This document shows positions 1 to 47,038 of a stretch of 47,038 nt of DNA, piece after piece (the first letter of the stretch is position 1; every line of letters begins with the position of its first letter). The notes under the pieces were generated by a model. That model worked only from the letters and a program-made list of their open reading frames with translations. It made no database searches and was not told the origin of the DNA. The translations under genes and the position numbers were made by a program. The stretch lies in IMG/VR virus record IMGVR_UViG_3300025168_000146, positions 1 to 47,038 of that record; one strand, 5' to 3'. Source of the DNA: a virus.

Positions 1-2
1 TA

Positions 3-2336
3 AAAGTACAAGATGATTTAACCGTAACTGACGATATGACTGTTGGTGGTACTTTAGGTGTAACTGGAGTTTTAACAGCAACTAGCCTAGACATCTCAGG
101 CGATATAGACATAGACGGAACATCAAATCTAGACATAGTAGATATAGATGGTGCAGTAGATATGGCTTCTACACTACAAGTAGACGGAGCTATTACAGCT
201 TCAAGCACAATTAATAATGTAGGTATAAAAGCTGATATTACTAACTTTGCTAACAGTATTTTAATTAGTAACGATGCAGCTACAGGAACTTTATCCACTG
301 CTACTCATAATACAGGTCTTGGTCATAATGTATTTGATGCAATAACAAGTGCTGATGATAATGTTGGTATTGGTTCACAAGCATTAACCTCAACAACATC
401 TGGAGGTAACAATATAGCTATTGGTAAAGATGCATTAGCGGCAAATACTACAGGTAATACTAACGTAGCTATCGGTACAGATGCTATGACAACTAATGTT
501 GCTGGAGACAGAAACGTAGCTGTTGGTGAACAAGCATTACAAAACATGAATCCTTCAGGCAATGTTGATACATTAAATGTTGCCGTAGGTTATAACGCAG
601 GTTTATCAGTAACCACAGGTACAGATAATACTATTATTGGTGGTTTAGCAGGTGATGCTATAACAACTGGTTCTGGTTGTACAATTGTAGGTAAAGCAGC
701 TGGAACTGCAATTACCACAGGTGGAGATAACACAGGTTTTGGTAAACAAACTTTAGAAAATACAACTACAGGTACTTCTAATACTGCTGTTGGTAAAGAT
801 GCCCTAGAAGCAAACACCACAGCATCTAACAACACAGCAGTTGGTTTTAAATCTTTAGAAGCAAACACTACAGGTGCATCAAATGTAGCCGTAGGTATTC
901 AAGCACTTGATGCTAATACAACTGGTACTCGTAATACTGCTGTTGGTGGATTTGCTTTAGGTGATAATACAACTGGTGGCGATAATGTAGCCATAGGTAA
1001 TTCTGCATTAGAGCAAAATACTACAGCATCTAACAATGTTGCTATTGGTAGAGTAGCATTAAACGCAAACACTACAGGTACTGAAAACACAGCAGTTGGT
1101 AAAGGTTCGTTACAAGCCAACACCACAGCAGATAATAACACTGCGGTAGGTACGGGTGCTTTAGGTGATACTACCACAGGAGCAAATAATACTGCTGTGG
1201 GTAGAACTGCACTTAATAAAAACACTACAGGCGACCAAAACGTAGCAGTTGGTACAGGTGCATCAGAAGCTAATACCACAGGTAGAAATAATACGGTTGT
1301 AGGATTTGAGGCATTTCATGTTAATACAGCAGGTGAAGATAATACAGCATTAGGAACAGGATCTTTGGGTTTATTAACTGATGGTGATGATAATACTGCT
1401 GTAGGTTCAGGTGCTTTAGCTAGAGCAACAACTTCAAGTAACAACACAGCCGTAGGTTATTTAACTATGTTAGCAAACACTACAGGTACTCAAAATACAG
1501 CAATGGGTGTTTCAACTTTAGGTGCTTGTACAACTGGTAACACTAATGCAGCTTTTGGTATTGGAGCAATAGATGCTCTTACTACAGGTATTAATAACAC
1601 AGCAGTTGGAGCTTATGCAGGGTCAACTTTAACTACATCAGATTTAAATACACTAGTTGGTCGTTTTGCAGGTGTTAATATTACTACAGGGGGTTCTAAT
1701 ACAATAGTAGGTGCAGATGCAGGTACTGGTATGACTACAGGTGCACAAAATTCACTTGTAGGACTTAACGCTGGTCTTAATATTACAACTGGAACTGATA
1801 ATGTTTGTATAGGAAGAACTACTAGAACTTCAGCAGTTGGTGGAAACAATCAAATAGTTATGGGAGATAGCGTAACAGGAAACGCTGACTCAAGTTTTCT
1901 TTTTGGAAAAGACAGTACAGATTCTGCTATATCTTTTGGTGCTACTTCAATTACAGCTCCTTCAGATATAAGACTCAAAGAAGATATACAAGACGAAGAA
2001 GTAGGTTTAGATTTTATAAAAGATTTAAGACCTGTTACTTTCCTTTGGAAAAAAGAAAAAGATATACCTTCAGATATGAAAGCTTATAAAGAAGGTTCTG
2101 AAGAAAGAACTATGAATGGTAAATACAATCATGGTTTTATAGCTCAAGAAGTTAAAGCTACTATAGACAGTCACGGTTTAAAAGAAGGTTTTGATATGTG
2201 GGCAGAAGATGATGCAGACGGAAGGCAAAGAGTTGCACCTAACGCTTTAATGTCTGTTATGGTCAAAGCAGTACAAGAACTATCTACAACAGTAGATGAA
2301 TTAAAAGCCGAAATACAAACTTTAAAAGGAGAATAA
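3..2336 (+). CDS. Tail fibre / receptor-binding protein with YadA-like repeats and C-terminal S74 chaperone (5' partial)
   Basis: The reading frame is open to the left edge and enters as KVQDDLTVTDD, so the ATG at position 36 is internal and the gene starts outside the window. The N-terminal part has beta-rich repeats (TVGGTLGVTG, LQVDGAITAS). A long array of about 30 repeats of 17 residues follows, consensus N-T-A-V-G-x-x-A-L-x-x-N-T-T-G-x-x, resembling trimeric autotransporter (YadA-like) head repeats. The C-terminus carries SDIRLKEDI (Ser codon at 1962), then GFIAQEV and a final coiled-coil helix. This is the intramolecular chaperone of endosialidase (peptidase S74), in which a Ser/Lys dyad cuts just before SDIRLK after trimerisation. 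The role is host attachment. A TAA then ATG two bases later links it to the next gene. Confidence 0.9.
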   Translation, partial: KVQDDLTVTDDMTVGGTLGVTGVLTATSLDISGDIDIDGTSNLDIVDIDGAVDMASTLQVDGAITASSTINNVGIKADITNFANSILISNDAATGTLSTATHNTGLGHNVFDAITSADDNVGIGSQALTSTTSGGNNIAIGKDALAANTTGNTNVAIGTDAMTTNVAGDRNVAVGEQALQNMNPSGNVDTLNVAVGYNAGLSVTTGTDNTIIGGLAGDAITTGSGCTIVGKAAGTAITTGGDNTGFGKQTLENTTTGTSNTAVGKDALEANTTASNNTAVGFKSLEANTTGASNVAVGIQALDANTTGTRNTAVGGFALGDNTTGGDNVAIGNSALEQNTTASNNVAIGRVALNANTTGTENTAVGKGSLQANTTADNNTAVGTGALGDTTTGANNTAVGRTALNKNTTGDQNVAVGTGASEANTTGRNNTVVGFEAFHVNTAGEDNTALGTGSLGLLTDGDDNTAVGSGALARATTSSNNTAVGYLTMLANTTGTQNTAMGVSTLGACTTGNTNAAFGIGAIDALTTGINNTAVGAYAGSTLTTSDLNTLVGRFAGVNITTGGSNTIVGADAGTGMTTGAQNSLVGLNAGLNITTGTDNVCIGRTTRTSAVGGNNQIVMGDSVTGNADSSFLFGKDSTDSAISFGATSITAPSDIRLKEDIQDEEVGLDFIKDLRPVTFLWKKEKDIPSDMKAYKEGSEERTMNGKYNHGFIAQEVKATIDSHGLKEGFDMWAEDDADGRQRVAPNALMSVMVKAVQELSTTVDELKAEIQTLKGE
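309..1865 (+). repeat. Array of about 30 degenerate 51-bp (17-residue) coding repeats
   Basis: Within the fibre gene a 17-codon unit recurs from NTGLG to NQIVMG without spacers. Position 1 is nearly always Asn, position 5 Gly, and positions 12-15 are often NTTG or TTTG. Adjacent units such as NTAVGKDALEANTTASN and NTAVGFKSLEANTTGAS differ at only a few residues. Conservation at protein level with variable DNA suggests a folded beta-solenoid, with slippage or recombination altering fibre length. Confidence 0.85.
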
Positions 2337-2337
2337 A

Positions 2338-2616
2338 ATGGCACAAACAGTAACAGAATGTCTAACAGCAGGTACTGATAGCGTAAACTTAATTAATGGT
2401 GTAAAAGCTGGAAGTTGGAACGTAGAAGGAATGACACAAGCTGAAATAAATGAAATGGTACAAAGGAATGTAGACCACTTAGAAACTATTTTAGCTTATG
2501 CACCTGTTGATGCAGATGACGATAGACCAAATGTAGCAGGAGCAGCAGATAGTAAAAAAACTACACATGTTGCAGCTATTACTACTGGTAAAACTTATAT
2601 AACTGATAATAGCTAG
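2338..2616 (+). CDS. Hypothetical protein after the tail fibre
   Basis: 92 residues, not recognised. It begins two bases after the fibre stop, with AAGGAG just upstream inside the fibre gene, so it is translated from the same message. The sequence contains GSWNVEGMTQAEINEMVQRNVDHLETILAY, split here as an amphipathic helical core, followed by a Thr/Ala-rich tail. It has no signal peptide or membrane segment. Position directly behind the fibre suggests a fibre-associated or assembly protein, but this is inference only. Confidence 0.65.
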   Translation: MAQTVTECLTAGTDSVNLINGVKAGSWNVEGMTQAEINEMVQRNVDHLETILAYAPVDADDDRPNVAGAADSKKTTHVAAITTGKTYITDNS

Positions 2617-2668
2617 ATTTATAAACTAACACACCGACAAGTGTGCATAAAACCAAAAGGAGTAACTT

Positions 2669-2926
2669 ATGGAAAATAAAGAAACTGTCAATCAAGAAAA
2701 TAAAGCTGTCGTAGGAGATAAAGAAATTTTAGAATCAGAGATGACAGAAGAACAAAAATATCTCGCTAATCAAATAACTGATTTAAGAAATAAACAAGCT
2801 AAGTTAAAATTTGATATGGACCAAATACACGCAGCTTTACAAGTTTTTCAAAATCAATTCATTACTTCAACACAAGAAGTATCAAAAGAACTTTTATCAG
2901 AGGAAACCTCTGAAGGAGAAAAATAA
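2669..2926 (+). CDS. Small coiled-coil protein
   Basis: 85 residues, highly charged. Residues about 25-70 (MTEEQKYLANQITDLRNKQ and following) form a heptad-like helix, so a coiled coil is likely. AAAAGGAG lies 6-8 bases before the ATG. The stop TAA overlaps the next ATG. A short hairpin (CACAC..GTGTG) sits in the 52-base gap upstream but has no U-tract. Function unknown; small coiled-coil proteins at this place next to lysis genes may be spanin or chaperone-like, which cannot be decided here. Confidence 0.65.
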   Translation: MENKETVNQENKAVVGDKEILESEMTEEQKYLANQITDLRNKQAKLKFDMDQIHAALQVFQNQFITSTQEVSKELLSEETSEGEK

Positions 2927-3081
2927 TGGTAGATTTAATTATGTGGGTAACCACTATTGTTACAGTTGCTAGTTTAATAGCAGCAAGTACACCAACACCA
3001 AAAGACGACGCTTGGATAGGTAAACTATATAAGTTCGTTGATTTATTAGCTTTAAACATAGGCAAAGCTAAACAAAAATAA
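2926..3081 (+). CDS. Small single-TM membrane protein
   Basis: 51 residues, starting MVDLIMWVTTIVTVASLIAAS, so one N-terminal membrane segment or uncleaved signal anchor. The soluble tail starts TPTPKDDAWIGKLYKFVDLL and ends NIGKAKQK. It overlaps the stops and starts of both neighbours (TAATG on each side), with GAAGGAGAAA as ribosome site. Size, topology and closeness to the lysozyme make it a holin or lysis-accessory candidate, but the family is not recognised with certainty. Confidence 0.6.
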   Translation: MVDLIMWVTTIVTVASLIAASTPTPKDDAWIGKLYKFVDLLALNIGKAKQK

Positions 3082-3266
3082 TGCCTACAGTAAAAGACGC
3101 ATTAGCAGAACTTAATGCACACGAACGTGAATGTACAATCCGTTACGGTTATATAGAAAAAAGACTTGACGAAGGTTCTGCTAAATTTAAAAGATTAGAA
3201 ATGCTGCTTTGGGGTGTATATCCGTTTATACTTGGTTCAATAGTATTGACTAAAGTTTTATTATAG
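3081..3266 (+). CDS. Small protein with C-terminal membrane segment (holin/haemolysin-XhlA-like candidate)
   Basis: 61 residues. The N-terminal helix (ALAELNAHERECTIRYGYIE) is charged and the C-terminus (LLWGVYPFILGSIVLTKVLL) is one membrane span. This layout, a short coiled coil followed by a TM helix, is seen in XhlA-type lysis proteins. No catalytic motif. Translationally coupled to the gene before it (TAATG). It lies 2.3 kb upstream of the lysozyme in the same operon. The holin role is inference. Confidence 0.6.
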   Translation: MPTVKDALAELNAHERECTIRYGYIEKRLDEGSAKFKRLEMLLWGVYPFILGSIVLTKVLL

Positions 3267-3275
3267 GACGGTGAT

Positions 3276-5153
3276 ATGCCCTTACAGAAATATATATTTA
3301 GACCAGGAATCAATAAGGAAGGAACAGCTTACTCTAACGAGGGTGGTTGGTTTGATTCTAATCTAATTCGTTTTCGTAAAGGTCTTCCTGAAAAGATAGG
3401 AGGTTGGGCTAAAGCTAGTTCAAATAGTTTTTTATCTTCTGGAAGAGCATTACATGCTTGGGTAGATTTAGCAGGAACTAAATATTTAGGTTTGGGTACT
3501 ACATGGAAATATTACGTAGTCGAAGGACAAGTTTACAATGATATAACACCTATAAGAGCTACAACAACTAATGGAATAGTTTTCGCACCTACTAATGGTA
3601 GTGCAGTTATTACAGCAACTGATAATGACCACGGAGCTTTGGTAAATGACTTTGTTACTATAAGTGGTGCCGTAAGTCTTGGTGGAGCTATAACAGCTGA
3701 AGTACTTAATCAAGAATATCAAATAACATCAGTACCTACTGTTAACACCTTTACATTTACAGCTACAGCTACAGCAAATGCTAGTGATAGTGGCAATGGC
3801 GGTTCAGGAGCAGATGCTGTTTATCAAATTAACGTAGGTTTAGATGTTTATGTTCCTTCTACAGGTTGGGGCTCCGATTATTGGGGTGCTGGTACTTGGG
3901 GTAGTATTTCTGCTTTAAGTGGAACTAATCAGTTACGTCTTTGGTCTCATGATAATTTTGGCGAAGATTTACTTATGTGTGTTCGTGGAGCAGGAGTTTT
4001 TTATTGGGATGAAAGCGAAGGAACTGATAATAGAGCTGTAGCTCTTTCTGCTCTTACAGGAGCAAACTTAACACCTACATCAGCATTACAGATTATGGTT
4101 TCTGATATTGATAGACACGTTATATGTTTTGGAGCAGACCCTTTAAATGAAGGGGGGACTGTTAGAACAGGTGAGATAGACCCTATGTTTATAGCATGGA
4201 GCGACCAAGAAAATGTTGAACAATGGGAACCTTTACCTACAAATACAGCAGGTTCTTTTAGACTTTCTGCGGGTTCTGCTATTGTAGGAGCCATACGAGC
4301 TAGACAAGAAACATTAATTTGGACAGATACTTCTTTATACTCAATGACTTTTGTTGGTCAGCCTTTTACTTTTGCTATTAATCTAGTTAACGAAGGGGTT
4401 GGTTTAGTCGGTCCTAACGCTATGGTTAATACCCCTAAAGGAGTTTTTTGGATGGATAAAAAAGGCTTCTATGTTTACTCAGGTCAAATACAAGAACTAC
4501 CATGTACTGTAGATGATTATGTTTTTAGTGATTTAAACCAAACTCAAAGTTATCAAATATTTGGTTTTGTTAATAAAGCTTTTAATGAAGTAGGTTGGTT
4601 TTATTGTTCAGAAGATACTACAGTTATTGATAGATATGTTGTATATAACTATGAAGAAAATGTTTGGACAACAGGGTTGCTTTCTAGAACTTGTTGGTTA
4701 GACGAAGGTATTTTTGCAGACCCTAAGGCTACTTCTACTTCTTCTGATTATGTAGGTTATCTATATAACCATGAAACTGGTGTAGACGATGATGGAACAG
4801 CTATGGCTAATGTATTCGTAGAATCCAGTGATTTTGATATAGACCCAGGAGGAGAAGATTACCAGTTTATAAGTAAAATTATTCCTGATATTAAATTTAC
4901 AGGTAATACAGAAACAGGAGCTTCAGGACAAAATATAGATATAGTTGTAAAAAGAAGAAATTTTCCTGGAGAAGAATTAACTACAGCATTAACTAGTTCA
5001 TGTACTTCTGTTACAACTAAAATAGATACTAGAATAAGAGGAAGACAAGCTGTATTACGTATTCAATCTAATGATGATGATGCTACAGCTGTAGGAACTT
5101 CTTTTAGAGTAGGTGCTATGCGTATGGATTATAAACCAGACGGAAGACGATAA
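3276..5153 (+). CDS. Conserved phage virion/tail protein (RPGINKEGT / KIGGW family)
   Basis: 625 residues. The N-terminus MPLQKYIFRPGINKEGT followed by EGGWFDSNLIRFRKG and PEKIGGW is a pattern I know from structural proteins of marine and other podovirus-like phages. Such proteins are mostly annotated as tail or head-tail structural proteins. The rest is beta-rich with many Gly, Thr and aromatic residues, and no enzymatic motif is seen. The start is set by GGACGGTGAT upstream. Its stop overlaps the next start. Assignment to the virion is fairly sure, but its precise place in the tail is not. Confidence 0.75.
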   Translation: MPLQKYIFRPGINKEGTAYSNEGGWFDSNLIRFRKGLPEKIGGWAKASSNSFLSSGRALHAWVDLAGTKYLGLGTTWKYYVVEGQVYNDITPIRATTTNGIVFAPTNGSAVITATDNDHGALVNDFVTISGAVSLGGAITAEVLNQEYQITSVPTVNTFTFTATATANASDSGNGGSGADAVYQINVGLDVYVPSTGWGSDYWGAGTWGSISALSGTNQLRLWSHDNFGEDLLMCVRGAGVFYWDESEGTDNRAVALSALTGANLTPTSALQIMVSDIDRHVICFGADPLNEGGTVRTGEIDPMFIAWSDQENVEQWEPLPTNTAGSFRLSAGSAIVGAIRARQETLIWTDTSLYSMTFVGQPFTFAINLVNEGVGLVGPNAMVNTPKGVFWMDKKGFYVYSGQIQELPCTVDDYVFSDLNQTQSYQIFGFVNKAFNEVGWFYCSEDTTVIDRYVVYNYEENVWTTGLLSRTCWLDEGIFADPKATSTSSDYVGYLYNHETGVDDDGTAMANVFVESSDFDIDPGGEDYQFISKIIPDIKFTGNTETGASGQNIDIVVKRRNFPGEELTTALTSSCTSVTTKIDTRIRGRQAVLRIQSNDDDATAVGTSFRVGAMRMDYKPDGRR

Positions 5154-5518
5154 TGTCTAAGCTTTTAGAAACTAAGCTTCCTGTAGCTATAGGACCTCTT
5201 TCTCCTGATTTATTCAACAGATTAGTTAGAATATTAGAGTTAAGTTTAGGAAAAGCCGATATAGGGGCTACAGTAAATTTAAACGAAACTCAAAGGAATT
5301 TAAATCAGTTTAATTCTGGAGACGTTATTTGGAATTTAGCTACACAACAGTTACAGTTATGGACAGGAAAACAATGGGTAAATATTTACAAAGGTTACGA
5401 AGATGGAGTTCAGGGAACTTCTCAACTAGGACAAGTAAGTGTATCGACAGGCGGAGCGACAACTATAACGATAGGAACAATAGCAACAGGTTACGGAACG
5501 GAAAACTGGTATACATAA
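5153..5518 (+). CDS. Small phage structural-type protein
   Basis: 121 residues, coupled by TAATG to the large tail protein. The N-terminal half starts KLPVAIGPLSPDLFNRLVRI and is helical. The middle contains WNLATQQLQLWTGKQWVNIYKG, split here as a beta segment with three Trp. The end is a Gly/Thr-rich tail. I recognise the general look of a tail-associated small protein, not a named family. Position implies virion assembly. Confidence 0.55.
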   Translation: MSKLLETKLPVAIGPLSPDLFNRLVRILELSLGKADIGATVNLNETQRNLNQFNSGDVIWNLATQQLQLWTGKQWVNIYKGYEDGVQGTSQLGQVSVSTGGATTITIGTIATGYGTENWYT

Positions 5519-5529
5519 GGGAAAGTAAT

Positions 5530-5973
5530 ATGGATTTAAATAAACTAAGAGAAGAACTAACTTTCGATGAAGGTTGTATAGATAAAATATATCTTGACCA
5601 TTTAGGTTATCCTACTTTTGGAATAGGTCATCTAGTATTAGAAACAGACCCTGAACATGGACAAGAAGTAGATACACCTGTTTCTGAAAAAAGAATAAAA
5701 GAATGTTTTGAAAAAGATATACAAAACGTCTTTAACGATTTAGATAGAAATATACCTTGGTGGAGAGATTTACCTGAAGATTTAGTTTTAGTTATGGCTA
5801 ACATGTGTTTTAATTTAGGAGTAACTAGGTTGTTAAAATTTAAAAACTTTTTAGCAGCTATGGAAAAAGAAGACTGGGATAAAGCAGCAGTTGAAATGTT
5901 AGACAGTCGTTGGGCTATACAAGTAGGTCCAAGGGCGATAAGATTAAAAGATAGAGTTTTAAAGGAAGGCTAA
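5530..5973 (+). CDS. T4-type lysozyme (endolysin, GH24 muramidase)
   Basis: 147 residues. It hydrolyses the MurNAc-GlcNAc bond of peptidoglycan for host lysis. The catalytic triad of the T4 lysozyme family is readable: Glu14 (FDEG), Asp23 (YLDHLGYPT) and Thr29, followed by FGIGHLV. The helical lobe (LPEDLVLVMANMCFNLGV, then FKNFLAAMEKEDW) matches the family, as does the length (T4 lysozyme is 164 residues). There is no signal peptide, so a holin is needed for release. I chose the ATG at 5530 because GGGAAAG precedes it; a longer frame reaching back to 5329 only duplicates the upstream gene. Confidence 0.92.
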   Translation: MDLNKLREELTFDEGCIDKIYLDHLGYPTFGIGHLVLETDPEHGQEVDTPVSEKRIKECFEKDIQNVFNDLDRNIPWWRDLPEDLVLVMANMCFNLGVTRLLKFKNFLAAMEKEDWDKAAVEMLDSRWAIQVGPRAIRLKDRVLKEG

Positions 5974-6150
5974 ATGAAAGGCGTAAAACATTACAAAAAA
6001 GACGGTACTGAACATAAAGGCAGTTCACATAAAATGGCTAACGGTACTTTACATACAAATAAATCTCACACTAAAACAAGTGTAAAACTTTTTCATTTTA
6101 ATGAGTTAAGTAAAAAAGCAAAAACAAAAGCAAAACCAAAGAGGAAATAA
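5974..6150 (+). CDS. Very small basic protein, first of three
   Basis: 58 residues (MKGVKHYKKDGTEHKGSSHK... ending KAKPKRK), rich in Lys and His. The ATG lies one base after the lysozyme stop and its own TAA overlaps the next ATG. The MKGVKHYKKDG start followed by HKMANG looks like a conserved small phage protein. Nucleic-acid binding or packaging with the genome is plausible from charge alone. Confidence 0.6.
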   Translation: MKGVKHYKKDGTEHKGSSHKMANGTLHTNKSHTKTSVKLFHFNELSKKAKTKAKPKRK

Positions 6151-6338
6151 TGCCCACAAAAAAGAAAACACATAAAACTAAAGATGGTAGAACAGCTAGA
6201 AAAGGTCTTTATTATAATATAAATAAGAAACGTAAAGAAGGAAAAAAGATGCGTAAAAAAGGAGCAAAAGGGGCTCCTACAGCAGCTGCTTTTAAACGTT
6301 CTGCTAAGACAGCTAAAAAACCCAAAAAGAAAGCCTAA
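6150..6338 (+). CDS. Very basic Lys/Arg-rich protein, second of three
   Basis: 62 residues, of which 26 are Lys or Arg. There is almost no acidic residue and the tail is AKTAKKPKKKA, resembling histone H1 tails or protamine-like DNA-condensing proteins. TAATG overlaps on both sides place it firmly in the operon. Function inferred only from composition: DNA or RNA binding, possibly virion DNA compaction. Confidence 0.65.
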   Translation: MPTKKKTHKTKDGRTARKGLYYNINKKRKEGKKMRKKGAKGAPTAAAFKRSAKTAKKPKKKA

Positions 6339-6631
6339 TGCCTAGGACAAAGGAAAAATCTATAAGACGTACTACTGGTAAAGGAGGTAATTACCGTAAA
6401 ACTAAATCAGGTGCGGGCATGACTAAAAAAGGAGTCAAAGCATATAGAGCTAAAAATCCTGGTAGTAAATTAAAAACAGCTGTTACAGGAAAAGTTAAAA
6501 AAGGAAGTAAGGCAGCAAAAAGGAGAAAATCTTATTGTGCAAGGTCAGCAGGACAAATGAAGAAGTTTCCTAAAGCTGCTAAAGACCCTAACTCAAGATT
6601 GCGACAAGCAAGAAAAAGGTGGAAGTGCTAA
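6338..6631 (+). CDS. Basic protein, DUF6321-like, third of three
   Basis: 97 residues. The stretch KNPGSKLKTAVTGKVKKGSK, then AAKRRKSYCARSAGQMKK and DPNSRLRQARKRWKC, matches a family frequent in marine phages that I recall as DUF6321. The function of the family is unknown. It is strongly basic with two cysteines (SYCARS and the C-terminal C). Being the third consecutive basic gene it may act with its two neighbours on nucleic acid. Confidence 0.75.
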   Translation: MPRTKEKSIRRTTGKGGNYRKTKSGAGMTKKGVKAYRAKNPGSKLKTAVTGKVKKGSKAAKRRKSYCARSAGQMKKFPKAAKDPNSRLRQARKRWKC

Positions 6632-7053
6632 TGTATGAATATAGTTGTACAGTTGATAGAGTAGTTGATGGAGATACCATTGATGTTATATTAGACCTTG
6701 GGTTTGATATTCTTTACCGTTCAAGAGTTCGTCTTTATGGAATAGATACCCCTGAGTCTAGAACTAGAAACAAAGACGAAAAAGTTAGAGGAAAGATGGC
6801 TTCTGCGTATTTAAAAGAAGCTGTTGATAATGGTAAAAAAGTAATTATAGAAACTAAATTAAAAGATTCTAAAGGAAAATTTGGTAGAGTTTTAGGTAAC
6901 GTGATGGTTGATGGAATAAATATTAATCAATTAATGATAGATAATTATTTAGCTGTAGCTTATTTTGGTCAAAGCAAAAACGATATAGAAGCTGAACATT
7001 TAATTAATAGAGAAAAATTAATAGAACTAGGTAAGTTTGAACCAGTAGTTTAA
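6631..7053 (+). CDS. Thermonuclease (staphylococcal-nuclease family)
   Basis: 140 residues. SNase fold signature: VDGDTID, then VRLYGIDTPES and KFGRVLGNV. The arginine before LYGIDTPE, the glutamate in TPES and the arginine in FGRVLG fit the catalytic Arg35, Glu43 and Arg87 of the S. aureus enzyme. It would cleave DNA or RNA using calcium. No signal peptide is present, so it acts in the cytoplasm or virion. The ATG at 6631 overlaps the previous TAA. A GTG at 6619 is possible but lies inside the previous gene. Candidate for host DNA degradation. Confidence 0.88.
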   Translation: MYEYSCTVDRVVDGDTIDVILDLGFDILYRSRVRLYGIDTPESRTRNKDEKVRGKMASAYLKEAVDNGKKVIIETKLKDSKGKFGRVLGNVMVDGININQLMIDNYLAVAYFGQSKNDIEAEHLINREKLIELGKFEPVV

Positions 7054-7403
7054 TGGACTCAGTAGTACAGTTAATTAACGAAGTAGGTTTTCCTATAGCA
7101 GCAGCGATAGGTTTAGGTTTATTTATTTGGAAACTTATTAATAAAATCATAGATGGAATGGAAACTAAAGTAGATGTTCTTGATGAAAAAGTAAGTGCAC
7201 AAATAGCTCAGATAGAAGACAGGTTAGGTCAAAAATTAGATTCACAACACGGTATTTTAGTTGCTCTTATAGATAGAGTTAGGTCTGTTGATAATGAGAT
7301 AATTAGACAAGATACTCTTTTAAAGACTATACTTGGAGTACCGCAACTTATGAACACCGATAGGTTAGCTAAAGCTGATAGAGAAGACCAAAGGAAAGAT
7401 TGA
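7053..7403 (+). CDS. Membrane-anchored coiled-coil protein (holin candidate)
   Basis: 116 residues. The N-terminus VGFPIAAAIGLGLFIWKLI is a membrane span. A long heptad helix (MDGMETKVDVLDEKVSAQ region to DRLGQKLDSQ) follows, then LVALIDRVRSVDNEI. The topology resembles BhlA/UviB-type small phage membrane proteins, some of which are holins. Coupled by TAATG to the nuclease gene and by TGATG to the next. Role inferred from topology only. Confidence 0.6.
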   Translation: MDSVVQLINEVGFPIAAAIGLGLFIWKLINKIIDGMETKVDVLDEKVSAQIAQIEDRLGQKLDSQHGILVALIDRVRSVDNEIIRQDTLLKTILGVPQLMNTDRLAKADREDQRKD

Positions 7404-7603
7404 TGAAAAAGACATATACAGATGGTTCCAAACTATTCTTAACTGAGTTTAAAGTAGGCGATAAAATATACGAAGGACCATTTATATACGCAAACACTTT
7501 TGAAGAAGCTGATATGGAAGCTACTGCTTACGGAGTAGTTATTGTTGGTGAAATGAAAATACTAAGTGATGACGGTGAGGAGAAAGAAAGAGTTTTACAT
7601 TAG
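7403..7603 (+). CDS. Small hypothetical protein
   Basis: 66 residues starting MKKTYTDGSKLFLTEFKVGD, with FIYANTFEEADMEATAYGV in the middle. The motif NTFEEADMEA followed by VIVGEMKIL is a pattern I associate with small conserved phage proteins without known function. The start overlaps the upstream TGA (TGATG). It is the last gene before the curli-like cluster. Confidence 0.55.
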   Translation: MKKTYTDGSKLFLTEFKVGDKIYEGPFIYANTFEEADMEATAYGVVIVGEMKILSDDGEEKERVLH

Positions 7604-7613
7604 GAGGATTAAA

Positions 7614-8144
7614 ATGGAAAAACGTAAAAGAGGTAGACCAACTAAAACAGAACTTCAGCGTAGAAAAGACGAAGCTGAAAAAGATACTATAATTAAATGG
7701 ATGTGTATTATAGGTGTTGTTCTAGTATTAGGTGTTTTTATACAAAACGCTAAAGCAGACCAAATAGTACATAAATTTAAATCACCTAGTTTTAATGGTG
7801 TCGGTACATCTAGTCATTATCTTACAATCGAAAATCAAGAGTTTTCTCGTAAGCTTACAATCAAAGAAGAAATTAAAGCACTTCAAGATGAATTAGAAAG
7901 AGAGAAAGAAAATAGTACTCTCGCTAGATTTCTTAGGAACCTAGAATCAAGAGTCTATGCTGAGTTGTCTAGACAGTTAGTCAACAACCTCTTTGGCGAA
8001 ACACCTTCTGATTCAGGTACAATAACCTTGGAAGGAAACACCATTGAGTATACAAGTGATGGTGTAACATTAACACTAAAGATAACGGAAGCGGATGGAA
8101 CAGTTACTGAGATTACGATTCCTATTGGTACTTTTTTGTTCTAG
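7614..8144 (+). CDS. csgF: CsgF-like curli assembly protein with signal/anchor and AT-hook-like N-terminus
   Basis: 176 residues. After a membrane segment (residues about 29-45, CIIGVVLVLGVFIQ) comes NAKA, a likely signal peptidase site. The mature start DQIVHKFKSPSFNG matches the diagnostic CsgF N-terminus (E. coli CsgF: FQFRNPNFGG), the part that plugs into the CsgG pore. The tail (SDGVTLTLKITEADGTVTEI) corresponds to the CsgF C-terminal beta domain. The 28 residues before the membrane segment are unusual: KRKRGRPTKTE has an AT-hook-like RGRP core. AGGAGG at 7603-7608 selects this ATG. A start at Met30 would lose the charged region. The last 50 bases overlap csgG out of frame. In E. coli CsgF ties fibre nucleation to the CsgG channel at the outer membrane. 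Confidence 0.82.
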   Translation: MEKRKRGRPTKTELQRRKDEAEKDTIIKWMCIIGVVLVLGVFIQNAKADQIVHKFKSPSFNGVGTSSHYLTIENQEFSRKLTIKEEIKALQDELEREKENSTLARFLRNLESRVYAELSRQLVNNLFGETPSDSGTITLEGNTIEYTSDGVTLTLKITEADGTVTEITIPIGTFLF

Positions 8145-8931
8145 TTGTTCAATACTTGACCAATATGAAGATACGTACGAACATAGGTTTAAAACACACA
8201 ACGTAGTTTCTATTCAGGAATTACAATCTCCTTATTTACGTGACATAGAAGTACCAAAAGTAAGTCCTGTAGTTGCTGTATACCCTACAGCTTTTACCGA
8301 CCAAACAGGACAACGTAAAAGTAATAGTGAGTTTGCTTTATTTTCTACAGCAATAACTCAACAGCCGAATGCTTTATTAATACGAGCATTAAAACATGCA
8401 GGCAACGGTGAGTTCTTTAGGGTTGTAGAAAGAGTCGGTCTTGATAACTTAACTAAAGAAAGACAACTTATACGTTCTGCTAGAGATGCTTTCGCTAGTG
8501 AGGAAGAAAAGAAAAAACAATTATCTCCTTTATTGTTTGCGGGTATTTTAATTGAAGGTGCTGTTATTTCTTACGAAGCTAATCTAGAGTCTGGTGGTGC
8601 AGGTGCAAGGTACTTAGGCATAGGTAACAGTATCCAATACAGAGAAGACAATATAACTGTTAGTCTTCGTATGGTTTCGGTAGCTACGGGTGAGGTATTG
8701 CTAGAAGTATTAAGTCAAAAAACTATATTTAGTTATGGTAAATCAGAAGATGTGTTTAGGTTTATAGAAATGGGAACAGAACTTGTAGAAATAGAGTTAG
8801 GTAACGCTAGAAATGAATCTTCAACCATAGCTTTAATGAAAGCTATCGAAGGTGGGGTACTGGAAATAATAAAACAAGGGTACGTTAAAAAGTATTGGGT
8901 TTTACAAACAGAAGGAAAGGAGGTAGAATGA
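8095..8931 (+). CDS. csgG: CsgG, outer-membrane curli secretion channel lipoprotein
   Basis: 278 residues (E. coli CsgG 277). The N-terminus LRLRFLLVLFCSSC gives a lipoprotein signal with Cys18 as acylation site. Landmarks in E. coli order: DQTGQ, FSTAITQQPNALL, ERVGLDNL.KERQLIR, EGAVISYEANLESGG, GAGARYLGIG, DNITVSLRMVSVATGEVL, SQKTIFSYG, VFRFIEMGTELVEIELG and a final AIEGGVLEIIKQG. This is a near full-length match. CsgG forms a nonameric beta-barrel exporting unfolded curlin. The eyelet region differs: the E. coli PYPASNF is replaced by a one-residue-longer KSNSEFALF, keeping the Phe but losing the Tyr and Asn. The start lies 50 bases inside csgF; a later start would remove the lipobox. Confidence 0.93.
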   Translation: MEQLLRLRFLLVLFCSSCSILDQYEDTYEHRFKTHNVVSIQELQSPYLRDIEVPKVSPVVAVYPTAFTDQTGQRKSNSEFALFSTAITQQPNALLIRALKHAGNGEFFRVVERVGLDNLTKERQLIRSARDAFASEEEKKKQLSPLLFAGILIEGAVISYEANLESGGAGARYLGIGNSIQYREDNITVSLRMVSVATGEVLLEVLSQKTIFSYGKSEDVFRFIEMGTELVEIELGNARNESSTIALMKAIEGGVLEIIKQGYVKKYWVLQTEGKEVE

Positions 8932-8935
8932 GATT

Positions 8936-9670
8936 ATGATGATGAAGAAGTGCATACATCTTTTGCTATGTCTTGCTTTATTTCCGTTTGCTTATGCAGC
9001 AGACAACGAGATATACGTAGACCAGTCAGGAACAGGGGCGAATATAGACCTTGAACAATTAGGTATATCTAACATTATAGGTGGTTTAGGTTCTTCTGCA
9101 GGAAGTTTAACTGCTTTTGATTTAGACGGCACAAGTATGACGTTAGATATCAATATGATAGGTGCTACTAATAAATTCTTAGGAGATATTACCGCAGACA
9201 GTTTTACTGGTTTTTATCAATTCACTGGCGGTACTAATACTTTCTCAATACAAGTAGACCCAAGCAATACCTACGGGGCTGATAACTCTAATCAAAACGT
9301 AGCCGTTACAGGTAGCGGAAATACTTTTACGTTAAACCAAGGAACTACTGCACTAGCAGCTACTTTAGATTTAGACTGGATTATTCAAGGGTCTAATAAC
9401 ACAGTTACATCTAATATAAATATTGATGGAGCTACAAATTACATGGATATAGATGGTAGTGATAACACAGTAAACTATACTGGTACGGGTGTTAATGCTT
9501 CAGCAGGTGGATATTTTTACTTAGACCATACAGGCGGACAAAGAACCTTTAATATTCAACAACTGAGTACACAAGACAATGACTGGCTTAAAATTCTATC
9601 AATTGGCGGTAACGCTAGTTCTACTGTTTGCGTTATTCAAAACGACCAAGGTACTAGCACAAGCTGCTGA
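8936..9670 (+). CDS. Secreted curlin-like protein (putative CsgG substrate)
   Basis: 244 residues. The signal peptide HLLLCLALFPFAYA is followed by a cut at AYA-AD. The mature start NEIYVDQSGTGANIDLEQLG fits the curlin repeat pattern (hydrophobic-x-x-x-Q-x-G-x-x-N-x-x-x-x-x-Q). The rest is Asn/Thr/Gly-rich with spaced units such as VTGSGNTFTLNQGT, IQGSNNTVTSN and IDGSDNTVNYTG, typical of a beta-solenoid or amyloid. It ends in a Cys-containing tail. It follows csgG by five bases, with AAAGGAGG at the end of csgG. Three ATGs in a row (8936, 8939, 8942) are possible starts. Direct proof that it is exported by CsgG or forms amyloid is not available from sequence. Confidence 0.75.
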   Translation: MMMKKCIHLLLCLALFPFAYAADNEIYVDQSGTGANIDLEQLGISNIIGGLGSSAGSLTAFDLDGTSMTLDINMIGATNKFLGDITADSFTGFYQFTGGTNTFSIQVDPSNTYGADNSNQNVAVTGSGNTFTLNQGTTALAATLDLDWIIQGSNNTVTSNINIDGATNYMDIDGSDNTVNYTGTGVNASAGGYFYLDHTGGQRTFNIQQLSTQDNDWLKILSIGGNASSTVCVIQNDQGTSTSC

Positions 9671-10697
9671 TATTGGTGGCATATCTGAACTAAACGGTTC
9701 AGCACAAATACTAAGAGACAAACCATACGACGCTAACTTAAAGTTTGCTATTCAAAGCAACGATGAAGCTATAACTACAGACGGTAGAATGGCTATTACT
9801 TTTCTTGATGAGTCTAAAGTAAAACTAACAGAACACTCACAATTAACAATAGATGAATATATTTACGACCCTGACCCAAGCAAATCTAAAATGGCTCTTA
9901 CCTTTGGTCTTGGGACAGCACGGTTTATTACTGGTAATTTAAACCGAATAGATAAACAAAACATATCCCTTAAAACTCCTACAGCAAACATTGCAATTCG
10001 TGGTACAGACTTTACAGCTACAGTCGATGAACTAGGTCGTAGCCTTATAATACTATTACCAGACGCTCTAGGGCTTTCTAGTGGTGAGATAGAAGTAGTT
10101 ACTGCTATGGGAACTGTTTTATTAAATAAACCTTACGAAGCTACAACAGTTAGTGTGTTTGAATCTGCTCCTAGTAAACCTGTAATACTGGATTTAACGT
10201 TAGACCTTATCGATAATATGTTGATTGTTACTCCTCCTAAAGAAGAAAAAACAACGTATGCTGAAAATATATCAACTAAACAAGAAAGTATTTTAGATTT
10301 TAATGAACTAGATATAGATTACTTAGACGTAGATTATTTAGGTGAGGATGAACTTGAATTTACAGAACTAGATATTAACTTTTTAGACGTAAATTATCTT
10401 GAAGACCTTCTTAATGTATTAGATGCGTTAGCAATAGCTGAAGAAGACGACCAATTAGCACAAGCAACTAGTACGCAAATATCAGGAACTCTTTTAGGTA
10501 AAGACCCAGACACACAAATAACCGCTTTAATAACAGGAAACGTTGTAAGTTTACGAAGACAAGTAAACGAAACTGTTAGAGTTGATTTAAACGGTAGTAA
10601 TGCTTATACAGTAATTTTGATACAAGACGGAATATCTAATATAATCAAGGTGAACGGAGGAAGTGATAGCACTATTACTATTACGCAAAATGATTAA
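9579..10697 (+). CDS. FecR-domain periplasmic protein with acidic repeats and curlin-like C-terminus
   Basis: 372 residues. The signal peptide is residues about 5-29 (LAVTLVLLFALF to LAQA). The FecR domain is at about 40-150: GRMAITFLDESKVKLTEHSQ, then FGLGTARFITG and TPTANIAIRGTDF, the hallmark TPTAxIxIRGTxF. Residues 243-254 and 263-274 repeat an acidic unit (ELDIDYLDVDYL and ELDINFLDVNYL). Residues about 344-370 (VILIQDGISNIIKVNGG, then TITITQ) look like a curlin repeat. The start lies 92 bases inside the curlin-like gene, so the whole signal peptide is encoded in an overlap. The stop overlaps the cyclase start. FecR domains usually transmit periplasmic signals. Pairing with a CHASE2 cyclase suggests a sensor partner. 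Confidence 0.85.
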   Translation: MTGLKFYQLAVTLVLLFALFKTTKVLAQAADIGGISELNGSAQILRDKPYDANLKFAIQSNDEAITTDGRMAITFLDESKVKLTEHSQLTIDEYIYDPDPSKSKMALTFGLGTARFITGNLNRIDKQNISLKTPTANIAIRGTDFTATVDELGRSLIILLPDALGLSSGEIEVVTAMGTVLLNKPYEATTVSVFESAPSKPVILDLTLDLIDNMLIVTPPKEEKTTYAENISTKQESILDFNELDIDYLDVDYLGEDELEFTELDINFLDVNYLEDLLNVLDALAIAEEDDQLAQATSTQISGTLLGKDPDTQITALITGNVVSLRRQVNETVRVDLNGSNAYTVILIQDGISNIIKVNGGSDSTITITQND

Positions 10698-12430
10698 TGA
10701 AAAAATTAATAATACCTTTATTAGTAATATTAGTATTACCTTTAATATTTCAATCAACACCTACAGAAATACTTAAATTAAGGGTATTCGATAATTTTGT
10801 AAAAGAACAAAACCCTTCTGGTAACTTTGTTATTCTTAATATAACAGAAGAAGATGTAGAACGTGAAGGTGGTTATCCGTTACCTAGAAAACGGTTAGCT
10901 GATATACAACTAGAACTCATAGGTAAAGGTGCTCTTGGTGTAGGTTGGGTAATTAGTTTTCCACAGCCCGATAGACTTATGGGCGATGAAGAATTCGCTA
11001 GGTCGTTAGGATATGCTCCTAGTGTTCTTGCTATGTTTGAAACTTCTAACGGTTTATATCCTAAAACTACAGGAACAGTTACTAAAGGTGACGATGTTGG
11101 GGGTATACTTATTAAGGGAGTCAAGGAAAATTTCTACCCTTATCAAAATATATTACAAGGAATCGCCATTGCTCCCACTGAATCTGACCAGCTTGTTAGA
11201 CGAATACCTCTTTTATTAAAAACACCCGAAGGTTGGATAGCTTCTTTTGGTACACAGATATATAAAGCACTCTTTAATGTAAAAACATATATCATCACAA
11301 CTAATCAAAACGGTATACAAGAAATAGCTATACGAGGAATACCTCCCGTAAAGACAGATAGTCTTGGTCGTAAATGGATATCGTGGGTAGATACCCCGCA
11401 AACTGATTTACAAAAAATGGAAGTAAATGGTAAGTTTGTATTCGTAGGTGTTACAGCTAATGGTGTAATGCCACAAATCGCAACTCCTGTTGGGTTATTA
11501 GAACCTCATAAAATACAAGCGGCATTAGCTGAATCATTATTAATACAAGATAGCCCTTATATTCCAGATTATTCTTTAGCGTTAGAACTAGCTATTTATT
11601 TAATCTCAGTAAGCCTAGTATGGGTTTTTATAAGTTATTTAGGTATAACGTGGGGGATAATTTTAGCGGTTACTACGGCGGCTTTAACGGCGTCCTACGG
11701 TTATTACACTATCCAGACGGGGTTACTAATAGATGTTACTTGGTCTTTAATATCTCAGTTTATAACAGGTGCAATAGCTTTTTATATAAGGTTTAGAGAA
11801 CAATGGAGATTAAGAGAACAGATTAAGAAACAGTTTGAACATTATCTAGACCCACGGCAAGTTAAACGTTTACAACAAAATCCTGATTTATTAAAACTAG
11901 GTGGAGAAAAAAGAAGATGTACTTTTTTGTTTACAGACGTTAGAGGTTTTACAGCATTATCAGAAACGTTATCCCCTGAAGAAGTTACAACAATAATGAA
12001 TAAAGCATTAACAATACAATCTAACGCAGTACAAAAACATGGAGGTATGGTTGATAAATATATTGGTGATGCAATGATGGCTATTTTTAATGCGCCTATG
12101 GATTTAAAACATCATGAACAAATAGCAGTAGCTTGTGCTAAAGAAATACAAGAAAACATACAAGCGGCAGGTATAGGTGTAGCTATTGGAGTTGGTGTAA
12201 ATACTGGAGAAGCTGTTATTGGCAATATGGGAAGCGATACTAGGTTTGATTATTCTGCTATAGGAGATGCTGTTAATACGGCGGCTAGATTAGAATCTGC
12301 GACTAAAGAAGTAGGTGTAGATATACTTATTGGAGAAGAAACAGAAAAGTATTGTGGGATAACTTTAAATAAACTAAAACCAATAAAAGTAAAAGGTAAA
12401 GAAAAACCTTTAAATATCTATACGTTTTGA
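10697..12430 (+). CDS. CHASE2-domain class III adenylate/guanylate cyclase
   Basis: 577 residues. Layout: N-terminal membrane helix (about 3-19); periplasmic CHASE2 sensor (about 25-290; RVFDNFV, FVILNITEEDV, PLPRKRLADI); three membrane helices (about 293-363); cytoplasmic cyclase domain (about 405-575). Catalytic residues are intact: metal Asp414 (FLFTDVRGFT) and Asp458 (YIGDAMMAIF), base-specifying Lys454 and Ser520 (DYSAIGD), Asn527 and Arg531 (AVNTAARLE). This fits class IIIb, usually adenylate cyclases, though cGMP cannot be excluded. It would make a second messenger in the host cytoplasm in response to a periplasmic cue, perhaps through the FecR protein encoded just upstream (TAATG coupled). 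I know of no routine phage role for such an enzyme. Confidence 0.93.
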   Translation: MKKLIIPLLVILVLPLIFQSTPTEILKLRVFDNFVKEQNPSGNFVILNITEEDVEREGGYPLPRKRLADIQLELIGKGALGVGWVISFPQPDRLMGDEEFARSLGYAPSVLAMFETSNGLYPKTTGTVTKGDDVGGILIKGVKENFYPYQNILQGIAIAPTESDQLVRRIPLLLKTPEGWIASFGTQIYKALFNVKTYIITTNQNGIQEIAIRGIPPVKTDSLGRKWISWVDTPQTDLQKMEVNGKFVFVGVTANGVMPQIATPVGLLEPHKIQAALAESLLIQDSPYIPDYSLALELAIYLISVSLVWVFISYLGITWGIILAVTTAALTASYGYYTIQTGLLIDVTWSLISQFITGAIAFYIRFREQWRLREQIKKQFEHYLDPRQVKRLQQNPDLLKLGGEKRRCTFLFTDVRGFTALSETLSPEEVTTIMNKALTIQSNAVQKHGGMVDKYIGDAMMAIFNAPMDLKHHEQIAVACAKEIQENIQAAGIGVAIGVGVNTGEAVIGNMGSDTRFDYSAIGDAVNTAARLESATKEVGVDILIGEETEKYCGITLNKLKPIKVKGKEKPLNIYTF

Positions 12431-12438
12431 TATATAAT
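12410..12438 (+). promoter_or_regulatory. Possible promoter after the cyclase gene
   Basis: A perfect TATAAT at 12433-12438 lies just behind the cyclase stop with only a weak -35 (TTAAAT, 17 bases upstream). Downstream, GTTTACGAG (12462-12470) and CTCG...GTAAAC (12482-12500) form an imperfect inverted repeat in the leader of the next small gene. It lacks the leader seen at the early promoters. Weak evidence. Confidence 0.25.
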
Positions 12439-12514
12439 CAGTATACAGCCATTGTGCTGCAGTTTACGAGATGAGCTTTAACTCGCAAATACGTGTAAAC
12501 ACGCTGGAGAAACA

Positions 12515-12622
12515 ATGGTTGGAGTTGATAAAAAAGCATACGTAAAAAAGAAGGGACGCCGTTCTGACTTTGTCATTTACTCGTCTAAAGGAAAGAAGAC
12601 AAAAGCTAGGAGTAGATTCTAA
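12515..12622 (+). CDS. Tiny basic protein
   Basis: 35 residues, MVGVDKKAYVKKKGRRSDFV to KTKARSRF, strongly basic. CTGGAGAAAC precedes the ATG and the TAA overlaps the next ATG, which supports translation despite its size. It starts the third structural block. Function unknown; nucleic-acid or capsid-surface contact is possible from charge. Confidence 0.55.
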   Translation: MVGVDKKAYVKKKGRRSDFVIYSSKGKKTKARSRF

Positions 12623-13182
12623 TGGCTTTAACTCAATTAAAAACAATACCCCAATTTACCGATAATGAAGTTTCTGAGTTTATAGACTATAAAGAAAATC
12701 AAAAACAATTTATAACAAAAGTAGCTGAGTTCGAAAAAATTATAACTAAACTATCTAAGGAAACAGGTCAAGATAAAAACCTTCCATCTCTTAAAGGAGA
12801 AACAGAAGGAGCAGTTACCCATGATTTTGCGGATGGTCAATATATAAGAACTATTGTTATGCCTAAAGGATTAACTTTAGTTAGTAGAATACATAACAAA
12901 AATCATCCTTTCTTTGTTATGAAAGGGGAATGTTCTATTTATACCGAAAAAGGACTTCAACGTATAAAAGCTCCACATCATGGAGTAACTTTAGCAGGAA
13001 CACAAAGGCTTATGTATATCCATGAAGAGTGTACTTTTATAACAGTTCATAGAACTGATTGTTTAACGCCTGAAGAAGTAATAAAAGAAGTAACGGTTAA
13101 AGATTTTTCTGAAACTTCTTTAAAAGGTTTCGATTTAAAAGAATTAAATAAAGTGATACTTTCATGTGAGGTGACTACATGA
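12622..13182 (+). CDS. Cupin-like domain protein
   Basis: 186 residues. Residues about 70-155 have a cupin-like (double-stranded beta-helix) pattern: FADGQYIRTIVMPKG, SRIHNKNHPFFVMKGE, YTEKGLQRIKAPHHGVT, then MYIHEECTFITVHR. Two HxH-like patches (HNKNHP, PHHG) might bind metal. The N-terminal 65 residues are charged and helical. Similar cupin-like genes occur among marine phage structural genes with no known activity. Coupled to both neighbours by overlaps. Confidence 0.7.
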   Translation: MALTQLKTIPQFTDNEVSEFIDYKENQKQFITKVAEFEKIITKLSKETGQDKNLPSLKGETEGAVTHDFADGQYIRTIVMPKGLTLVSRIHNKNHPFFVMKGECSIYTEKGLQRIKAPHHGVTLAGTQRLMYIHEECTFITVHRTDCLTPEEVIKEVTVKDFSETSLKGFDLKELNKVILSCEVTT

Positions 13183-14201
13183 GTATGCTTACAGCAGCAC
13201 TAGTTACCGTTGGAGGAACTCTTTTAGCAGGAAAAATTCAATCGAATAGAGCTAAAGACCCTAAAGCAGCGATAGGAACTGGTACTTCGCCAAGTTTAAG
13301 TCCAGGAGAAGGCGGACAATATACTCCAATAGCTGGAAGTGAATTACAAGATTTTGGTGATTTTCAATACGAAAATATGACAGAACCTGAAGGAGGAGAC
13401 CAAGAAGCACAGTTACTAGCTTTATTACAACAAGCAGGCATGGGTCCTGATGGGTTAGCTAATCTTGCTTTTGGTGGTAAGGTTGAATATAAAGCAGGTG
13501 GTGGTGGTATTGGTGATTTATTACAACCTGAACAATTAAACGAACTATTAGCCGCTATAGGTGAAACAGGAGAACGTCCTAATATGGACGTTATAGATTT
13601 TACTTCTATAGAAGAACCTGATTTAGCTGATATAATGGTAGCCCAACTAGCTGAAGACCCTAACAACTTAATAACTGATTTTACTCCTGAGTTTGAAACA
13701 GATGTTCCTGGGGTCATGACCGATGAATTGCCTTTAGAACAAGCACCTACAGGTAGAATGGAAAATGCAATGATAGGGGTAGAAAACTATTCCGTAGATA
13801 ACCCTGAAATGTTTAAGGCAGGACTAGGAGCTTTAACCGATGTATTAATGGCAGCCCTTGCCGATAATCCTGAACGAAAAGGTAGTAACGTTAGAACACA
13901 AACACTTCCAGGAAACGCATCAAGAAGAAGAAGTCAATTACAAAATATAACACCTGTTGGTGGGTCTAGCGTAACTTTTGCTAAAAACGGTTCAACATTA
14001 CAAAGACCAATGTTCATGCCCCAAGGCGGTGCTATGAACGGTCCAGGTGGTCCAAAAGATGATTTAATTCCTGTTATGGCAAGTAACGGAGAATATATGC
14101 TTTCTAAAGCAGCAGTAGATGCAGCGGGTAATGGCAGTCATGCTATGGGCGTTGCTAATTTAAATAAATTTAACGATATGGGGAATAAAAGATATGGCTA
14201 G
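13179..14201 (+). CDS. Putative internal virion protein (I)
   Basis: 340 residues. It starts MSMLTAALVTVGGTLLAGKI, a short hydrophobic segment, and continues acidic and Gly-rich. It ends with GGPKDDLIPVMASNGEYMLS, a motif that recurs at the C-termini of phage internal or tail proteins (the D-D-x-I-P-x-x-x-x-x-G-E-Y pattern). It is the first of six consecutive, overlapping large genes that I read as the DNA-ejection machinery. Individual role unknown. Confidence 0.65.
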   Translation: MSMLTAALVTVGGTLLAGKIQSNRAKDPKAAIGTGTSPSLSPGEGGQYTPIAGSELQDFGDFQYENMTEPEGGDQEAQLLALLQQAGMGPDGLANLAFGGKVEYKAGGGGIGDLLQPEQLNELLAAIGETGERPNMDVIDFTSIEEPDLADIMVAQLAEDPNNLITDFTPEFETDVPGVMTDELPLEQAPTGRMENAMIGVENYSVDNPEMFKAGLGALTDVLMAALADNPERKGSNVRTQTLPGNASRRRSQLQNITPVGGSSVTFAKNGSTLQRPMFMPQGGAMNGPGGPKDDLIPVMASNGEYMLSKAAVDAAGNGSHAMGVANLNKFNDMGNKRYG

Positions 14202-15945
14202 TAGAGAAGACCAAGAGTATTCAAGTCAGGCTCCCGCCCCGTATATAGGGCAATTTTTACAAAACAGTATATTTCCTAGAGCAGGACAATTTTTAGACCA
14301 ACAATTTCAAAACTATGGAGAAGCTAATTCAAGTCCGTTTACGTATACAGGACAAAGGGTAGCAGGGTTTGACCCAAGAGAACAATATGGTATGGAACTT
14401 GCTGACCAAGCAATCGGTAGTTATAGACCTTATTTAGGAGCACAACAAGGATTATTAGACGAAGCAGCAGGAGTTGCAAGAGGTGCAGGTGACCAAGGTG
14501 CTGCTCAAATAAGACAAGGATTAACAGGTGGTAGAAGTTTAACAAACGAAGCAGCAGGAATGACTAGAGGGGCACAAGCAGGTCAATCAGGTAGAGGTTT
14601 AATAGAAAATGCTATGTTTAACCAATCAGGCAGGTCTGATTTTATGGGTGGCGTACCTAATTTTAGCGAAGCACAACAACTAACAAGAGCAGGAGTACCT
14701 AATTTAGATTTAGCTAGACAAGAAACAGCAGCAGCTAGAAGTAATTTTGCTGGTGCTAGAGGTGCTTTAGGTAGAGCAGAACAAAGTGGGTTATCTTCTA
14801 CAGGACAGTTTGACCCAAGTAACGTAAGTAGTTTTTATAATCCGTATGAACAACAAGTAGTTGACCAAACTATGAAAGATGTTAGAGAAGGGTTAGCTAA
14901 AGGTGATATGGGTTTAAGAGACGAAGCTGTTAGCGGTGGAGCTTTTGGTGGTTCTAGGTCTAGATTAAGACGTGGTGAATTAGCAGAAGATACTGCAAGA
15001 GGTGCCGCAGAACAAATAGCAGCTATCCGTAGTGGTGGTTTTCAAAACGCTATGGGACAAGCACAATCAGCTTTCGAATCACAACAAGGTCGTCAACAAG
15101 GATTAGCAGGTTTACAAGCAGGGTTAGCAGGACAAGAAGGCGGTTTCGCAGGGCAACAAGCACAACAAGCATTGTCTAGAGGTCAACAGTTTGGTAATCT
15201 TTCTACAACAGAAGCACAAAACGCGTTAACAAGAGCAGGACAATTAGGTAGTTTAGAAGCACAACAAGCACAAGCTAAAATGGCTAGAGGCGAGGCTTTA
15301 AATCAATCAGAACAAATGGCTGTTAATAACCAAATGCAAAGAGGACAACAGTTAAATCAATTAGACCAACAACAATTTGGTAATCAGTTACAACAAGGAC
15401 AACAGTTAGGTCAAATGGGGCAACAACAGTTCGGTATGGGATTACAAGGTGGTCAAGGACTAGCAGGATTAGGTAATCAAATGGCAGGTAGTATGCAAGG
15501 TACTGCTAGTCAGTACGGTGGTATGGCTAATGCTTTATCTGGGTTACAACAAGGTGATATTTCTTCTATGATGGGTATGGGTGGATTAGGTAGAGGTAGA
15601 CAACAATCATTAATGGATTTAAATTACCAAAACTTTACAGGTCAATACAACTTACCTATGCAAACATTACAAAATGTTGGAGCACTTACTGCGTCTCTTG
15701 GACCTATGGCTGGTGGTTATGGTTATGCTGGAGGTGCCCCAAGTAATTCTAGTATTTATGCTCCGACTGGTGGTATGGGTGGTACTTTTAGTAATACAAG
15801 TTATACTCAACCTCCTGCGACTGGTGGTGTTCAACCTTTTGCGACTGGTGGTTTTCAACCAGGAATTCCTGGTGCGTATCAAGCAAATAATAACTTTAGT
15901 CCACAACAGCAGTTTAATAATCCAGGACAATTTCAACAAGCTTAA
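14194..15945 (+). CDS. Gln/Gly-rich putative internal virion protein (II)
   Basis: 583 residues, extremely rich in Gln, Gly and Ala, with a long region of GQQ and QLGQ repeats (about 290-440), for instance NQLQQGQQLGQMGQQQFGM. The N-terminal part has EYSSQAPAPYIGQFLQNSIF, then VAGFDPREQYGMELADQAIG and a helix with EQQVVDQTMKDVREGL. A Q-rich, flexible helical protein in this place fits an ejected internal virion protein. The start overlaps the stop of the previous gene by eight bases. Confidence 0.65.
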   Translation: MASREDQEYSSQAPAPYIGQFLQNSIFPRAGQFLDQQFQNYGEANSSPFTYTGQRVAGFDPREQYGMELADQAIGSYRPYLGAQQGLLDEAAGVARGAGDQGAAQIRQGLTGGRSLTNEAAGMTRGAQAGQSGRGLIENAMFNQSGRSDFMGGVPNFSEAQQLTRAGVPNLDLARQETAAARSNFAGARGALGRAEQSGLSSTGQFDPSNVSSFYNPYEQQVVDQTMKDVREGLAKGDMGLRDEAVSGGAFGGSRSRLRRGELAEDTARGAAEQIAAIRSGGFQNAMGQAQSAFESQQGRQQGLAGLQAGLAGQEGGFAGQQAQQALSRGQQFGNLSTTEAQNALTRAGQLGSLEAQQAQAKMARGEALNQSEQMAVNNQMQRGQQLNQLDQQQFGNQLQQGQQLGQMGQQQFGMGLQGGQGLAGLGNQMAGSMQGTASQYGGMANALSGLQQGDISSMMGMGGLGRGRQQSLMDLNYQNFTGQYNLPMQTLQNVGALTASLGPMAGGYGYAGGAPSNSSIYAPTGGMGGTFSNTSYTQPPATGGVQPFATGGFQPGIPGAYQANNNFSPQQQFNNPGQFQQA

Positions 15946-15947
15946 TT

Positions 15948-17678
15948 ATGGCTAAATCACAATACACAGCATTCCCAACCTTCGGTGGACCTAAAGAAGG
16001 AGGAGGCATAATGGACGTTAAATTAAGTCCTAGCCAAATGAGATTTCCTAATGCTCGAAGACCAGGTCAAGCTTCAAAACCTGCAGAAGTCAATCCTTTA
16101 GCGTTTTTAGCTCCTTTCCTTTTACAAGGTATTGGCAGTAAACTTTTTGGAGAAAAAGAAATAGAAACTCCACAACCTGTTGATACAGCTATAGACAAAA
16201 CTTTTTCTTTAGAAGATATACGTTCAGAATTATCTAGTCCTGAAAAAGCAGAAGCCGCTGCTGCAGAACTTTATGGACCTAAAACAAAATCAACACGAGG
16301 AGCTAAGATAGGCAGAGCCGCATTAAATTATTTACCTGCGTTATTTCTGGATGACCCTAGAGAACTTTCAGGATTTATGAGCTCAACAGCTAATATAGAT
16401 AAGGCAGTAAAAGCTAAAGAAGCTCAAAGAACTAAATTTGTTGGTGATTATACTAATGCCATGGCGGGTAAAGTTTTAAACGTTACCCCAGCATACAGTC
16501 TAGATAATCCTGCAATAGCTCGTAATGCAATAGAAGGACCTAACGGTGGATTTTATGTACAAAGCGTAGGAGCAGCAGAAGATGCAACAATAAACGGTTC
16601 TAAAGTTAAAGCAGGAGAGTACTATAGAAACCCTAAATGGATTATAGGAGAACCTCTTAAATCAGGAGCATCGGTTAAAAAAACTAAAGACTCTGCCGCT
16701 AACGCATGGACAAAAGTGAGAGATGAATTAGAAACTGTAGAAACTAGTATGAAATCTTCTTTGCCTATGATGAATGATATCGTAGAAAACCTTATTACAA
16801 ATCCTGAAACAGCTACTTGGTGGCAACCGCTTTTAAGATTAGGAGACCAAGTTCAAGCTATGGGACAAACTTTTAAAAATAAAGGTTTTGATATGACCAA
16901 CAATAAACAAAACAATTGGTTCGATGTAACAACAGGTAAACCTACTGAAGCGTTTTTAACGGGTAAAGCGATACCTTATCAAAAAGAAGTTTATGACCCT
17001 AAAACAAATAGTATGAAAACAATAACAGCTAATTTAGATTTAGTTGGTATTTTTGGAGATGCAGGTAATAGTGCTGAATTTAGAACAGCTATCGTTAATA
17101 TGGCTTATTTAGCAGCAGCGGCAAATGGTCAAACAGGAAAAAATTTATCGGATAAAGATTTAGCGTTACATTTAGAACAACTAGGAGCGACTTTTGGAGG
17201 TTCTGATGGGATTAAAACTCCAGAAGCTGCGATTAGAGCAGCTACAAGTTGGTATGGTAATACATTACAAAGTGTTAGTATAAAAATGCAAGCTCATGAA
17301 AGCAATAGTTTAGCTGCTGACTATCGTAGAGAAAACGATTCAGTTACACCTTGGGCTGAACGAATAATATCGGGTCAGTTTATCACAGGAAACGATGGTA
17401 GCCCTAGTAGAAGACAAAAATTATTACCTGTTAGTGCTATATGGTTAAGAGAAAACGATGAAAATTGGAATAAATATTTAAATTTATTAGCTAATGCTAA
17501 ATATAAATATAGAGGTTCTGATGATACTGCTGTAGATGATGACCCTGTTTCTGGGATAGATTGGTTAAACCAATACTATAACCCTTACGCATTAATGTTA
17601 GATAACGCATCAGGTATTCTAAAAGACCCTGACGGTGTTGTAGTTCCTAAACCACCTCCAGGAAGAACAGGAATATAA
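15948..17678 (+). CDS. Putative internal virion protein (III)
   Basis: 576 residues, begins two bases after the previous stop. Early motifs: FPTFGGPKEGGGIMDVKLSP, FLAPFLLQGIGSKLFGEKE and a helix with SSPEKAEAAAAELYGPK. The C-terminal half is mixed alpha/beta with NSLAADYRRENDSVTPWAER. The end is Pro-rich (VVVPKPPPGRTGI). No enzyme motif seen. Membrane-active patch at about 50-60 (LAFLAPFLLQGIG). Assigned to the ejection group by position and composition. Confidence 0.6.
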   Translation: MAKSQYTAFPTFGGPKEGGGIMDVKLSPSQMRFPNARRPGQASKPAEVNPLAFLAPFLLQGIGSKLFGEKEIETPQPVDTAIDKTFSLEDIRSELSSPEKAEAAAAELYGPKTKSTRGAKIGRAALNYLPALFLDDPRELSGFMSSTANIDKAVKAKEAQRTKFVGDYTNAMAGKVLNVTPAYSLDNPAIARNAIEGPNGGFYVQSVGAAEDATINGSKVKAGEYYRNPKWIIGEPLKSGASVKKTKDSAANAWTKVRDELETVETSMKSSLPMMNDIVENLITNPETATWWQPLLRLGDQVQAMGQTFKNKGFDMTNNKQNNWFDVTTGKPTEAFLTGKAIPYQKEVYDPKTNSMKTITANLDLVGIFGDAGNSAEFRTAIVNMAYLAAAANGQTGKNLSDKDLALHLEQLGATFGGSDGIKTPEAAIRAATSWYGNTLQSVSIKMQAHESNSLAADYRRENDSVTPWAERIISGQFITGNDGSPSRRQKLLPVSAIWLRENDENWNKYLNLLANAKYKYRGSDDTAVDDDPVSGIDWLNQYYNPYALMLDNASGILKDPDGVVVPKPPPGRTGI

Positions 17679-20600
17679 TGTCTATTTCAGAAGCAGACCT
17701 TAAAAAAGATATATTTTCTAATAAACCCATTTCTCCAGAGGTTAATCCAAATATTAAAGTTAAAGACAGATTTAATCCAACCCAAATAGACTTTCTTTAT
17801 TTATATGACCAAATGGATGATGAAACATTAGCTCAATATGACCAAACGTATTTAAAAGAAAGAGGTGTTCCATTTAGTATAGAGATGGATAATTTATTAG
17901 GTACAGAAAAATCGAAAATTTTCCCCCCAGTACCTGTTGCTATTCCAGAAACAATAACTAACAGTGCTCAGTGGACAGATTATATATCAAAAAATTCTAG
18001 TGACCCTTCTTTCGTTCCCACTAATAATCCTGATGAAATAAGAGATATTATGGGGATAACCGAAGAAGCTTTTAATAAAGAAAGTATATTAAGAAATTCT
18101 CAACTTCGTATAGATGAACGTACAGGTTATCAATCGCCTTTAGCTTGGGATTTATATACCTATAGAAATCAAAAAGAGATGGGAGATGCAGGGGTAAATC
18201 CTTATCAAGGAGCCTCTACTGGAGAACGGTTTGGTGCTTCTCTTTTACCTAGAGGGATGGATGAAAACGATTTAAATAAAATGTTAGAAGATAAGCCAGT
18301 CTATGATGATATGGGTTATCGAATACCTACAGCGGAACGTTTGTTTCCTGGACGTCCTGTGGGAGAACAAGGTCCTTTAATCACGTATGAAAGAGATAAA
18401 GACGGAACATTAGTAGAAATGATTCCTTTTAATGACCCTGGATTTAATGGAAATGATTTAGCAGATTTTGTAACTAAAGAACTTCCTGCGATTTCAGGTG
18501 AACTTCTTGCTTTATATCTTACAAGAAAACCGAGGTTAGTTGGTGCTCGTTATTTTAAACCAACGTCAACTAAAATAATTGATTTTGGAAAAGATGCTAC
18601 GCTAATGGGTGCAGGAGCTGCTAGTGGAGATTTTATAAAATTAGCGGCAGGAGAACTAGCTTATGATGGTTTTGAAGACCCTGAATTTTTTGAACAAGCT
18701 TTTAAAGAATCTGCTTTAATAGGTGCTTATGCTACTGCAGGTAATTCTGCTGCAATTGGTTTAATGAATGGAGCACGAGGTACGTGGAATTTTATAACGG
18801 GTAAAAATCCTCCTGATTTTATTATACAAAGATTAGCTGACTTACGAAATGATTATCAAAAAGGTTTAAAAGCTAGAGGAGTAAAAGAAGGTACACCAGA
18901 AGCAACGGCTCTTTTTGATGAAATTATTGGTGCTAGCCCAACAGAAATAAAAAAAGTAATGGAAGAAGTTACTGGTGTTAATTACACTATATTCCAAGGG
19001 GAAGGAATGCAAGGAACAGATGCTAATTTTTCATTAGCTATGTTAAAAATAATGAGAGAAAAAGGTTTTTCAGCTAATAAAACAGTAGAAATTTTAGAAA
19101 ATCAAATATTCGATAATGAATTAGCTAGAAATATATTTGCTCAAGATTTATTATTAAACTCTAAAACATTAGAAGGTGCAAAACAATCTGCTGCTGAATT
19201 AGCTGAAGCATTAGGTCCTAAAGGACAAAATTTAATTAACGATACTTTTATGAAAGAACTAGACGAGGCTTGGGAAGTTTACGGAACTGCTGCAGAATTA
19301 GGTACAGCAGATATGCAAGCATTAATAAACTTAGGATTAGACCCTGCTGAATTTGGTATAAGTAGGTCTAATTTAGAAAGAAATAGAATTAAAGGACTTA
19401 ATGAAACAGTTGATGAACTTCCTGGAGAACTAGGTGATGATATAGCGTCGAGCCGTTATACTTTTGGTAAAATAAGAGACCCTCAGGCTCAATTAAACTT
19501 ATATAACGAACCCACTTTATCAAGACTGGCTTTAATACAAAAGAATTTTTTAAAAGACTCTAGTGATAAAATAAATGTTTTAGTTAATGATAAATATGCA
19601 GGATTAAGTACCTCGATGAATTATAAATCTCCTTTAGCTGTGGCTATAAGAGAAATTTTAAAGAAAGACGGTGGGAATATTTTTGTAAAAGATAAAGCTT
19701 TAGCTGATTGGTTTTATAAAGACGCAGGTATTTCTCCAACGAACGGTTCAGTAAAAGCCGCGTTGTTACAAATGCAAGGACGGTCTGAAGCAGGTCAATT
19801 TGGAGGTACGACTTTTACTTTTAAAGAAATGCATGAATTAAAAAATAAATTAAAACAACTTAAAAACAGTGTAAAAGGTAAAGCTAAAGAACCTTCAGTT
19901 AATGCAATTCAAGATGTTATCAATGCTATAGAAAAACAACAAGAAATTATGTTTAAAAATGCATCTAAACAACTGAAAAATTCAGACGAAACTATAAAAC
20001 AGTATAGAGACAGAACTGATTTTGGCTCTGATTATTTTGATTCATTAGCTCAATACGGGGAAAGAGCACTAACCGCTAATAATGTATTCATAAGAAATTT
20101 ATTAAACAAGGGAAGAACTAACCCAGAAAGTATGGTGAATGCTATGTTTAGTAGTAAGGAAGGAGGAGAACATTATCATGTAATAGCAGACCCGTTATTT
20201 AAAATGTTACGTGAAGATACTTCAGGAGAAGGATTTAACGTGTTAATGCAATTACAAAAAGGGATTGGGGCTAAGTATAAAGAACAGGTCATAGAACCTT
20301 TTATGGTGGGTACTAGAAAAGATTTTAAAGGCATGAAAGAAGCTCATGATAAATGGATGAAACAAAACGGTGGTTTATTAAAAAGTTCTTTTTACACTGA
20401 TAATATCGAAACAATAGTTTCAAGACCTCCTCAGTGGGATAGTTTAAATTCTACCATGCGGTATGTTGAATCAATAACCACAAAAAGAGATGAAACATTA
20501 GCTAGGATAACTAAAGAATTTTCACCGTTTATTGATGGCGACCCCGAAACTATGATTTTAAGTATTATTCGTGGAGATGAACTGCTTAATGCTTCAGGTG

Positions 20601-21490
20601 GTATTCAAATGAGGAAAAAATTAGCCAAAATAGTTAATTCCAGTAGCGACCGTGAATTAAAAAACCAATTGAATTCAGTTGTTAGAGCTGATATTTATAA
20701 TCAAGTAATAGATGTAGGTCCTGACGGTCTTAAAACAATTAATCCAGATAAACTTAATGACCTATTAACAGGAAATTATGTTTCTTCAACACCTAAAGGA
20801 CAAGAAATTCCAGTTACTTTTGATAAACTATATAGTATGTTTTTAAAACCTAACGAACTTGCTAATATTAAAAAGTTAAACGCAGCCGTTCAACAATCAA
20901 AAAGAATGAAAGAAGTAGATACTGAGGTTGTCGGAGGAGCTTTAAGACTAGGAGAGCAAGAAAAATTAGATATACCTACGTTGGGTAGATTACTTTTTGG
21001 TCCTTTAAATCCATATACCTATAGGTTCGGTTGGAGAGATAGAATGTTACAAGTACAAACTAACGATTTATTAGCTCGTTCTATACAAGACCCTAACTTA
21101 TTAGATAAATTAGTAAGGCAGATGAATAGAAAAACTAATGTAGATGATACAATACGTTTTTTATATTCATTAGACACTATTCAATCGAACGATATGGCTA
21201 GAAATTTAGAAGGAATAAAAGAAGATGAAAGTTTTGATGATACAGCTTTTCAATCAGAAGCAGGAGAAAGTCCTTTTAGGTCAGAAGAGTATTTATTTTA
21301 CTTACAGGAATTTATGAAAACAACAGATAATAAAAACTTAAAACCTACAACAGGACTATTACCTGCTCAATTAAGAACAGGTCTTCAAATGGCTCCTATT
21401 TCAGTACCACTGGCTGCAGCAGCTGGAGCAGCTACAGGATTTAATGTGGTGGGTAATGCGTTAGGTAACTCTATGGGAGGACAAAATTAA
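17678..21490 (+). CDS. Large putative internal virion / DNA-ejection protein (IV)
   Basis: 1270 residues, the largest gene of the window, in the size class of T7 gp16-like ejection proteins. Mostly helical, with hydrophobic/small-residue stretches at about 310-380 (LMGAGAASGDF, LIGAYATAGNSAAIGLMNG) and at the C-terminus (SVPLAAAAGAATGFNVVGNA), which could insert into membranes. No lysozyme or transglycosylase motif was found by eye, unlike T7 gp16. Overlaps both neighbours (TAATG). Confidence 0.65.
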   Translation: MSISEADLKKDIFSNKPISPEVNPNIKVKDRFNPTQIDFLYLYDQMDDETLAQYDQTYLKERGVPFSIEMDNLLGTEKSKIFPPVPVAIPETITNSAQWTDYISKNSSDPSFVPTNNPDEIRDIMGITEEAFNKESILRNSQLRIDERTGYQSPLAWDLYTYRNQKEMGDAGVNPYQGASTGERFGASLLPRGMDENDLNKMLEDKPVYDDMGYRIPTAERLFPGRPVGEQGPLITYERDKDGTLVEMIPFNDPGFNGNDLADFVTKELPAISGELLALYLTRKPRLVGARYFKPTSTKIIDFGKDATLMGAGAASGDFIKLAAGELAYDGFEDPEFFEQAFKESALIGAYATAGNSAAIGLMNGARGTWNFITGKNPPDFIIQRLADLRNDYQKGLKARGVKEGTPEATALFDEIIGASPTEIKKVMEEVTGVNYTIFQGEGMQGTDANFSLAMLKIMREKGFSANKTVEILENQIFDNELARNIFAQDLLLNSKTLEGAKQSAAELAEALGPKGQNLINDTFMKELDEAWEVYGTAAELGTADMQALINLGLDPAEFGISRSNLERNRIKGLNETVDELPGELGDDIASSRYTFGKIRDPQAQLNLYNEPTLSRLALIQKNFLKDSSDKINVLVNDKYAGLSTSMNYKSPLAVAIREILKKDGGNIFVKDKALADWFYKDAGISPTNGSVKAALLQMQGRSEAGQFGGTTFTFKEMHELKNKLKQLKNSVKGKAKEPSVNAIQDVINAIEKQQEIMFKNASKQLKNSDETIKQYRDRTDFGSDYFDSLAQYGERALTANNVFIRNLLNKGRTNPESMVNAMFSSKEGGEHYHVIADPLFKMLREDTSGEGFNVLMQLQKGIGAKYKEQVIEPFMVGTRKDFKGMKEAHDKWMKQNGGLLKSSFYTDNIETIVSRPPQWDSLNSTMRYVESITTKRDETLARITKEFSPFIDGDPETMILSIIRGDELLNASGGIQMRKKLAKIVNSSSDRELKNQLNSVVRADIYNQVIDVGPDGLKTINPDKLNDLLTGNYVSSTPKGQEIPVTFDKLYSMFLKPNELANIKKLNAAVQQSKRMKEVDTEVVGGALRLGEQEKLDIPTLGRLLFGPLNPYTYRFGWRDRMLQVQTNDLLARSIQDPNLLDKLVRQMNRKTNVDDTIRFLYSLDTIQSNDMARNLEGIKEDESFDDTAFQSEAGESPFRSEEYLFYLQEFMKTTDNKNLKPTTGLLPAQLRTGLQMAPISVPLAAAAGAATGFNVVGNALGNSMGGQN

Positions 21491-22356
21491 TGGCAAGTGT
21501 GTTTAACAACCCCTTTACAAAAGCTTTTAATAGGGCAAGTTCGCAAATGCGTCCTGCTCCGTACATACCACCAGAAATACAAGAAGCGATTGATTTAAGA
21601 AAAGATGCTAACGATTCTAGACAGATAGCTACTGACCAATACGAAGCAGATGTAGCTGATTTTAAAAACAATTTAGCTACAGAAAAAGAACAAGGTATAG
21701 CTTCATTACCACAAGCACCTGTAATGACTCCTCGTAGAGACGAGCCTATATTTACTCCGCCTCCACAAGGATTTAATGGTAATCCGTTTGGAGATATTTT
21801 TGAGCCTCCGTTTGAACCTCCGTTTGAGCCTCCAATAAACGATGGACCAATATTCCCACCTGAAGATGGACCAAGATTCCCTCCTGGAAATGGACCAAGA
21901 AAAGGAAGACCTCCGTTTGAGCCTCCGTTTGAGCCTCCGTTTGAACCTCCATATGACCCACCTGAAGATATTATACTGCCGCCACCACCACCACCTCCAC
22001 CGCCGCCGAGTGGACCGATAAATCCGTATACAGGTGAAGCTATGAGAAATCCGTATACACCGTACGAACAACCGTCTAACGAAAGTAATTTTAATAGGGC
22101 ACAAATGATGGACCCTCGATTGTTTGGTTCGGCTCCTGGATTCGAACCACCACCACCTATAAGGTTACCAAAATTACCAGATGACGGCGGAGGAAGAAAA
22201 CTACCAAAACCACCACAGGTGCCACCAAAAAGACGTCCTCATATAATGCCGCAAGGTATGAATATGGGCGGAGGCATTTCACAGTTGCCAATGCAAGGAC
22301 AAGGTGATACACTAACAACACAGGTATTCCAAGCGGGATTCCGACCAAGGAGATAA
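21490..22356 (+). CDS. Proline-rich repeat protein (FEPP repeats)
   Basis: 288 residues. The N-terminal 75 residues are helical. Pro-rich repeats follow: two runs of three tandem FEPP units (FEPPFEPPFEPP), PEDGPRFPPGNGPR, and a run of ten consecutive Pro near residue 165. The C-terminus is Gly/Met/Gln-rich. Such polyproline segments form extended rods. In this context it may be a flexible spacer or scaffold in the ejection apparatus. No family recognised. Starts at the stop of the large protein (TTAATGG). Confidence 0.6.
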   Translation: MASVFNNPFTKAFNRASSQMRPAPYIPPEIQEAIDLRKDANDSRQIATDQYEADVADFKNNLATEKEQGIASLPQAPVMTPRRDEPIFTPPPQGFNGNPFGDIFEPPFEPPFEPPINDGPIFPPEDGPRFPPGNGPRKGRPPFEPPFEPPFEPPYDPPEDIILPPPPPPPPPPSGPINPYTGEAMRNPYTPYEQPSNESNFNRAQMMDPRLFGSAPGFEPPPPIRLPKLPDDGGGRKLPKPPQVPPKRRPHIMPQGMNMGGGISQLPMQGQGDTLTTQVFQAGFRPRR

Positions 22357-22358
22357 TT

Positions 22359-23087
22359 ATGGACCCAAATGAAAAATTAACAGGTATAACATCAATGGCA
22401 CCCCCAGGAATGGGTGGACCGCCTCCAGGACCTCCGATGGGTGGACCTCCAATGGGGGGACCTCCCCCAGGAATGGGTGGTGGACAACCTCCAATGCCTG
22501 AACAAGGAATGGGTGAAATGGCTATGGAAGGACAACCTCCTATGGAAGAAGGAGCTCCAGACCCTCAACAAGATGCAATGATGTTAGCTGAAGCTGTTGT
22601 AGATAGAGCAGGTGGGGATATAAACGCAGCTATCGGTTTAATTGATAATACTAAAGATATGTTAATACAAGCGGCAAGTGCTGGTGGTCAAGAACCACAG
22701 ATGATGATGGGCGGCGGACCTTTGTATGCTCAAATGGGAATGCCTATGTATAAAGAAGACGGTGGTGAATTAAACCCTGGATTACAAGCGTTACAAAAAA
22801 CAAATCCTGAAGTCGTTGATCAAATTCTAAAAAGAGAAGACGGTGGACCTATGTATGCTAATATGGGAATGCCTATGTATGCTAATGAAGGTACAAGTTT
22901 ATCTGATTCTGATATGTTACGTCAAATGATTATGGAAAACTTACAAAAACCAGATATACAAGAACAAATGATGAGCGAAGCTATGGGTCAGTTACAAGGT
23001 CAATCAGGTAGAAGTATGTCTGATAAAGATTCTATGTCTTACCAAGATGCTTTAGATATGTTAGTAAAACAAAGAACTGACGGTTAA
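22359..23087 (+). CDS. Gly/Pro/Met-rich protein with duplicated GMPMY motif
   Basis: 242 residues. The first 65 residues are collagen-like Pro/Gly/Met runs (PPGMGGPPPGPPMGGPP). Residues about 75-110 (DAMMLAEAVVDRAGGDINAA) form a helix. A motif occurs twice: GGGPLYAQMGMPMY and DGGPMYANMGMPMY. The pattern GG-P-MYA-MGM is familiar from C-termini of marine phage internal virion proteins. Last gene of the + strand structural block; it ends in TTAA shared with the stop of the convergent helicase. Confidence 0.6.
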   Translation: MDPNEKLTGITSMAPPGMGGPPPGPPMGGPPMGGPPPGMGGGQPPMPEQGMGEMAMEGQPPMEEGAPDPQQDAMMLAEAVVDRAGGDINAAIGLIDNTKDMLIQAASAGGQEPQMMMGGGPLYAQMGMPMYKEDGGELNPGLQALQKTNPEVVDQILKREDGGPMYANMGMPMYANEGTSLSDSDMLRQMIMENLQKPDIQEQMMSEAMGQLQGQSGRSMSDKDSMSYQDALDMLVKQRTDG

Positions 23088-24526
23088 CCTATCCAATCTT
23101 TCCATTTCTCGTCACCTAGTACTTCTTGTGCTAGGTCGAGTTTATTTCTTAGGGCTTTAACAATCTTTTCATCTACAGTTCCTTTAGCAACAAGGTCTAT
23201 GTAGGTTACTTTATTAGTTTGACCTATACGATGAGCACGGTCTTCAGATTGTAATCGTTTTTCGAGGTCATAATTATTACTATAATAAATAACATTACTT
23301 GCTTCGGTAAGCGTAATACCATAACCACCTGTTTGAGTATTACTAATTAAATATTTAAGTTCTGAGTTTGGGTCTTGAAATCTTCTTATTATTTCTTGAC
23401 GGTCTTCGTCTGGTGTTTCTCCATAATAAGTAGCTACGCTATTAACCCCTGCTATATCATGTAGTTTCTTTCTAATTCTTTTTATATCGAATTGATAGTT
23501 AGCCCATATAATAGTTTTACCTTGTACTTCTTCTAAGATATTTATTAGTTCATCTAAACGGTTAGAAGCTATTTCAACTTCTTCTCCTTGGTCATGTTTA
23601 ACGAAACCACATACGACTTGATGTAATCTTAGGATTTGTGTAAGTACTGAAGTTACACTAACTATTTCATGAGAGTTTAATTCAGCGATAGCGTAATCTG
23701 TTAATTGTTTATAGACTTTCTTTTGTTCAGGAGTTAGTTCTACTTCCCTACGTTGATATACTTTATCAGGAAGGTCTAAACACTCTTTCTTTAGCACCCT
23801 ATAAGAGAACTCATTTACATTTCCAGTAAGTTCTTCTAAATTTTGATAACCAACGACTTGCCTAAAGGTTCTAGTTCCCATAGTTCTATTAATTAGTTTT
23901 GCATATCTATTTTGAAATGAATAAAAAGATGTATAACCTAATAGTTGTGGTGATAGAAATGTACTTTGACTATATAAATCTAACGGTGATTGAGTAACGG
24001 GAAATCCTGTTAATATTCTACGGTATTTTGTATTGACTGCTAACTTCAATAAATTCTTAGTACGTTGTGCTTTAGGGTTTTTAATAGTAGTAGATTCATC
24101 AACAGCTATTAAACAATTATGGGCAAGTATAAATTTCTCAACAAATGCTACGCCTTTCTTCGTACTAAATGCTTCTACATTAACAACTAATATTTTTAAA
24201 TCATCTGTTACATCGAACAGTTTTAGTAGTTCTTGTTTTTGTTTATTAGTAGGAGCAGGTGTCCATACTGCCATATATTTTTCTATATGGTCAGGCATAT
24301 GACTAGGTATCTCTTTCTCAGACCAGTTTCTATAAACGCCTTTAGGTGCTATTATTATAGCCGCATTGATTCCGCCTTTATCATATAATAAAGCTATGTT
24401 ATCTATAAGTACTTTTGATTTACCAGTACCCATTTCCATAAAATAAGCATATTCTTTTTTATTCCAAGAACGTTTTAATGCTTCAAGCTGATGCTCATAT
24501 GGCTTCGTTTTAAACTTATATTTCAT
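23084..24526 (-). CDS. SNF2-family DNA helicase/ATPase
   Basis: 480 residues, the only convincing gene on the - strand. Superfamily 2 motifs in order: YEHQLEAL (Q-like), MEMGTGKSKVL (Walker A), IIAPKGVYRNW (Ia), IAVDEST (DEAD-box variant DEST), RILTGFPVTQSPLDLYSQ (III, LTGTP variant), then C-terminal KTIIWANYQFDIKRI, TQTGGYGITLTEASNVIYY and RLQSEDRAHRIGQTNKV (VI). SNF2 ATPases translocate on duplex DNA. Phage members probably help replication, recombination or protection. It converges on the structural block with a 4-base overlap and no terminator between. Its upstream region carries the shared composite element described at 24557-24611. Confidence 0.93.
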   Translation of the reverse strand: MKYKFKTKPYEHQLEALKRSWNKKEYAYFMEMGTGKSKVLIDNIALLYDKGGINAAIIIAPKGVYRNWSEKEIPSHMPDHIEKYMAVWTPAPTNKQKQELLKLFDVTDDLKILVVNVEAFSTKKGVAFVEKFILAHNCLIAVDESTTIKNPKAQRTKNLLKLAVNTKYRRILTGFPVTQSPLDLYSQSTFLSPQLLGYTSFYSFQNRYAKLINRTMGTRTFRQVVGYQNLEELTGNVNEFSYRVLKKECLDLPDKVYQRREVELTPEQKKVYKQLTDYAIAELNSHEIVSVTSVLTQILRLHQVVCGFVKHDQGEEVEIASNRLDELINILEEVQGKTIIWANYQFDIKRIRKKLHDIAGVNSVATYYGETPDEDRQEIIRRFQDPNSELKYLISNTQTGGYGITLTEASNVIYYSNNYDLEKRLQSEDRAHRIGQTNKVTYIDLVAKGTVDEKIVKALRNKLDLAQEVLGDEKWKDWIG

Positions 24527-24556
24527 ATCACCTTTCTAATTTCTAGTTCCCATTAT

Positions 24557-24611
24557 ATATTACAAATAGATATAAATAATAGCCCAAACAAAAAGTTTTC
24601 CCATGCCCTCT
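24557..24611 (-). promoter_or_regulatory. Composite promoter/activator element upstream of the SNF2 helicase (copy A)
   Basis: Read on the - strand: AGAGGGCATGGGAAAACT (24611 to 24594), exactly 30 bases, then GTAATAT (24563 to 24557), then GGAACTAGAA (24550 to 24541) and the helicase ATG at 24526. The same three words, with the same 30-base spacing between the first two and one mismatch in 18, occur at 46468-46522 before the terminase gene. TAATAT would be the -10 box. No -35 box is present, so the 18-mer is probably an activator site. TATTAGAAACA also occurs upstream in both copies. Confidence 0.7.
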
Positions 24612-24718
24612 AATAGAATAATCTGTTTCTAATATTGATTATTATAAAACTAATATCGATAAATCCTTTTAAACACTAGGTAAATTTAAAGTCAGTATTA
24701 GTTTATTAAAGATATTAG
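24610..24718. promoter_or_regulatory. Cluster of CTAATA-type words in the 315-base divergent gap
   Basis: The 24527-24841 gap holds no gene. Between copy A of the composite element and the early promoter it contains CTAATAG (24610-24616), CTAATAT (24629-24635), CTAATAT (24650-24656) and inverted forms TATTAG (24696-24701) and ATATTAG (24712-24718). The same word is clustered in the 46232-46547 gap. The spacing is irregular. I read them as operators, or less likely origin iterons; AT-richness alone would give some by chance. Confidence 0.45.
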
Positions 24719-24780
24719 TAGTTATTAAAAAATTTTTAGTATAAAGTTTTTCTTTTTAAAATATATATATCGGTAATAGC

Positions 24781-24809
24781 TTTACTTTGACTTTATTGAT
24801 ATATATTAT
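24781..24809 (+). promoter_or_regulatory. Early promoter, module 1
   Basis: TTTACT (24781-24786, preceded by AGC), 17 bases, TATTAT (24804-24809). TTATTT (24806-24811) and AAATAA (24821-24826) can pair at the transcript start. The leader AGAAAGGAGAA precedes the GTG start at 24842. First and leftmost member of the recurring early module; it drives the replication genes. Confidence 0.7.
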
Positions 24810-24841
24810 TTATTAGCTAGAAATAAGAAAGGAGAAAAATA

Positions 24842-25168
24842 GTGACTGTATATGTTATACAAGAAGTTCAAGGACGAAATATCGCATCTGCTCGACAGTA
24901 TGGTGATTTTGAAGTTCTATTACCTTCTAACACACAGATAATGTTAAGTGCTGCTCCCTCTGTTCGTAGGATGAAAAAAGTCCTACAGGATTATAAAGAG
25001 GAAGATTACTTATTATTAATCGGCGACCCCGCCGCTATTGGCGTAGCGTGTTCCATCGCTGCATATTATAACCAAGGTAGATATAGTATCCTTAAATGGG
25101 ATAGACAGGAAGGTATGTATTATCCTGTTGATATCGACCTAAACCAGAAAGGAGAAATAAATGACTGA
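24842..25168 (+). CDS. Conserved small early protein
   Basis: 108 residues with a GTG start, set by AGAAAGGAGAAAAATA just before it. The sequence starts MTVYVIQEVQGRNIASARQY and contains GDPAAIGVACSIAAYYNQGR. I recognise this general type as a first early gene in marine podovirus-like phages without known function. Overlaps the next gene by eight bases. Confidence 0.7.
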   Translation: MTVYVIQEVQGRNIASARQYGDFEVLLPSNTQIMLSAAPSVRRMKKVLQDYKEEDYLLLIGDPAAIGVACSIAAYYNQGRYSILKWDRQEGMYYPVDIDLNQKGEIND

Positions 25169-25736
25169 GAAACCAACCTTTGAGGACTTAATTGGTACAA
25201 AAGATGTTCAGGAATGGACAAATAATGTTACTGATGGAGAACTCTCTATAGTTTCTGATTTAGCCAATAAACAGTTGAAACTTGCTACGGAAGTAGTTGA
25301 GTTAGAGACTACTTTAAAAGCTAAAAAAGAAGAACTTCGTTTGACTTCGGAGCAAGAGTTACCTGATGCTATGCAAGCAGCAGGACTTACTCAAATAAAA
25401 TTAAGTAGTGGTGAGAATATCGCTGTTAATGAATTTTATAACGCTCACATATCGAAAGCAAACCAAGAAAAAGCGTATGAATGGCTAGTAGCCAATGGAC
25501 ATGAAGGACTAATAAAGAACGAGGTTCTTTTAAAGTTCGGACGTGAAGAAACCCAAGTAGTTGATGAAACTGTTTCGGCTTTACAATCCAGAGGATTATC
25601 ACCTGAAGTACGCCAAAGTGTTCACCCTAGTACGCTAAAAGCTTTTGTAAAAGAGCAGTTTACTTCGGGGAATGATATACCAACCGAGCCTTTTGGTATC
25701 TATATAGGTACTAAAGCTATTATTAAAAAGGATTAA
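25161..25736 (+). CDS. Conserved early protein (coiled coil plus C-terminal domain)
   Basis: 191 residues. The N-terminal helix contains NKQLKLATEVVELETTLKAK. A compact domain follows (MQAAGLTQIKLSSGENIAVN, KANQEKAYEWLVANGHEG). The C-terminus contains HPSTLKAFVKEQFTSGNDIP. Such proteins sit next to the SSB-like gene in many phages (I recall a DUF7173-type label, unsure). A role in replication is suggested by the neighbours, not by motifs. Confidence 0.65.
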   Translation: MTEKPTFEDLIGTKDVQEWTNNVTDGELSIVSDLANKQLKLATEVVELETTLKAKKEELRLTSEQELPDAMQAAGLTQIKLSSGENIAVNEFYNAHISKANQEKAYEWLVANGHEGLIKNEVLLKFGREETQVVDETVSALQSRGLSPEVRQSVHPSTLKAFVKEQFTSGNDIPTEPFGIYIGTKAIIKKD

Positions 25737-25740
25737 TATT

Positions 25741-26490
25741 ATGGCAGACAACAAAACGGAAATAGCTGAACAGGGTTCGACCTCTATCAGCACTTTTGAC
25801 GATAATCTATTGTCAGGGGGTACAGGGTTAGAAGAAACTACTACAGAGGATTTTGCAATTCCTTTTATTAGAGTTCTACAACCTATGTCTCCTCAATTAC
25901 AAAAACAAAACGGAAGTTATGTAGCGGGTGCTAGTGCAGGTGATTTGTACAACACAGTTACTGGAGAAGCTTACGACGGAGAGAAAGGGATATCTATAGT
26001 TCCTTGTGCTTATAATAAAAAGTACATAGAATGGATTCCTAGAGAAAAAGGCGGTGGTCTTGTAAACGCTAACCATGATATATCTGTATTATCTAGTTGT
26101 ACTAGGAATCCAGACGATAGAAGACATTACATGGCTAACGGTAATGAGATTGTAGAAACTGCACAGTTCTTCGTATTAGTTTTAGAAGGTGATACGGCAC
26201 AACAAGCAGTTCTTGCTTTTACTTCAACACAGCTAGGCGTTTCTAGGAAATGGTTAACTATGTTAAGAATGGCTAGAGTACAAAACTCTCAAGGGGTTAA
26301 CGTAGAAGCACCGATGTTTGCTTATAGTTATAGATTAACATCTACTGTTCAATCTAACGATAAAGGCAGTTGGAATGCTTATAGTGTTAATCAAGAAGGT
26401 CCTACTGATATGAGTGTAGCTGTAATGGCTAGAGACTTTATGTCAGCAGCTAGGTCAGGAGACGTTGCAGTAAAACAAGAACAAAACTAA
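25741..26490 (+). CDS. Phage ssDNA-binding-like protein
   Basis: 249 residues. The pattern DFAIPFIRVLQPMSPQLQKQ, then GDLYNTVTGEAYDGEKGISI, VPCAYNKKYIEWIPREKGGG and a later SRKWLTMLRMAR belongs to a widespread phage family sitting beside primases and polymerases, generally taken to be single-stranded DNA-binding or recombination-mediator-like. The termini are disordered and Ser/Thr/Gln-rich. Placed right before the primase. Function is by family context, not by visible active-site residues. Confidence 0.65.
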   Translation: MADNKTEIAEQGSTSISTFDDNLLSGGTGLEETTTEDFAIPFIRVLQPMSPQLQKQNGSYVAGASAGDLYNTVTGEAYDGEKGISIVPCAYNKKYIEWIPREKGGGLVNANHDISVLSSCTRNPDDRRHYMANGNEIVETAQFFVLVLEGDTAQQAVLAFTSTQLGVSRKWLTMLRMARVQNSQGVNVEAPMFAYSYRLTSTVQSNDKGSWNAYSVNQEGPTDMSVAVMARDFMSAARSGDVAVKQEQN

Positions 26491-26505
26491 TAACGGAGTA
26501 GTGTT

Positions 26506-28029
26506 ATGTCGTTAGCAGAAGAATTTGCTAAACGCTACGCAGGACTACGTTCGGCTTATGGGACTTTTACAGCAAGTAATGACCTAAGAGAAGATGGCAA
26601 GGCAAGTGGTAAGAACATAACCATATCTAAGGAGTTGTCTGATAAAGACCTCCTTGGGTTATGGGAAAACCATTTGTCAGGTCAGCAGAGTGTTGGAATT
26701 GTAGCGATAGATGAAGAAAACAGTTGTGTCTGGGGTGCTATAGATGTTGATGAATATCAACTAGACCTAAAAGACTTAGCTAAGAAAATAGCTAAACAAG
26801 AATTACCTCTTGTCTTATGCCGAAGTAAAAGTGGCGGTGCTCATATTTATATATTTTTAAATGAAGCTATATCAGCATCAATGTTACAAAGAAAACTAAG
26901 ACAGATTGCCGCTTCTATTGGTTATGGACAAGCAGAGATATTTCCAAAACAAACTAAATTATTATTAGATAGAGGTGATAGAGGAAGCACCTTAAATATG
27001 CCATACTTTGGAGGAGAGAACTCTACAAGGTATGCCTACGGTAAAGAAGGACAAGCATTAACCCCTAGAGAATTTTTAAACTATGCACAAACTATAGAAC
27101 TAAGCCCCAGTCAATTAGAAAAGCTTGAAGCTAGTCCTTTAACTGAATCAGTAGAGTGGCTAGACCAAGCACCTCCATGTATACAACATTTAATAGTACA
27201 GGGTTTTCCTAAGGGAACAAGAAACTCAGGATTATTTAATGTAGGTGTGTTTTTAAGAAAGAAATTTCCAGACGATTGGGAAAAACGATTAGAAGATGTG
27301 AATATAAAGTATATGCAACCTCCGTTAGGGGCACAAGAAGTATTAACGATTGGTAAACAATTACAAAGAAAAGATTACTTTTATAAATGTAATGACCAAC
27401 CAATATCTAGTCATTGTAATAGTCCTTTATGTAGGACTCGTAAGTTTGGTATCGGGGCTAATGGAGGGACACCTTTATTTAGTAACCTTACAAAACAAGA
27501 CAGTGACCCTCCTATATGGTTTTTAGATGTAGAAGGCGGTCGTCTAGAGTTAGAGACTGACGACTTGTTAAATCAAAACAGGTTTCAGCGTAAATGTATG
27601 GATTCTTTAAATAAGATACCACCTAAAGTAAAAGAAAACGTGTGGAATCAGATTATACAACAGTTACTAGACGCTATAACTATAGTAGAAGTACCTAAAG
27701 AAAGTTCTACCGAAGGTCATTTCTTAGAACTATTAGAAAACTTTTGTACAGAAAGACCTGCTAGAGAACGTGATGAGTTATTGTTACATAAACCTTGGAC
27801 AGATAAAGGCAGGACTTATTTTAGGTTAGCTGATTTAATGGATTACTTACATAAAAATAACTTTAAAGATTACCAAAGGAATAGACTAACCTCTAAACTA
27901 AAACAGCTTCATGGAGAGCCGTACTTTTTTAATATAAAAGGTAGAGGTGTAAACGTATGGTTTATAGAAGAATTTAAAGCACAGGATGAGCCCCATGACT
28001 TACCTAACTTTAACGATAATTTATTATGA
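26506..28029 (+). CDS. Archaeo-eukaryotic-type (AEP) DNA primase
   Basis: 507 residues. The AEP catalytic core is readable: Asp80 and Asp82 (WGAIDVDEY), SKSGGAHIYIFL with His113, and Glu144 (GQAEIFPKQ). This resembles primases of the TOTE/LigD-like branch found in phages and conflict elements. A Cys cluster follows at about 293-310 (KCNDQPISSHCNSPLCRTRK), then a helical C-terminus (DYLHKNNFKDYQRNRLTSKL) like a PriCT or winged-helix domain. It would make primers, or polymerise, at the replication fork. No DnaB-type helicase is present in the window, so the UvrD or SNF2 proteins may supply unwinding. ATGA overlap with the next gene. Confidence 0.82.
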   Translation: MSLAEEFAKRYAGLRSAYGTFTASNDLREDGKASGKNITISKELSDKDLLGLWENHLSGQQSVGIVAIDEENSCVWGAIDVDEYQLDLKDLAKKIAKQELPLVLCRSKSGGAHIYIFLNEAISASMLQRKLRQIAASIGYGQAEIFPKQTKLLLDRGDRGSTLNMPYFGGENSTRYAYGKEGQALTPREFLNYAQTIELSPSQLEKLEASPLTESVEWLDQAPPCIQHLIVQGFPKGTRNSGLFNVGVFLRKKFPDDWEKRLEDVNIKYMQPPLGAQEVLTIGKQLQRKDYFYKCNDQPISSHCNSPLCRTRKFGIGANGGTPLFSNLTKQDSDPPIWFLDVEGGRLELETDDLLNQNRFQRKCMDSLNKIPPKVKENVWNQIIQQLLDAITIVEVPKESSTEGHFLELLENFCTERPARERDELLLHKPWTDKGRTYFRLADLMDYLHKNNFKDYQRNRLTSKLKQLHGEPYFFNIKGRGVNVWFIEEFKAQDEPHDLPNFNDNLL

Positions 28030-28613
28030 TACATTATATAAAACATTATTTTAAAGACGATGAACCTAGAATAACAGAATGGGATGAACCTAGAGAAAGA
28101 CAGTTCGAAGGTAAAACTGTAAAAGGCAGACCTACAAAAGGTTATGGCAGTTCTTCTTTTGATTATGCAGGTAAACTCTACAAACCAGACCCATGGACTT
28201 ATCCGATGACGATAATAAAAGAAAAAGCAGAGAAATTAATATGGGAAGAATTTGGTATTCATAAAGAATTTACATTTTGTTTATGCGGTTATTACGCTAG
28301 AGACGGTAAAGGAATACCACACCATTCAGACACCGTTCCTACATTAGATGATTTAGTTGTTTCTATTTCTTTTGGAGCTCCTCGTGTATTTATACAACGT
28401 ACCTATCAAAACCCTATTAAAGACCATACTAACACTAGTGAAATAAAAGACCTTTCGAAAGAAAATTTCATAGTAGACGAAAGATTTTTTGTTTTAGAAC
28501 ACGGAGACGTTTTAATGTTCGATGGACATAATCAAATGAAATCTACTCACGCTGTTCCTGATTTACAGAATACAGAGAAAAGAATTAATCTAACATTTAG
28601 GACTGGGTTATGA
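28026..28613 (+). CDS. AlkB-like 2-oxoglutarate/Fe(II) dioxygenase
   Basis: 195 residues. Iron ligands His100 and Asp102 (IPHHSDTV) and His175 (KSTHAVPDL), and 2OG-binding Arg186 and Arg192 (KRINLTFRTGL). VVSISFGAPRVFIQR is the conserved core strand. Length and order match AlkB/ALKBH proteins, which remove alkyl groups from nucleic-acid bases. Located between the primase and the UvrD-like helicase with 4-base overlaps, so replication- or repair-linked. It could also be a base-modifying hydroxylase given the neighbouring modification-type genes. Confidence 0.88.
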   Translation: MIHYIKHYFKDDEPRITEWDEPRERQFEGKTVKGRPTKGYGSSSFDYAGKLYKPDPWTYPMTIIKEKAEKLIWEEFGIHKEFTFCLCGYYARDGKGIPHHSDTVPTLDDLVVSISFGAPRVFIQRTYQNPIKDHTNTSEIKDLSKENFIVDERFFVLEHGDVLMFDGHNQMKSTHAVPDLQNTEKRINLTFRTGL

Positions 28614-30106
28614 CATTACCTAGTCATACACAAGTTATTCTTGGACCTCCAGGAACAGGGAAAACGAGTACGTTACTTGGTTTAATCGAAGATGAATTAG
28701 AAAGTGGTACACAGCCCGAGAGCATTGGTTTCTTTACATTTACTAAAAAAGCTGTAAAGGAAGGAAAAGAAAGAGCAATCAATAGATTCAATATTAGTAA
28801 TAAAGAACTACCTTTCTTTAGAACGTTACATTCACTAGCGTTTAGACAACTAGGATTAACTCGAGAAAGTGTAGTTAGTAATACAGATATAAAAGACCTT
28901 AACGAAAAGATGAACTTAAAATTAACAGGTAGAACAACATCTGATGACGGTCATTTGTTCGGTATGACCCATGACGATAGATTAGCTTTTATAGAAAACC
29001 TTGCCCGTATGCGTAATATACCGTTAGAAGAACAATGGCACGAGGTCGACGATGCAGTAGGTTGGTTCGAGTTAGAACGATATGCTAGAGGATTAAAGTT
29101 ATTTAAACAAGACAGATTACTCGTTGACTATACAGATATGTTACAAAAGTTTCTTATAGAGGGAGACGTGCCTGAATTAGACGTTATGTTCGTAGATGAA
29201 GCACAAGATTTGTCTCCCTTACAGTGGGCTGTTGTACGTAAACTAGCAGAAAAAGCAAAAAAGATATACGTAGCAGGAGATGACGACCAAGCAATATATA
29301 AGTGGGCAGGTGCTGATGTGGATTATTTAATTAATAATTCTAAAAACGCTATGGTTTTAAAACAATCATATAGAGTACCTTCTTCAGTACATGAGATTGC
29401 TCGTAAATGTATAAGTCAAGTACGTTCTAGGATATATAAAGAATGGACTCCTAGGAAAGACGAAGGACAAGTTAGGTGGGAACCAACAATAGAATTAGTA
29501 AATATGGAAAAAGGTGATTGGTTAGTTTTAGCTAGGACTAATTATTTACTAGAAGAAGTAGATGAGTATTGTAGAAACGAGGGTTGGTTTTTCGAAGTAA
29601 AAGGCAGACCAAGTATTTCAGAGGCAAAAGTAAGAGCAGTAATTTATTGGGAAAGGTTGACCAAAGGACAAGGTATTTCACTTACAGAATGTGCCAATAT
29701 ATTGAAATATATAAAAGTTGAAAAACCTAAGAAATTAGATATGCTCGACTCTAATATAACTCTACAGTACCAAGATTTAAAAAGCCATTTCTCCGACCTA
29801 CCAGACGGATATTGGTATGACGTTTTTACTTTATTAAGCCCTAAAGAAATTAGTTACATAAGAGCTATGTTACGTAGAGGAGAAAAGATAACTAAGTTAC
29901 CAAGAATACGATTGTCTACTATTCATGCTGCTAAAGGTGGTGAAGCCACCAACGTAGTATTGTTAACAGATATAACAGCAAGAGTATATAAAAACTATCA
30001 ACAAAATCCTGATGATGAAAATAGAGTATTTTACGTAGGAGTAACAAGAACTAAAGAAAACCTGTTTCTTATTGAACCTAAAACGACACGCTGCTATCAG
30101 TTGTAA
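28610..30106 (+). CDS. UvrD/PcrA-like superfamily 1A helicase
   Basis: 498 residues. Motifs: ILGPPGTGKTSTLL (Walker A), GFFTFTKKAVKEGKERA (Ia), FRTLHSLAFRQLG, VDEAQDLSPLQW (II), VAGDDDQAIYKWAGAD (III), LKQSYRVP (IV), LSTIHAAKGGEATNVVLL (V), ENRVFYVGVTRTKENLFL (VI). This is a complete 3'-5' helicase set in a protein shorter than UvrD (about 720), lacking most of the insert domains. Likely DNA unwinding in replication or recombination. Last gene of the first early transcription unit; a new promoter follows. Confidence 0.93.
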   Translation: MTLPSHTQVILGPPGTGKTSTLLGLIEDELESGTQPESIGFFTFTKKAVKEGKERAINRFNISNKELPFFRTLHSLAFRQLGLTRESVVSNTDIKDLNEKMNLKLTGRTTSDDGHLFGMTHDDRLAFIENLARMRNIPLEEQWHEVDDAVGWFELERYARGLKLFKQDRLLVDYTDMLQKFLIEGDVPELDVMFVDEAQDLSPLQWAVVRKLAEKAKKIYVAGDDDQAIYKWAGADVDYLINNSKNAMVLKQSYRVPSSVHEIARKCISQVRSRIYKEWTPRKDEGQVRWEPTIELVNMEKGDWLVLARTNYLLEEVDEYCRNEGWFFEVKGRPSISEAKVRAVIYWERLTKGQGISLTECANILKYIKVEKPKKLDMLDSNITLQYQDLKSHFSDLPDGYWYDVFTLLSPKEISYIRAMLRRGEKITKLPRIRLSTIHAAKGGEATNVVLLTDITARVYKNYQQNPDDENRVFYVGVTRTKENLFLIEPKTTRCYQL

Positions 30107-30112
30107 AAGTCC

Positions 30113-30142
30113 TTTACTTTGCATATAATTATAAAGTATATT
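30113..30142 (+). promoter_or_regulatory. Early promoter, module 2
   Basis: TTTACT (30113-30118), 18 bases, TATATT (30137-30142). The leader AAAGAAAGGAGAAAATT runs into the ATG at 30172. Same module as at 24781 and 37824 but with one extra spacer base. Confidence 0.6.
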
Positions 30143-30171
30143 ATTCGGGTGTTTAAAGAAAGGAGAAAATT

Positions 30172-30654
30172 ATGAACATATTTTATTTTAACAAAGACCC
30201 TGTTCTTTCAGCAGAGGCTCAGCCCGACAAGATGTTGGTCAAGATGCCTTTAGAAACCGCACAGATGTTATGTACGGCTCACCGTATACTTGACGGAGAT
30301 AAATATGCTGATAGTGTGGGTTTATATAAACAAGCTTATATGAACCACCCTTGTACTATATGGGCTAGAGAATGTAGTGGTAACTACTGGTGGCTCTATA
30401 AACATTTTTTAGCGTTAGGTAATGAATATACTTATCGCTATAAACGTACTCATGCTAGTCTCGAAAAACTAGCTGATGCTCTGTATGTAATGCCTAAAAA
30501 TATTACTAAAGGTCTTATGACCGACGTAGCACAAGCTATGCCAGATGAGTACAAAACCGAGGACTCTACTCTTGCTTATCGTAATTACGTTGTTAACGAA
30601 AAACATTACGCTAAATGGGAGAAGGGTAGAAATAAACCAAGTTGGTGGAGGTAA
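30172..30654 (+). CDS. Conserved phage protein (MNIFYxxxDPxxxA family)
   Basis: 160 residues. The start MNIFYFNKDPVLSAEAQPDK, then LVKMPLETAQMLCTAHRI, corresponds to a family common in marine phages including T4-like cyanophages, with the pattern DP-x-x-x-A and D-K-x-x-V-K-M-x-x-E-x-A-Q-x-L. The function is not known to me. HP and CTIWARECSGNYWWLYKHF resemble a conserved helical core with Trp. It opens the second early unit, which holds modification-type genes. Confidence 0.7.
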   Translation: MNIFYFNKDPVLSAEAQPDKMLVKMPLETAQMLCTAHRILDGDKYADSVGLYKQAYMNHPCTIWARECSGNYWWLYKHFLALGNEYTYRYKRTHASLEKLADALYVMPKNITKGLMTDVAQAMPDEYKTEDSTLAYRNYVVNEKHYAKWEKGRNKPSWWR

Positions 30655-30657
30655 AAT

Positions 30658-31578
30658 ATGTCATCAATAAGAAAGAAATTAACTGTTAACGAAAACGACA
30701 GTAAAAACACAAGAATGGACCTTGCTTCGGCGGGGGTATTAGCGAACTGGAGACCCGATGAACTTGCTCATATAAGCAGGTTTGATAAGATATCTAGTTT
30801 ATGTATTAGCGAGGCTAAAGAACTAGGTAGACCGTTAGATACATTTGAAATGGGTTGTGGAGAGTGTTGGGTACTTAGGAATTTATATAAAGCATACGTT
30901 GTAAAGAAATCTGATATTATCAGTTCTTATTACGGAACAGATATAGACCCTGCCTGTGAGATAGAAAACCCGTACTGGTCTAATGGAGGAGAGCCTTTAG
31001 TTGATTCTACTTGGTTTAAAAACTTTAACGGTAAACTCAGTATAGTTGATGTAACTGTTCCTCAGTTCAATGAAAAGGGTAAGCGACTCAATATATTCCA
31101 TGAGTTAGCAGACGAAAGTATTGACTTCTTTTGGTCTACTGAAGTTATCGAACATATGGGCAGAGAGTTCGTTGGTCCTTGGCTAGACGATGCAGCAAGA
31201 ACAATGCGACCTAATGCATTAGCTTATATATCAACGCCTAACCACGACGGTTCTAACGACAAATTACCTGAAGACCACGTATACGAGTGGGGTTTTCAAG
31301 AACTTAAAGAAGAACTAGAAAGGAACTTTATTATAGAAGACGTTACAGGAACTTTTATACAACTACCTAATTTAAGGAAAGCTATGAAAGAACAAGTAGA
31401 ACCTTCTGTTGATGGAATACCTCTACATAGTACTGTAAAAAGATACCCTAGAGCATGGACTCCTGAACAAGTAGAGATGTTAGAAACTAGATATGGTAGA
31501 CAGTTCTTGCGTGTAGCAGCAGCAGCACCTTATCCTGAGTATTCTAATAATTGTGCGTGGGTATTAAGGAAAAAGTAA
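30658..31578 (+). CDS. SAM-dependent methyltransferase (class I)
   Basis: 306 residues. Motif I DTFEMGCGECWVLRNLY binds S-adenosylmethionine. YYGTDIDPACE gives the acidic residue that holds the ribose. FFWSTEVIEHMGREFVGPWL and MRPNALAYISTPNH are typical of methyltransferase type 11 proteins. No DPPY or PCQ signature of adenine- or cytosine-DNA methylases is seen, so the substrate is open (small molecule, tRNA, or a modified base). Coupled by TAATG to the hmdU-kinase-like gene, which suggests one pathway. Confidence 0.82.
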   Translation: MSSIRKKLTVNENDSKNTRMDLASAGVLANWRPDELAHISRFDKISSLCISEAKELGRPLDTFEMGCGECWVLRNLYKAYVVKKSDIISSYYGTDIDPACEIENPYWSNGGEPLVDSTWFKNFNGKLSIVDVTVPQFNEKGKRLNIFHELADESIDFFWSTEVIEHMGREFVGPWLDDAARTMRPNALAYISTPNHDGSNDKLPEDHVYEWGFQELKEELERNFIIEDVTGTFIQLPNLRKAMKEQVEPSVDGIPLHSTVKRYPRAWTPEQVEMLETRYGRQFLRVAAAAPYPEYSNNCAWVLRKK

Positions 31579-32498
31579 TGACACCATTTATTCGAGAAGA
31601 GTTGGACAGATATTGTTATTGGCAAACAGAGAGGGAACTTATACGTCAGCGTAAAGAAGTATATAAAATGCCTTCTCCGTGGACAGATGACCCAATTCTT
31701 CGAGAATTTAAGTTTTGTCAGGTTTTCCGAGAAGAAGATAGAAATACTCGGTGGTTTAGAGAACATATAAGAAAACCTATGGAGAATAATCCAGATGTTT
31801 TTATGGCTACCGTTATTTTCAGGTGGTTTAACCATATAGATACAGGCAGGACTTTAATAGAACATAACCTACTAAAAGACTGGAACAGAAAGAAAGCTAT
31901 TAAGGAAATAACTAAACAGCCTCAATGGATTACTGGTGCTTATATTATTAAAACACCAAACGGTATGGACAAAGTTACAGGAGTCGCTGAATGTATTTCT
32001 CATATGTGGAAAGATAGAGAATATTTAGTTAATGAAATTCAACAAACTAAATCTTTAGAAAACGTGTGGACTCTACTTAGAGATTATCCATATATGGGAC
32101 CATTTATGGCTTACGAGGTAGTTACAGATTTGAGACATACTTATCTATTAGAAGATGCAGAAGATGTGCTTACGTGGGCTAACGCAGGTCCAGGAGCCAT
32201 GAGAGGCTTAAATAGATTAACAGGTAGAGAATTAGGTTATTCTAAACGTAGCCACGACTGGTGTGGTGAGATGAGGGATTTATATAAAACGGTTATTGAA
32301 AGATTACCTTTGTCTGTAATAAGACGTAATGATTTACCGTATGAGATGAGAGAGATAGAAGGAGGACTTTGTGAGTTCGATAAATACTCTAGACTGTATA
32401 AAGGTCAGGGTAGAACAAGGTCTATATATAAACCAAATAATCGTCCTATGGTGGAGGATTTAATAGATGGAGAAAGTAAGTATGGGAAAAATGAGTGA
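31578..32498 (+). CDS. 5-hmdU DNA kinase helical-domain / thymine pyrophosphorylase-like protein
   Basis: 306 residues from the ATG at 31578 (TAATG overlap). The sequence YKMPSPWTDDPILREFKFCQ, then VFREEDRNTRWFREH, is the signature of the helical proteins Iyer and colleagues linked to hypermodified thymine in phages (annotated as 5-hmdU DNA kinase helical domain or alpha-glutamyl/putrescinyl thymine pyrophosphorylase). Later parts (VFMATVIFRWFN, DYPYMGPFMAYEVVTDLRH, AGPGAMRGLNRL) fit the same all-helical, HhH-containing family. A role in DNA-base modification is established for some family members, but which reaction this one performs is unknown. A thymidylate synthase homologue lies 200 bases downstream. 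Confidence 0.78.
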   Translation: MTPFIREELDRYCYWQTERELIRQRKEVYKMPSPWTDDPILREFKFCQVFREEDRNTRWFREHIRKPMENNPDVFMATVIFRWFNHIDTGRTLIEHNLLKDWNRKKAIKEITKQPQWITGAYIIKTPNGMDKVTGVAECISHMWKDREYLVNEIQQTKSLENVWTLLRDYPYMGPFMAYEVVTDLRHTYLLEDAEDVLTWANAGPGAMRGLNRLTGRELGYSKRSHDWCGEMRDLYKTVIERLPLSVIRRNDLPYEMREIEGGLCEFDKYSRLYKGQGRTRSIYKPNNRPMVEDLIDGESKYGKNE

Positions 32499-32703
32499 TA
32501 GAGCAATAGAGCTCTTAGAAGACTGGGGGGACTCAGTTGATATTTATTATACACAATTCTTAGAAGTAGCATTCTTTTTAAAGGTATCTTCGAGTGAGTC
32601 TATGGCAGTAGCTTTTGTAAAACGAAAGCTTCCGTTACTAACAGATGATGAGATACGCTACCTTATAGGAGAAATAGTAGAAGGATATCAAAGTCAGCTA
32701 TGA
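32467..32703 (+). CDS. Small hypothetical protein between modification genes
   Basis: 78 residues, overlapping the previous gene by 32 bases. GGAGG at 32453-32457 fits the ATG at 32467; ATGs at 32482 and 32491 are alternatives. The sequence contains AIELLEDWGDSVDIYYTQFL and VKRKLPLLTDDEIRYLIGEI, helical and amphipathic. The stop overlaps the next start (ATGA). Function unknown. Confidence 0.6.
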   Translation: MEKVSMGKMSDRAIELLEDWGDSVDIYYTQFLEVAFFLKVSSSESMAVAFVKRKLPLLTDDEIRYLIGEIVEGYQSQL

Positions 32704-33791
32704 AGGTAATTAATGCAAGAAATGTAAACGATGCTTTACTACTTGGTATCGATTTATTTAATGACGATACTAGTTATAGAGTACAAGAAAGCCGTAACGG
32801 TACGACTTACGAGGCATTAGACCCTGTAACGACTGTTTATAATAAACCTTGGGAAAGAGTTTGTTTAATAAACGAAAGAGATGCTAATCCTTTTTTCCAT
32901 TTTATAGAAAGTCTTTGGATGTTAGCAGGACGTAGTGATTTAAAACCATTAACTTATTTTGTTAAATCTATGGAAGATTTTTCTGATGACGGTGATATGT
33001 TGTGGGGTGCTTATGGTTGGAGATGGAGAAGTTATTTCCTTAAAGACCAGTTAGAAATAATTGTTAAAATGTTAAAAGAAAACCCTGAAGATAGACGAGC
33101 CGTTTTACAAATGTGGGACCCTTTGAAAGATTTAAATAGACAAGGTAAGGACGTTCCGTGTAATACGAATATCTATTTTAAAATCAGAGAAGGTAAATTA
33201 AATATGACTGTATGTAATAGGTCTAATGATATGTTGTGGGGTGCTTACGGTGCTAACGCAGTTCATATGTCAGTTTTACAAGAATATATGGCAGCTTTGT
33301 TAGATGTTGAAATGGGTGTTTATAGACAAATTAGTGATAGTTTTCATATTTACTTAAACCCTGTTTGGGATAAAGTTAAAGATATGGAGTTAGATATTTA
33401 TACATATAGAGATATAAAGAATCCATATGATACCTATATAAATGAACACGAACACTTACCCTTATTTCCAAACGCTAATACTTTAGAGTGGGAGTTAAAT
33501 AAATTCTTTAATATGTATCCTGTTGATAATTGGTTATATGATGATTTAGATGATATTAATTGGATATATGATGATTTAGATGATATTAATTGGTCAAACT
33601 CAGCACTTAAAGATATAGCTGTTCCTATGGTACGAGCCTACGCTTCATACAAAAATGGTGGTTTTAAATACGCATACGAAAAAATAAATGATATAAAAGC
33701 TCTAGACTGGAGAAGAGCTTGTCTCGACTGGGTCCGCAAACGAGATAAGACTATTACTAACCCTGCGGAAAAGGAGAAAACTCATGACTAA
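32700..33791 (+). CDS. Thymidylate synthase family protein (TS or dUMP hydroxymethylase)
   Basis: 363 residues. The catalytic cysteine Cys154 lies in DVPCNTNIYFKIREGKLN. The phosphate and nucleotide binders RSND (Arg174, Ser175, Asp177) and His216/Tyr218 (SFHIYLN) are present. Differences from standard ThyA: His after the Cys is Asn, and the dUMP-recognition Asn (Asn186, GAYGANAV) is displaced by one residue. TS-fold dUMP hydroxymethylases of hypermodified phages share this fold, so either product (dTMP or hm-dUMP) is possible. The neighbouring hmdU-kinase-like and DUF1599-like genes favour modification. Residues about 278-297 hold a 10-residue tandem duplication. Confidence 0.85.
   Translation: MKVINARNVNDALLLGIDLFNDDTSYRVQESRNGTTYEALDPVTTVYNKPWERVCLINERDANPFFHFIESLWMLAGRSDLKPLTYFVKSMEDFSDDGDMLWGAYGWRWRSYFLKDQLEIIVKMLKENPEDRRAVLQMWDPLKDLNRQGKDVPCNTNIYFKIREGKLNMTVCNRSNDMLWGAYGANAVHMSVLQEYMAALLDVEMGVYRQISDSFHIYLNPVWDKVKDMELDIYTYRDIKNPYDTYINEHEHLPLFPNANTLEWELNKFFNMYPVDNWLYDDLDDINWIYDDLDDINWSNSALKDIAVPMVRAYASYKNGGFKYAYEKINDIKALDWRRACLDWVRKRDKTITNPAEKEKTHD
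33531..33590 (+). repeat. 30-bp perfect-phase tandem duplication in the TS-like gene
   Basis: Units 33531-33560 and 33561-33590 differ at a single base and encode WLYDDLDDIN followed by WIYDDLDDIN. The near identity at third positions indicates a recent duplication. It keeps the frame and adds an acidic loop to the protein. Confidence 0.9.
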
Positions 33792-34137
33792 ATGGGAAAA
33801 AATGAAAGACGTCGCTCAAAATGATTTATCAGCATTACAAAAAGCTGAGAAATCTTACGGTGATTCTTGGAAACGTCGTGGAGGTGTTGGTGCCTTTATG
33901 ATGTTAGCACGTAAGTTCGATAGAATCGAACACCAAGCACAAAAGCATGGTTGGGATATATTCGAGGCTGGTGAAGTCTATACAGGCGAAGCAGGTCTAC
34001 TCGATGATATCAGAGATTTACGTAGGTATTTATTATTAACTGAAGAACACATCTTAGATAATACTGTGACAGGCACTGTTATAGAAGAAGCTGAAGATGT
34101 TAATTACTCTGTCGAAGAAGATAGAGAGGAGGACTAG
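33784..34137 (+). CDS. Putative nucleotide-modification-associated protein (DUF1599-like)
   Basis: 117 residues. AEKSYGDSWKRRGGVGAFMM, then LARKFDRIEHQ and GLLDDIRDLRRYLLLTEEH, resemble the pattern of DUF1599 (Nmad1): a YG-x-x-W, a K-x-x-R-I-E and an acidic helix ending in Y-L-L-L. This is a weak visual match. Overlaps the TS gene by eight bases. It probably belongs to the same nucleotide pathway. Confidence 0.55.
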   Translation: MTKWEKMKDVAQNDLSALQKAEKSYGDSWKRRGGVGAFMMLARKFDRIEHQAQKHGWDIFEAGEVYTGEAGLLDDIRDLRRYLLLTEEHILDNTVTGTVIEEAEDVNYSVEEDREED

Positions 34138-34138
34138 T

Positions 34139-34447
34139 ATGGGATTTTGGTCAAAATTAATTAGTTTTATAACACCACCATCAACGATGGCTGACGAAGT
34201 TGCTAAAACAAAAGTAATCAAAAAAGCTATGAAAGATGCAACTGTACACTTAGATAAGTTTAAAAAACCTGTCGTTACAGTCAAACCTAAACGTGCTAGA
34301 AAGAAAGGCAAGTATGTAGCAGATGATAAATCTACTCCAGATGTTAATGAAGCATGGGTAGGTGGTAAAGCACCTAAGAAAAAAGCTGTTAAAAAGAAAC
34401 CCGCTAAGAAAGTTGTTAGAATAACAACAGATAACATAGGGGAATAA
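34139..34447 (+). CDS. Lys-rich small protein before DNA polymerase
   Basis: 102 residues. AGAGGAGGAC directly upstream fixes the ATG at 34139. It starts MGFWSKLISFITPP and continues with basic clusters (VKPKRARKKGKY, APKKKAVKKKPAKKVVR). Non-specific nucleic-acid binding is likely from charge. Its stop touches the polymerase start (TAAATG). Confidence 0.6.
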   Translation: MGFWSKLISFITPPSTMADEVAKTKVIKKAMKDATVHLDKFKKPVVTVKPKRARKKGKYVADDKSTPDVNEAWVGGKAPKKKAVKKKPAKKVVRITTDNIGE

Positions 34448-36313
34448 ATGTTACAAGGTTCGATGTTTCCTCCAAAAAGTTCATGGTCTGTTCCTGCTAT
34501 TTTTCCTCAGTTCTCTGATACAGAAACAATAGCAGTAGACTTAGAAACTTATGACCCTCATCTTATGACTTGTGGTCCAGGATGGGCTACAGGTAGGGGT
34601 TATGTAGTCGGGGTAGGAATAGCTACAAAAGATTGGCAAGGCTATTTTCCTATACGTCACGAGGGTGGAGGAAACCTTGACGAAGGTCTTGTACTTAGGT
34701 GGTTGAAAAATACTCTATCGTCTGAAAAACGTGAAGTTATTTTCCACAACTCACTCTACGATGTGGGTTGGTTAAGGAGAGAAGGGGTTGATGTAAAAGG
34801 TAAAATACTTGATACTATCGTCGCCGCACCGTTAGTTAACGAAAACAGATATTCTTATTCGTTAGATAACTTAGGTGAGTTTTATTGTAATCAGAAAAAA
34901 GACGAGTCTTTATTACAAGATGCAGCACTAGCGTTTGGGATTAATCCTAAATCAGAAATGTATAAACTACATTCTAAATACGTTGGTCCTTATGGTGAGC
35001 AAGATGCAGCACTAACCTTAAAACTTTGGAATAAGTTAAAGGTTGAGATAGCAGACCAAAACTTAGAAAACATATTAGATATGGAATGTAGGTTAATCCC
35101 TCTATTATTAGAAATGAGATGGAGAGGAGTTAGAGTAGACGAAGAAAAAGCTGATACAGTTAGTAAACGATTATCGATACAAGAACAAAAGATAATGGTG
35201 GAGATTAAAAGACAGTATGGCTCTGAAGTAAACCTTTGGGCTAATGCTTCTTTAGAAGCTATCTTCGAAAAGAATAAACTATGGTTTCCTAGAACAGCTA
35301 AAGGTATGCCTAGTTTCCAAAAAGATTGGTTAGAAGGACATGACCATGAACTACCTCAACTTATTGTTAAAGCTAGAAAACTTAATAAAGCAAGAACTAC
35401 TTTTATCGATAAGATGATTAAAGACCATTGTTTTAACGGCAGGATACACGCAGAAGCACATGCTATGCGTAACGACCGTGGCGGCACGGTCAGTGGTAGG
35501 TTTAGTTATAGTAATCCTAATCTACAACAAGTTCCTGCAAGAGACCCAGAAATAGGTAATTTAATCCGTTCTTTGTTTATACCTGAAGAAGGGTGTAAGT
35601 GGGGTGTATTCGATTACTCTCAACAAGAACCTAGATTAACAGTACATTACGCAGACCAAATGAAGTTAACAGGTGCTCAGGATGCAGTAACACTCTATAC
35701 AGAAGAAAATGCTGACTTTCACCAAATAGTAGCAGATATGGCAAATATACCACGTAAACAAGCTAAAACTATTAACCTTGGTTTGAGTTATGGAATGGGT
35801 AAAGAAAAACTAATTAATGAATTAGGTCTAGATGATACGGAAGCTGAAAAGCTTTTTCAACAATATCATGCTAAAGTTCCTTTTATAAGGGCATTACAAG
35901 ACCAATGTGCAAGAGTCGCGATGGATAGAGGTTATATAAAAACCTTTGCTGGAAGACGTTGCCGTTTCGATTTATGGGAAAGTAGATACGAACGCACTCT
36001 ACCTCTACCATTAGAAGAAGCGAAAGAAAAGTACGGTGATAATTTAAAGCGTTCATATACATATAAAGCCCTAAATCGTTTAATACAAGGCTCAGCTGCT
36101 GATATGACAAAATTAGCTATGCTCGGTCTATGGGAGGAAGGAATAGTTCCTCACCTACAAGTCCACGATGAAGTTGATATTTCAATAGAGAACACAGAAC
36201 AAGCCAACACAGTAACAAGAATAATGGAGAACTGTGTAAAACTTGCTGTACCCCTATTAGTGGACCAAGAACTAGGAACGTCATGGGGCGAAACAGAGGA
36301 AATAAAAAGATGA
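34448..36313 (+). CDS. polA: DNA polymerase I (family A) with 3'-5' exonuclease
   Basis: 621 residues. Exonuclease motifs: Asp31 and Glu33 (AVDLETYD), Asn101 to Asp105 (FHNSLYDVGWL), Tyr182 and Asp186 (YGEQDAAL). Polymerase motif A Asp389 (GVFDYSQQEPRL), motif B RKQAKTINLGLSYGMG with Lys440, motif C His573-Asp-Glu575 (LQVHDEVDI). All catalytic residues are intact; there is no 5'-3' exonuclease domain, as in T7. The residue matching E. coli Phe762 is Leu444 (INLGL). It is the replicative polymerase. ATGA overlap with the following HTH gene. Confidence 0.97.
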   Translation: MLQGSMFPPKSSWSVPAIFPQFSDTETIAVDLETYDPHLMTCGPGWATGRGYVVGVGIATKDWQGYFPIRHEGGGNLDEGLVLRWLKNTLSSEKREVIFHNSLYDVGWLRREGVDVKGKILDTIVAAPLVNENRYSYSLDNLGEFYCNQKKDESLLQDAALAFGINPKSEMYKLHSKYVGPYGEQDAALTLKLWNKLKVEIADQNLENILDMECRLIPLLLEMRWRGVRVDEEKADTVSKRLSIQEQKIMVEIKRQYGSEVNLWANASLEAIFEKNKLWFPRTAKGMPSFQKDWLEGHDHELPQLIVKARKLNKARTTFIDKMIKDHCFNGRIHAEAHAMRNDRGGTVSGRFSYSNPNLQQVPARDPEIGNLIRSLFIPEEGCKWGVFDYSQQEPRLTVHYADQMKLTGAQDAVTLYTEENADFHQIVADMANIPRKQAKTINLGLSYGMGKEKLINELGLDDTEAEKLFQQYHAKVPFIRALQDQCARVAMDRGYIKTFAGRRCRFDLWESRYERTLPLPLEEAKEKYGDNLKRSYTYKALNRLIQGSAADMTKLAMLGLWEEGIVPHLQVHDEVDISIENTEQANTVTRIMENCVKLAVPLLVDQELGTSWGETEEIKR

Positions 36314-36648
36314 AAGGTATCTCAGAAATAAAAGCTAAAGAAAACTCCATTAAATACAGAACTATGTATGAAAAATGGTCAGAAGAAAAAACTACTCTAG
36401 AACAATTAGGTAAAGAGTATGACATAACAAAACAACGTATGTGGCAAATAGTTACACGTTGTAAACTCGGTGACGGAGATTATTACTATGGTGTACAAAT
36501 AGCACGTAATAAATGGGCAGAATTAAAGTCACTCTACTCGGATGTTGAACAAACACAAAGGGCTTTTAATGAATGGTTAGGTGAGCGAGACGTCAAACTA
36601 GCTTCGGACAACCAAAAAGTTGCTCCGCATACAGGATGGAACTGGTAA
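36310..36648 (+). CDS. HTH protein with sigma-region-4-like helix-turn-helix
   Basis: 112 residues from the ATGA overlap at 36310. Residues about 27-60 (KTTLEQLGKEYDITKQRMWQ, then IVTRCK) read as the helix-turn-helix of sigma-70 region 4: a T-L-E-x-L-G-x-x-x-x-I-T-x-Q-R-x-x-Q-I pattern. No region 2 is present, so it is not a full sigma factor. It could bind a -35-like or activator box, perhaps the composite element found in the two gaps. This link is inference. Confidence 0.7.
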   Translation: MKGISEIKAKENSIKYRTMYEKWSEEKTTLEQLGKEYDITKQRMWQIVTRCKLGDGDYYYGVQIARNKWAELKSLYSDVEQTQRAFNEWLGERDVKLASDNQKVAPHTGWNW

Positions 36649-36815
36649 GCTATATTTTAGCCGATTTAGAAAAAATCGGTCTCCTCAGACGCCACAGGTT
36701 AAACGTTCGGAGGGTAGTTAAGGGTTTAGGCTCGGAAAGATATAAAATTAAACGTACATCTTTTGATAATAGCCTAGTGCTTTACTTTGGTGTTTTTCTC
36801 CTTTACCCTATATAA
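36636..36815 (+). CDS. Small basic protein with hydrophobic C-terminus
   Basis: 59 residues, starts 13 bases inside the HTH gene and stops exactly where the next gene begins (TAA directly followed by ATG). It begins MELVSYILADLEKIGLLRRH, has a basic middle (RRVVKGLGSERYKIKRTS) and ends in a hydrophobic tail (LVLYFGVFLLYPI). The exact fit between neighbours is the main evidence. The tail-coding DNA contains TAGTGCTTTACTTT, identical to the early promoter box, so tail or promoter may be the real signal. Confidence 0.5.
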   Translation: MELVSYILADLEKIGLLRRHRLNVRRVVKGLGSERYKIKRTSFDNSLVLYFGVFLLYPI

Positions 36816-37517
36816 ATGGCTAAAATATATGAAATAACAAACGCAGAGTACTTAAACACTTCGAAAGGTTTATGTATTGAATGTAACAAAAAATATATTC
36901 CACCTAAAAGTCAAAAATATTGTAGTACTAAATGCAGCGTACTTCATTTTGCTAAATTAACAGGAAAAAGCGACCCTGACCATATATCGAAATGTGTTCA
37001 ATGTTTAAAAGAATATAAACACAGTGACCCTAAATCTGTTTCAGCTTATTGTTCTCAAACATGTAAGAAAAATGCAATATATTCTGAGAAAAAATCAGAC
37101 TTTAGTAAAAAGAAAGTAACAGGAGGTTTACGTAACGACGGTAATAAAACAACTAGTGAATGGATGCAAGGTGGCGTACTTTTACCACAACAATTATTAG
37201 ATGTATTAGAGTTTGCTCCTAGTAATGCAATTTGGGAAGATATACACGAAATAGATAGAATAATACAAGAAGAGTTACCTGTCGCAACTTATGCTGACGG
37301 AACAGCTTATGTTTCTGAAGTTCCTCACTATATTACAAAACAACAACATATTCACGAATTAATTATGATGGATAGAGGACTATCTAGAAAACAGGTTGGA
37401 AAAACTAATCTACTCGAACTAACAGAAAAAGGAAATTTAAATAAATATGGCAAAAGAAAAAAATCTTTGGCTTCTGATGAGGACGAATCTACCGAATATC
37501 CATCTACAAAGGATTGA
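36816..37517 (+). CDS. Zinc-binding protein with two Cys4-type clusters
   Basis: 233 residues. The first cluster is CIECNKKYIPPKSQKYCSTKC and the second CVQCLKEY...SAYCSQTCK; both are C-x2-C ... C-x3/4-C zinc knuckle or ribbon forms. The C-terminal part contains HYITKQQHIHELIMMDRG and ends in an acidic Ser-rich tail. No ribosome site is visible before the ATG, which directly follows the previous stop, so reinitiation or a leaderless message is needed. The last 71 bases overlap the nuclease gene. Nucleic-acid binding is likely. Confidence 0.7.
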   Translation: MAKIYEITNAEYLNTSKGLCIECNKKYIPPKSQKYCSTKCSVLHFAKLTGKSDPDHISKCVQCLKEYKHSDPKSVSAYCSQTCKKNAIYSEKKSDFSKKKVTGGLRNDGNKTTSEWMQGGVLLPQQLLDVLEFAPSNAIWEDIHEIDRIIQEELPVATYADGTAYVSEVPHYITKQQHIHELIMMDRGLSRKQVGKTNLLELTEKGNLNKYGKRKKSLASDEDESTEYPSTKD

Positions 37518-37836
37518 GACTGGAATGACAGGGGCAGGTGTTCCTGATGTTAACGGTTGTGCTAAAGGTAAAGAGTTTTGGGTAGAATTAAAAGAAATAC
37601 ATTCAGGAAATAAACTTACTCTACGACCAATGCAAATTTCTTGGTTAGCCAAACGTGCTTCATACGGTGGTCAAGTTTTCGTTATGGCTAGAAAGAACGA
37701 CGAAATCAAACTCTACCATATAGACAGTCTTAGCGGAATACAAGACTTAGTTAAAGAAGGCTACAGCTCGGATGCTCTTGTAACTTTAACTATACCTTAT
37801 AATTGGGACGCTCTTGCTACTGCTTTACTTTCTTAA
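37447..37836 (+). CDS. VRR-NUC family endonuclease (Holliday-junction resolvase-like)
   Basis: 129 residues. PD-(D/E)xK core: GAGVPDV (Asp34), then FWVELKE (Glu47, Lys49), followed by LRPMQISWLAKRASYGGQV, the characteristic VRR-NUC extension. Phage members cut branched DNA such as Holliday junctions or replication forks. The start lies 71 bases inside the zinc protein gene. The 3' end carries an early promoter box (37824), so the last codons and regulation overlap. Confidence 0.88.
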   Translation: MAKEKNLWLLMRTNLPNIHLQRIETGMTGAGVPDVNGCAKGKEFWVELKEIHSGNKLTLRPMQISWLAKRASYGGQVFVMARKNDEIKLYHIDSLSGIQDLVKEGYSSDALVTLTIPYNWDALATALLS

Positions 37837-37852
37837 CTTTGCTACCTATAAT
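37824..37852 (+). promoter_or_regulatory. Early promoter, module 3
   Basis: CTGCTTTACT with TTTACT at 37824-37829, exactly 17 bases, TATAAT (37847-37852). It overlaps the last codons of the nuclease gene. The leader AGAAAGGAGAAATAT leads to the ATG at 37904. One of the best-matching members. Confidence 0.85.
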
Positions 37853-37883
37853 GGTAAGCGTACTAATTAAGGTACGACCATTA
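37849..37883 (+). promoter_or_regulatory. Inverted repeat over -10 box and 5' leader of the DUF932 gene
   Basis: TAATGGT (37849-37855) pairs with ACCATTA (37877-37883), and CGTAC (37859-37863) with GTACG (37872-37876), leaving AAG as a bulge and TAATTAAG as loop. The predicted transcript starts near 37859. It may be an operator on DNA, or CGTAC/GTACG may cap the 5' end of the RNA. Confidence 0.6.
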
Positions 37884-37903
37884 TTTATAGAAAGGAGAAA
37901 TAT

Positions 37904-38932
37904 ATGGCACATCAAGTAGAAACGATGGCGTGGGCTAACGATGTTCCTTGGCACGGTTTAGGTGTTAAGGTTGATTCGAATCTCACTCCATTGCAAATGC
38001 AGGAGGCAGCACAGCTAGACTGGACAGTTAGTAAACGTCCAAGCTATACGCTAGACGCCCCCGAGTGGAGCGAAGATGTAGGTATAATCCAAGCGGAGAA
38101 TACTTTTCACATCGTTCGTGATTCTGATAACCGAATACTATCGCATTGCGGTAAGGACTATGTCCCTATCCAAAACGCTGATGTATTTAAGTTCTTTAAA
38201 AACTTTACAGATGCAGGTCACATGACTATGGAAACTGCAGGTAGTTTAAAAGACGGCGGAGAAATTTGGGGTTTAGCTAAAATCTCAGAAGACTTCGAAC
38301 TGGCGGGAGACGACCAAATAAAAGGTTATCTTCTTATTAATCAACCCCATATCGTTGGCAGGTCTATGACCATTAAGCTTACACCTATAAGAGTTGTATG
38401 TAATAACACACTTACAATGGCTTTACAGCAAGGTAATACAGCGTCATTTCGTATGCCACACGTTAAAGAGTTCGGTAGTGATGTTATGCAAGCAGCAGAA
38501 GAAGCTTTAGGCTTATCTGCATCTGCTATGACAGAGTTTAGAAATAACGCTACTCTACTTTCTAAAGCAAAAGCTAAGCATTCTGATGTGCTTGACTATG
38601 TTAGTGAGATATACCAACCCTTAATGATTGCTGACTATAGGCGTGACCAACTGCTTAGAGCAGAAGGCAAACTTATAGGTATGCAAGAACCTCTAACGGA
38701 GAAACTTAACAAGTTCCCTTCATTAGTAATGGAAGCTTTAGACCGTTCTCCAGGAGCACAGCTAAAGTCTGCCAAAGGTACTTGGTGGGGAGCACTTAAT
38801 GCAGTTACTTATGTTGAAGACCATTTACGTGAGTCTCAAACCGAAGGTAACGCACTTCATAGTGCATGGTTCGGAGCCGCAGCTAATCGTAAAAGCAAAG
38901 CGTTAAGCCTAGCTGTAACGAGGGCTGCTTAA
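37904..38932 (+). CDS. DUF932 phage/plasmid-like protein
   Basis: 342 residues. The N-terminus MAHQVETMAWANDVPWHGLG, then DWTVSKRP and HIVRDSDNRILSHCGKDYVP, is the DUF932 family, widely present in phages, plasmids and integrative elements. The later LTPIRVVCNNTLTMAL is also characteristic. Its biochemical role is not established; it is often close to replication and nuclease genes. It has its own early promoter. Overlaps the following start by one base. Confidence 0.88.
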   Translation: MAHQVETMAWANDVPWHGLGVKVDSNLTPLQMQEAAQLDWTVSKRPSYTLDAPEWSEDVGIIQAENTFHIVRDSDNRILSHCGKDYVPIQNADVFKFFKNFTDAGHMTMETAGSLKDGGEIWGLAKISEDFELAGDDQIKGYLLINQPHIVGRSMTIKLTPIRVVCNNTLTMALQQGNTASFRMPHVKEFGSDVMQAAEEALGLSASAMTEFRNNATLLSKAKAKHSDVLDYVSEIYQPLMIADYRRDQLLRAEGKLIGMQEPLTEKLNKFPSLVMEALDRSPGAQLKSAKGTWWGALNAVTYVEDHLRESQTEGNALHSAWFGAAANRKSKALSLAVTRAA

Positions 38933-39165
38933 TGTCCGACCCTAAATCATATATCGTAGACGGAGAAGTTTTAGGTATGGTTTGGGCGGCACTCTACGAA
39001 GGAGCCAACGATGAGTTGGCTCGTGTAGTGTCCGACACCATGATTAACCAAGGCTGTCAAGAAGTACAGGGGGTTACAGACCCTTCTTTAATTCTTATGT
39101 TTTGGAAAAACTACTTAGAAGATAATAATTTAGTAACATTTACAGATACCAAGGAGGTACATTAA
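38932..39165 (+). CDS. Small hypothetical protein
   Basis: 77 residues, joined by TAATG to the DUF932 gene and to the next gene. The sequence (YIVDGEVLGMVWAALYEGAN, then EVQGVTDPSLILMFWKNYLE) is acidic and helical. No known motif. Co-transcribed with the DUF932 gene, so possibly a partner. Confidence 0.6.
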   Translation: MSDPKSYIVDGEVLGMVWAALYEGANDELARVVSDTMINQGCQEVQGVTDPSLILMFWKNYLEDNNLVTFTDTKEVH

Positions 39166-39422
39166 TGGAAGTTAAAATAGATAAGGGGATTCCGCTCCCT
39201 ACTGATATGCGGAATGAACTCAAATATCCGTTTGCCGAAATGGAGGTAGGTGACTCTATCTTTTTTGTATTAGAAGAAGAAGATAACGCTAATCGTATGA
39301 AGAATAGGTTATCTCAAGCTACTAGAACATTCGGTAGGAAGTCTGACCCAGAAAGACATTTTGTAATTCGTTATCGATTAGAAAACGAAATATCAGGCGT
39401 CAGGGTTTGGCGAAAAGATTAA
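39165..39422 (+). CDS. Small conserved phage protein (DUF7303-like)
   Basis: 85 residues. It starts MEVKIDKGIPLPTDMRNELK, then YPFAEMEVGDSIFF, with RLSQATRTFGRK and FVIRYRLENEISGVRVWRK. This is a very common small phage protein with the VGDS-F pattern and a C-terminal G-x-R-V-W-R; I recall the label DUF7303. Function unknown. TAATG overlap with the previous gene and AAGGAGGT as ribosome site. Confidence 0.7.
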   Translation: MEVKIDKGIPLPTDMRNELKYPFAEMEVGDSIFFVLEEEDNANRMKNRLSQATRTFGRKSDPERHFVIRYRLENEISGVRVWRKD

Positions 39423-39453
39423 GTGTTGCTTTATGCGCCGCTCGTAGTACTGC

Positions 39454-39482
39454 TTTACTTTCGTGCGGCTCGTATATACACT
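39454..39482 (+). promoter_or_regulatory. Early promoter, module 4, followed by GCAA-capped hairpin
   Basis: CTGCTTTACT with TTTACT at 39454-39459, 17 bases, TACACT (39477-39482). Just downstream TCTACC-GCAA-GGTAGA (39493-39508) forms a perfect 6-bp stem with a GNRA-type tetraloop near the predicted transcript start. The leader AAAGAAAGGAGAAAGAT precedes the ATG at 39538. Confidence 0.65.
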
Positions 39483-39537
39483 TATACTTGGTTCTACCGC
39501 AAGGTAGATTATATTAACTAAAAGAAAGGAGAAAGAT

Positions 39538-39915
39538 ATGCAAACAGCAACATCTACGCCCTCTAAAAAGAGAGCACCTATCGCAACTGTGAGTAAAACA
39601 GCAGCTGCGAAACCTTTGAGCAAAGCTAAAGTGACAGCAGTGCCTAAACCTTCGAAAGCAGGTAAAGGTTCAGCAAGAACTTTATACAAGTTCACTGGTA
39701 AACAGCCTGAAGGTAAAACACCGCAAATGAATGCGTTAATTACTACTGTGAATGAATGTAAAAAGACTGAGCTTGACTCAGCTAGTTTTACAGCACAGGA
39801 GTTAGTTTCACTGGCTGTGGAAAAAGGTACTTTAACAACAGGTCAAGACCCGTTAAGAATCTTTAGGTTCTATGCGAAAAGACTTGTTGATGAAGGCTAT
39901 TTCGCGAAAGCGTAA
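39538..39915 (+). CDS. Basic-tailed protein with C-terminal winged-helix-like domain
   Basis: 125 residues. The N-terminal 50 residues are Lys/Ala/Pro-rich, like a histone tail (TPSKKRAPIATVSK, AGKGSARTLYKFTG). The C-terminal domain (PQMNALITTVNECKKTELDS, then FTAQELVSLAVEKG, DPLRIFRFYAKRLVDEGYF) resembles a small winged helix. DNA binding is likely. It is a single-gene unit, with its own promoter and a terminator right behind. Confidence 0.65.
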   Translation: MQTATSTPSKKRAPIATVSKTAAAKPLSKAKVTAVPKPSKAGKGSARTLYKFTGKQPEGKTPQMNALITTVNECKKTELDSASFTAQELVSLAVEKGTLTTGQDPLRIFRFYAKRLVDEGYFAKA

Positions 39916-39921
39916 TTAAAC

Positions 39922-39955
39922 AGGTGCATGGGGAAACTTGTGCACCTTATTTTTT
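39922..39955 (+). terminator. Rho-independent terminator
   Basis: AGGTGCA (39922-39928) pairs with TGCACCT (39941-39947), loop of 12 bases, followed by TATTTTTTA. It ends the single-gene unit of the basic winged-helix-like protein. Confidence 0.85.
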
Positions 39956-39966
39956 AGGAAACTATT

Positions 39967-40158
39967 ATGAAAATTCAATTAGAAAAAAGAGATGGATTAG
40001 TACACGATACTAATTTAACAATATTAGCAAAAGCATTATATGTAGCGTTAGACGAAAACGATTTATTACATCAAAATGCTGATGATTTTATGGTAATAAA
40101 TACGGTTTTTGATACTGTACAAGAATTACCTTGGATACAAACAAAAGGTGACGAATGA
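39967..40158 (+). CDS. Small hypothetical protein
   Basis: 63 residues starting MKIQLEKRDGLVHDTNLTIL, acidic C-terminal half (DENDLLHQNADDFMVINTVF). It begins 12 bases after a terminator with no early promoter of its own and a weak ribosome site (TTTTAGGAAACT). Expression may depend on read-through. Ends in an ATGA overlap with a tiny membrane peptide. Confidence 0.5.
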   Translation: MKIQLEKRDGLVHDTNLTILAKALYVALDENDLLHQNADDFMVINTVFDTVQELPWIQTKGDE

Positions 40159-40232
40159 ACGATACAGATAAAGCAGTCCTCGCTTTGGCGTGGTTCTTGT
40201 TAGTGCTTTACTTTGCCGTTTATGTTATATAA
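40155..40232 (+). CDS. Possible 25-residue membrane peptide
   Basis: MNDTDKAVLALAWFLLVLYF followed by AVYVI. A single hydrophobic helix starting at an ATGA overlap. The same DNA contains the early promoter (40207-40235), so it may be an accidental frame. The tail LVLYF recurs in the 59-residue frame at 36636, because the promoter box GTGCTTTACTTT encodes it in this phase. Confidence 0.3.
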   Translation: MNDTDKAVLALAWFLLVLYFAVYVI

Positions 40233-40235
40233 AAT
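40207..40235 (+). promoter_or_regulatory. Early promoter, module 5
   Basis: GTGCTTTACT with TTTACT at 40207-40212, 17 bases, TAAAAT (40230-40235). The leader AAGAAAGGAGAAATGTT precedes the ATG at 40269. Confidence 0.7.
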
Positions 40236-40268
40236 ATAAGTATAACTATTTAAGAAAGGAGAAATGTT

Positions 40269-40493
40269 ATGACAGATAGAACTATGCCGAAGGGCTTACA
40301 AATACTTGACTCTGAACCAACTGAGGTTAAAAACCCTTATACAGGTGAAGCAGTTACTCTAGAACCTGATGCGATGGCAGTCTACGATATGATAAAAGGT
40401 AGCGAAGCTATGAACTTACATCAATATGTCCGCGAAGGGCTTGATTGGTTTAAACAACATGAACCTAAAGCCTATATGGTTTTACTAGACTAG
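40269..40493 (+). CDS. Small conserved phage protein
   Basis: 74 residues starting MTDRTMPKGLQILDSEPTEV. The sequence KNPYTGEAVTLEPDAMAVYD followed by EGLDWFKQHEPKAYMVLLD looks like a small conserved phage protein; function unknown to me. Acidic. First gene of a unit of five overlapping small genes. Confidence 0.65.
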   Translation: MTDRTMPKGLQILDSEPTEVKNPYTGEAVTLEPDAMAVYDMIKGSEAMNLHQYVREGLDWFKQHEPKAYMVLLD

Positions 40494-40502
40494 GAGTTAA
40501 TT

Positions 40503-40751
40503 ATGAAAGATGAAAGATATATTTATACCGCAACCGAGCATTCTGTTGACGTTAGAAACTATAAAATAACTTCAAATAGACAATTAACTAAAGGTGAGGT
40601 TATGGATGCTATTTGTTTACCTGATATTCAAAAACCACATCATACTGTTACAGAAGATGGTGTTAGAACTACTTATATGGGTACTGATTACGGTGATGAT
40701 TGTCAGTTTGTTATTAACGAAGGTAATATAAAGGAGGATGACCATGCCTAA
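40503..40751 (+). CDS. Small hypothetical protein
   Basis: 82 residues starting MKDERYIYTATEHSVDVRNY, predicted beta-rich (KITSNRQLTKGEVMDAICLP, TYMGTDYGDDCQFVINEG). Preceded by TAGGAGTTAATT. It overlaps the next gene by eight bases. No motif recognised. Confidence 0.6.
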   Translation: MKDERYIYTATEHSVDVRNYKITSNRQLTKGEVMDAICLPDIQKPHHTVTEDGVRTTYMGTDYGDDCQFVINEGNIKEDDHA

Positions 40752-41184
40752 TCATTGTTTTAATAAAATATCTATCAGCGTCGGAGATGCTGATAGTCAG
40801 AGTTTACAAGTATTAATCGAGTCGCTTAAAAGCGAAGAAAATCAAACTGATTTCGATTTCGATGCAATATTACCTATGCCACCAGAATTAGAAGACGTGG
40901 GTTGGTCAGAAGCAGAAGAAATGAATGATATTATAAAAGCTAGGTACAAAAAAGAACACGGCTCTGATAATTGGTACGATTGGCGTGTCAATAATTGGGG
41001 TACTAAATGGAATAGCTATAGTTGTGAAATAGAAGAGGAGGACGACGATTATGTAGTTTATACATTCGATACCGCATGGGGTCCACCAACAGGAGTTATC
41101 GAAGCGTTACGAGAGCAATGTCCTGATTTTAGTATTAGTGCATTTTATGATGAACCAGGAATGGAAATAGCAGGGTACTACTAA
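40744..41184 (+). CDS. Api92-like / DUF1281 ferredoxin-like-domain protein
   Basis: 146 residues. MPNHCFNKISISVGDADSQS at the start, a long middle with WGTKWNSYSCEIEEE, and YTFDTAWGPPTGVIEALREQ followed by CPDFSISAFYDEPGMEIAGY. This is the Api92-like/YubB (DUF1281) fold seen on plasmids and phages; role unknown. I take the ATG at 40744, because AAGGAGG ends right against the other ATG at 40738. Confidence 0.85.
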   Translation: MPNHCFNKISISVGDADSQSLQVLIESLKSEENQTDFDFDAILPMPPELEDVGWSEAEEMNDIIKARYKKEHGSDNWYDWRVNNWGTKWNSYSCEIEEEDDDYVVYTFDTAWGPPTGVIEALREQCPDFSISAFYDEPGMEIAGYY

Positions 41185-41414
41185 TGACAATACTTATACA
41201 TAAAACAGAAGCATCAAGACTAGCTTATGAGGTTAGTAAACTTAATATTCGAGAGACATGGGAGTTCGTAGATACACTTAAAAATCTTGAAGATATTACA
41301 GATGCCACAGGTCAAGGCAACTATAATTTTTCAGGAGTTAAACAACGAATTGCATTTCATTTAGAAGAGGTAGATGAATGGGATATGTTAGAGGAGGTAT
41401 CTAATGAAACTTAA
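41184..41414 (+). CDS. Small hypothetical protein
   Basis: 76 residues, TAATG-coupled to the DUF1281-like gene. Helical, acidic (SRLAYEVSKLNIRETWEFVD, FHLEEVDEWDMLEEV). The end overlaps the next gene by 11 bases with GAGGAGGT encoded in its last codons. No family recognised. Confidence 0.6.
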   Translation: MTILIHKTEASRLAYEVSKLNIRETWEFVDTLKNLEDITDATGQGNYNFSGVKQRIAFHLEEVDEWDMLEEVSNET

Positions 41415-41727
41415 AGAATTAATGGCGGAAACTCACCAACTTGTAGAGTTTTTTAACTCTTTAACCGATGTTGATGTAGAGATGATTACTTTTATAGACG
41501 AAGCCTTAGACGAAGGTAAAAGACCTAATTTATCAGTATTCGAACAAAAGTTTAGTAACGATACTAGACCACGTAACGAGTTATTATCTGATATATCTAG
41601 GAAATATTTAGATTATTGGCATAAATATAAACCAGAAACAGCAGGTTTGATTAAACCTACATTATCTTGGTATGACCCTAACCACGAAGGTTATCACGAG
41701 ATAGGGGCACATAAAGGTATCCATTAA
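41404..41727 (+). CDS. Small hypothetical helical protein
   Basis: 107 residues starting MKLKELMAETHQLVEFFNSL, with ELLSDISRKYLDYWHKYKPE in the middle and a C-terminal HEGYHEIGAHKGIH. Mostly helical and acidic. Start set by AGAGGAGGTATCTA. Last gene of the unit started at 40207. Function unknown. Confidence 0.6.
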   Translation: MKLKELMAETHQLVEFFNSLTDVDVEMITFIDEALDEGKRPNLSVFEQKFSNDTRPRNELLSDISRKYLDYWHKYKPETAGLIKPTLSWYDPNHEGYHEIGAHKGIH

Positions 41728-41748
41728 TGGCTACCTTCATAAAGCTGC

Positions 41749-41777
41749 TTTATAATGGTAATAGTGGTATATATAAT
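41749..41777 (+). promoter_or_regulatory. Early promoter, module 6
   Basis: CTGCTTTATAAT with TTTATA at 41749-41754, exactly 17 bases, TATAAT (41772-41777). The transcript would start near 41784. The usual leader AAGAAAGGAGAAATAT appears only at 41965-41980 before the gene at 41981, so this unit has an untranslated or tiny-gene leader of almost 200 bases. Confidence 0.85.
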
Positions 41778-41785
41778 ATACTTAT

Positions 41786-41911
41786 ATGTTAAAACTATAC
41801 AAGAATGATTTTACGAGTCCCGATAGAGATTTTTATAGTTTATCTTTATCAGGCGAACGTGTGACTAGGATTGAACCTTATGAAATCCTCTTAAAAGCGA
41901 GGTTAGGTTAA
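41786..41911 (+). CDS. Possible 41-residue leader peptide or leaderless gene
   Basis: MLKLYKNDFTSPDRDFYSLS then LSGERVTRIEPYEILLKARL. The ATG lies about two bases after the predicted transcript start of promoter module 6, so translation would need a leaderless start. No ribosome site can exist. The frame is otherwise protein-like in composition. It may be a real short gene, or the region may be a structured leader. Confidence 0.35.
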   Translation: MLKLYKNDFTSPDRDFYSLSLSGERVTRIEPYEILLKARLG

Positions 41912-41980
41912 AAGTAAATGAGAACTAAACCAACATGCACTAGTCGCACACCTATTTCATAACTAAGAAAGGAGAAATAT

Positions 41981-42187
41981 ATGAAAAAACTAGATGAAAC
42001 TGTAGAGAAGATGTTAAATATGCATAAAGGTGTTCTTACATTTATGCAATCACAACTAGAAGCTAATAAACATTTAGCTCAAGAAATAGAAGACCTCAAA
42101 GGCGAGATAGCTATTTTAAAAAACGATAAACACGTGATGGGTATCATGTCTGATTTAATACCTACGAGAGGTGTTCACGATGCTTAG
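41981..42187 (+). CDS. Small coiled-coil protein
   Basis: 68 residues, MKKLDETVEKMLNMHKGVLT, then QLEANKHLAQEIEDLKGEIA. Heptads indicate a coiled coil through most of its length. Standard early leader AGAAAGGAGAAATATATG. The end overlaps the next start by eight bases. Function unknown. Confidence 0.65.
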   Translation: MKKLDETVEKMLNMHKGVLTFMQSQLEANKHLAQEIEDLKGEIAILKNDKHVMGIMSDLIPTRGVHDA

Positions 42188-42446
42188 TACACAACAAATA
42201 GAACAACAAGTATTACCGCATATCAATGAGTTAATGCAAGGCTACTCAGATAGTCAGATACTAGAAGCTTATGACTGGGTAGTTACGGTGATTGTTGATT
42301 ACAACTGTATTTACGAACCTTATAGAAGTATCCGAAAATCAGATGTAGAGTATTTCTTAGAACAATATATTAATTACTATCACGGCGACCAAGCACCTGC
42401 TGAGCCGCATGATAGTTGGGGTGAACCTTTACAGGAGGTATCGTAA
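42180..42446 (+). CDS. Small hypothetical protein
   Basis: 88 residues from the ATG at 42180 (GAGAGGTG upstream); a GTG at 42171 is less likely. The sequence MLSTQQIEQQVLPHINELMQ then QILEAYDWVVTVIVDYNCIY is helical with Tyr/Asp clusters. The end encodes LQEVS over ACAGGAGGTATCG, the ribosome site of the next gene. Unknown function. Confidence 0.6.
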   Translation: MLSTQQIEQQVLPHINELMQGYSDSQILEAYDWVVTVIVDYNCIYEPYRSIRKSDVEYFLEQYINYYHGDQAPAEPHDSWGEPLQEVS

Positions 42447-42727
42447 TGGCGAATAAATTTCATTATGGCAACGGTTATAACAGCATGAACTCTATTGCGA
42501 TTATATGGTCAATAGATGATGTTAGAGACCAACTAGAAATACTAAATGAGGATATGCCTGAAAAGGTTGATTTAGAACTAACTGATGATGACTGTAGGGA
42601 CGTTCTACAAAGAGTTGTAGATAACCATGACGCTAATTATGGTGTTAGCTGGGAAAACCTATATCAAGGTATTCAATATTGTTTTGAAGACGAGATACAA
42701 GAGTTAAAAAATGAACACCAGAAATAA
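42446..42727 (+). CDS. Small acidic hypothetical protein
   Basis: 93 residues: MANKFHYGNGYNSMNSIAII, then WSIDDVRDQLEILNEDMPEK and a middle ELTDDDCRDVLQRVVDNHDA. Acidic with an NHDANYG-like patch, resembling small phage proteins that bind metal or host enzymes, but no family is recognised. TAATG coupling to the gene before. Confidence 0.6.
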   Translation: MANKFHYGNGYNSMNSIAIIWSIDDVRDQLEILNEDMPEKVDLELTDDDCRDVLQRVVDNHDANYGVSWENLYQGIQYCFEDEIQELKNEHQK

Positions 42728-42803
42728 GATACCTGAGCATTTAAGACATTTAAGTCAAGAAAAACTACAAGCATTATTCTATTTATTTAGAGGAGGTCTA
42801 TGA
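42711..42803 (+). CDS. Possible 30-residue protein
   Basis: MNTRNKIPEHLRHLSQEKLQ followed by ALFYLFRGGL. It fills the 72-base gap exactly: its start is 17 bases inside the previous gene and its TGA overlaps the next ATG (ATGA). Its last codons contain the AGAGGAGG ribosome site of the MazG gene. Helical. Context favours a real coupling gene. Confidence 0.5.
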   Translation: MNTRNKIPEHLRHLSQEKLQALFYLFRGGL

Positions 42804-43225
42804 TGCGTAAATGGTATAAGAGAGGTTTGTTTAATACTAAAACTGAATACTACCAAAATGAACATATTAGTCATGGTAGACCGACGTCTAAACTACCATT
42901 TAGACGAGGTGCAGGATGTCGATGGGCTCCTATTAGTAGAGTTGAAGAATGGGCTGAAGAAAAAGGATTACTTGGAAATACAGCAAACCCTGATAGACAA
43001 ATGTTAAAGCTAATGGAAGAAGTTGGTGAAACCGCTAGAGCTCTAGCCTACAACGATGTTGACGAAATACGCGACGGTATTGGTGATTGCGTAGTTGTAT
43101 TGATTATATTAGCAGCACAGTGTGGGATGACGTTAGAGGAGTGTATGGACGCCGCATGGGACGAGATAAAAGACCGTACTGGTAAACTCGAAGATGGCTT
43201 ATTCAAAAAAGATGGCGACTTCTAG
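42800..43225 (+). CDS. mazG: MazG-like nucleotide pyrophosphohydrolase
   Basis: 141 residues. The all-alpha NTP pyrophosphatase signature is clear: LKLMEEVGETARAL (ExxE), then VDEIRDGIGDCVVVLIILAA (E-x-x-D-x-x-x-D). EECMDAAWDEIKDRTGK closes the domain. The N-terminal 55 residues (RGAGCRWAPISRVEEW) are an extension. MazG proteins hydrolyse non-canonical NTPs or ppGpp-like alarmones; phage copies are thought to adjust the host nucleotide state. Possible link to modified dNTP pools. Start 42800 or 42803 (ATGATG). Confidence 0.88.
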   Translation: MMRKWYKRGLFNTKTEYYQNEHISHGRPTSKLPFRRGAGCRWAPISRVEEWAEEKGLLGNTANPDRQMLKLMEEVGETARALAYNDVDEIRDGIGDCVVVLIILAAQCGMTLEECMDAAWDEIKDRTGKLEDGLFKKDGDF

Positions 43226-43232
43226 CTACTGC

Positions 43233-43261
43233 TTTATAATCGGTTTACTCTTTTATATAAT
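43233..43261 (+). promoter_or_regulatory. Early promoter, module 7
   Basis: CTGCTTTATAATCGGTTT with TTTATA at 43233-43238, exactly 17 bases, TATAAT (43256-43261). The leader AGAAAGGAGAATTATATG leads to 43302. CTGCTTTATAATCGGTTT is shared word for word with module 9. Confidence 0.85.
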
Positions 43262-43301
43262 ATAGGGGTAAGTTAAACAAACTATTAGAAAGGAGAATTA
43301 T

Positions 43302-43493
43302 ATGATATGTTCATTATGCCGAGAGAAAATACCGACTGCACGAGCTAACCTAGGTTATTCGACCTGTACGACGTGTGGCGAGGAAGCCGCACAGCGACTA
43401 GCTGAGCAGCGTAAAACACAGGTTGCACCGACCTATAACAAAGGTGCGTATCAATATATTACACTTGAAGATACTAAAACTATTGGGAGGTAG
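43302..43493 (+). CDS. Small zinc-ribbon protein
   Basis: 63 residues. MICSLCREKIPTARANLGYS then TCTTCGEEAAQRL: two CxxC pairs 16 residues apart, a zinc ribbon of the DksA/TraR or general phage type. C-terminus ends TKTIGR. Possible binding to RNA polymerase or nucleic acid. The last codons carry GGGAGG, the ribosome site of the next gene. Confidence 0.7.
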   Translation: MICSLCREKIPTARANLGYSTCTTCGEEAAQRLAEQRKTQVAPTYNKGAYQYITLEDTKTIGR

Positions 43494-43797
43494 TTATGAA
43501 CAGTAGATTTTTCAATTTTTACATAGTATCGAACGATACTAAAATTCATATGTTCAAAGGAACGCTTGACGATTTCGAAAAAGTAGAACAGTTATACGCA
43601 GAGTTGTGGTTAAATGTGATAGATAGTCAATTAGATTTAATTTATTTTGATAACGGCTATGACGTAAGCAAACTTACGAGTGACCCTGTATTATTGAATT
43701 GGGAAGGTAGCGATATAGAGGCTTACCCATTAAACAACGAAAATGCTTACTATTACTTAGGTGATGGTAAATTAGAAACTATTGGGAGGTAGTTATG
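43477..43797 (+). repeat. Exact 22-bp direct repeat flanking a small gene (43477-43498 and 43776-43797)
   Basis: The two copies have the core ATTGGGAGGTAGTTATG, containing the last codons (TIGR or similar), ribosome site, stop and next ATG. They bracket gene 43496-43792 exactly. This gives the first and second small genes the same C-terminus. It looks like a cassette boundary used for recombination. Confidence 0.9.
43496..43792 (+). CDS. Small hypothetical protein in a repeat-bounded cassette
   Basis: 98 residues starting MNSRFFNFYIVSNDTKIHMF, beta-rich, then LDDFEKVEQLYAELWLNVID and an acidic Tyr-rich end (AYPLNNENAYYYLGDGKLET). Not recognised. It lies between two identical 22-bp repeats and shares the last four residues (TIGR) with the zinc-ribbon protein. 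Confidence 0.6.
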   Translation: MNSRFFNFYIVSNDTKIHMFKGTLDDFEKVEQLYAELWLNVIDSQLDLIYFDNGYDVSKLTSDPVLLNWEGSDIEAYPLNNENAYYYLGDGKLETIGR

Positions 43798-43941
43798 GAA
43801 AAAAGAAAAACATATAGAGAAATAATCGATGAACTCGATGCTCTTGCTGACGACGAAAGTAAAACGCAAGAAGAACGTGATGACGCGAGAAAAGAGCGTA
43901 ACGATATCGTTATGGAATTAACATTAAGAGCCTACGGCTAG
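43795..43941 (+). CDS. Small charged coiled-coil protein
   Basis: 48 residues, MEKRKTYREIIDELDALADD then ESKTQEERDDARKERNDIVM. Almost half Glu, Asp, Lys or Arg; one long helix. GGGAGG lies just upstream in the repeat and the next gene has GGAGAAAG. Unknown function; anti-host or adaptor peptides often look like this. Confidence 0.6.
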   Translation: MEKRKTYREIIDELDALADDESKTQEERDDARKERNDIVMELTLRAYG

Positions 43942-43950
43942 GAGAAAGTT

Positions 43951-44154
43951 ATGACTAATTTAACAGAAAAACAAGCAGAGTATTTACCCTACTTTGTTAT
44001 GCTCGACCTTATGCAAGAATCAGGGCAAATGAATATGTTCGGAGCACCCGCAAAACTACGAGAAATACACCCTGGATTAGGTAGACGCCAAGCTGTAGAC
44101 GTGGTTAGTGAGTGGATGAAAAGTAAAACTGTAGGAAGTAACGATGACAGCTAA
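43951..44154 (+). CDS. Small hypothetical protein
   Basis: 67 residues: MTNLTEKQAEYLPYFVMLDL then GAPAKLREIHPGLGRRQAVD. The C-terminal region (VVSEWMKSKTV) reads as a small helical domain. It overlaps the next gene by 11 bases. GGAGAAAGTT precedes the ATG. Not recognised. Confidence 0.6.
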   Translation: MTNLTEKQAEYLPYFVMLDLMQESGQMNMFGAPAKLREIHPGLGRRQAVDVVSEWMKSKTVGSNDDS

Positions 44155-44341
44155 ATACCATGGAAACCCTGTCTTGAGCCCCGAAATAACGAGGCTTAGA
44201 AAAGTTTACGATAAAACCTATGAAAAATACGATAAGCGTATGGATAATCTTGTCGAAAAAAGAGATTACGAATTAGAGTATATATGGAAATCTATTATGG
44301 ATGAAGAAGAAAAAGTATTCCAAAGTCGAAGCGAGTCATGA
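44144..44341 (+). CDS. Small charged helical protein
   Basis: 65 residues: MTAKYHGNPVLSPEITRLRK then NLVEKRDYELEYIWKSIMDE. Charged, likely one long helix after residue 12. It overlaps both neighbours. Unknown function. Confidence 0.6.
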   Translation: MTAKYHGNPVLSPEITRLRKVYDKTYEKYDKRMDNLVEKRDYELEYIWKSIMDEEEKVFQSRSES

Positions 44342-44556
44342 GTAACGATTGTTCTCACGACAATATAATTAGTAGTCGTCATATAACTGATGAAGGAGTA
44401 TTACACCGTATAGTTGAATGCGTCGATTGTGGTAAAGAAGAAATAGAATTATTTACTGATAAATATCCCGAAGCTGTAAATATTGCCTTGCGGCGTCCCC
44501 TACTGCTTTATAATCGCTTTGTTGGTAGTTATAATATACCTAAGGGTAAATACTAG
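44338..44556 (+). CDS. Small zinc-binding-type protein whose 3' end contains a promoter
   Basis: 72 residues. MSNDCSHDNIISSRHITDEG then RIVECVDCGKEEIEL has a C-x-H ... C-x2-C set fitting one zinc site. The last 18 residues (LLLYNRFVGSYNIPKGKY) are encoded by early promoter module 8, so this tail may simply be promoter DNA read as protein, with no selection on sequence. Confidence 0.6.
   Translation: MSNDCSHDNIISSRHITDEGVLHRIVECVDCGKEEIELFTDKYPEAVNIALRRPLLLYNRFVGSYNIPKGKY
44507..44535 (+). promoter_or_regulatory. Early promoter, module 8
   Basis: CTGCTTTATAATCGCTTTG with TTTATA at 44507-44512, exactly 17 bases, TATAAT (44530-44535). Fully inside the preceding small gene. The leader AGAAAGGAGAATTATATG leads to 44590. 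Confidence 0.85.
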
Positions 44557-44564
44557 ATTTACCC
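44544..44564 (+). promoter_or_regulatory. Perfect 8-bp stem-loop at the 5' end of the module-8 transcript
   Basis: GGGTAAAT (44544-44551), loop ACTAG, ATTTACCC (44557-44564). The predicted transcript start is near 44542, so the RNA would begin with this hairpin. No U-tract follows, so it is not a terminator. A 5' stabilising element or an operator is likely. Confidence 0.75.
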
Positions 44565-44589
44565 TAGAAACTATAGAAAGGAGAATTAT

Positions 44590-44970
44590 ATGAACGAAAC
44601 ATACAAAAAGATACAGGCTGAGTTTGATAAATGCCGAGTAGATGAATGGCACTCGGTGATACCTTTGTCGGAAGACGGATGGAGTATGTATGATGATTTA
44701 GGTGATGTGAGTTATCCAGGAGGAAACCAGCAAAATGGTTTATTCTTACACGAGAATGAGACAGGACATATCGAGCCTAAGAATAGCTATACCTATAATG
44801 CATTTACTAGTTTGTTTGAAGATGCCGATTATATTTATAATATATTTGCGATTAGTGGTGGGTGTGACCATCACGAAGGACATCTTGCTCAGATTACCAG
44901 ACACGACAAACAAAAGTATCCTCATGGAGTGACCGAAGAAGCAAACTACTACGACGAGAATGGATTATAG
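44590..44970 (+). CDS. Small acidic hypothetical protein
   Basis: 126 residues. Contains WHSVIPLSEDGWSMYDDLGD, a Tyr/Asn-rich middle and SGGCDHHEGHLAQITRHDKQ with a C-x-H-H ... H patch that could bind metal. Acidic. Standard early leader. Not recognised; resembles the next two genes in composition (acidic, Trp/Tyr-rich). Confidence 0.6.
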   Translation: MNETYKKIQAEFDKCRVDEWHSVIPLSEDGWSMYDDLGDVSYPGGNQQNGLFLHENETGHIEPKNSYTYNAFTSLFEDADYIYNIFAISGGCDHHEGHLAQITRHDKQKYPHGVTEEANYYDENGL

Positions 44971-44979
44971 GAGATAGAT

Positions 44980-45393
44980 ATGAAAATAAATAAAGACGGA
45001 TGGGAGAATATAGAAACTACTGAGATTATATCGGAGATTAAAGAAGTTATCTTTGACGGAAAAGAACAAAATAGAGTAGTTGATATTATGAGTGATTTAT
45101 TACTCGGACAGACAAATGTAGGATATTACTTTCACGAGGACCATTCAGCTTTCCTCGATTGTGATACTATAGAAGAAGAGATTGAAAACACTGATAAACA
45201 AACATATACGGTATACGATTCTTCTTGGTTAGGGGATATTCCTGATAGTGGGTATAATTGTATTGCTTTATTTTATGGTCCTTGGGATGATACTGGTGAG
45301 TTTCGTAATAAATATGTAGTATTATCAATGAATGGTTGTAGTGGTGCTAGTGCCCTCAGTGCATATTATAAATGGAGAGTCGAAGGGTCGTAA
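44980..45393 (+). CDS. Small acidic hypothetical protein
   Basis: 137 residues. MKINKDGWENIETTEIISEI, then GKEQNRVVDIMSDLLLGQTN and YDSSWLGDIPDSGYNCIALF. It ends MNGCSGASALSAYYKWRVEG. Acidic and aromatic-rich. Start set by TAGGAGATAGAT. Function unknown. Confidence 0.6.
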   Translation: MKINKDGWENIETTEIISEIKEVIFDGKEQNRVVDIMSDLLLGQTNVGYYFHEDHSAFLDCDTIEEEIENTDKQTYTVYDSSWLGDIPDSGYNCIALFYGPWDDTGEFRNKYVVLSMNGCSGASALSAYYKWRVEGS

Positions 45394-45399
45394 CGCTGC

Positions 45400-45428
45400 T
45401 TTATAATCGGTTTGTTGTTAGTTATAAT
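45400..45428 (+). promoter_or_regulatory. Early promoter, module 9
   Basis: CTGCTTTATAATCGGTTTG with TTTATA at 45400-45405, exactly 17 bases, TATAAT (45423-45428). It starts seven bases after the previous stop. The leader AGAAAGGAGAATTATATG leads to 45481. Confidence 0.85.
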
Positions 45429-45435
45429 ATATTAA

Positions 45436-45456
45436 GGGTTAATAAAGGATTAGCCC
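45436..45456 (+). promoter_or_regulatory. Stem-loop at the 5' end of the module-9 transcript
   Basis: GGGTTAAT (45436-45443), five-base loop, ATTAGCCC (45449-45456), eight pairs with one T-G. It has the same position relative to the promoter and the same length as the hairpin at 44544, but different loop sequence and a compensated stem. Confidence 0.7.
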
Positions 45457-45480
45457 ATAAACTATAGAAAGGAGAATTAT

Positions 45481-45804
45481 ATGAACGAAGAATGGAATGA
45501 AATAGACGGAGGCTTTGAACATAAAGCATTCGATTGTAATATCGGCAATTACCCGAATATGCCGAAAGAGTTATACGAAGGAATGACCGCGGTCAGTGCT
45601 CCGATAGCTTACCCGATAAGTGGCGATACTATGCAGTTTTATACATACGAAGACGCTACGCATTTTTATACTATTACCGAGTATAAGGGGAATGATACAG
45701 GTCATACAACGTACCACTGGGATTGTAAACGCGAGTGTTTACAATGGTTCGACCGTAGCGAAACGCTGACTAGTGCGACTTTACCATTTGTAGGAGGTGC
45801 GTAA
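45481..45804 (+). CDS. Small acidic hypothetical protein
   Basis: 107 residues. It starts MNEEWNEIDGGFEHKAFDCN and has beta-rich middle parts (TMQFYTYEDATHFYTITEYK, GHTTYHWDCKRECLQWF). The last codons (VGGA) carry TAGGAGGTGCG as ribosome site of the next gene. Not recognised. Confidence 0.6.
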   Translation: MNEEWNEIDGGFEHKAFDCNIGNYPNMPKELYEGMTAVSAPIAYPISGDTMQFYTYEDATHFYTITEYKGNDTGHTTYHWDCKRECLQWFDRSETLTSATLPFVGGA

Positions 45805-45959
45805 TGAACGATTATGAAGATTATACTTGCACCGATGCTGATGCCGAGAAACAGTTATTAGCTTACCTCGAATATGAAATAAAGAGAGAGTCTGTAGATA
45901 GAAATTGGAAAAGCTGGGCTAAGTTTAGAATAGAAACATTGAAAGCGGGAGGTTCGTAA
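45804..45959 (+). CDS. Very small acidic protein
   Basis: 51 residues: MNDYEDYTCTDADAEKQLLA then EYEIKRESVDRNWKSWAKFR. TAATG overlaps on both sides. The end (KAGGS) encodes GCGGGAGGTTCG, the ribosome site of the next gene. Helical. Unknown function. Confidence 0.6.
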   Translation: MNDYEDYTCTDADAEKQLLAYLEYEIKRESVDRNWKSWAKFRIETLKAGGS

Positions 45960-46231
45960 TGACTAAAGAATGGAAAGAGTTCGATTTATTTGGTAATATC
46001 GTAGAGTTTAAAGTAGGTAACAGTACTATTGACGGGAACGAAGAACTAGCTTTCGCTAGGGATTTTGCTACATGGATAGAGTATAAAGAAGGTGCTATAG
46101 AAGACTCAACATATATGTGGACTTCACAGTCATCAGACGGTAAGTATAAGTATATCGGATTCGATTGGGAAGACGATGAATCTTTAGAAGAAAGCGATAA
46201 AGCTATTACTTTTAGAATTGCTGATTTATAA
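45959..46231 (+). CDS. Small acidic hypothetical protein, last early gene
   Basis: 90 residues: MTKEWKEFDLFGNIVEFKVG, then FARDFATWIEYKEGAIEDST and GKYKYIGFDWEDDESLEESD. Strongly acidic with Trp/Tyr. It is followed 23 bases later by a strong terminator that closes the early arm. Function unknown. Confidence 0.6.
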   Translation: MTKEWKEFDLFGNIVEFKVGNSTIDGNEELAFARDFATWIEYKEGAIEDSTYMWTSQSSDGKYKYIGFDWEDDESLEESDKAITFRIADL

Positions 46232-46254
46232 GATAGTTCCCTAACCTATCTTTG

Positions 46255-46280
46255 CCCTCGCCTCGTGCGGGGGTTTTTTA
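46255..46280 (+). terminator. Rho-independent terminator closing the early region
   Basis: CCCTCGC (46255-46261), five-base loop, GCGGGGG (46267-46273; one T-G pair), then TTTTTTA. GC-rich stem in an AT-rich genome, directly after the last early gene. It separates early from late transcription. Confidence 0.93.
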
Positions 46281-46349
46281 TGTCTATTAATCTATTGTAT
46301 TGTTATCTGGTAAAATAAAAAAGTTTTTGTAAATAAATCTCACGATTGG

Positions 46350-46447
46350 CTAATATCACTAATATACTAATAGAATCACTCTACAAGTCTCTTGGTTATA
46401 GAATCTGATGAATCATCAAAACTAATAGAATTGCTATTAGTTATTAG
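46350..46447. promoter_or_regulatory. Cluster of CTAATA words including a 21-bp palindrome
   Basis: In the 316-base gap 46232-46547 there is no gene. CTAATAT (46350-46356, 46359-46365), CTAATAG (46367-46373, 46422-46428) and inverted CTATTAG and TTATTAG (46434-46440, 46441-46447). ACTAATAG, five bases, CTATTAGT (46421-46441) is a perfect inverted repeat. The same word is clustered in the gap at 24.6 kb. Operator sites are the simplest reading. Confidence 0.55.
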
Positions 46448-46467
46448 AAACATAAGGTAAGATACCT

Positions 46468-46522
46468 AGAGGGCATGAGAAAACTATTAAAAAGATATAT
46501 TATTATAATATGATTGTAATAT
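46468..46522 (+). promoter_or_regulatory. Composite promoter/activator element before the late operon (copy B)
   Basis: AGAGGGCATGAGAAAACT (46468-46485), exactly 30 bases, GTAATAT (46516-46522), then GGAACTAGAA (46539-46548) overlapping the start of the terminase gene. It matches copy A at 24557-24611 (one mismatch in the 18-mer, identical spacing). The distance to GGAACTAGAA is 10 bases longer than in copy A. TAATAT is a likely -10; no -35 is visible, pointing to activator-dependent late transcription. Confidence 0.7.
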
Positions 46523-46547
46523 CACTTGGTAAACACGAGGAACTAGA

Positions 46548-47038
46548 ATGAAACAGTTAAGTTATACAATACTGACACCAACAGAAGACGGTAATGCTTA
46601 TACAGATTCGGACGGTAAGATTTGGCAGCAACTCAACAGTAAACAAAAGAAGTTTTGTAAAGAATATCTCAAAGGACAAACAGCTACTGATTCCGCGATA
46701 AAGGCAGGGTATACAAAGGACAGGAAGGGTGCTAAGACACAGGGCAGTGTATTACTGAATCATAACCCAGTCGTTCGGAACTACCTCATCGACTTGGAAA
46801 TCGCAGCTTCGGAGAAGGATGCAGTTTCTCTAGAGAATCATTTATCCACGCTTCATGATTTGCGTGAAGAAGCCAAGGACCAAGGTCAAATATCCGCAGC
46901 TATCACAGCCGAGGTCCATCGAGGCAAGGCTGGTGGACTCTACATTGATAGACGCGAGATACTAACGGCAAAGATTGATTTGATGTCCAAGGACGACTTG
47001 CTCGACCGACTCGAAACAATGATTAAGAAACGAGCGAC
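46548..47038 (+). CDS. terS: Small terminase subunit (3' partial)
   Basis: At least 163 residues, cut by the window edge. WQQLNSKQKKFCKEYLKGQT followed by ATDSAIKAGYT is the helix-turn-helix of terminase small subunits (Terminase_2 type), and GSVLLNHNPVVRNYL closes it. The C-terminal half is charged and helical (SLENHLSTLHDLREEAKDQG). It recognises the packaging site and loads the large terminase, expected just beyond the edge. Codon use is visibly less AT-rich than in the genes before it. GAGGAACTAG serves as ribosome site. Confidence 0.85.
   Translation, partial: MKQLSYTILTPTEDGNAYTDSDGKIWQQLNSKQKKFCKEYLKGQTATDSAIKAGYTKDRKGAKTQGSVLLNHNPVVRNYLIDLEIAASEKDAVSLENHLSTLHDLREEAKDQGQISAAITAEVHRGKAGGLYIDRREILTAKIDLMSKDDLLDRLETMIKKRA

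Follow-up and report, generated by a model that had tools for sequence, protein, structure and literature searches.

The 47,038-nucleotide stretch of viral DNA analysed here (IMG/VR record IMGVR_UViG_3300025168_000146, hereafter the window) carries a known type VIII secretion (curli) module of pelagiphages, through which infected cells on balance probably export a curlin-like fibre, with a sensor cyclase monitoring the export. A curli operon was described in pelagimyophages in 2020 (PMC7029224), and in 2022 a “histidine kinase” gene followed by those for CsgF, CsgG, CsgA/B, FecR, and adenylate cyclase was reported in HTVC023P-type podoviruses and in myophages, together with transfer of the module between viral families, its ocean-wide distribution, and its expression (PMC9599517). 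As these are the same genes in the same type of phage, the module is already known, FecR and cyclase included, and the novelty that the initial annotation saw in a five-gene set with a sensor-cyclase falls away, with the set also present in HTVC008M and Melnitz. In GenBank, HTVC008M is annotated with CsgF, CsgG, a curlin-associated protein, and a cyclase, and Melnitz with a FecR label as well. The additions made here are a small holin-like protein, a FecR protein without the anti-sigma domain, the pairing of FecR and CHASE2-cyclase genes in cellular genomes, and the absence of a cNMP receptor from the phage records and nearly all presumed-host-family genomes searched.

Gene content of the module

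The open reading frames of the window agree with the coordinates of the initial annotation, with all five of its genes on the + strand (Table 1) and CsgF, CsgG, FecR, and CHASE2 with the class III cyclase domain (Guanylate_cyc) firmly assigned by Pfam, each above its curated cutoff. The exception in the proposed gene set is the curlin repeat, for which the window protein does not reach the cutoff, though relatives do. The small membrane protein gene upstream of csgF, absent from that five-gene set, is also part of the module, while the small open reading frame that follows it is kept in some relatives only.

Table 1. Coordinates of the module genes and of the nearby lysozyme gene in the window
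Feature	Position	Strand	Remarks
Phage lysozyme	about 5532 to 5973		Close to module; Pfam
Small membrane protein gene	7053..7403	+	116 aa; first gene of module
Small ORF between membrane-protein gene and csgF	7412..7603	+	Tool listing 7400-7603, TTG start
csgF-like	7614..8144	+	176 aa; PF10614 E 1.7e-17
csgG, outer-membrane secretion pore by family	8095..8931	+	278 aa; PF03783 E 1.2e-45
curlin-like, predicted secreted	8936..9670	+	244 aa; predicted short beta strand series
fecR, FecR-domain protein	9579..10697	+	372 aa; PF04773 E 3.5e-9
CHASE2 sensor + class III nucleotide cyclase	10697..12430	+	577 aa; PF05226 E 2.1e-23, PF00211 E 3.1e-20

The ATG of csgF is preceded by a ribosome-binding site (AGGAGGA), and successive genes overlap by 50 nt (csgF/csgG), 92 nt (curlin/fecR), and 1 nt (fecR/cyclase). 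The second of these overlaps (9579-9670) puts the FecR signal peptide within the curlin C-terminus, in the other frame. The CsgF domain (PF10614) scores 64.2 bits against a curated cutoff of 25.8, and the protein has a long basic N-region followed by a hydrophobic segment ending near NAKA. The CsgG domain (PF03783) scores 155.8 bits against a cutoff of 20.8, with residues 57-274 aligning to the CsgG structures 4uv2/4uv3 of the PDB (E about 1.6e-42) and the lipobox Cys18 almost invariant among relatives; by its family, the window CsgG is predicted to be an outer-membrane secretion pore.

The curlin repeat (PF07012) reaches only 11.4 bits on the window protein against a cutoff of 20.7 (E 0.33), and the name “curlin-like” is therefore used rather than curlin. 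Relatives exceed the cutoff, with the first curlin of Melnitz scoring 26.0 bits and the second curlin of HTVC008M 33.1 bits, and profile comparison matches the window's curlin-like family to the second curlins of both phages with a probability of 97%. The AlphaFold2 (AF2) model (mean pLDDT 77.4) shows regular short strands and turns, with its best viral matches being BFVD models named “Curlin associated”. A fold search of the PDB with this model gave no significant match to solved structures, and curlin turn motifs in the window protein are no more numerous than in shuffled sequences. Together, the relatives, the profile comparison, and the AF2 model support a curlin-like solenoid as the probable product.

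The FecR domain (PF04773; 37.4 bits against a cutoff of 24) is confined to residues 66-151 and is the only Pfam domain of its protein, with a signal-like hydrophobic helix at the N-terminus (residues 2-20) and no cytoplasmic N-terminal anti-sigma (sigma-binding) domain. As this cytoplasmic part is what defines FecR, the role of an iron regulator is unsupported, and the protein reads as a predicted exported partner instead. A curlin-like repeat at the FecR C-terminus was also considered and rejected; the last residues are similar, however profile comparison gave a probability of ~2%, and this part of the model is unreliable.

The small membrane protein is about 84-117 aa long across relatives, with a coiled coil predicted besides its one hydrophobic helix (residues 7-25 in the window). 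The best match to a named family, PHROG holin 4898, is weak (E 2.8e-5) and is shared by 10 of 17 members, and neither HisKA nor HATPase was matched by Pfam in the 116-aa protein or its 16 relatives. A search of 50,697 phage records found the gene in no phages other than HTVC008M and Melnitz, both of which carry curli genes, and it is therefore assigned to the module. From position and copy number we infer that it is the “HK, sometimes two” of PMC9599517, in which case what was published as a “histidine kinase” would seem to be a holin-like protein with one helix and a coiled coil.

Conservation and phage context

A scan of IMG/VR with CsgG returned 431 relatives, the best 80 of these 431 loci being kept for synteny. 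Wherever enough flank was available in these loci, csgG was accompanied by csgF (68/68), the curlin-like gene (73/73), fecR (67/67), the cyclase gene (52/52), and the upstream small membrane gene (65/65), in the invariant order small membrane gene, csgF, csgG, curlin-like, fecR, cyclase. The structural genes flanking the module in the window are common to several IMG/VR loci on both sides, and even the lengths of the overlaps are conserved, at 50 nt for csgF/csgG in 74 of 81 loci and 92 nt for curlin/fecR in 63 of 77. The phage location and tight coupling of the genes, as first proposed, are thereby upheld. That bacterial genes were joined to a phage contig by chimeric assembly, an explanation with no point found in its favour, is ruled out, because many independent contigs and also isolate genomes show the identical order and flanks; its probability is negligible. 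Across the six genes, dN/dS against the window has medians of 0.07-0.16, which are rough because dS is near saturation, and which indicate that all module genes are under purifying selection.

A genome scan for close cellular relatives of CsgG gave seven matches. Contigs with the phage module (L084-L090) occur in MAGs titled Maricaulis, Neomarinimicrobiota, Flavobacteriaceae, Rhodobacteraceae, and Pelagibacter, and in one of these MAG loci (L084) the module is present with no cyclase detected. The seven matches are probably phage contigs binned into MAGs, that is, binning contamination. A CsgG relative was also seen in GenBank OR851715.1, a record of 1499 bases labelled Salmonella phage S.Kent 1-2-1, which may be host DNA.

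The DNA polymerase of the window is closest to that of 023Pt_psg01 (53%), followed by HTVC023P (49%), placing an HTVC023P-type phage as the nearest lineage, and named phages gave no megablast match to the first 25 kb. The module described for HTVC023P-type phages (PMC9599517) is thus of the same lineage and has the same genes in the same order, the upstream small gene included, but the window lacks a second curlin gene between fecR and cyclase. HTVC008M and Melnitz share the order of CsgF, CsgG, curlin, FecR, and CHASE2-cyclase with the window, however both are myophages with a second curlin and a duplicated small gene upstream, and their proteins are 44/40% (CsgG), 36/36% (FecR), and 33/30% (cyclase) identical to those of the window. 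In cellular alphaproteobacterial curli operons csgF adjoins csgG as in the window, with curlin genes often close by, whereas the five such csgFG loci compared have no FecR, cyclase, or small gene. The E. coli csgBAC/csgDEFG system has CsgG and CsgF homologues in common with the window, but the curlin-like cargo of the window has diverged. CsgE and CsgD are reported to be missing from the pelagiphage module (PMC9599517), and the CsgE gate (PF10627) was found in none of ten phage records, with the E. coli control positive.

The module is surrounded by tail spike, virion, lysozyme, and short-tail-fibre genes, and late expression is therefore likely; a promoter scan was uninformative, with fewer matches than in shuffled sequences. 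Beside the lysozyme gene lie three successive small, very lysine-rich proteins (5974-6631; 58, 62, and 97 aa), possibly DNA-binding, followed directly 5' of the module by a Staphylococcal-nuclease-like gene (6619-7053; PF00565, E 4.6e-15), which in relatives is found on other sides of the module. Elsewhere in the window, a helicase-like gene (23084-24526) on the minus strand amid plus-strand genes adjoins an AT-rich gap of ~300 bases.

Sensor cyclase and cyclic-nucleotide signalling

Both cyclase domains exceed their Pfam cutoffs, with CHASE2 (PF05226) scoring 83.7 bits and Guanylate_cyc (PF00211) 73 bits, and the protein matches adenylate cyclases of the PDB with E down to 3e-34. All six catalytic residues are present, namely the metal-binding Asp414/Asp458, the substrate pair Lys454/Asp524, Asn527, and Arg531. 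The window protein is a predicted adenylate cyclase, with cAMP predicted as its product from the Lys454/Asp524 pair, and with the catalytic residues intact a change of second messenger in the infected cell is possible. The Melnitz cyclase (locus L002, 13381-15432) has Ser in place of the transition-state Asn, and its activity may be reduced as a result.

A link between FecR-domain and cyclase genes extends to cells. In 20 cellular FecR loci, chosen by ORF size before cyclases were looked for, a FecR-domain gene lies near a CHASE2-cyclase in 5/20 against 0.19 expected, and the FecR/cyclase pair appears to be a cellular sensor pair of older origin that was joined to curli.

The cNMP_binding domain (PF00027) was found in none of ten phage records, which include fragments, and was absent from 58 of 60 genomes in the family of the MAG titled Candidatus Pelagibacter, many of which are possibly incomplete. 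The target of a SAR11 16S probe was found in 26 of these 60 genomes, which is evidence, though short of proof, for the family being SAR11, the presumed host of the window phage. A class III cyclase and CsgG occur in only two genomes of the family, in each case together on one contig, with one of these contigs being the phage contig L090. The missing cNMP-binding domain undercuts the proposed cAMP-CRP-CsgD route and, with no such receptor seen in the phages or in nearly all presumed-host-family genomes, leaves the signalling arm without a known output. In S. meliloti, the outer-membrane beta-barrel NsrA signals to the CHASE2 adenylate cyclases CyaD1, CyaD2, and CyaK (PMC13001267), which share the CHASE2-class III architecture of the window cyclase and offer a comparison of how such a device may work and no more. 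S. meliloti, however, has the CRP-family receptor Clr, whereas none was found in the ten phage records or in 58/60 of the presumed-host-family genomes.

Proposed mechanism and alternatives

In the reading that we favour, the CsgG pore and CsgF cap would enter the outer membrane late in infection, in a host having none, and the curlin-like solenoid protein would be exported via CsgG/CsgF, probably to coat the infected cell or form a fibre on it. The CHASE2 cyclase and the exported FecR-domain protein would act as a sensor pair that the phage took over from cells, with the periplasmic side reading the pore or cargo and the cyclase making cyclic nucleotide inside. The small membrane protein is a constant companion of the module. 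This export and sensor reading is favoured by the family matches, the complete synteny, the HTVC008M and Melnitz counterparts, the low dN/dS, the solenoid model and its viral curlin matches, the intact catalytic residues, the cellular FecR-CHASE2-cyclase pairing, the distribution and expression reported in PMC9599517, and the S. meliloti precedent. Counting against it are the sub-cutoff curlin repeat, turn motifs not above shuffles, the failure to find CsgE, the absence of clumping with Melnitz (PMC9004378), and the lack of a cNMP-binding receptor in the phages and in 58/60 presumed-host-family genomes. A more specific version, which we hold only tentatively, is that the cyclic nucleotide of this sensor-and-secretion device has no conventional receptor in host or phage, and acts via an unrecognised one, is exported, or drains ATP, with the small membrane protein serving as an inner-membrane partner of CsgG. 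As to what the phage may gain, aggregation, superinfection block, uptake, and envelope opening at lysis are published hypotheses.

The pore itself may be what matters, with CsgE-less CsgG opening the outer membrane for nutrient or cofactor uptake and the curlin-like and FecR proteins as accessories; uptake has been suggested before (PMC7029224, PMC9599517), and CsgE was not found in ten phage records. This is unlikely, however, with the curlin-like gene kept in all 73 loci and constrained as much as csgG, and with a bare pore not requiring CsgF, as argued in PMC7029224. The small protein, invariant upstream and similar to a holin family, and the phage lysozyme close by suggest control of or assistance to lysis, with CsgG as the outer-membrane pore of the lysis programme, a role proposed in 2022 (PMC9004378). 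The holin match is weak, however, and the small gene and module travel jointly, apart from their local neighbours, and occur in few phages, with most relatives in the named collection lacking them; furthermore, a curlin-like cargo, a FecR protein, and a sensor cyclase are out of place in a simple lysis pore, making this role quite unlikely. That iron sensing, a histidine kinase, and cAMP regulate curli expression, by way of FecR, the cyclase, and the small membrane protein, is a proposal that stems from gene labels and analogy with enterobacterial CsgD control (PMC9599517), but is improbable given an “HK” candidate without a kinase domain, a FecR protein without an anti-sigma domain, and the absence of cNMP_binding from ten phage records and 58/60 presumed-host-family genomes.

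With the labels “histidine kinase” and “iron regulator” recast and no known cAMP receptor found in the phages or nearly all genomes searched, the targets for experiments are narrower. In viruses of the most abundant bacteria of the ocean, a 5 kb module for surface secretion and sensing is maintained, one that their hosts lack as far as tested. It would rank among the rare envelope organelles made by viruses, and could account for aggregation or the exclusion of superinfecting phages.

Follow-up and report, generated by a model that had tools for sequence, protein, structure and literature searches.

We describe a composite sequence element that stands twice in 47,038 bases of viral DNA (record IMGVR_UViG_3300025168_000146; this whole stretch, both ends of which were probably cut, is called the window below). 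With a probability of roughly 0.7, we read the element, on the strength of its sequence, as an activator-dependent late promoter, at the core of which an early phage protein, most likely the helix-turn-helix (HTH) protein encoded at 36310–36648, would recruit the host polymerase. According to this model, the phage protein, made early, would bind an asymmetric core (AGAGGGCAYGRGAAAA in the window's clade) centred about 53 bp before the predicted start, and once bound would bring in host RNA polymerase, equipped with the housekeeping sigma factor; the promoter itself would be weak, with a -10-like box (TGTAATAT) and a -35 that is degenerate at best. One copy, before the gene of the terminase small subunit (terS), would drive the operon for packaging, lysis and structural proteins, and the other, pointing the opposite way, would drive only an SNF2 helicase gene; phased TATTAG/CTAATA repeats upstream would probably be additional sites, bound either by the activator itself or by a partner. 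We infer the late timing and the start sites given below. In the related phage HTVC027P, host RNA polymerase is used throughout infection (PMC12753301).

The closest named phages are 023Pt_psg01, the Pelagibacter phages HTVC027P and HTVC023P, and DSL-LC04, with protein identities of approximately 46–57%, and the window's clade appears to comprise uncultivated marine phages related to HTVC023P/HTVC027P-type pelagiphages. The host is presumably a Gram-negative marine bacterium; it was sought through a search of genome contigs with TerS, which returned a single weak match of 35 residues. The early arm (24842–46231) carries genes for primase, helicase, DNA polymerase and DNA modification. The late genes begin with terS, the core of which lies about 190 nt beyond the early-arm terminator, and run on toward the part that is absent from the window; in one complete relative, terL is found on the same strand as terS, about 3.3 kb downstream. 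The features that frame the early arm are as follows.

46548–47036, + strand: terS (PF03592, E 1e-12), cut by the window end, proposed first gene of the late operon
23084–24526, - strand: SNF2/HepA-type helicase gene, standing alone behind the second element copy
46254–46280, + strand: intrinsic terminator closing the early arm, upstream of the proposed late promoter

Early genes also encode a 5-hydroxymethyl-dU DNA kinase (31551–32498, E 1e-48), a thymidylate-synthase-like protein (32700–33791), a 2OG-Fe(II) oxygenase (28026–28613) and a methyltransferase-like protein (30658–31578), and the DNA of the window's clade may contain hypermodified thymine.

The sequence-only reading had placed a composite element before terS and the SNF2 gene, and this was correct to the base: AGAGGGCATGRGAAAACT-N30-GTAATAT occurs at 46468–46522 (+) and 24611–24557 (-), and nowhere else in the window. 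GTAATAT begins exactly 30 nt past the 18-mer in both copies, and each 18-mer sits in the gap 5' of its gene. Chance had been judged an improbable source of the match, and the figures agree: with up to three mismatches the 18-mer still gives just these two sites in the window, dinucleotide shuffles average 0.10, and a two-copy outcome was obtained in 0 of 100 shuffles. The terS (+) and SNF2 (-) sites are so placed that they mark the outward-facing ends of the early arm, as had been proposed. A dyad, an inverted or an internal repeat was sought in the 18-mer and was absent, the core being asymmetric.

46468–46485, + strand: 18-mer core of the terS copy, proposed activator site, about -61 to -44 (sequence and conservation)
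46516–46522, + strand: GTAATAT, -10-like box on the terS side, predicted start near 46529 (sequence spacing)
46442–46452, + strand: TATTAGAAACA box upstream of the terS core, 15 nt before the 18-mer
24594–24611, - strand: 18-mer core of the SNF2 copy (sequence and conservation)
24552–24563, - strand: GTAATATATAAT, -10-like box or boxes on the SNF2 side, predicted start near 24545–24550 (sequence)
24624–24634, - strand: TATTAGAAACA box upstream of the SNF2 core, 12 nt before the 18-mer

Two flanking sequences had been described as common to both copies. The TATTAGAAACA box does precede each core, at the gaps listed above; GGAACTAGAA, which follows GTAATAT by 17 nt (terS) and 6 nt (SNF2), is not conserved in the terS copies of relatives, and we therefore regard its match as a coincidence in this genome and have dropped it from the element. 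In SNF2 copies, TAGAAATTAGAAAG represents a conserved leader ahead of the gene.

Relatives were retrieved by their TerS and SNF2 proteins instead of by motif, in order to avoid selection on the motif itself. Absence of the element from the same two loci in close relatives had been named as evidence against it; it was looked for there and is present. Of the 54 distinct terS upstream regions from uncultivated marine phages, 53 have the core with GAGGGCAY intact and the remaining one differs by one change; the core is also present in 44 distinct SNF2 upstream regions. The -10-like box lies 38 or 39 nt after GAGGGCAY in 51/53 distinct terS copies and 39/44 distinct SNF2 copies with the core, that is, in 90 sequences in all, with widely variable spacers. 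In complete or long relatives, a weight-matrix scan detected the terS and SNF2 copies alone, everything else reaching at most 8 of 34 bits; the scan detected the terS copy only in the G021–G025 sub-clade and no copy in the four named relatives, among them HTVC027P, whose helicase is gp87 and whose TerS is gp29. Genomes G021, G022, G023 and G025 have lost the SNF2 core and retain the CTAATA triplet and a canonical terS copy; since one sub-clade thus has the terS copy without the SNF2 copy, the pairing is not obligatory. The altered SNF2 upstream sequence of G021–G025 was also considered as a covariant variant, which was ruled out by the canonical terS copy there, leaving loss as the explanation. 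The exact 18-mer was present in 60 stretches of viral contigs, often two per contig, a minority being coincidental coding matches (in L008, L012, L016 and others it encodes a Walker-A-like RGHGKT, and these were set aside as chance). The terS promoter region had no match in any named phage.

It had also been stated that no -35 box is present. There is indeed no consensus box, but -35-like matches are slightly better than in shuffled spacers, with a mean best match of 3.38 of 6 vs 2.73 for terS and 3.12 of 6 vs 2.63 for SNF2; TTGATA is present in 10/48 terS copies, and TTGG or TTGA in most SNF2 copies. Between the 18-mer and the -10-like box, TTTGGGCTAT (24582–24593, - strand) is conserved in SNF2 copies and absent from terS copies, and is possibly a degenerate -35. 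A separate class of early promoter, CTTTACTTTG, had been overlooked by the sequence-only reading. Four exact instances lie in the window (24780, 30112, 36780 and 40206), all of them in + strand orientation in gaps between early genes and mostly followed by a -10-like hexamer and a AGAAAGGAG-type leader, and the site before the first early gene is conserved in most relatives.

24780–24809, + strand: early promoter CTTTACTTTG, TTTACT-17-TATTAT, facing away from the SNF2 promoter (sequence)

The two copies do belong to one class of element, and this element is larger than first described, with an array of TATTAG/CTAATA hexamers upstream that had been missed. In the window as a whole these hexamers are near expectation (77 vs 61 expected); clusters of at least three occur at the two element loci only. 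Most relatives likewise cluster them at these two loci, with a few further clusters of four elsewhere, and in named phages no such clustering was seen at the loci.

46350–46372, + strand: CTAATA triplet on the terS side, starts at 46350, 46359 and 46367 (sequence, comparison)
46421–46447, + strand: CTAATAGAA/TATTAG inverted repeat plus direct TATTAG (sequence, comparison)
24610–24655, - strand: three direct TATTAG repeats, spacing 21 and 19 nt, the last reaching into the 18-mer (sequence)
24696–24718, - strand: CTAATA triplet on the SNF2 side, middle unit degenerate (sequence)

Among relatives, the repeats mostly keep the same distances from the core: terS copies have the CTAATA triplet at -121/-112/-104 from the core GG in 32–37 of 46 sequences and TATTAG at -29 in 31/46, and SNF2 copies have TATTAG at about -47/-26/-7 relative to the core. 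Some 150 nt before the terS core, a further stretch (46288–46345, TAATCTATTGTATTGTTAT...AAAAAAGTTTTTG) is nearly invariant among relatives.

Arrays of this kind, very AT-rich, could alternatively be replication-origin-like iterons, with the 18-mer as an initiator site and not a transcription signal. The confinement of the clusters mainly to these two loci, in regions whose AT content ranks with the highest in the genomes, speaks for iterons. We nevertheless hold this to be improbable: in front of both genes the core keeps a fixed distance and orientation to the -10-like box, and one clade retains the repeats without the SNF2 core. The GC skew shows no switch there, but with almost every gene pointing the same way this carries no information. 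A still less probable proposal is that the 18-mer works at the RNA level, being a leader or an antitermination site within transcripts begun further upstream. In lambda, antitermination serves the late genes, and here one promoter must serve about 40 kb of late genes, with no further copy found by the weight-matrix scan; against this, four segments fold no better than their shuffles (z -0.20 to 0.66), and the 18-mer lies upstream of the conserved -10-like box.

Evidence for a shared protein at the two promoters comes from sister clades, which have variant cores, GG[GCA][CT][AG][CTG]GAG, at the same position. Both copies read GGGCAYGRG in the window's clade, GGACAnGAGGAAA in G033, and GGCCnnGAGAAAA in G043 and in G045. 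In five genomes, one per clade, the copies differ by 2.6 mismatches within a genome vs 4.55 between genomes, and the true pairing was the most extreme of all 120 (p = 1/120, 0.008); joint change was likewise detected with 7 genomes (p = 0.001) and with 22 (p = 5e-5, though these genomes are related). As both copies change together within a genome, either one protein recognises the two of them or they recombine with each other, and joint change could stem from such recombination. The -10-like box is displaced by about 4–5 nt in sister clades. In G046–G054 the SNF2 copy is not recognisable and the gene of the candidate HTH protein is present; in G057–G060 it is the terS core that is not recognisable, and the HTH gene is present with a W to H change in the helix. 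G057–G060 (L468, L470, L484, and the terS upstream regions of L397, L402 and L408) show TATTA-rich arrays ahead of terS, and these genomes may hide a more distant type of site.

The proposal that an activator binds the 18-mer is thus supported, through the joint change of the copies, as regards a shared site-specific protein, and activation rather than repression is what we infer. Joint change is compatible with any site-specific protein, including a phage or host repressor at an operator, which would hold the terS and SNF2 promoters down early and give late expression on derepression with no activator needed. The TATTAG arrays look like cooperative operators, and weak -35-like hexamers are kept in some copies. 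Repression is nonetheless unlikely in our view, given that the core lies 44–61 bp before the predicted start, clear of -10 and -35, that its fixed 38–39 nt to the -10-like box suits contact with polymerase, and that the -35 matches are poor for a promoter working unaided.

For the activator-dependent promoter, we put forward a single candidate from the early operon.

36310–36648, + strand: 112-aa helix-turn-helix protein, directly after polA, candidate late activator (profiles, distribution, model)

If the promoter reading is right, this protein has a somewhat better than even chance of being the activator, judged from sequence features. It is present in 19/19 clade contigs searched, in 21/23 sister contigs and in G032/G033, absent from the four named relatives without the element, and without a match in any named phage. 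Among early proteins found in all element-bearing genomes and not in element-free relatives, it is the only one with a predicted DNA-binding domain; four other early genes (30658, 31551, 32700 and 33784) share its distribution, and none resembles a DNA-binding regulator. The helix TKQR[MVI]WQI[IV]TRC is unchanged in G021–G025 despite about 50% overall protein identity, and the core is unchanged too. In clades with other cores, the recognition helix differs, W to S accompanying GGACAnGAGGAAA in G033 and G061; the window and G033 provide natural site variants, GGGCATGAGAAAA vs GGACACGAGGAAA, the latter with the W to S protein. After allowing for relatedness, the association of helix and core gave a partial Mantel r = 0.22 (p = 0.06); it is largely phylogenetic, and the remaining correlation is suggestive. 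Some sister genomes encode a shortened protein consisting of the HTH alone.

Profile searches place the HTH near sigma region 4 and Mor: 19/27 family members match Sigma70_r4 (best 5e-8) and 21/27 match Mor, and the HTH of the window protein, TLEQLGKEYDITKQRMWQI, is like TLEEVGKQFDVTRERIRQI of RpoD region 4. Every one of the 23 clade members gives a weak PF08765 match across the HTH; the window protein reaches 17.9 bits, for the HTH part only, and thus stays below the Mor Pfam cut-off of 24.9 bits. PHROG families annotated 'late transcriptional activator' are matched by 13/27 (phrog_532) and 5/27 members (phrog_836), the window protein matching neither. In its predicted model (pLDDT 79.8) the HTH lies within five helices. 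Foldseek gave no significant whole-fold match; the best hit of VIA-align 2 (Z 5.2, rmsd 1.8) covered 50 residues of DeoR, which amounts to the HTH alone, and the matches listed included no sigma or Mor structure.

Another early protein or a host factor might instead activate a correctly identified promoter, with the HTH protein doing something else. Given the promoter reading, we rate this somewhat below even: the helix-core association falls to p = 0.06 once relatedness is allowed for and further early genes have the same distribution, but the HTH protein alone among them has a predicted DNA-binding domain, and members of its family match late-activator families. Other proteins were considered and rejected. 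Close to terS, named relatives encode proteins of approximately 200 aa, and DSL-LC04 has products labelled 'HTH regulator' and 'sigma-G'; none of these has a homologue in the element-bearing clade. The zinc-finger-like early proteins at 43302, 44338 and 36816 were discarded, as some element-bearing genomes lack them.

The mechanism is best read as working like the promoters of Ltr/RinA/Alt, Mu Mor/C and P2 Ogr. P2 Ogr promoters have an activator site near -55 and no -35, as proposed here; the Ogr activator is of the zinc-finger type and its site is a dyad, whereas our candidate has a sigma-4-like HTH, and no Ogr/Delta Pfam match was found among 40 right-arm proteins scanned (25–46 kb). The Ltr/RinA-type layout, with a promoter directly 5' of packaging genes, a conserved -10 box and upstream sites, is what the sequence here presents, as in staphylococcal phi11 (RinA) and phi13 (Ltr) and lactococcal TP901-1 (Alt). 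In these phages the repeats lie at -107 to -42 (phi13 Ltr promoter) and -76 to -32 (Alt), both upstream of terminase operons (PMC13123087). A small phage regulator made early and a single promoter for packaging, structure and lysis are further shared features, predicted in our case. In contrast, those are phages of Gram-positive bacteria; here a second copy is proposed to drive the SNF2 helicase, the candidate gene lies in the middle of the early arm and not beside terS, and one asymmetric core with TATTAG repeats makes up the site. No RinA/ArpU model was among the NCBIfam matches listed for the candidate family (best 25 of 54).

Mu middle and late promoters (Mor, C) share a poor -35 and, in Mu, a small HTH activator of the Mor family, to which the weak PF08765 matches here correspond. 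The Mor site is a dyad overlapping -35, centred at -43.5 (PMC4287176), whereas the core described here lacks a dyad and has its centre near -53; membership in the Mor/C family (PF08765) therefore found support neither in the profile cut-off nor in a dyad site over -35. Although the HTH resembles region 4 of sigma-70 (RpoD), the candidate has no region 2 and its site is too far upstream for a -35 element. A promoter of an alternative sigma factor would have two boxes separated by about 17 nt and recognised by a single sigma factor; the 30 nt between core and -10-like box do not fit this, nor does a candidate with a region-4-like HTH only.

In the papers found on the HTVC023P/HTVC027P-type phage group, the main text leaves promoters unmentioned, and for pelagiphages of the HTVC023P type, as for their uncultivated relatives, there is essentially no description of how late genes are controlled. 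The general design is familiar from other phages; new are the site, the helicase gene as a second target, and the candidate activator. Tentatively, at slightly less than even odds, we picture a large uncultivated marine phage lineage with a dedicated activator family, whose members would be a sigma-region-4-like HTH standing alone, with a C-terminal tail that is dispensable; the helix and its two sites would have co-evolved through several changes of specificity, giving a late regulon of two promoters that fire outward from both ends of the early arm. We can now name a specific promoter, a further target gene and one best candidate for the activator, together with natural variants of site and protein, and the motifs can be used to predict which genes in these genomes are early and which late. 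If the pairing of helix and site holds, these phages would offer a small natural series on how a sigma-4-like helix changes its DNA specificity.
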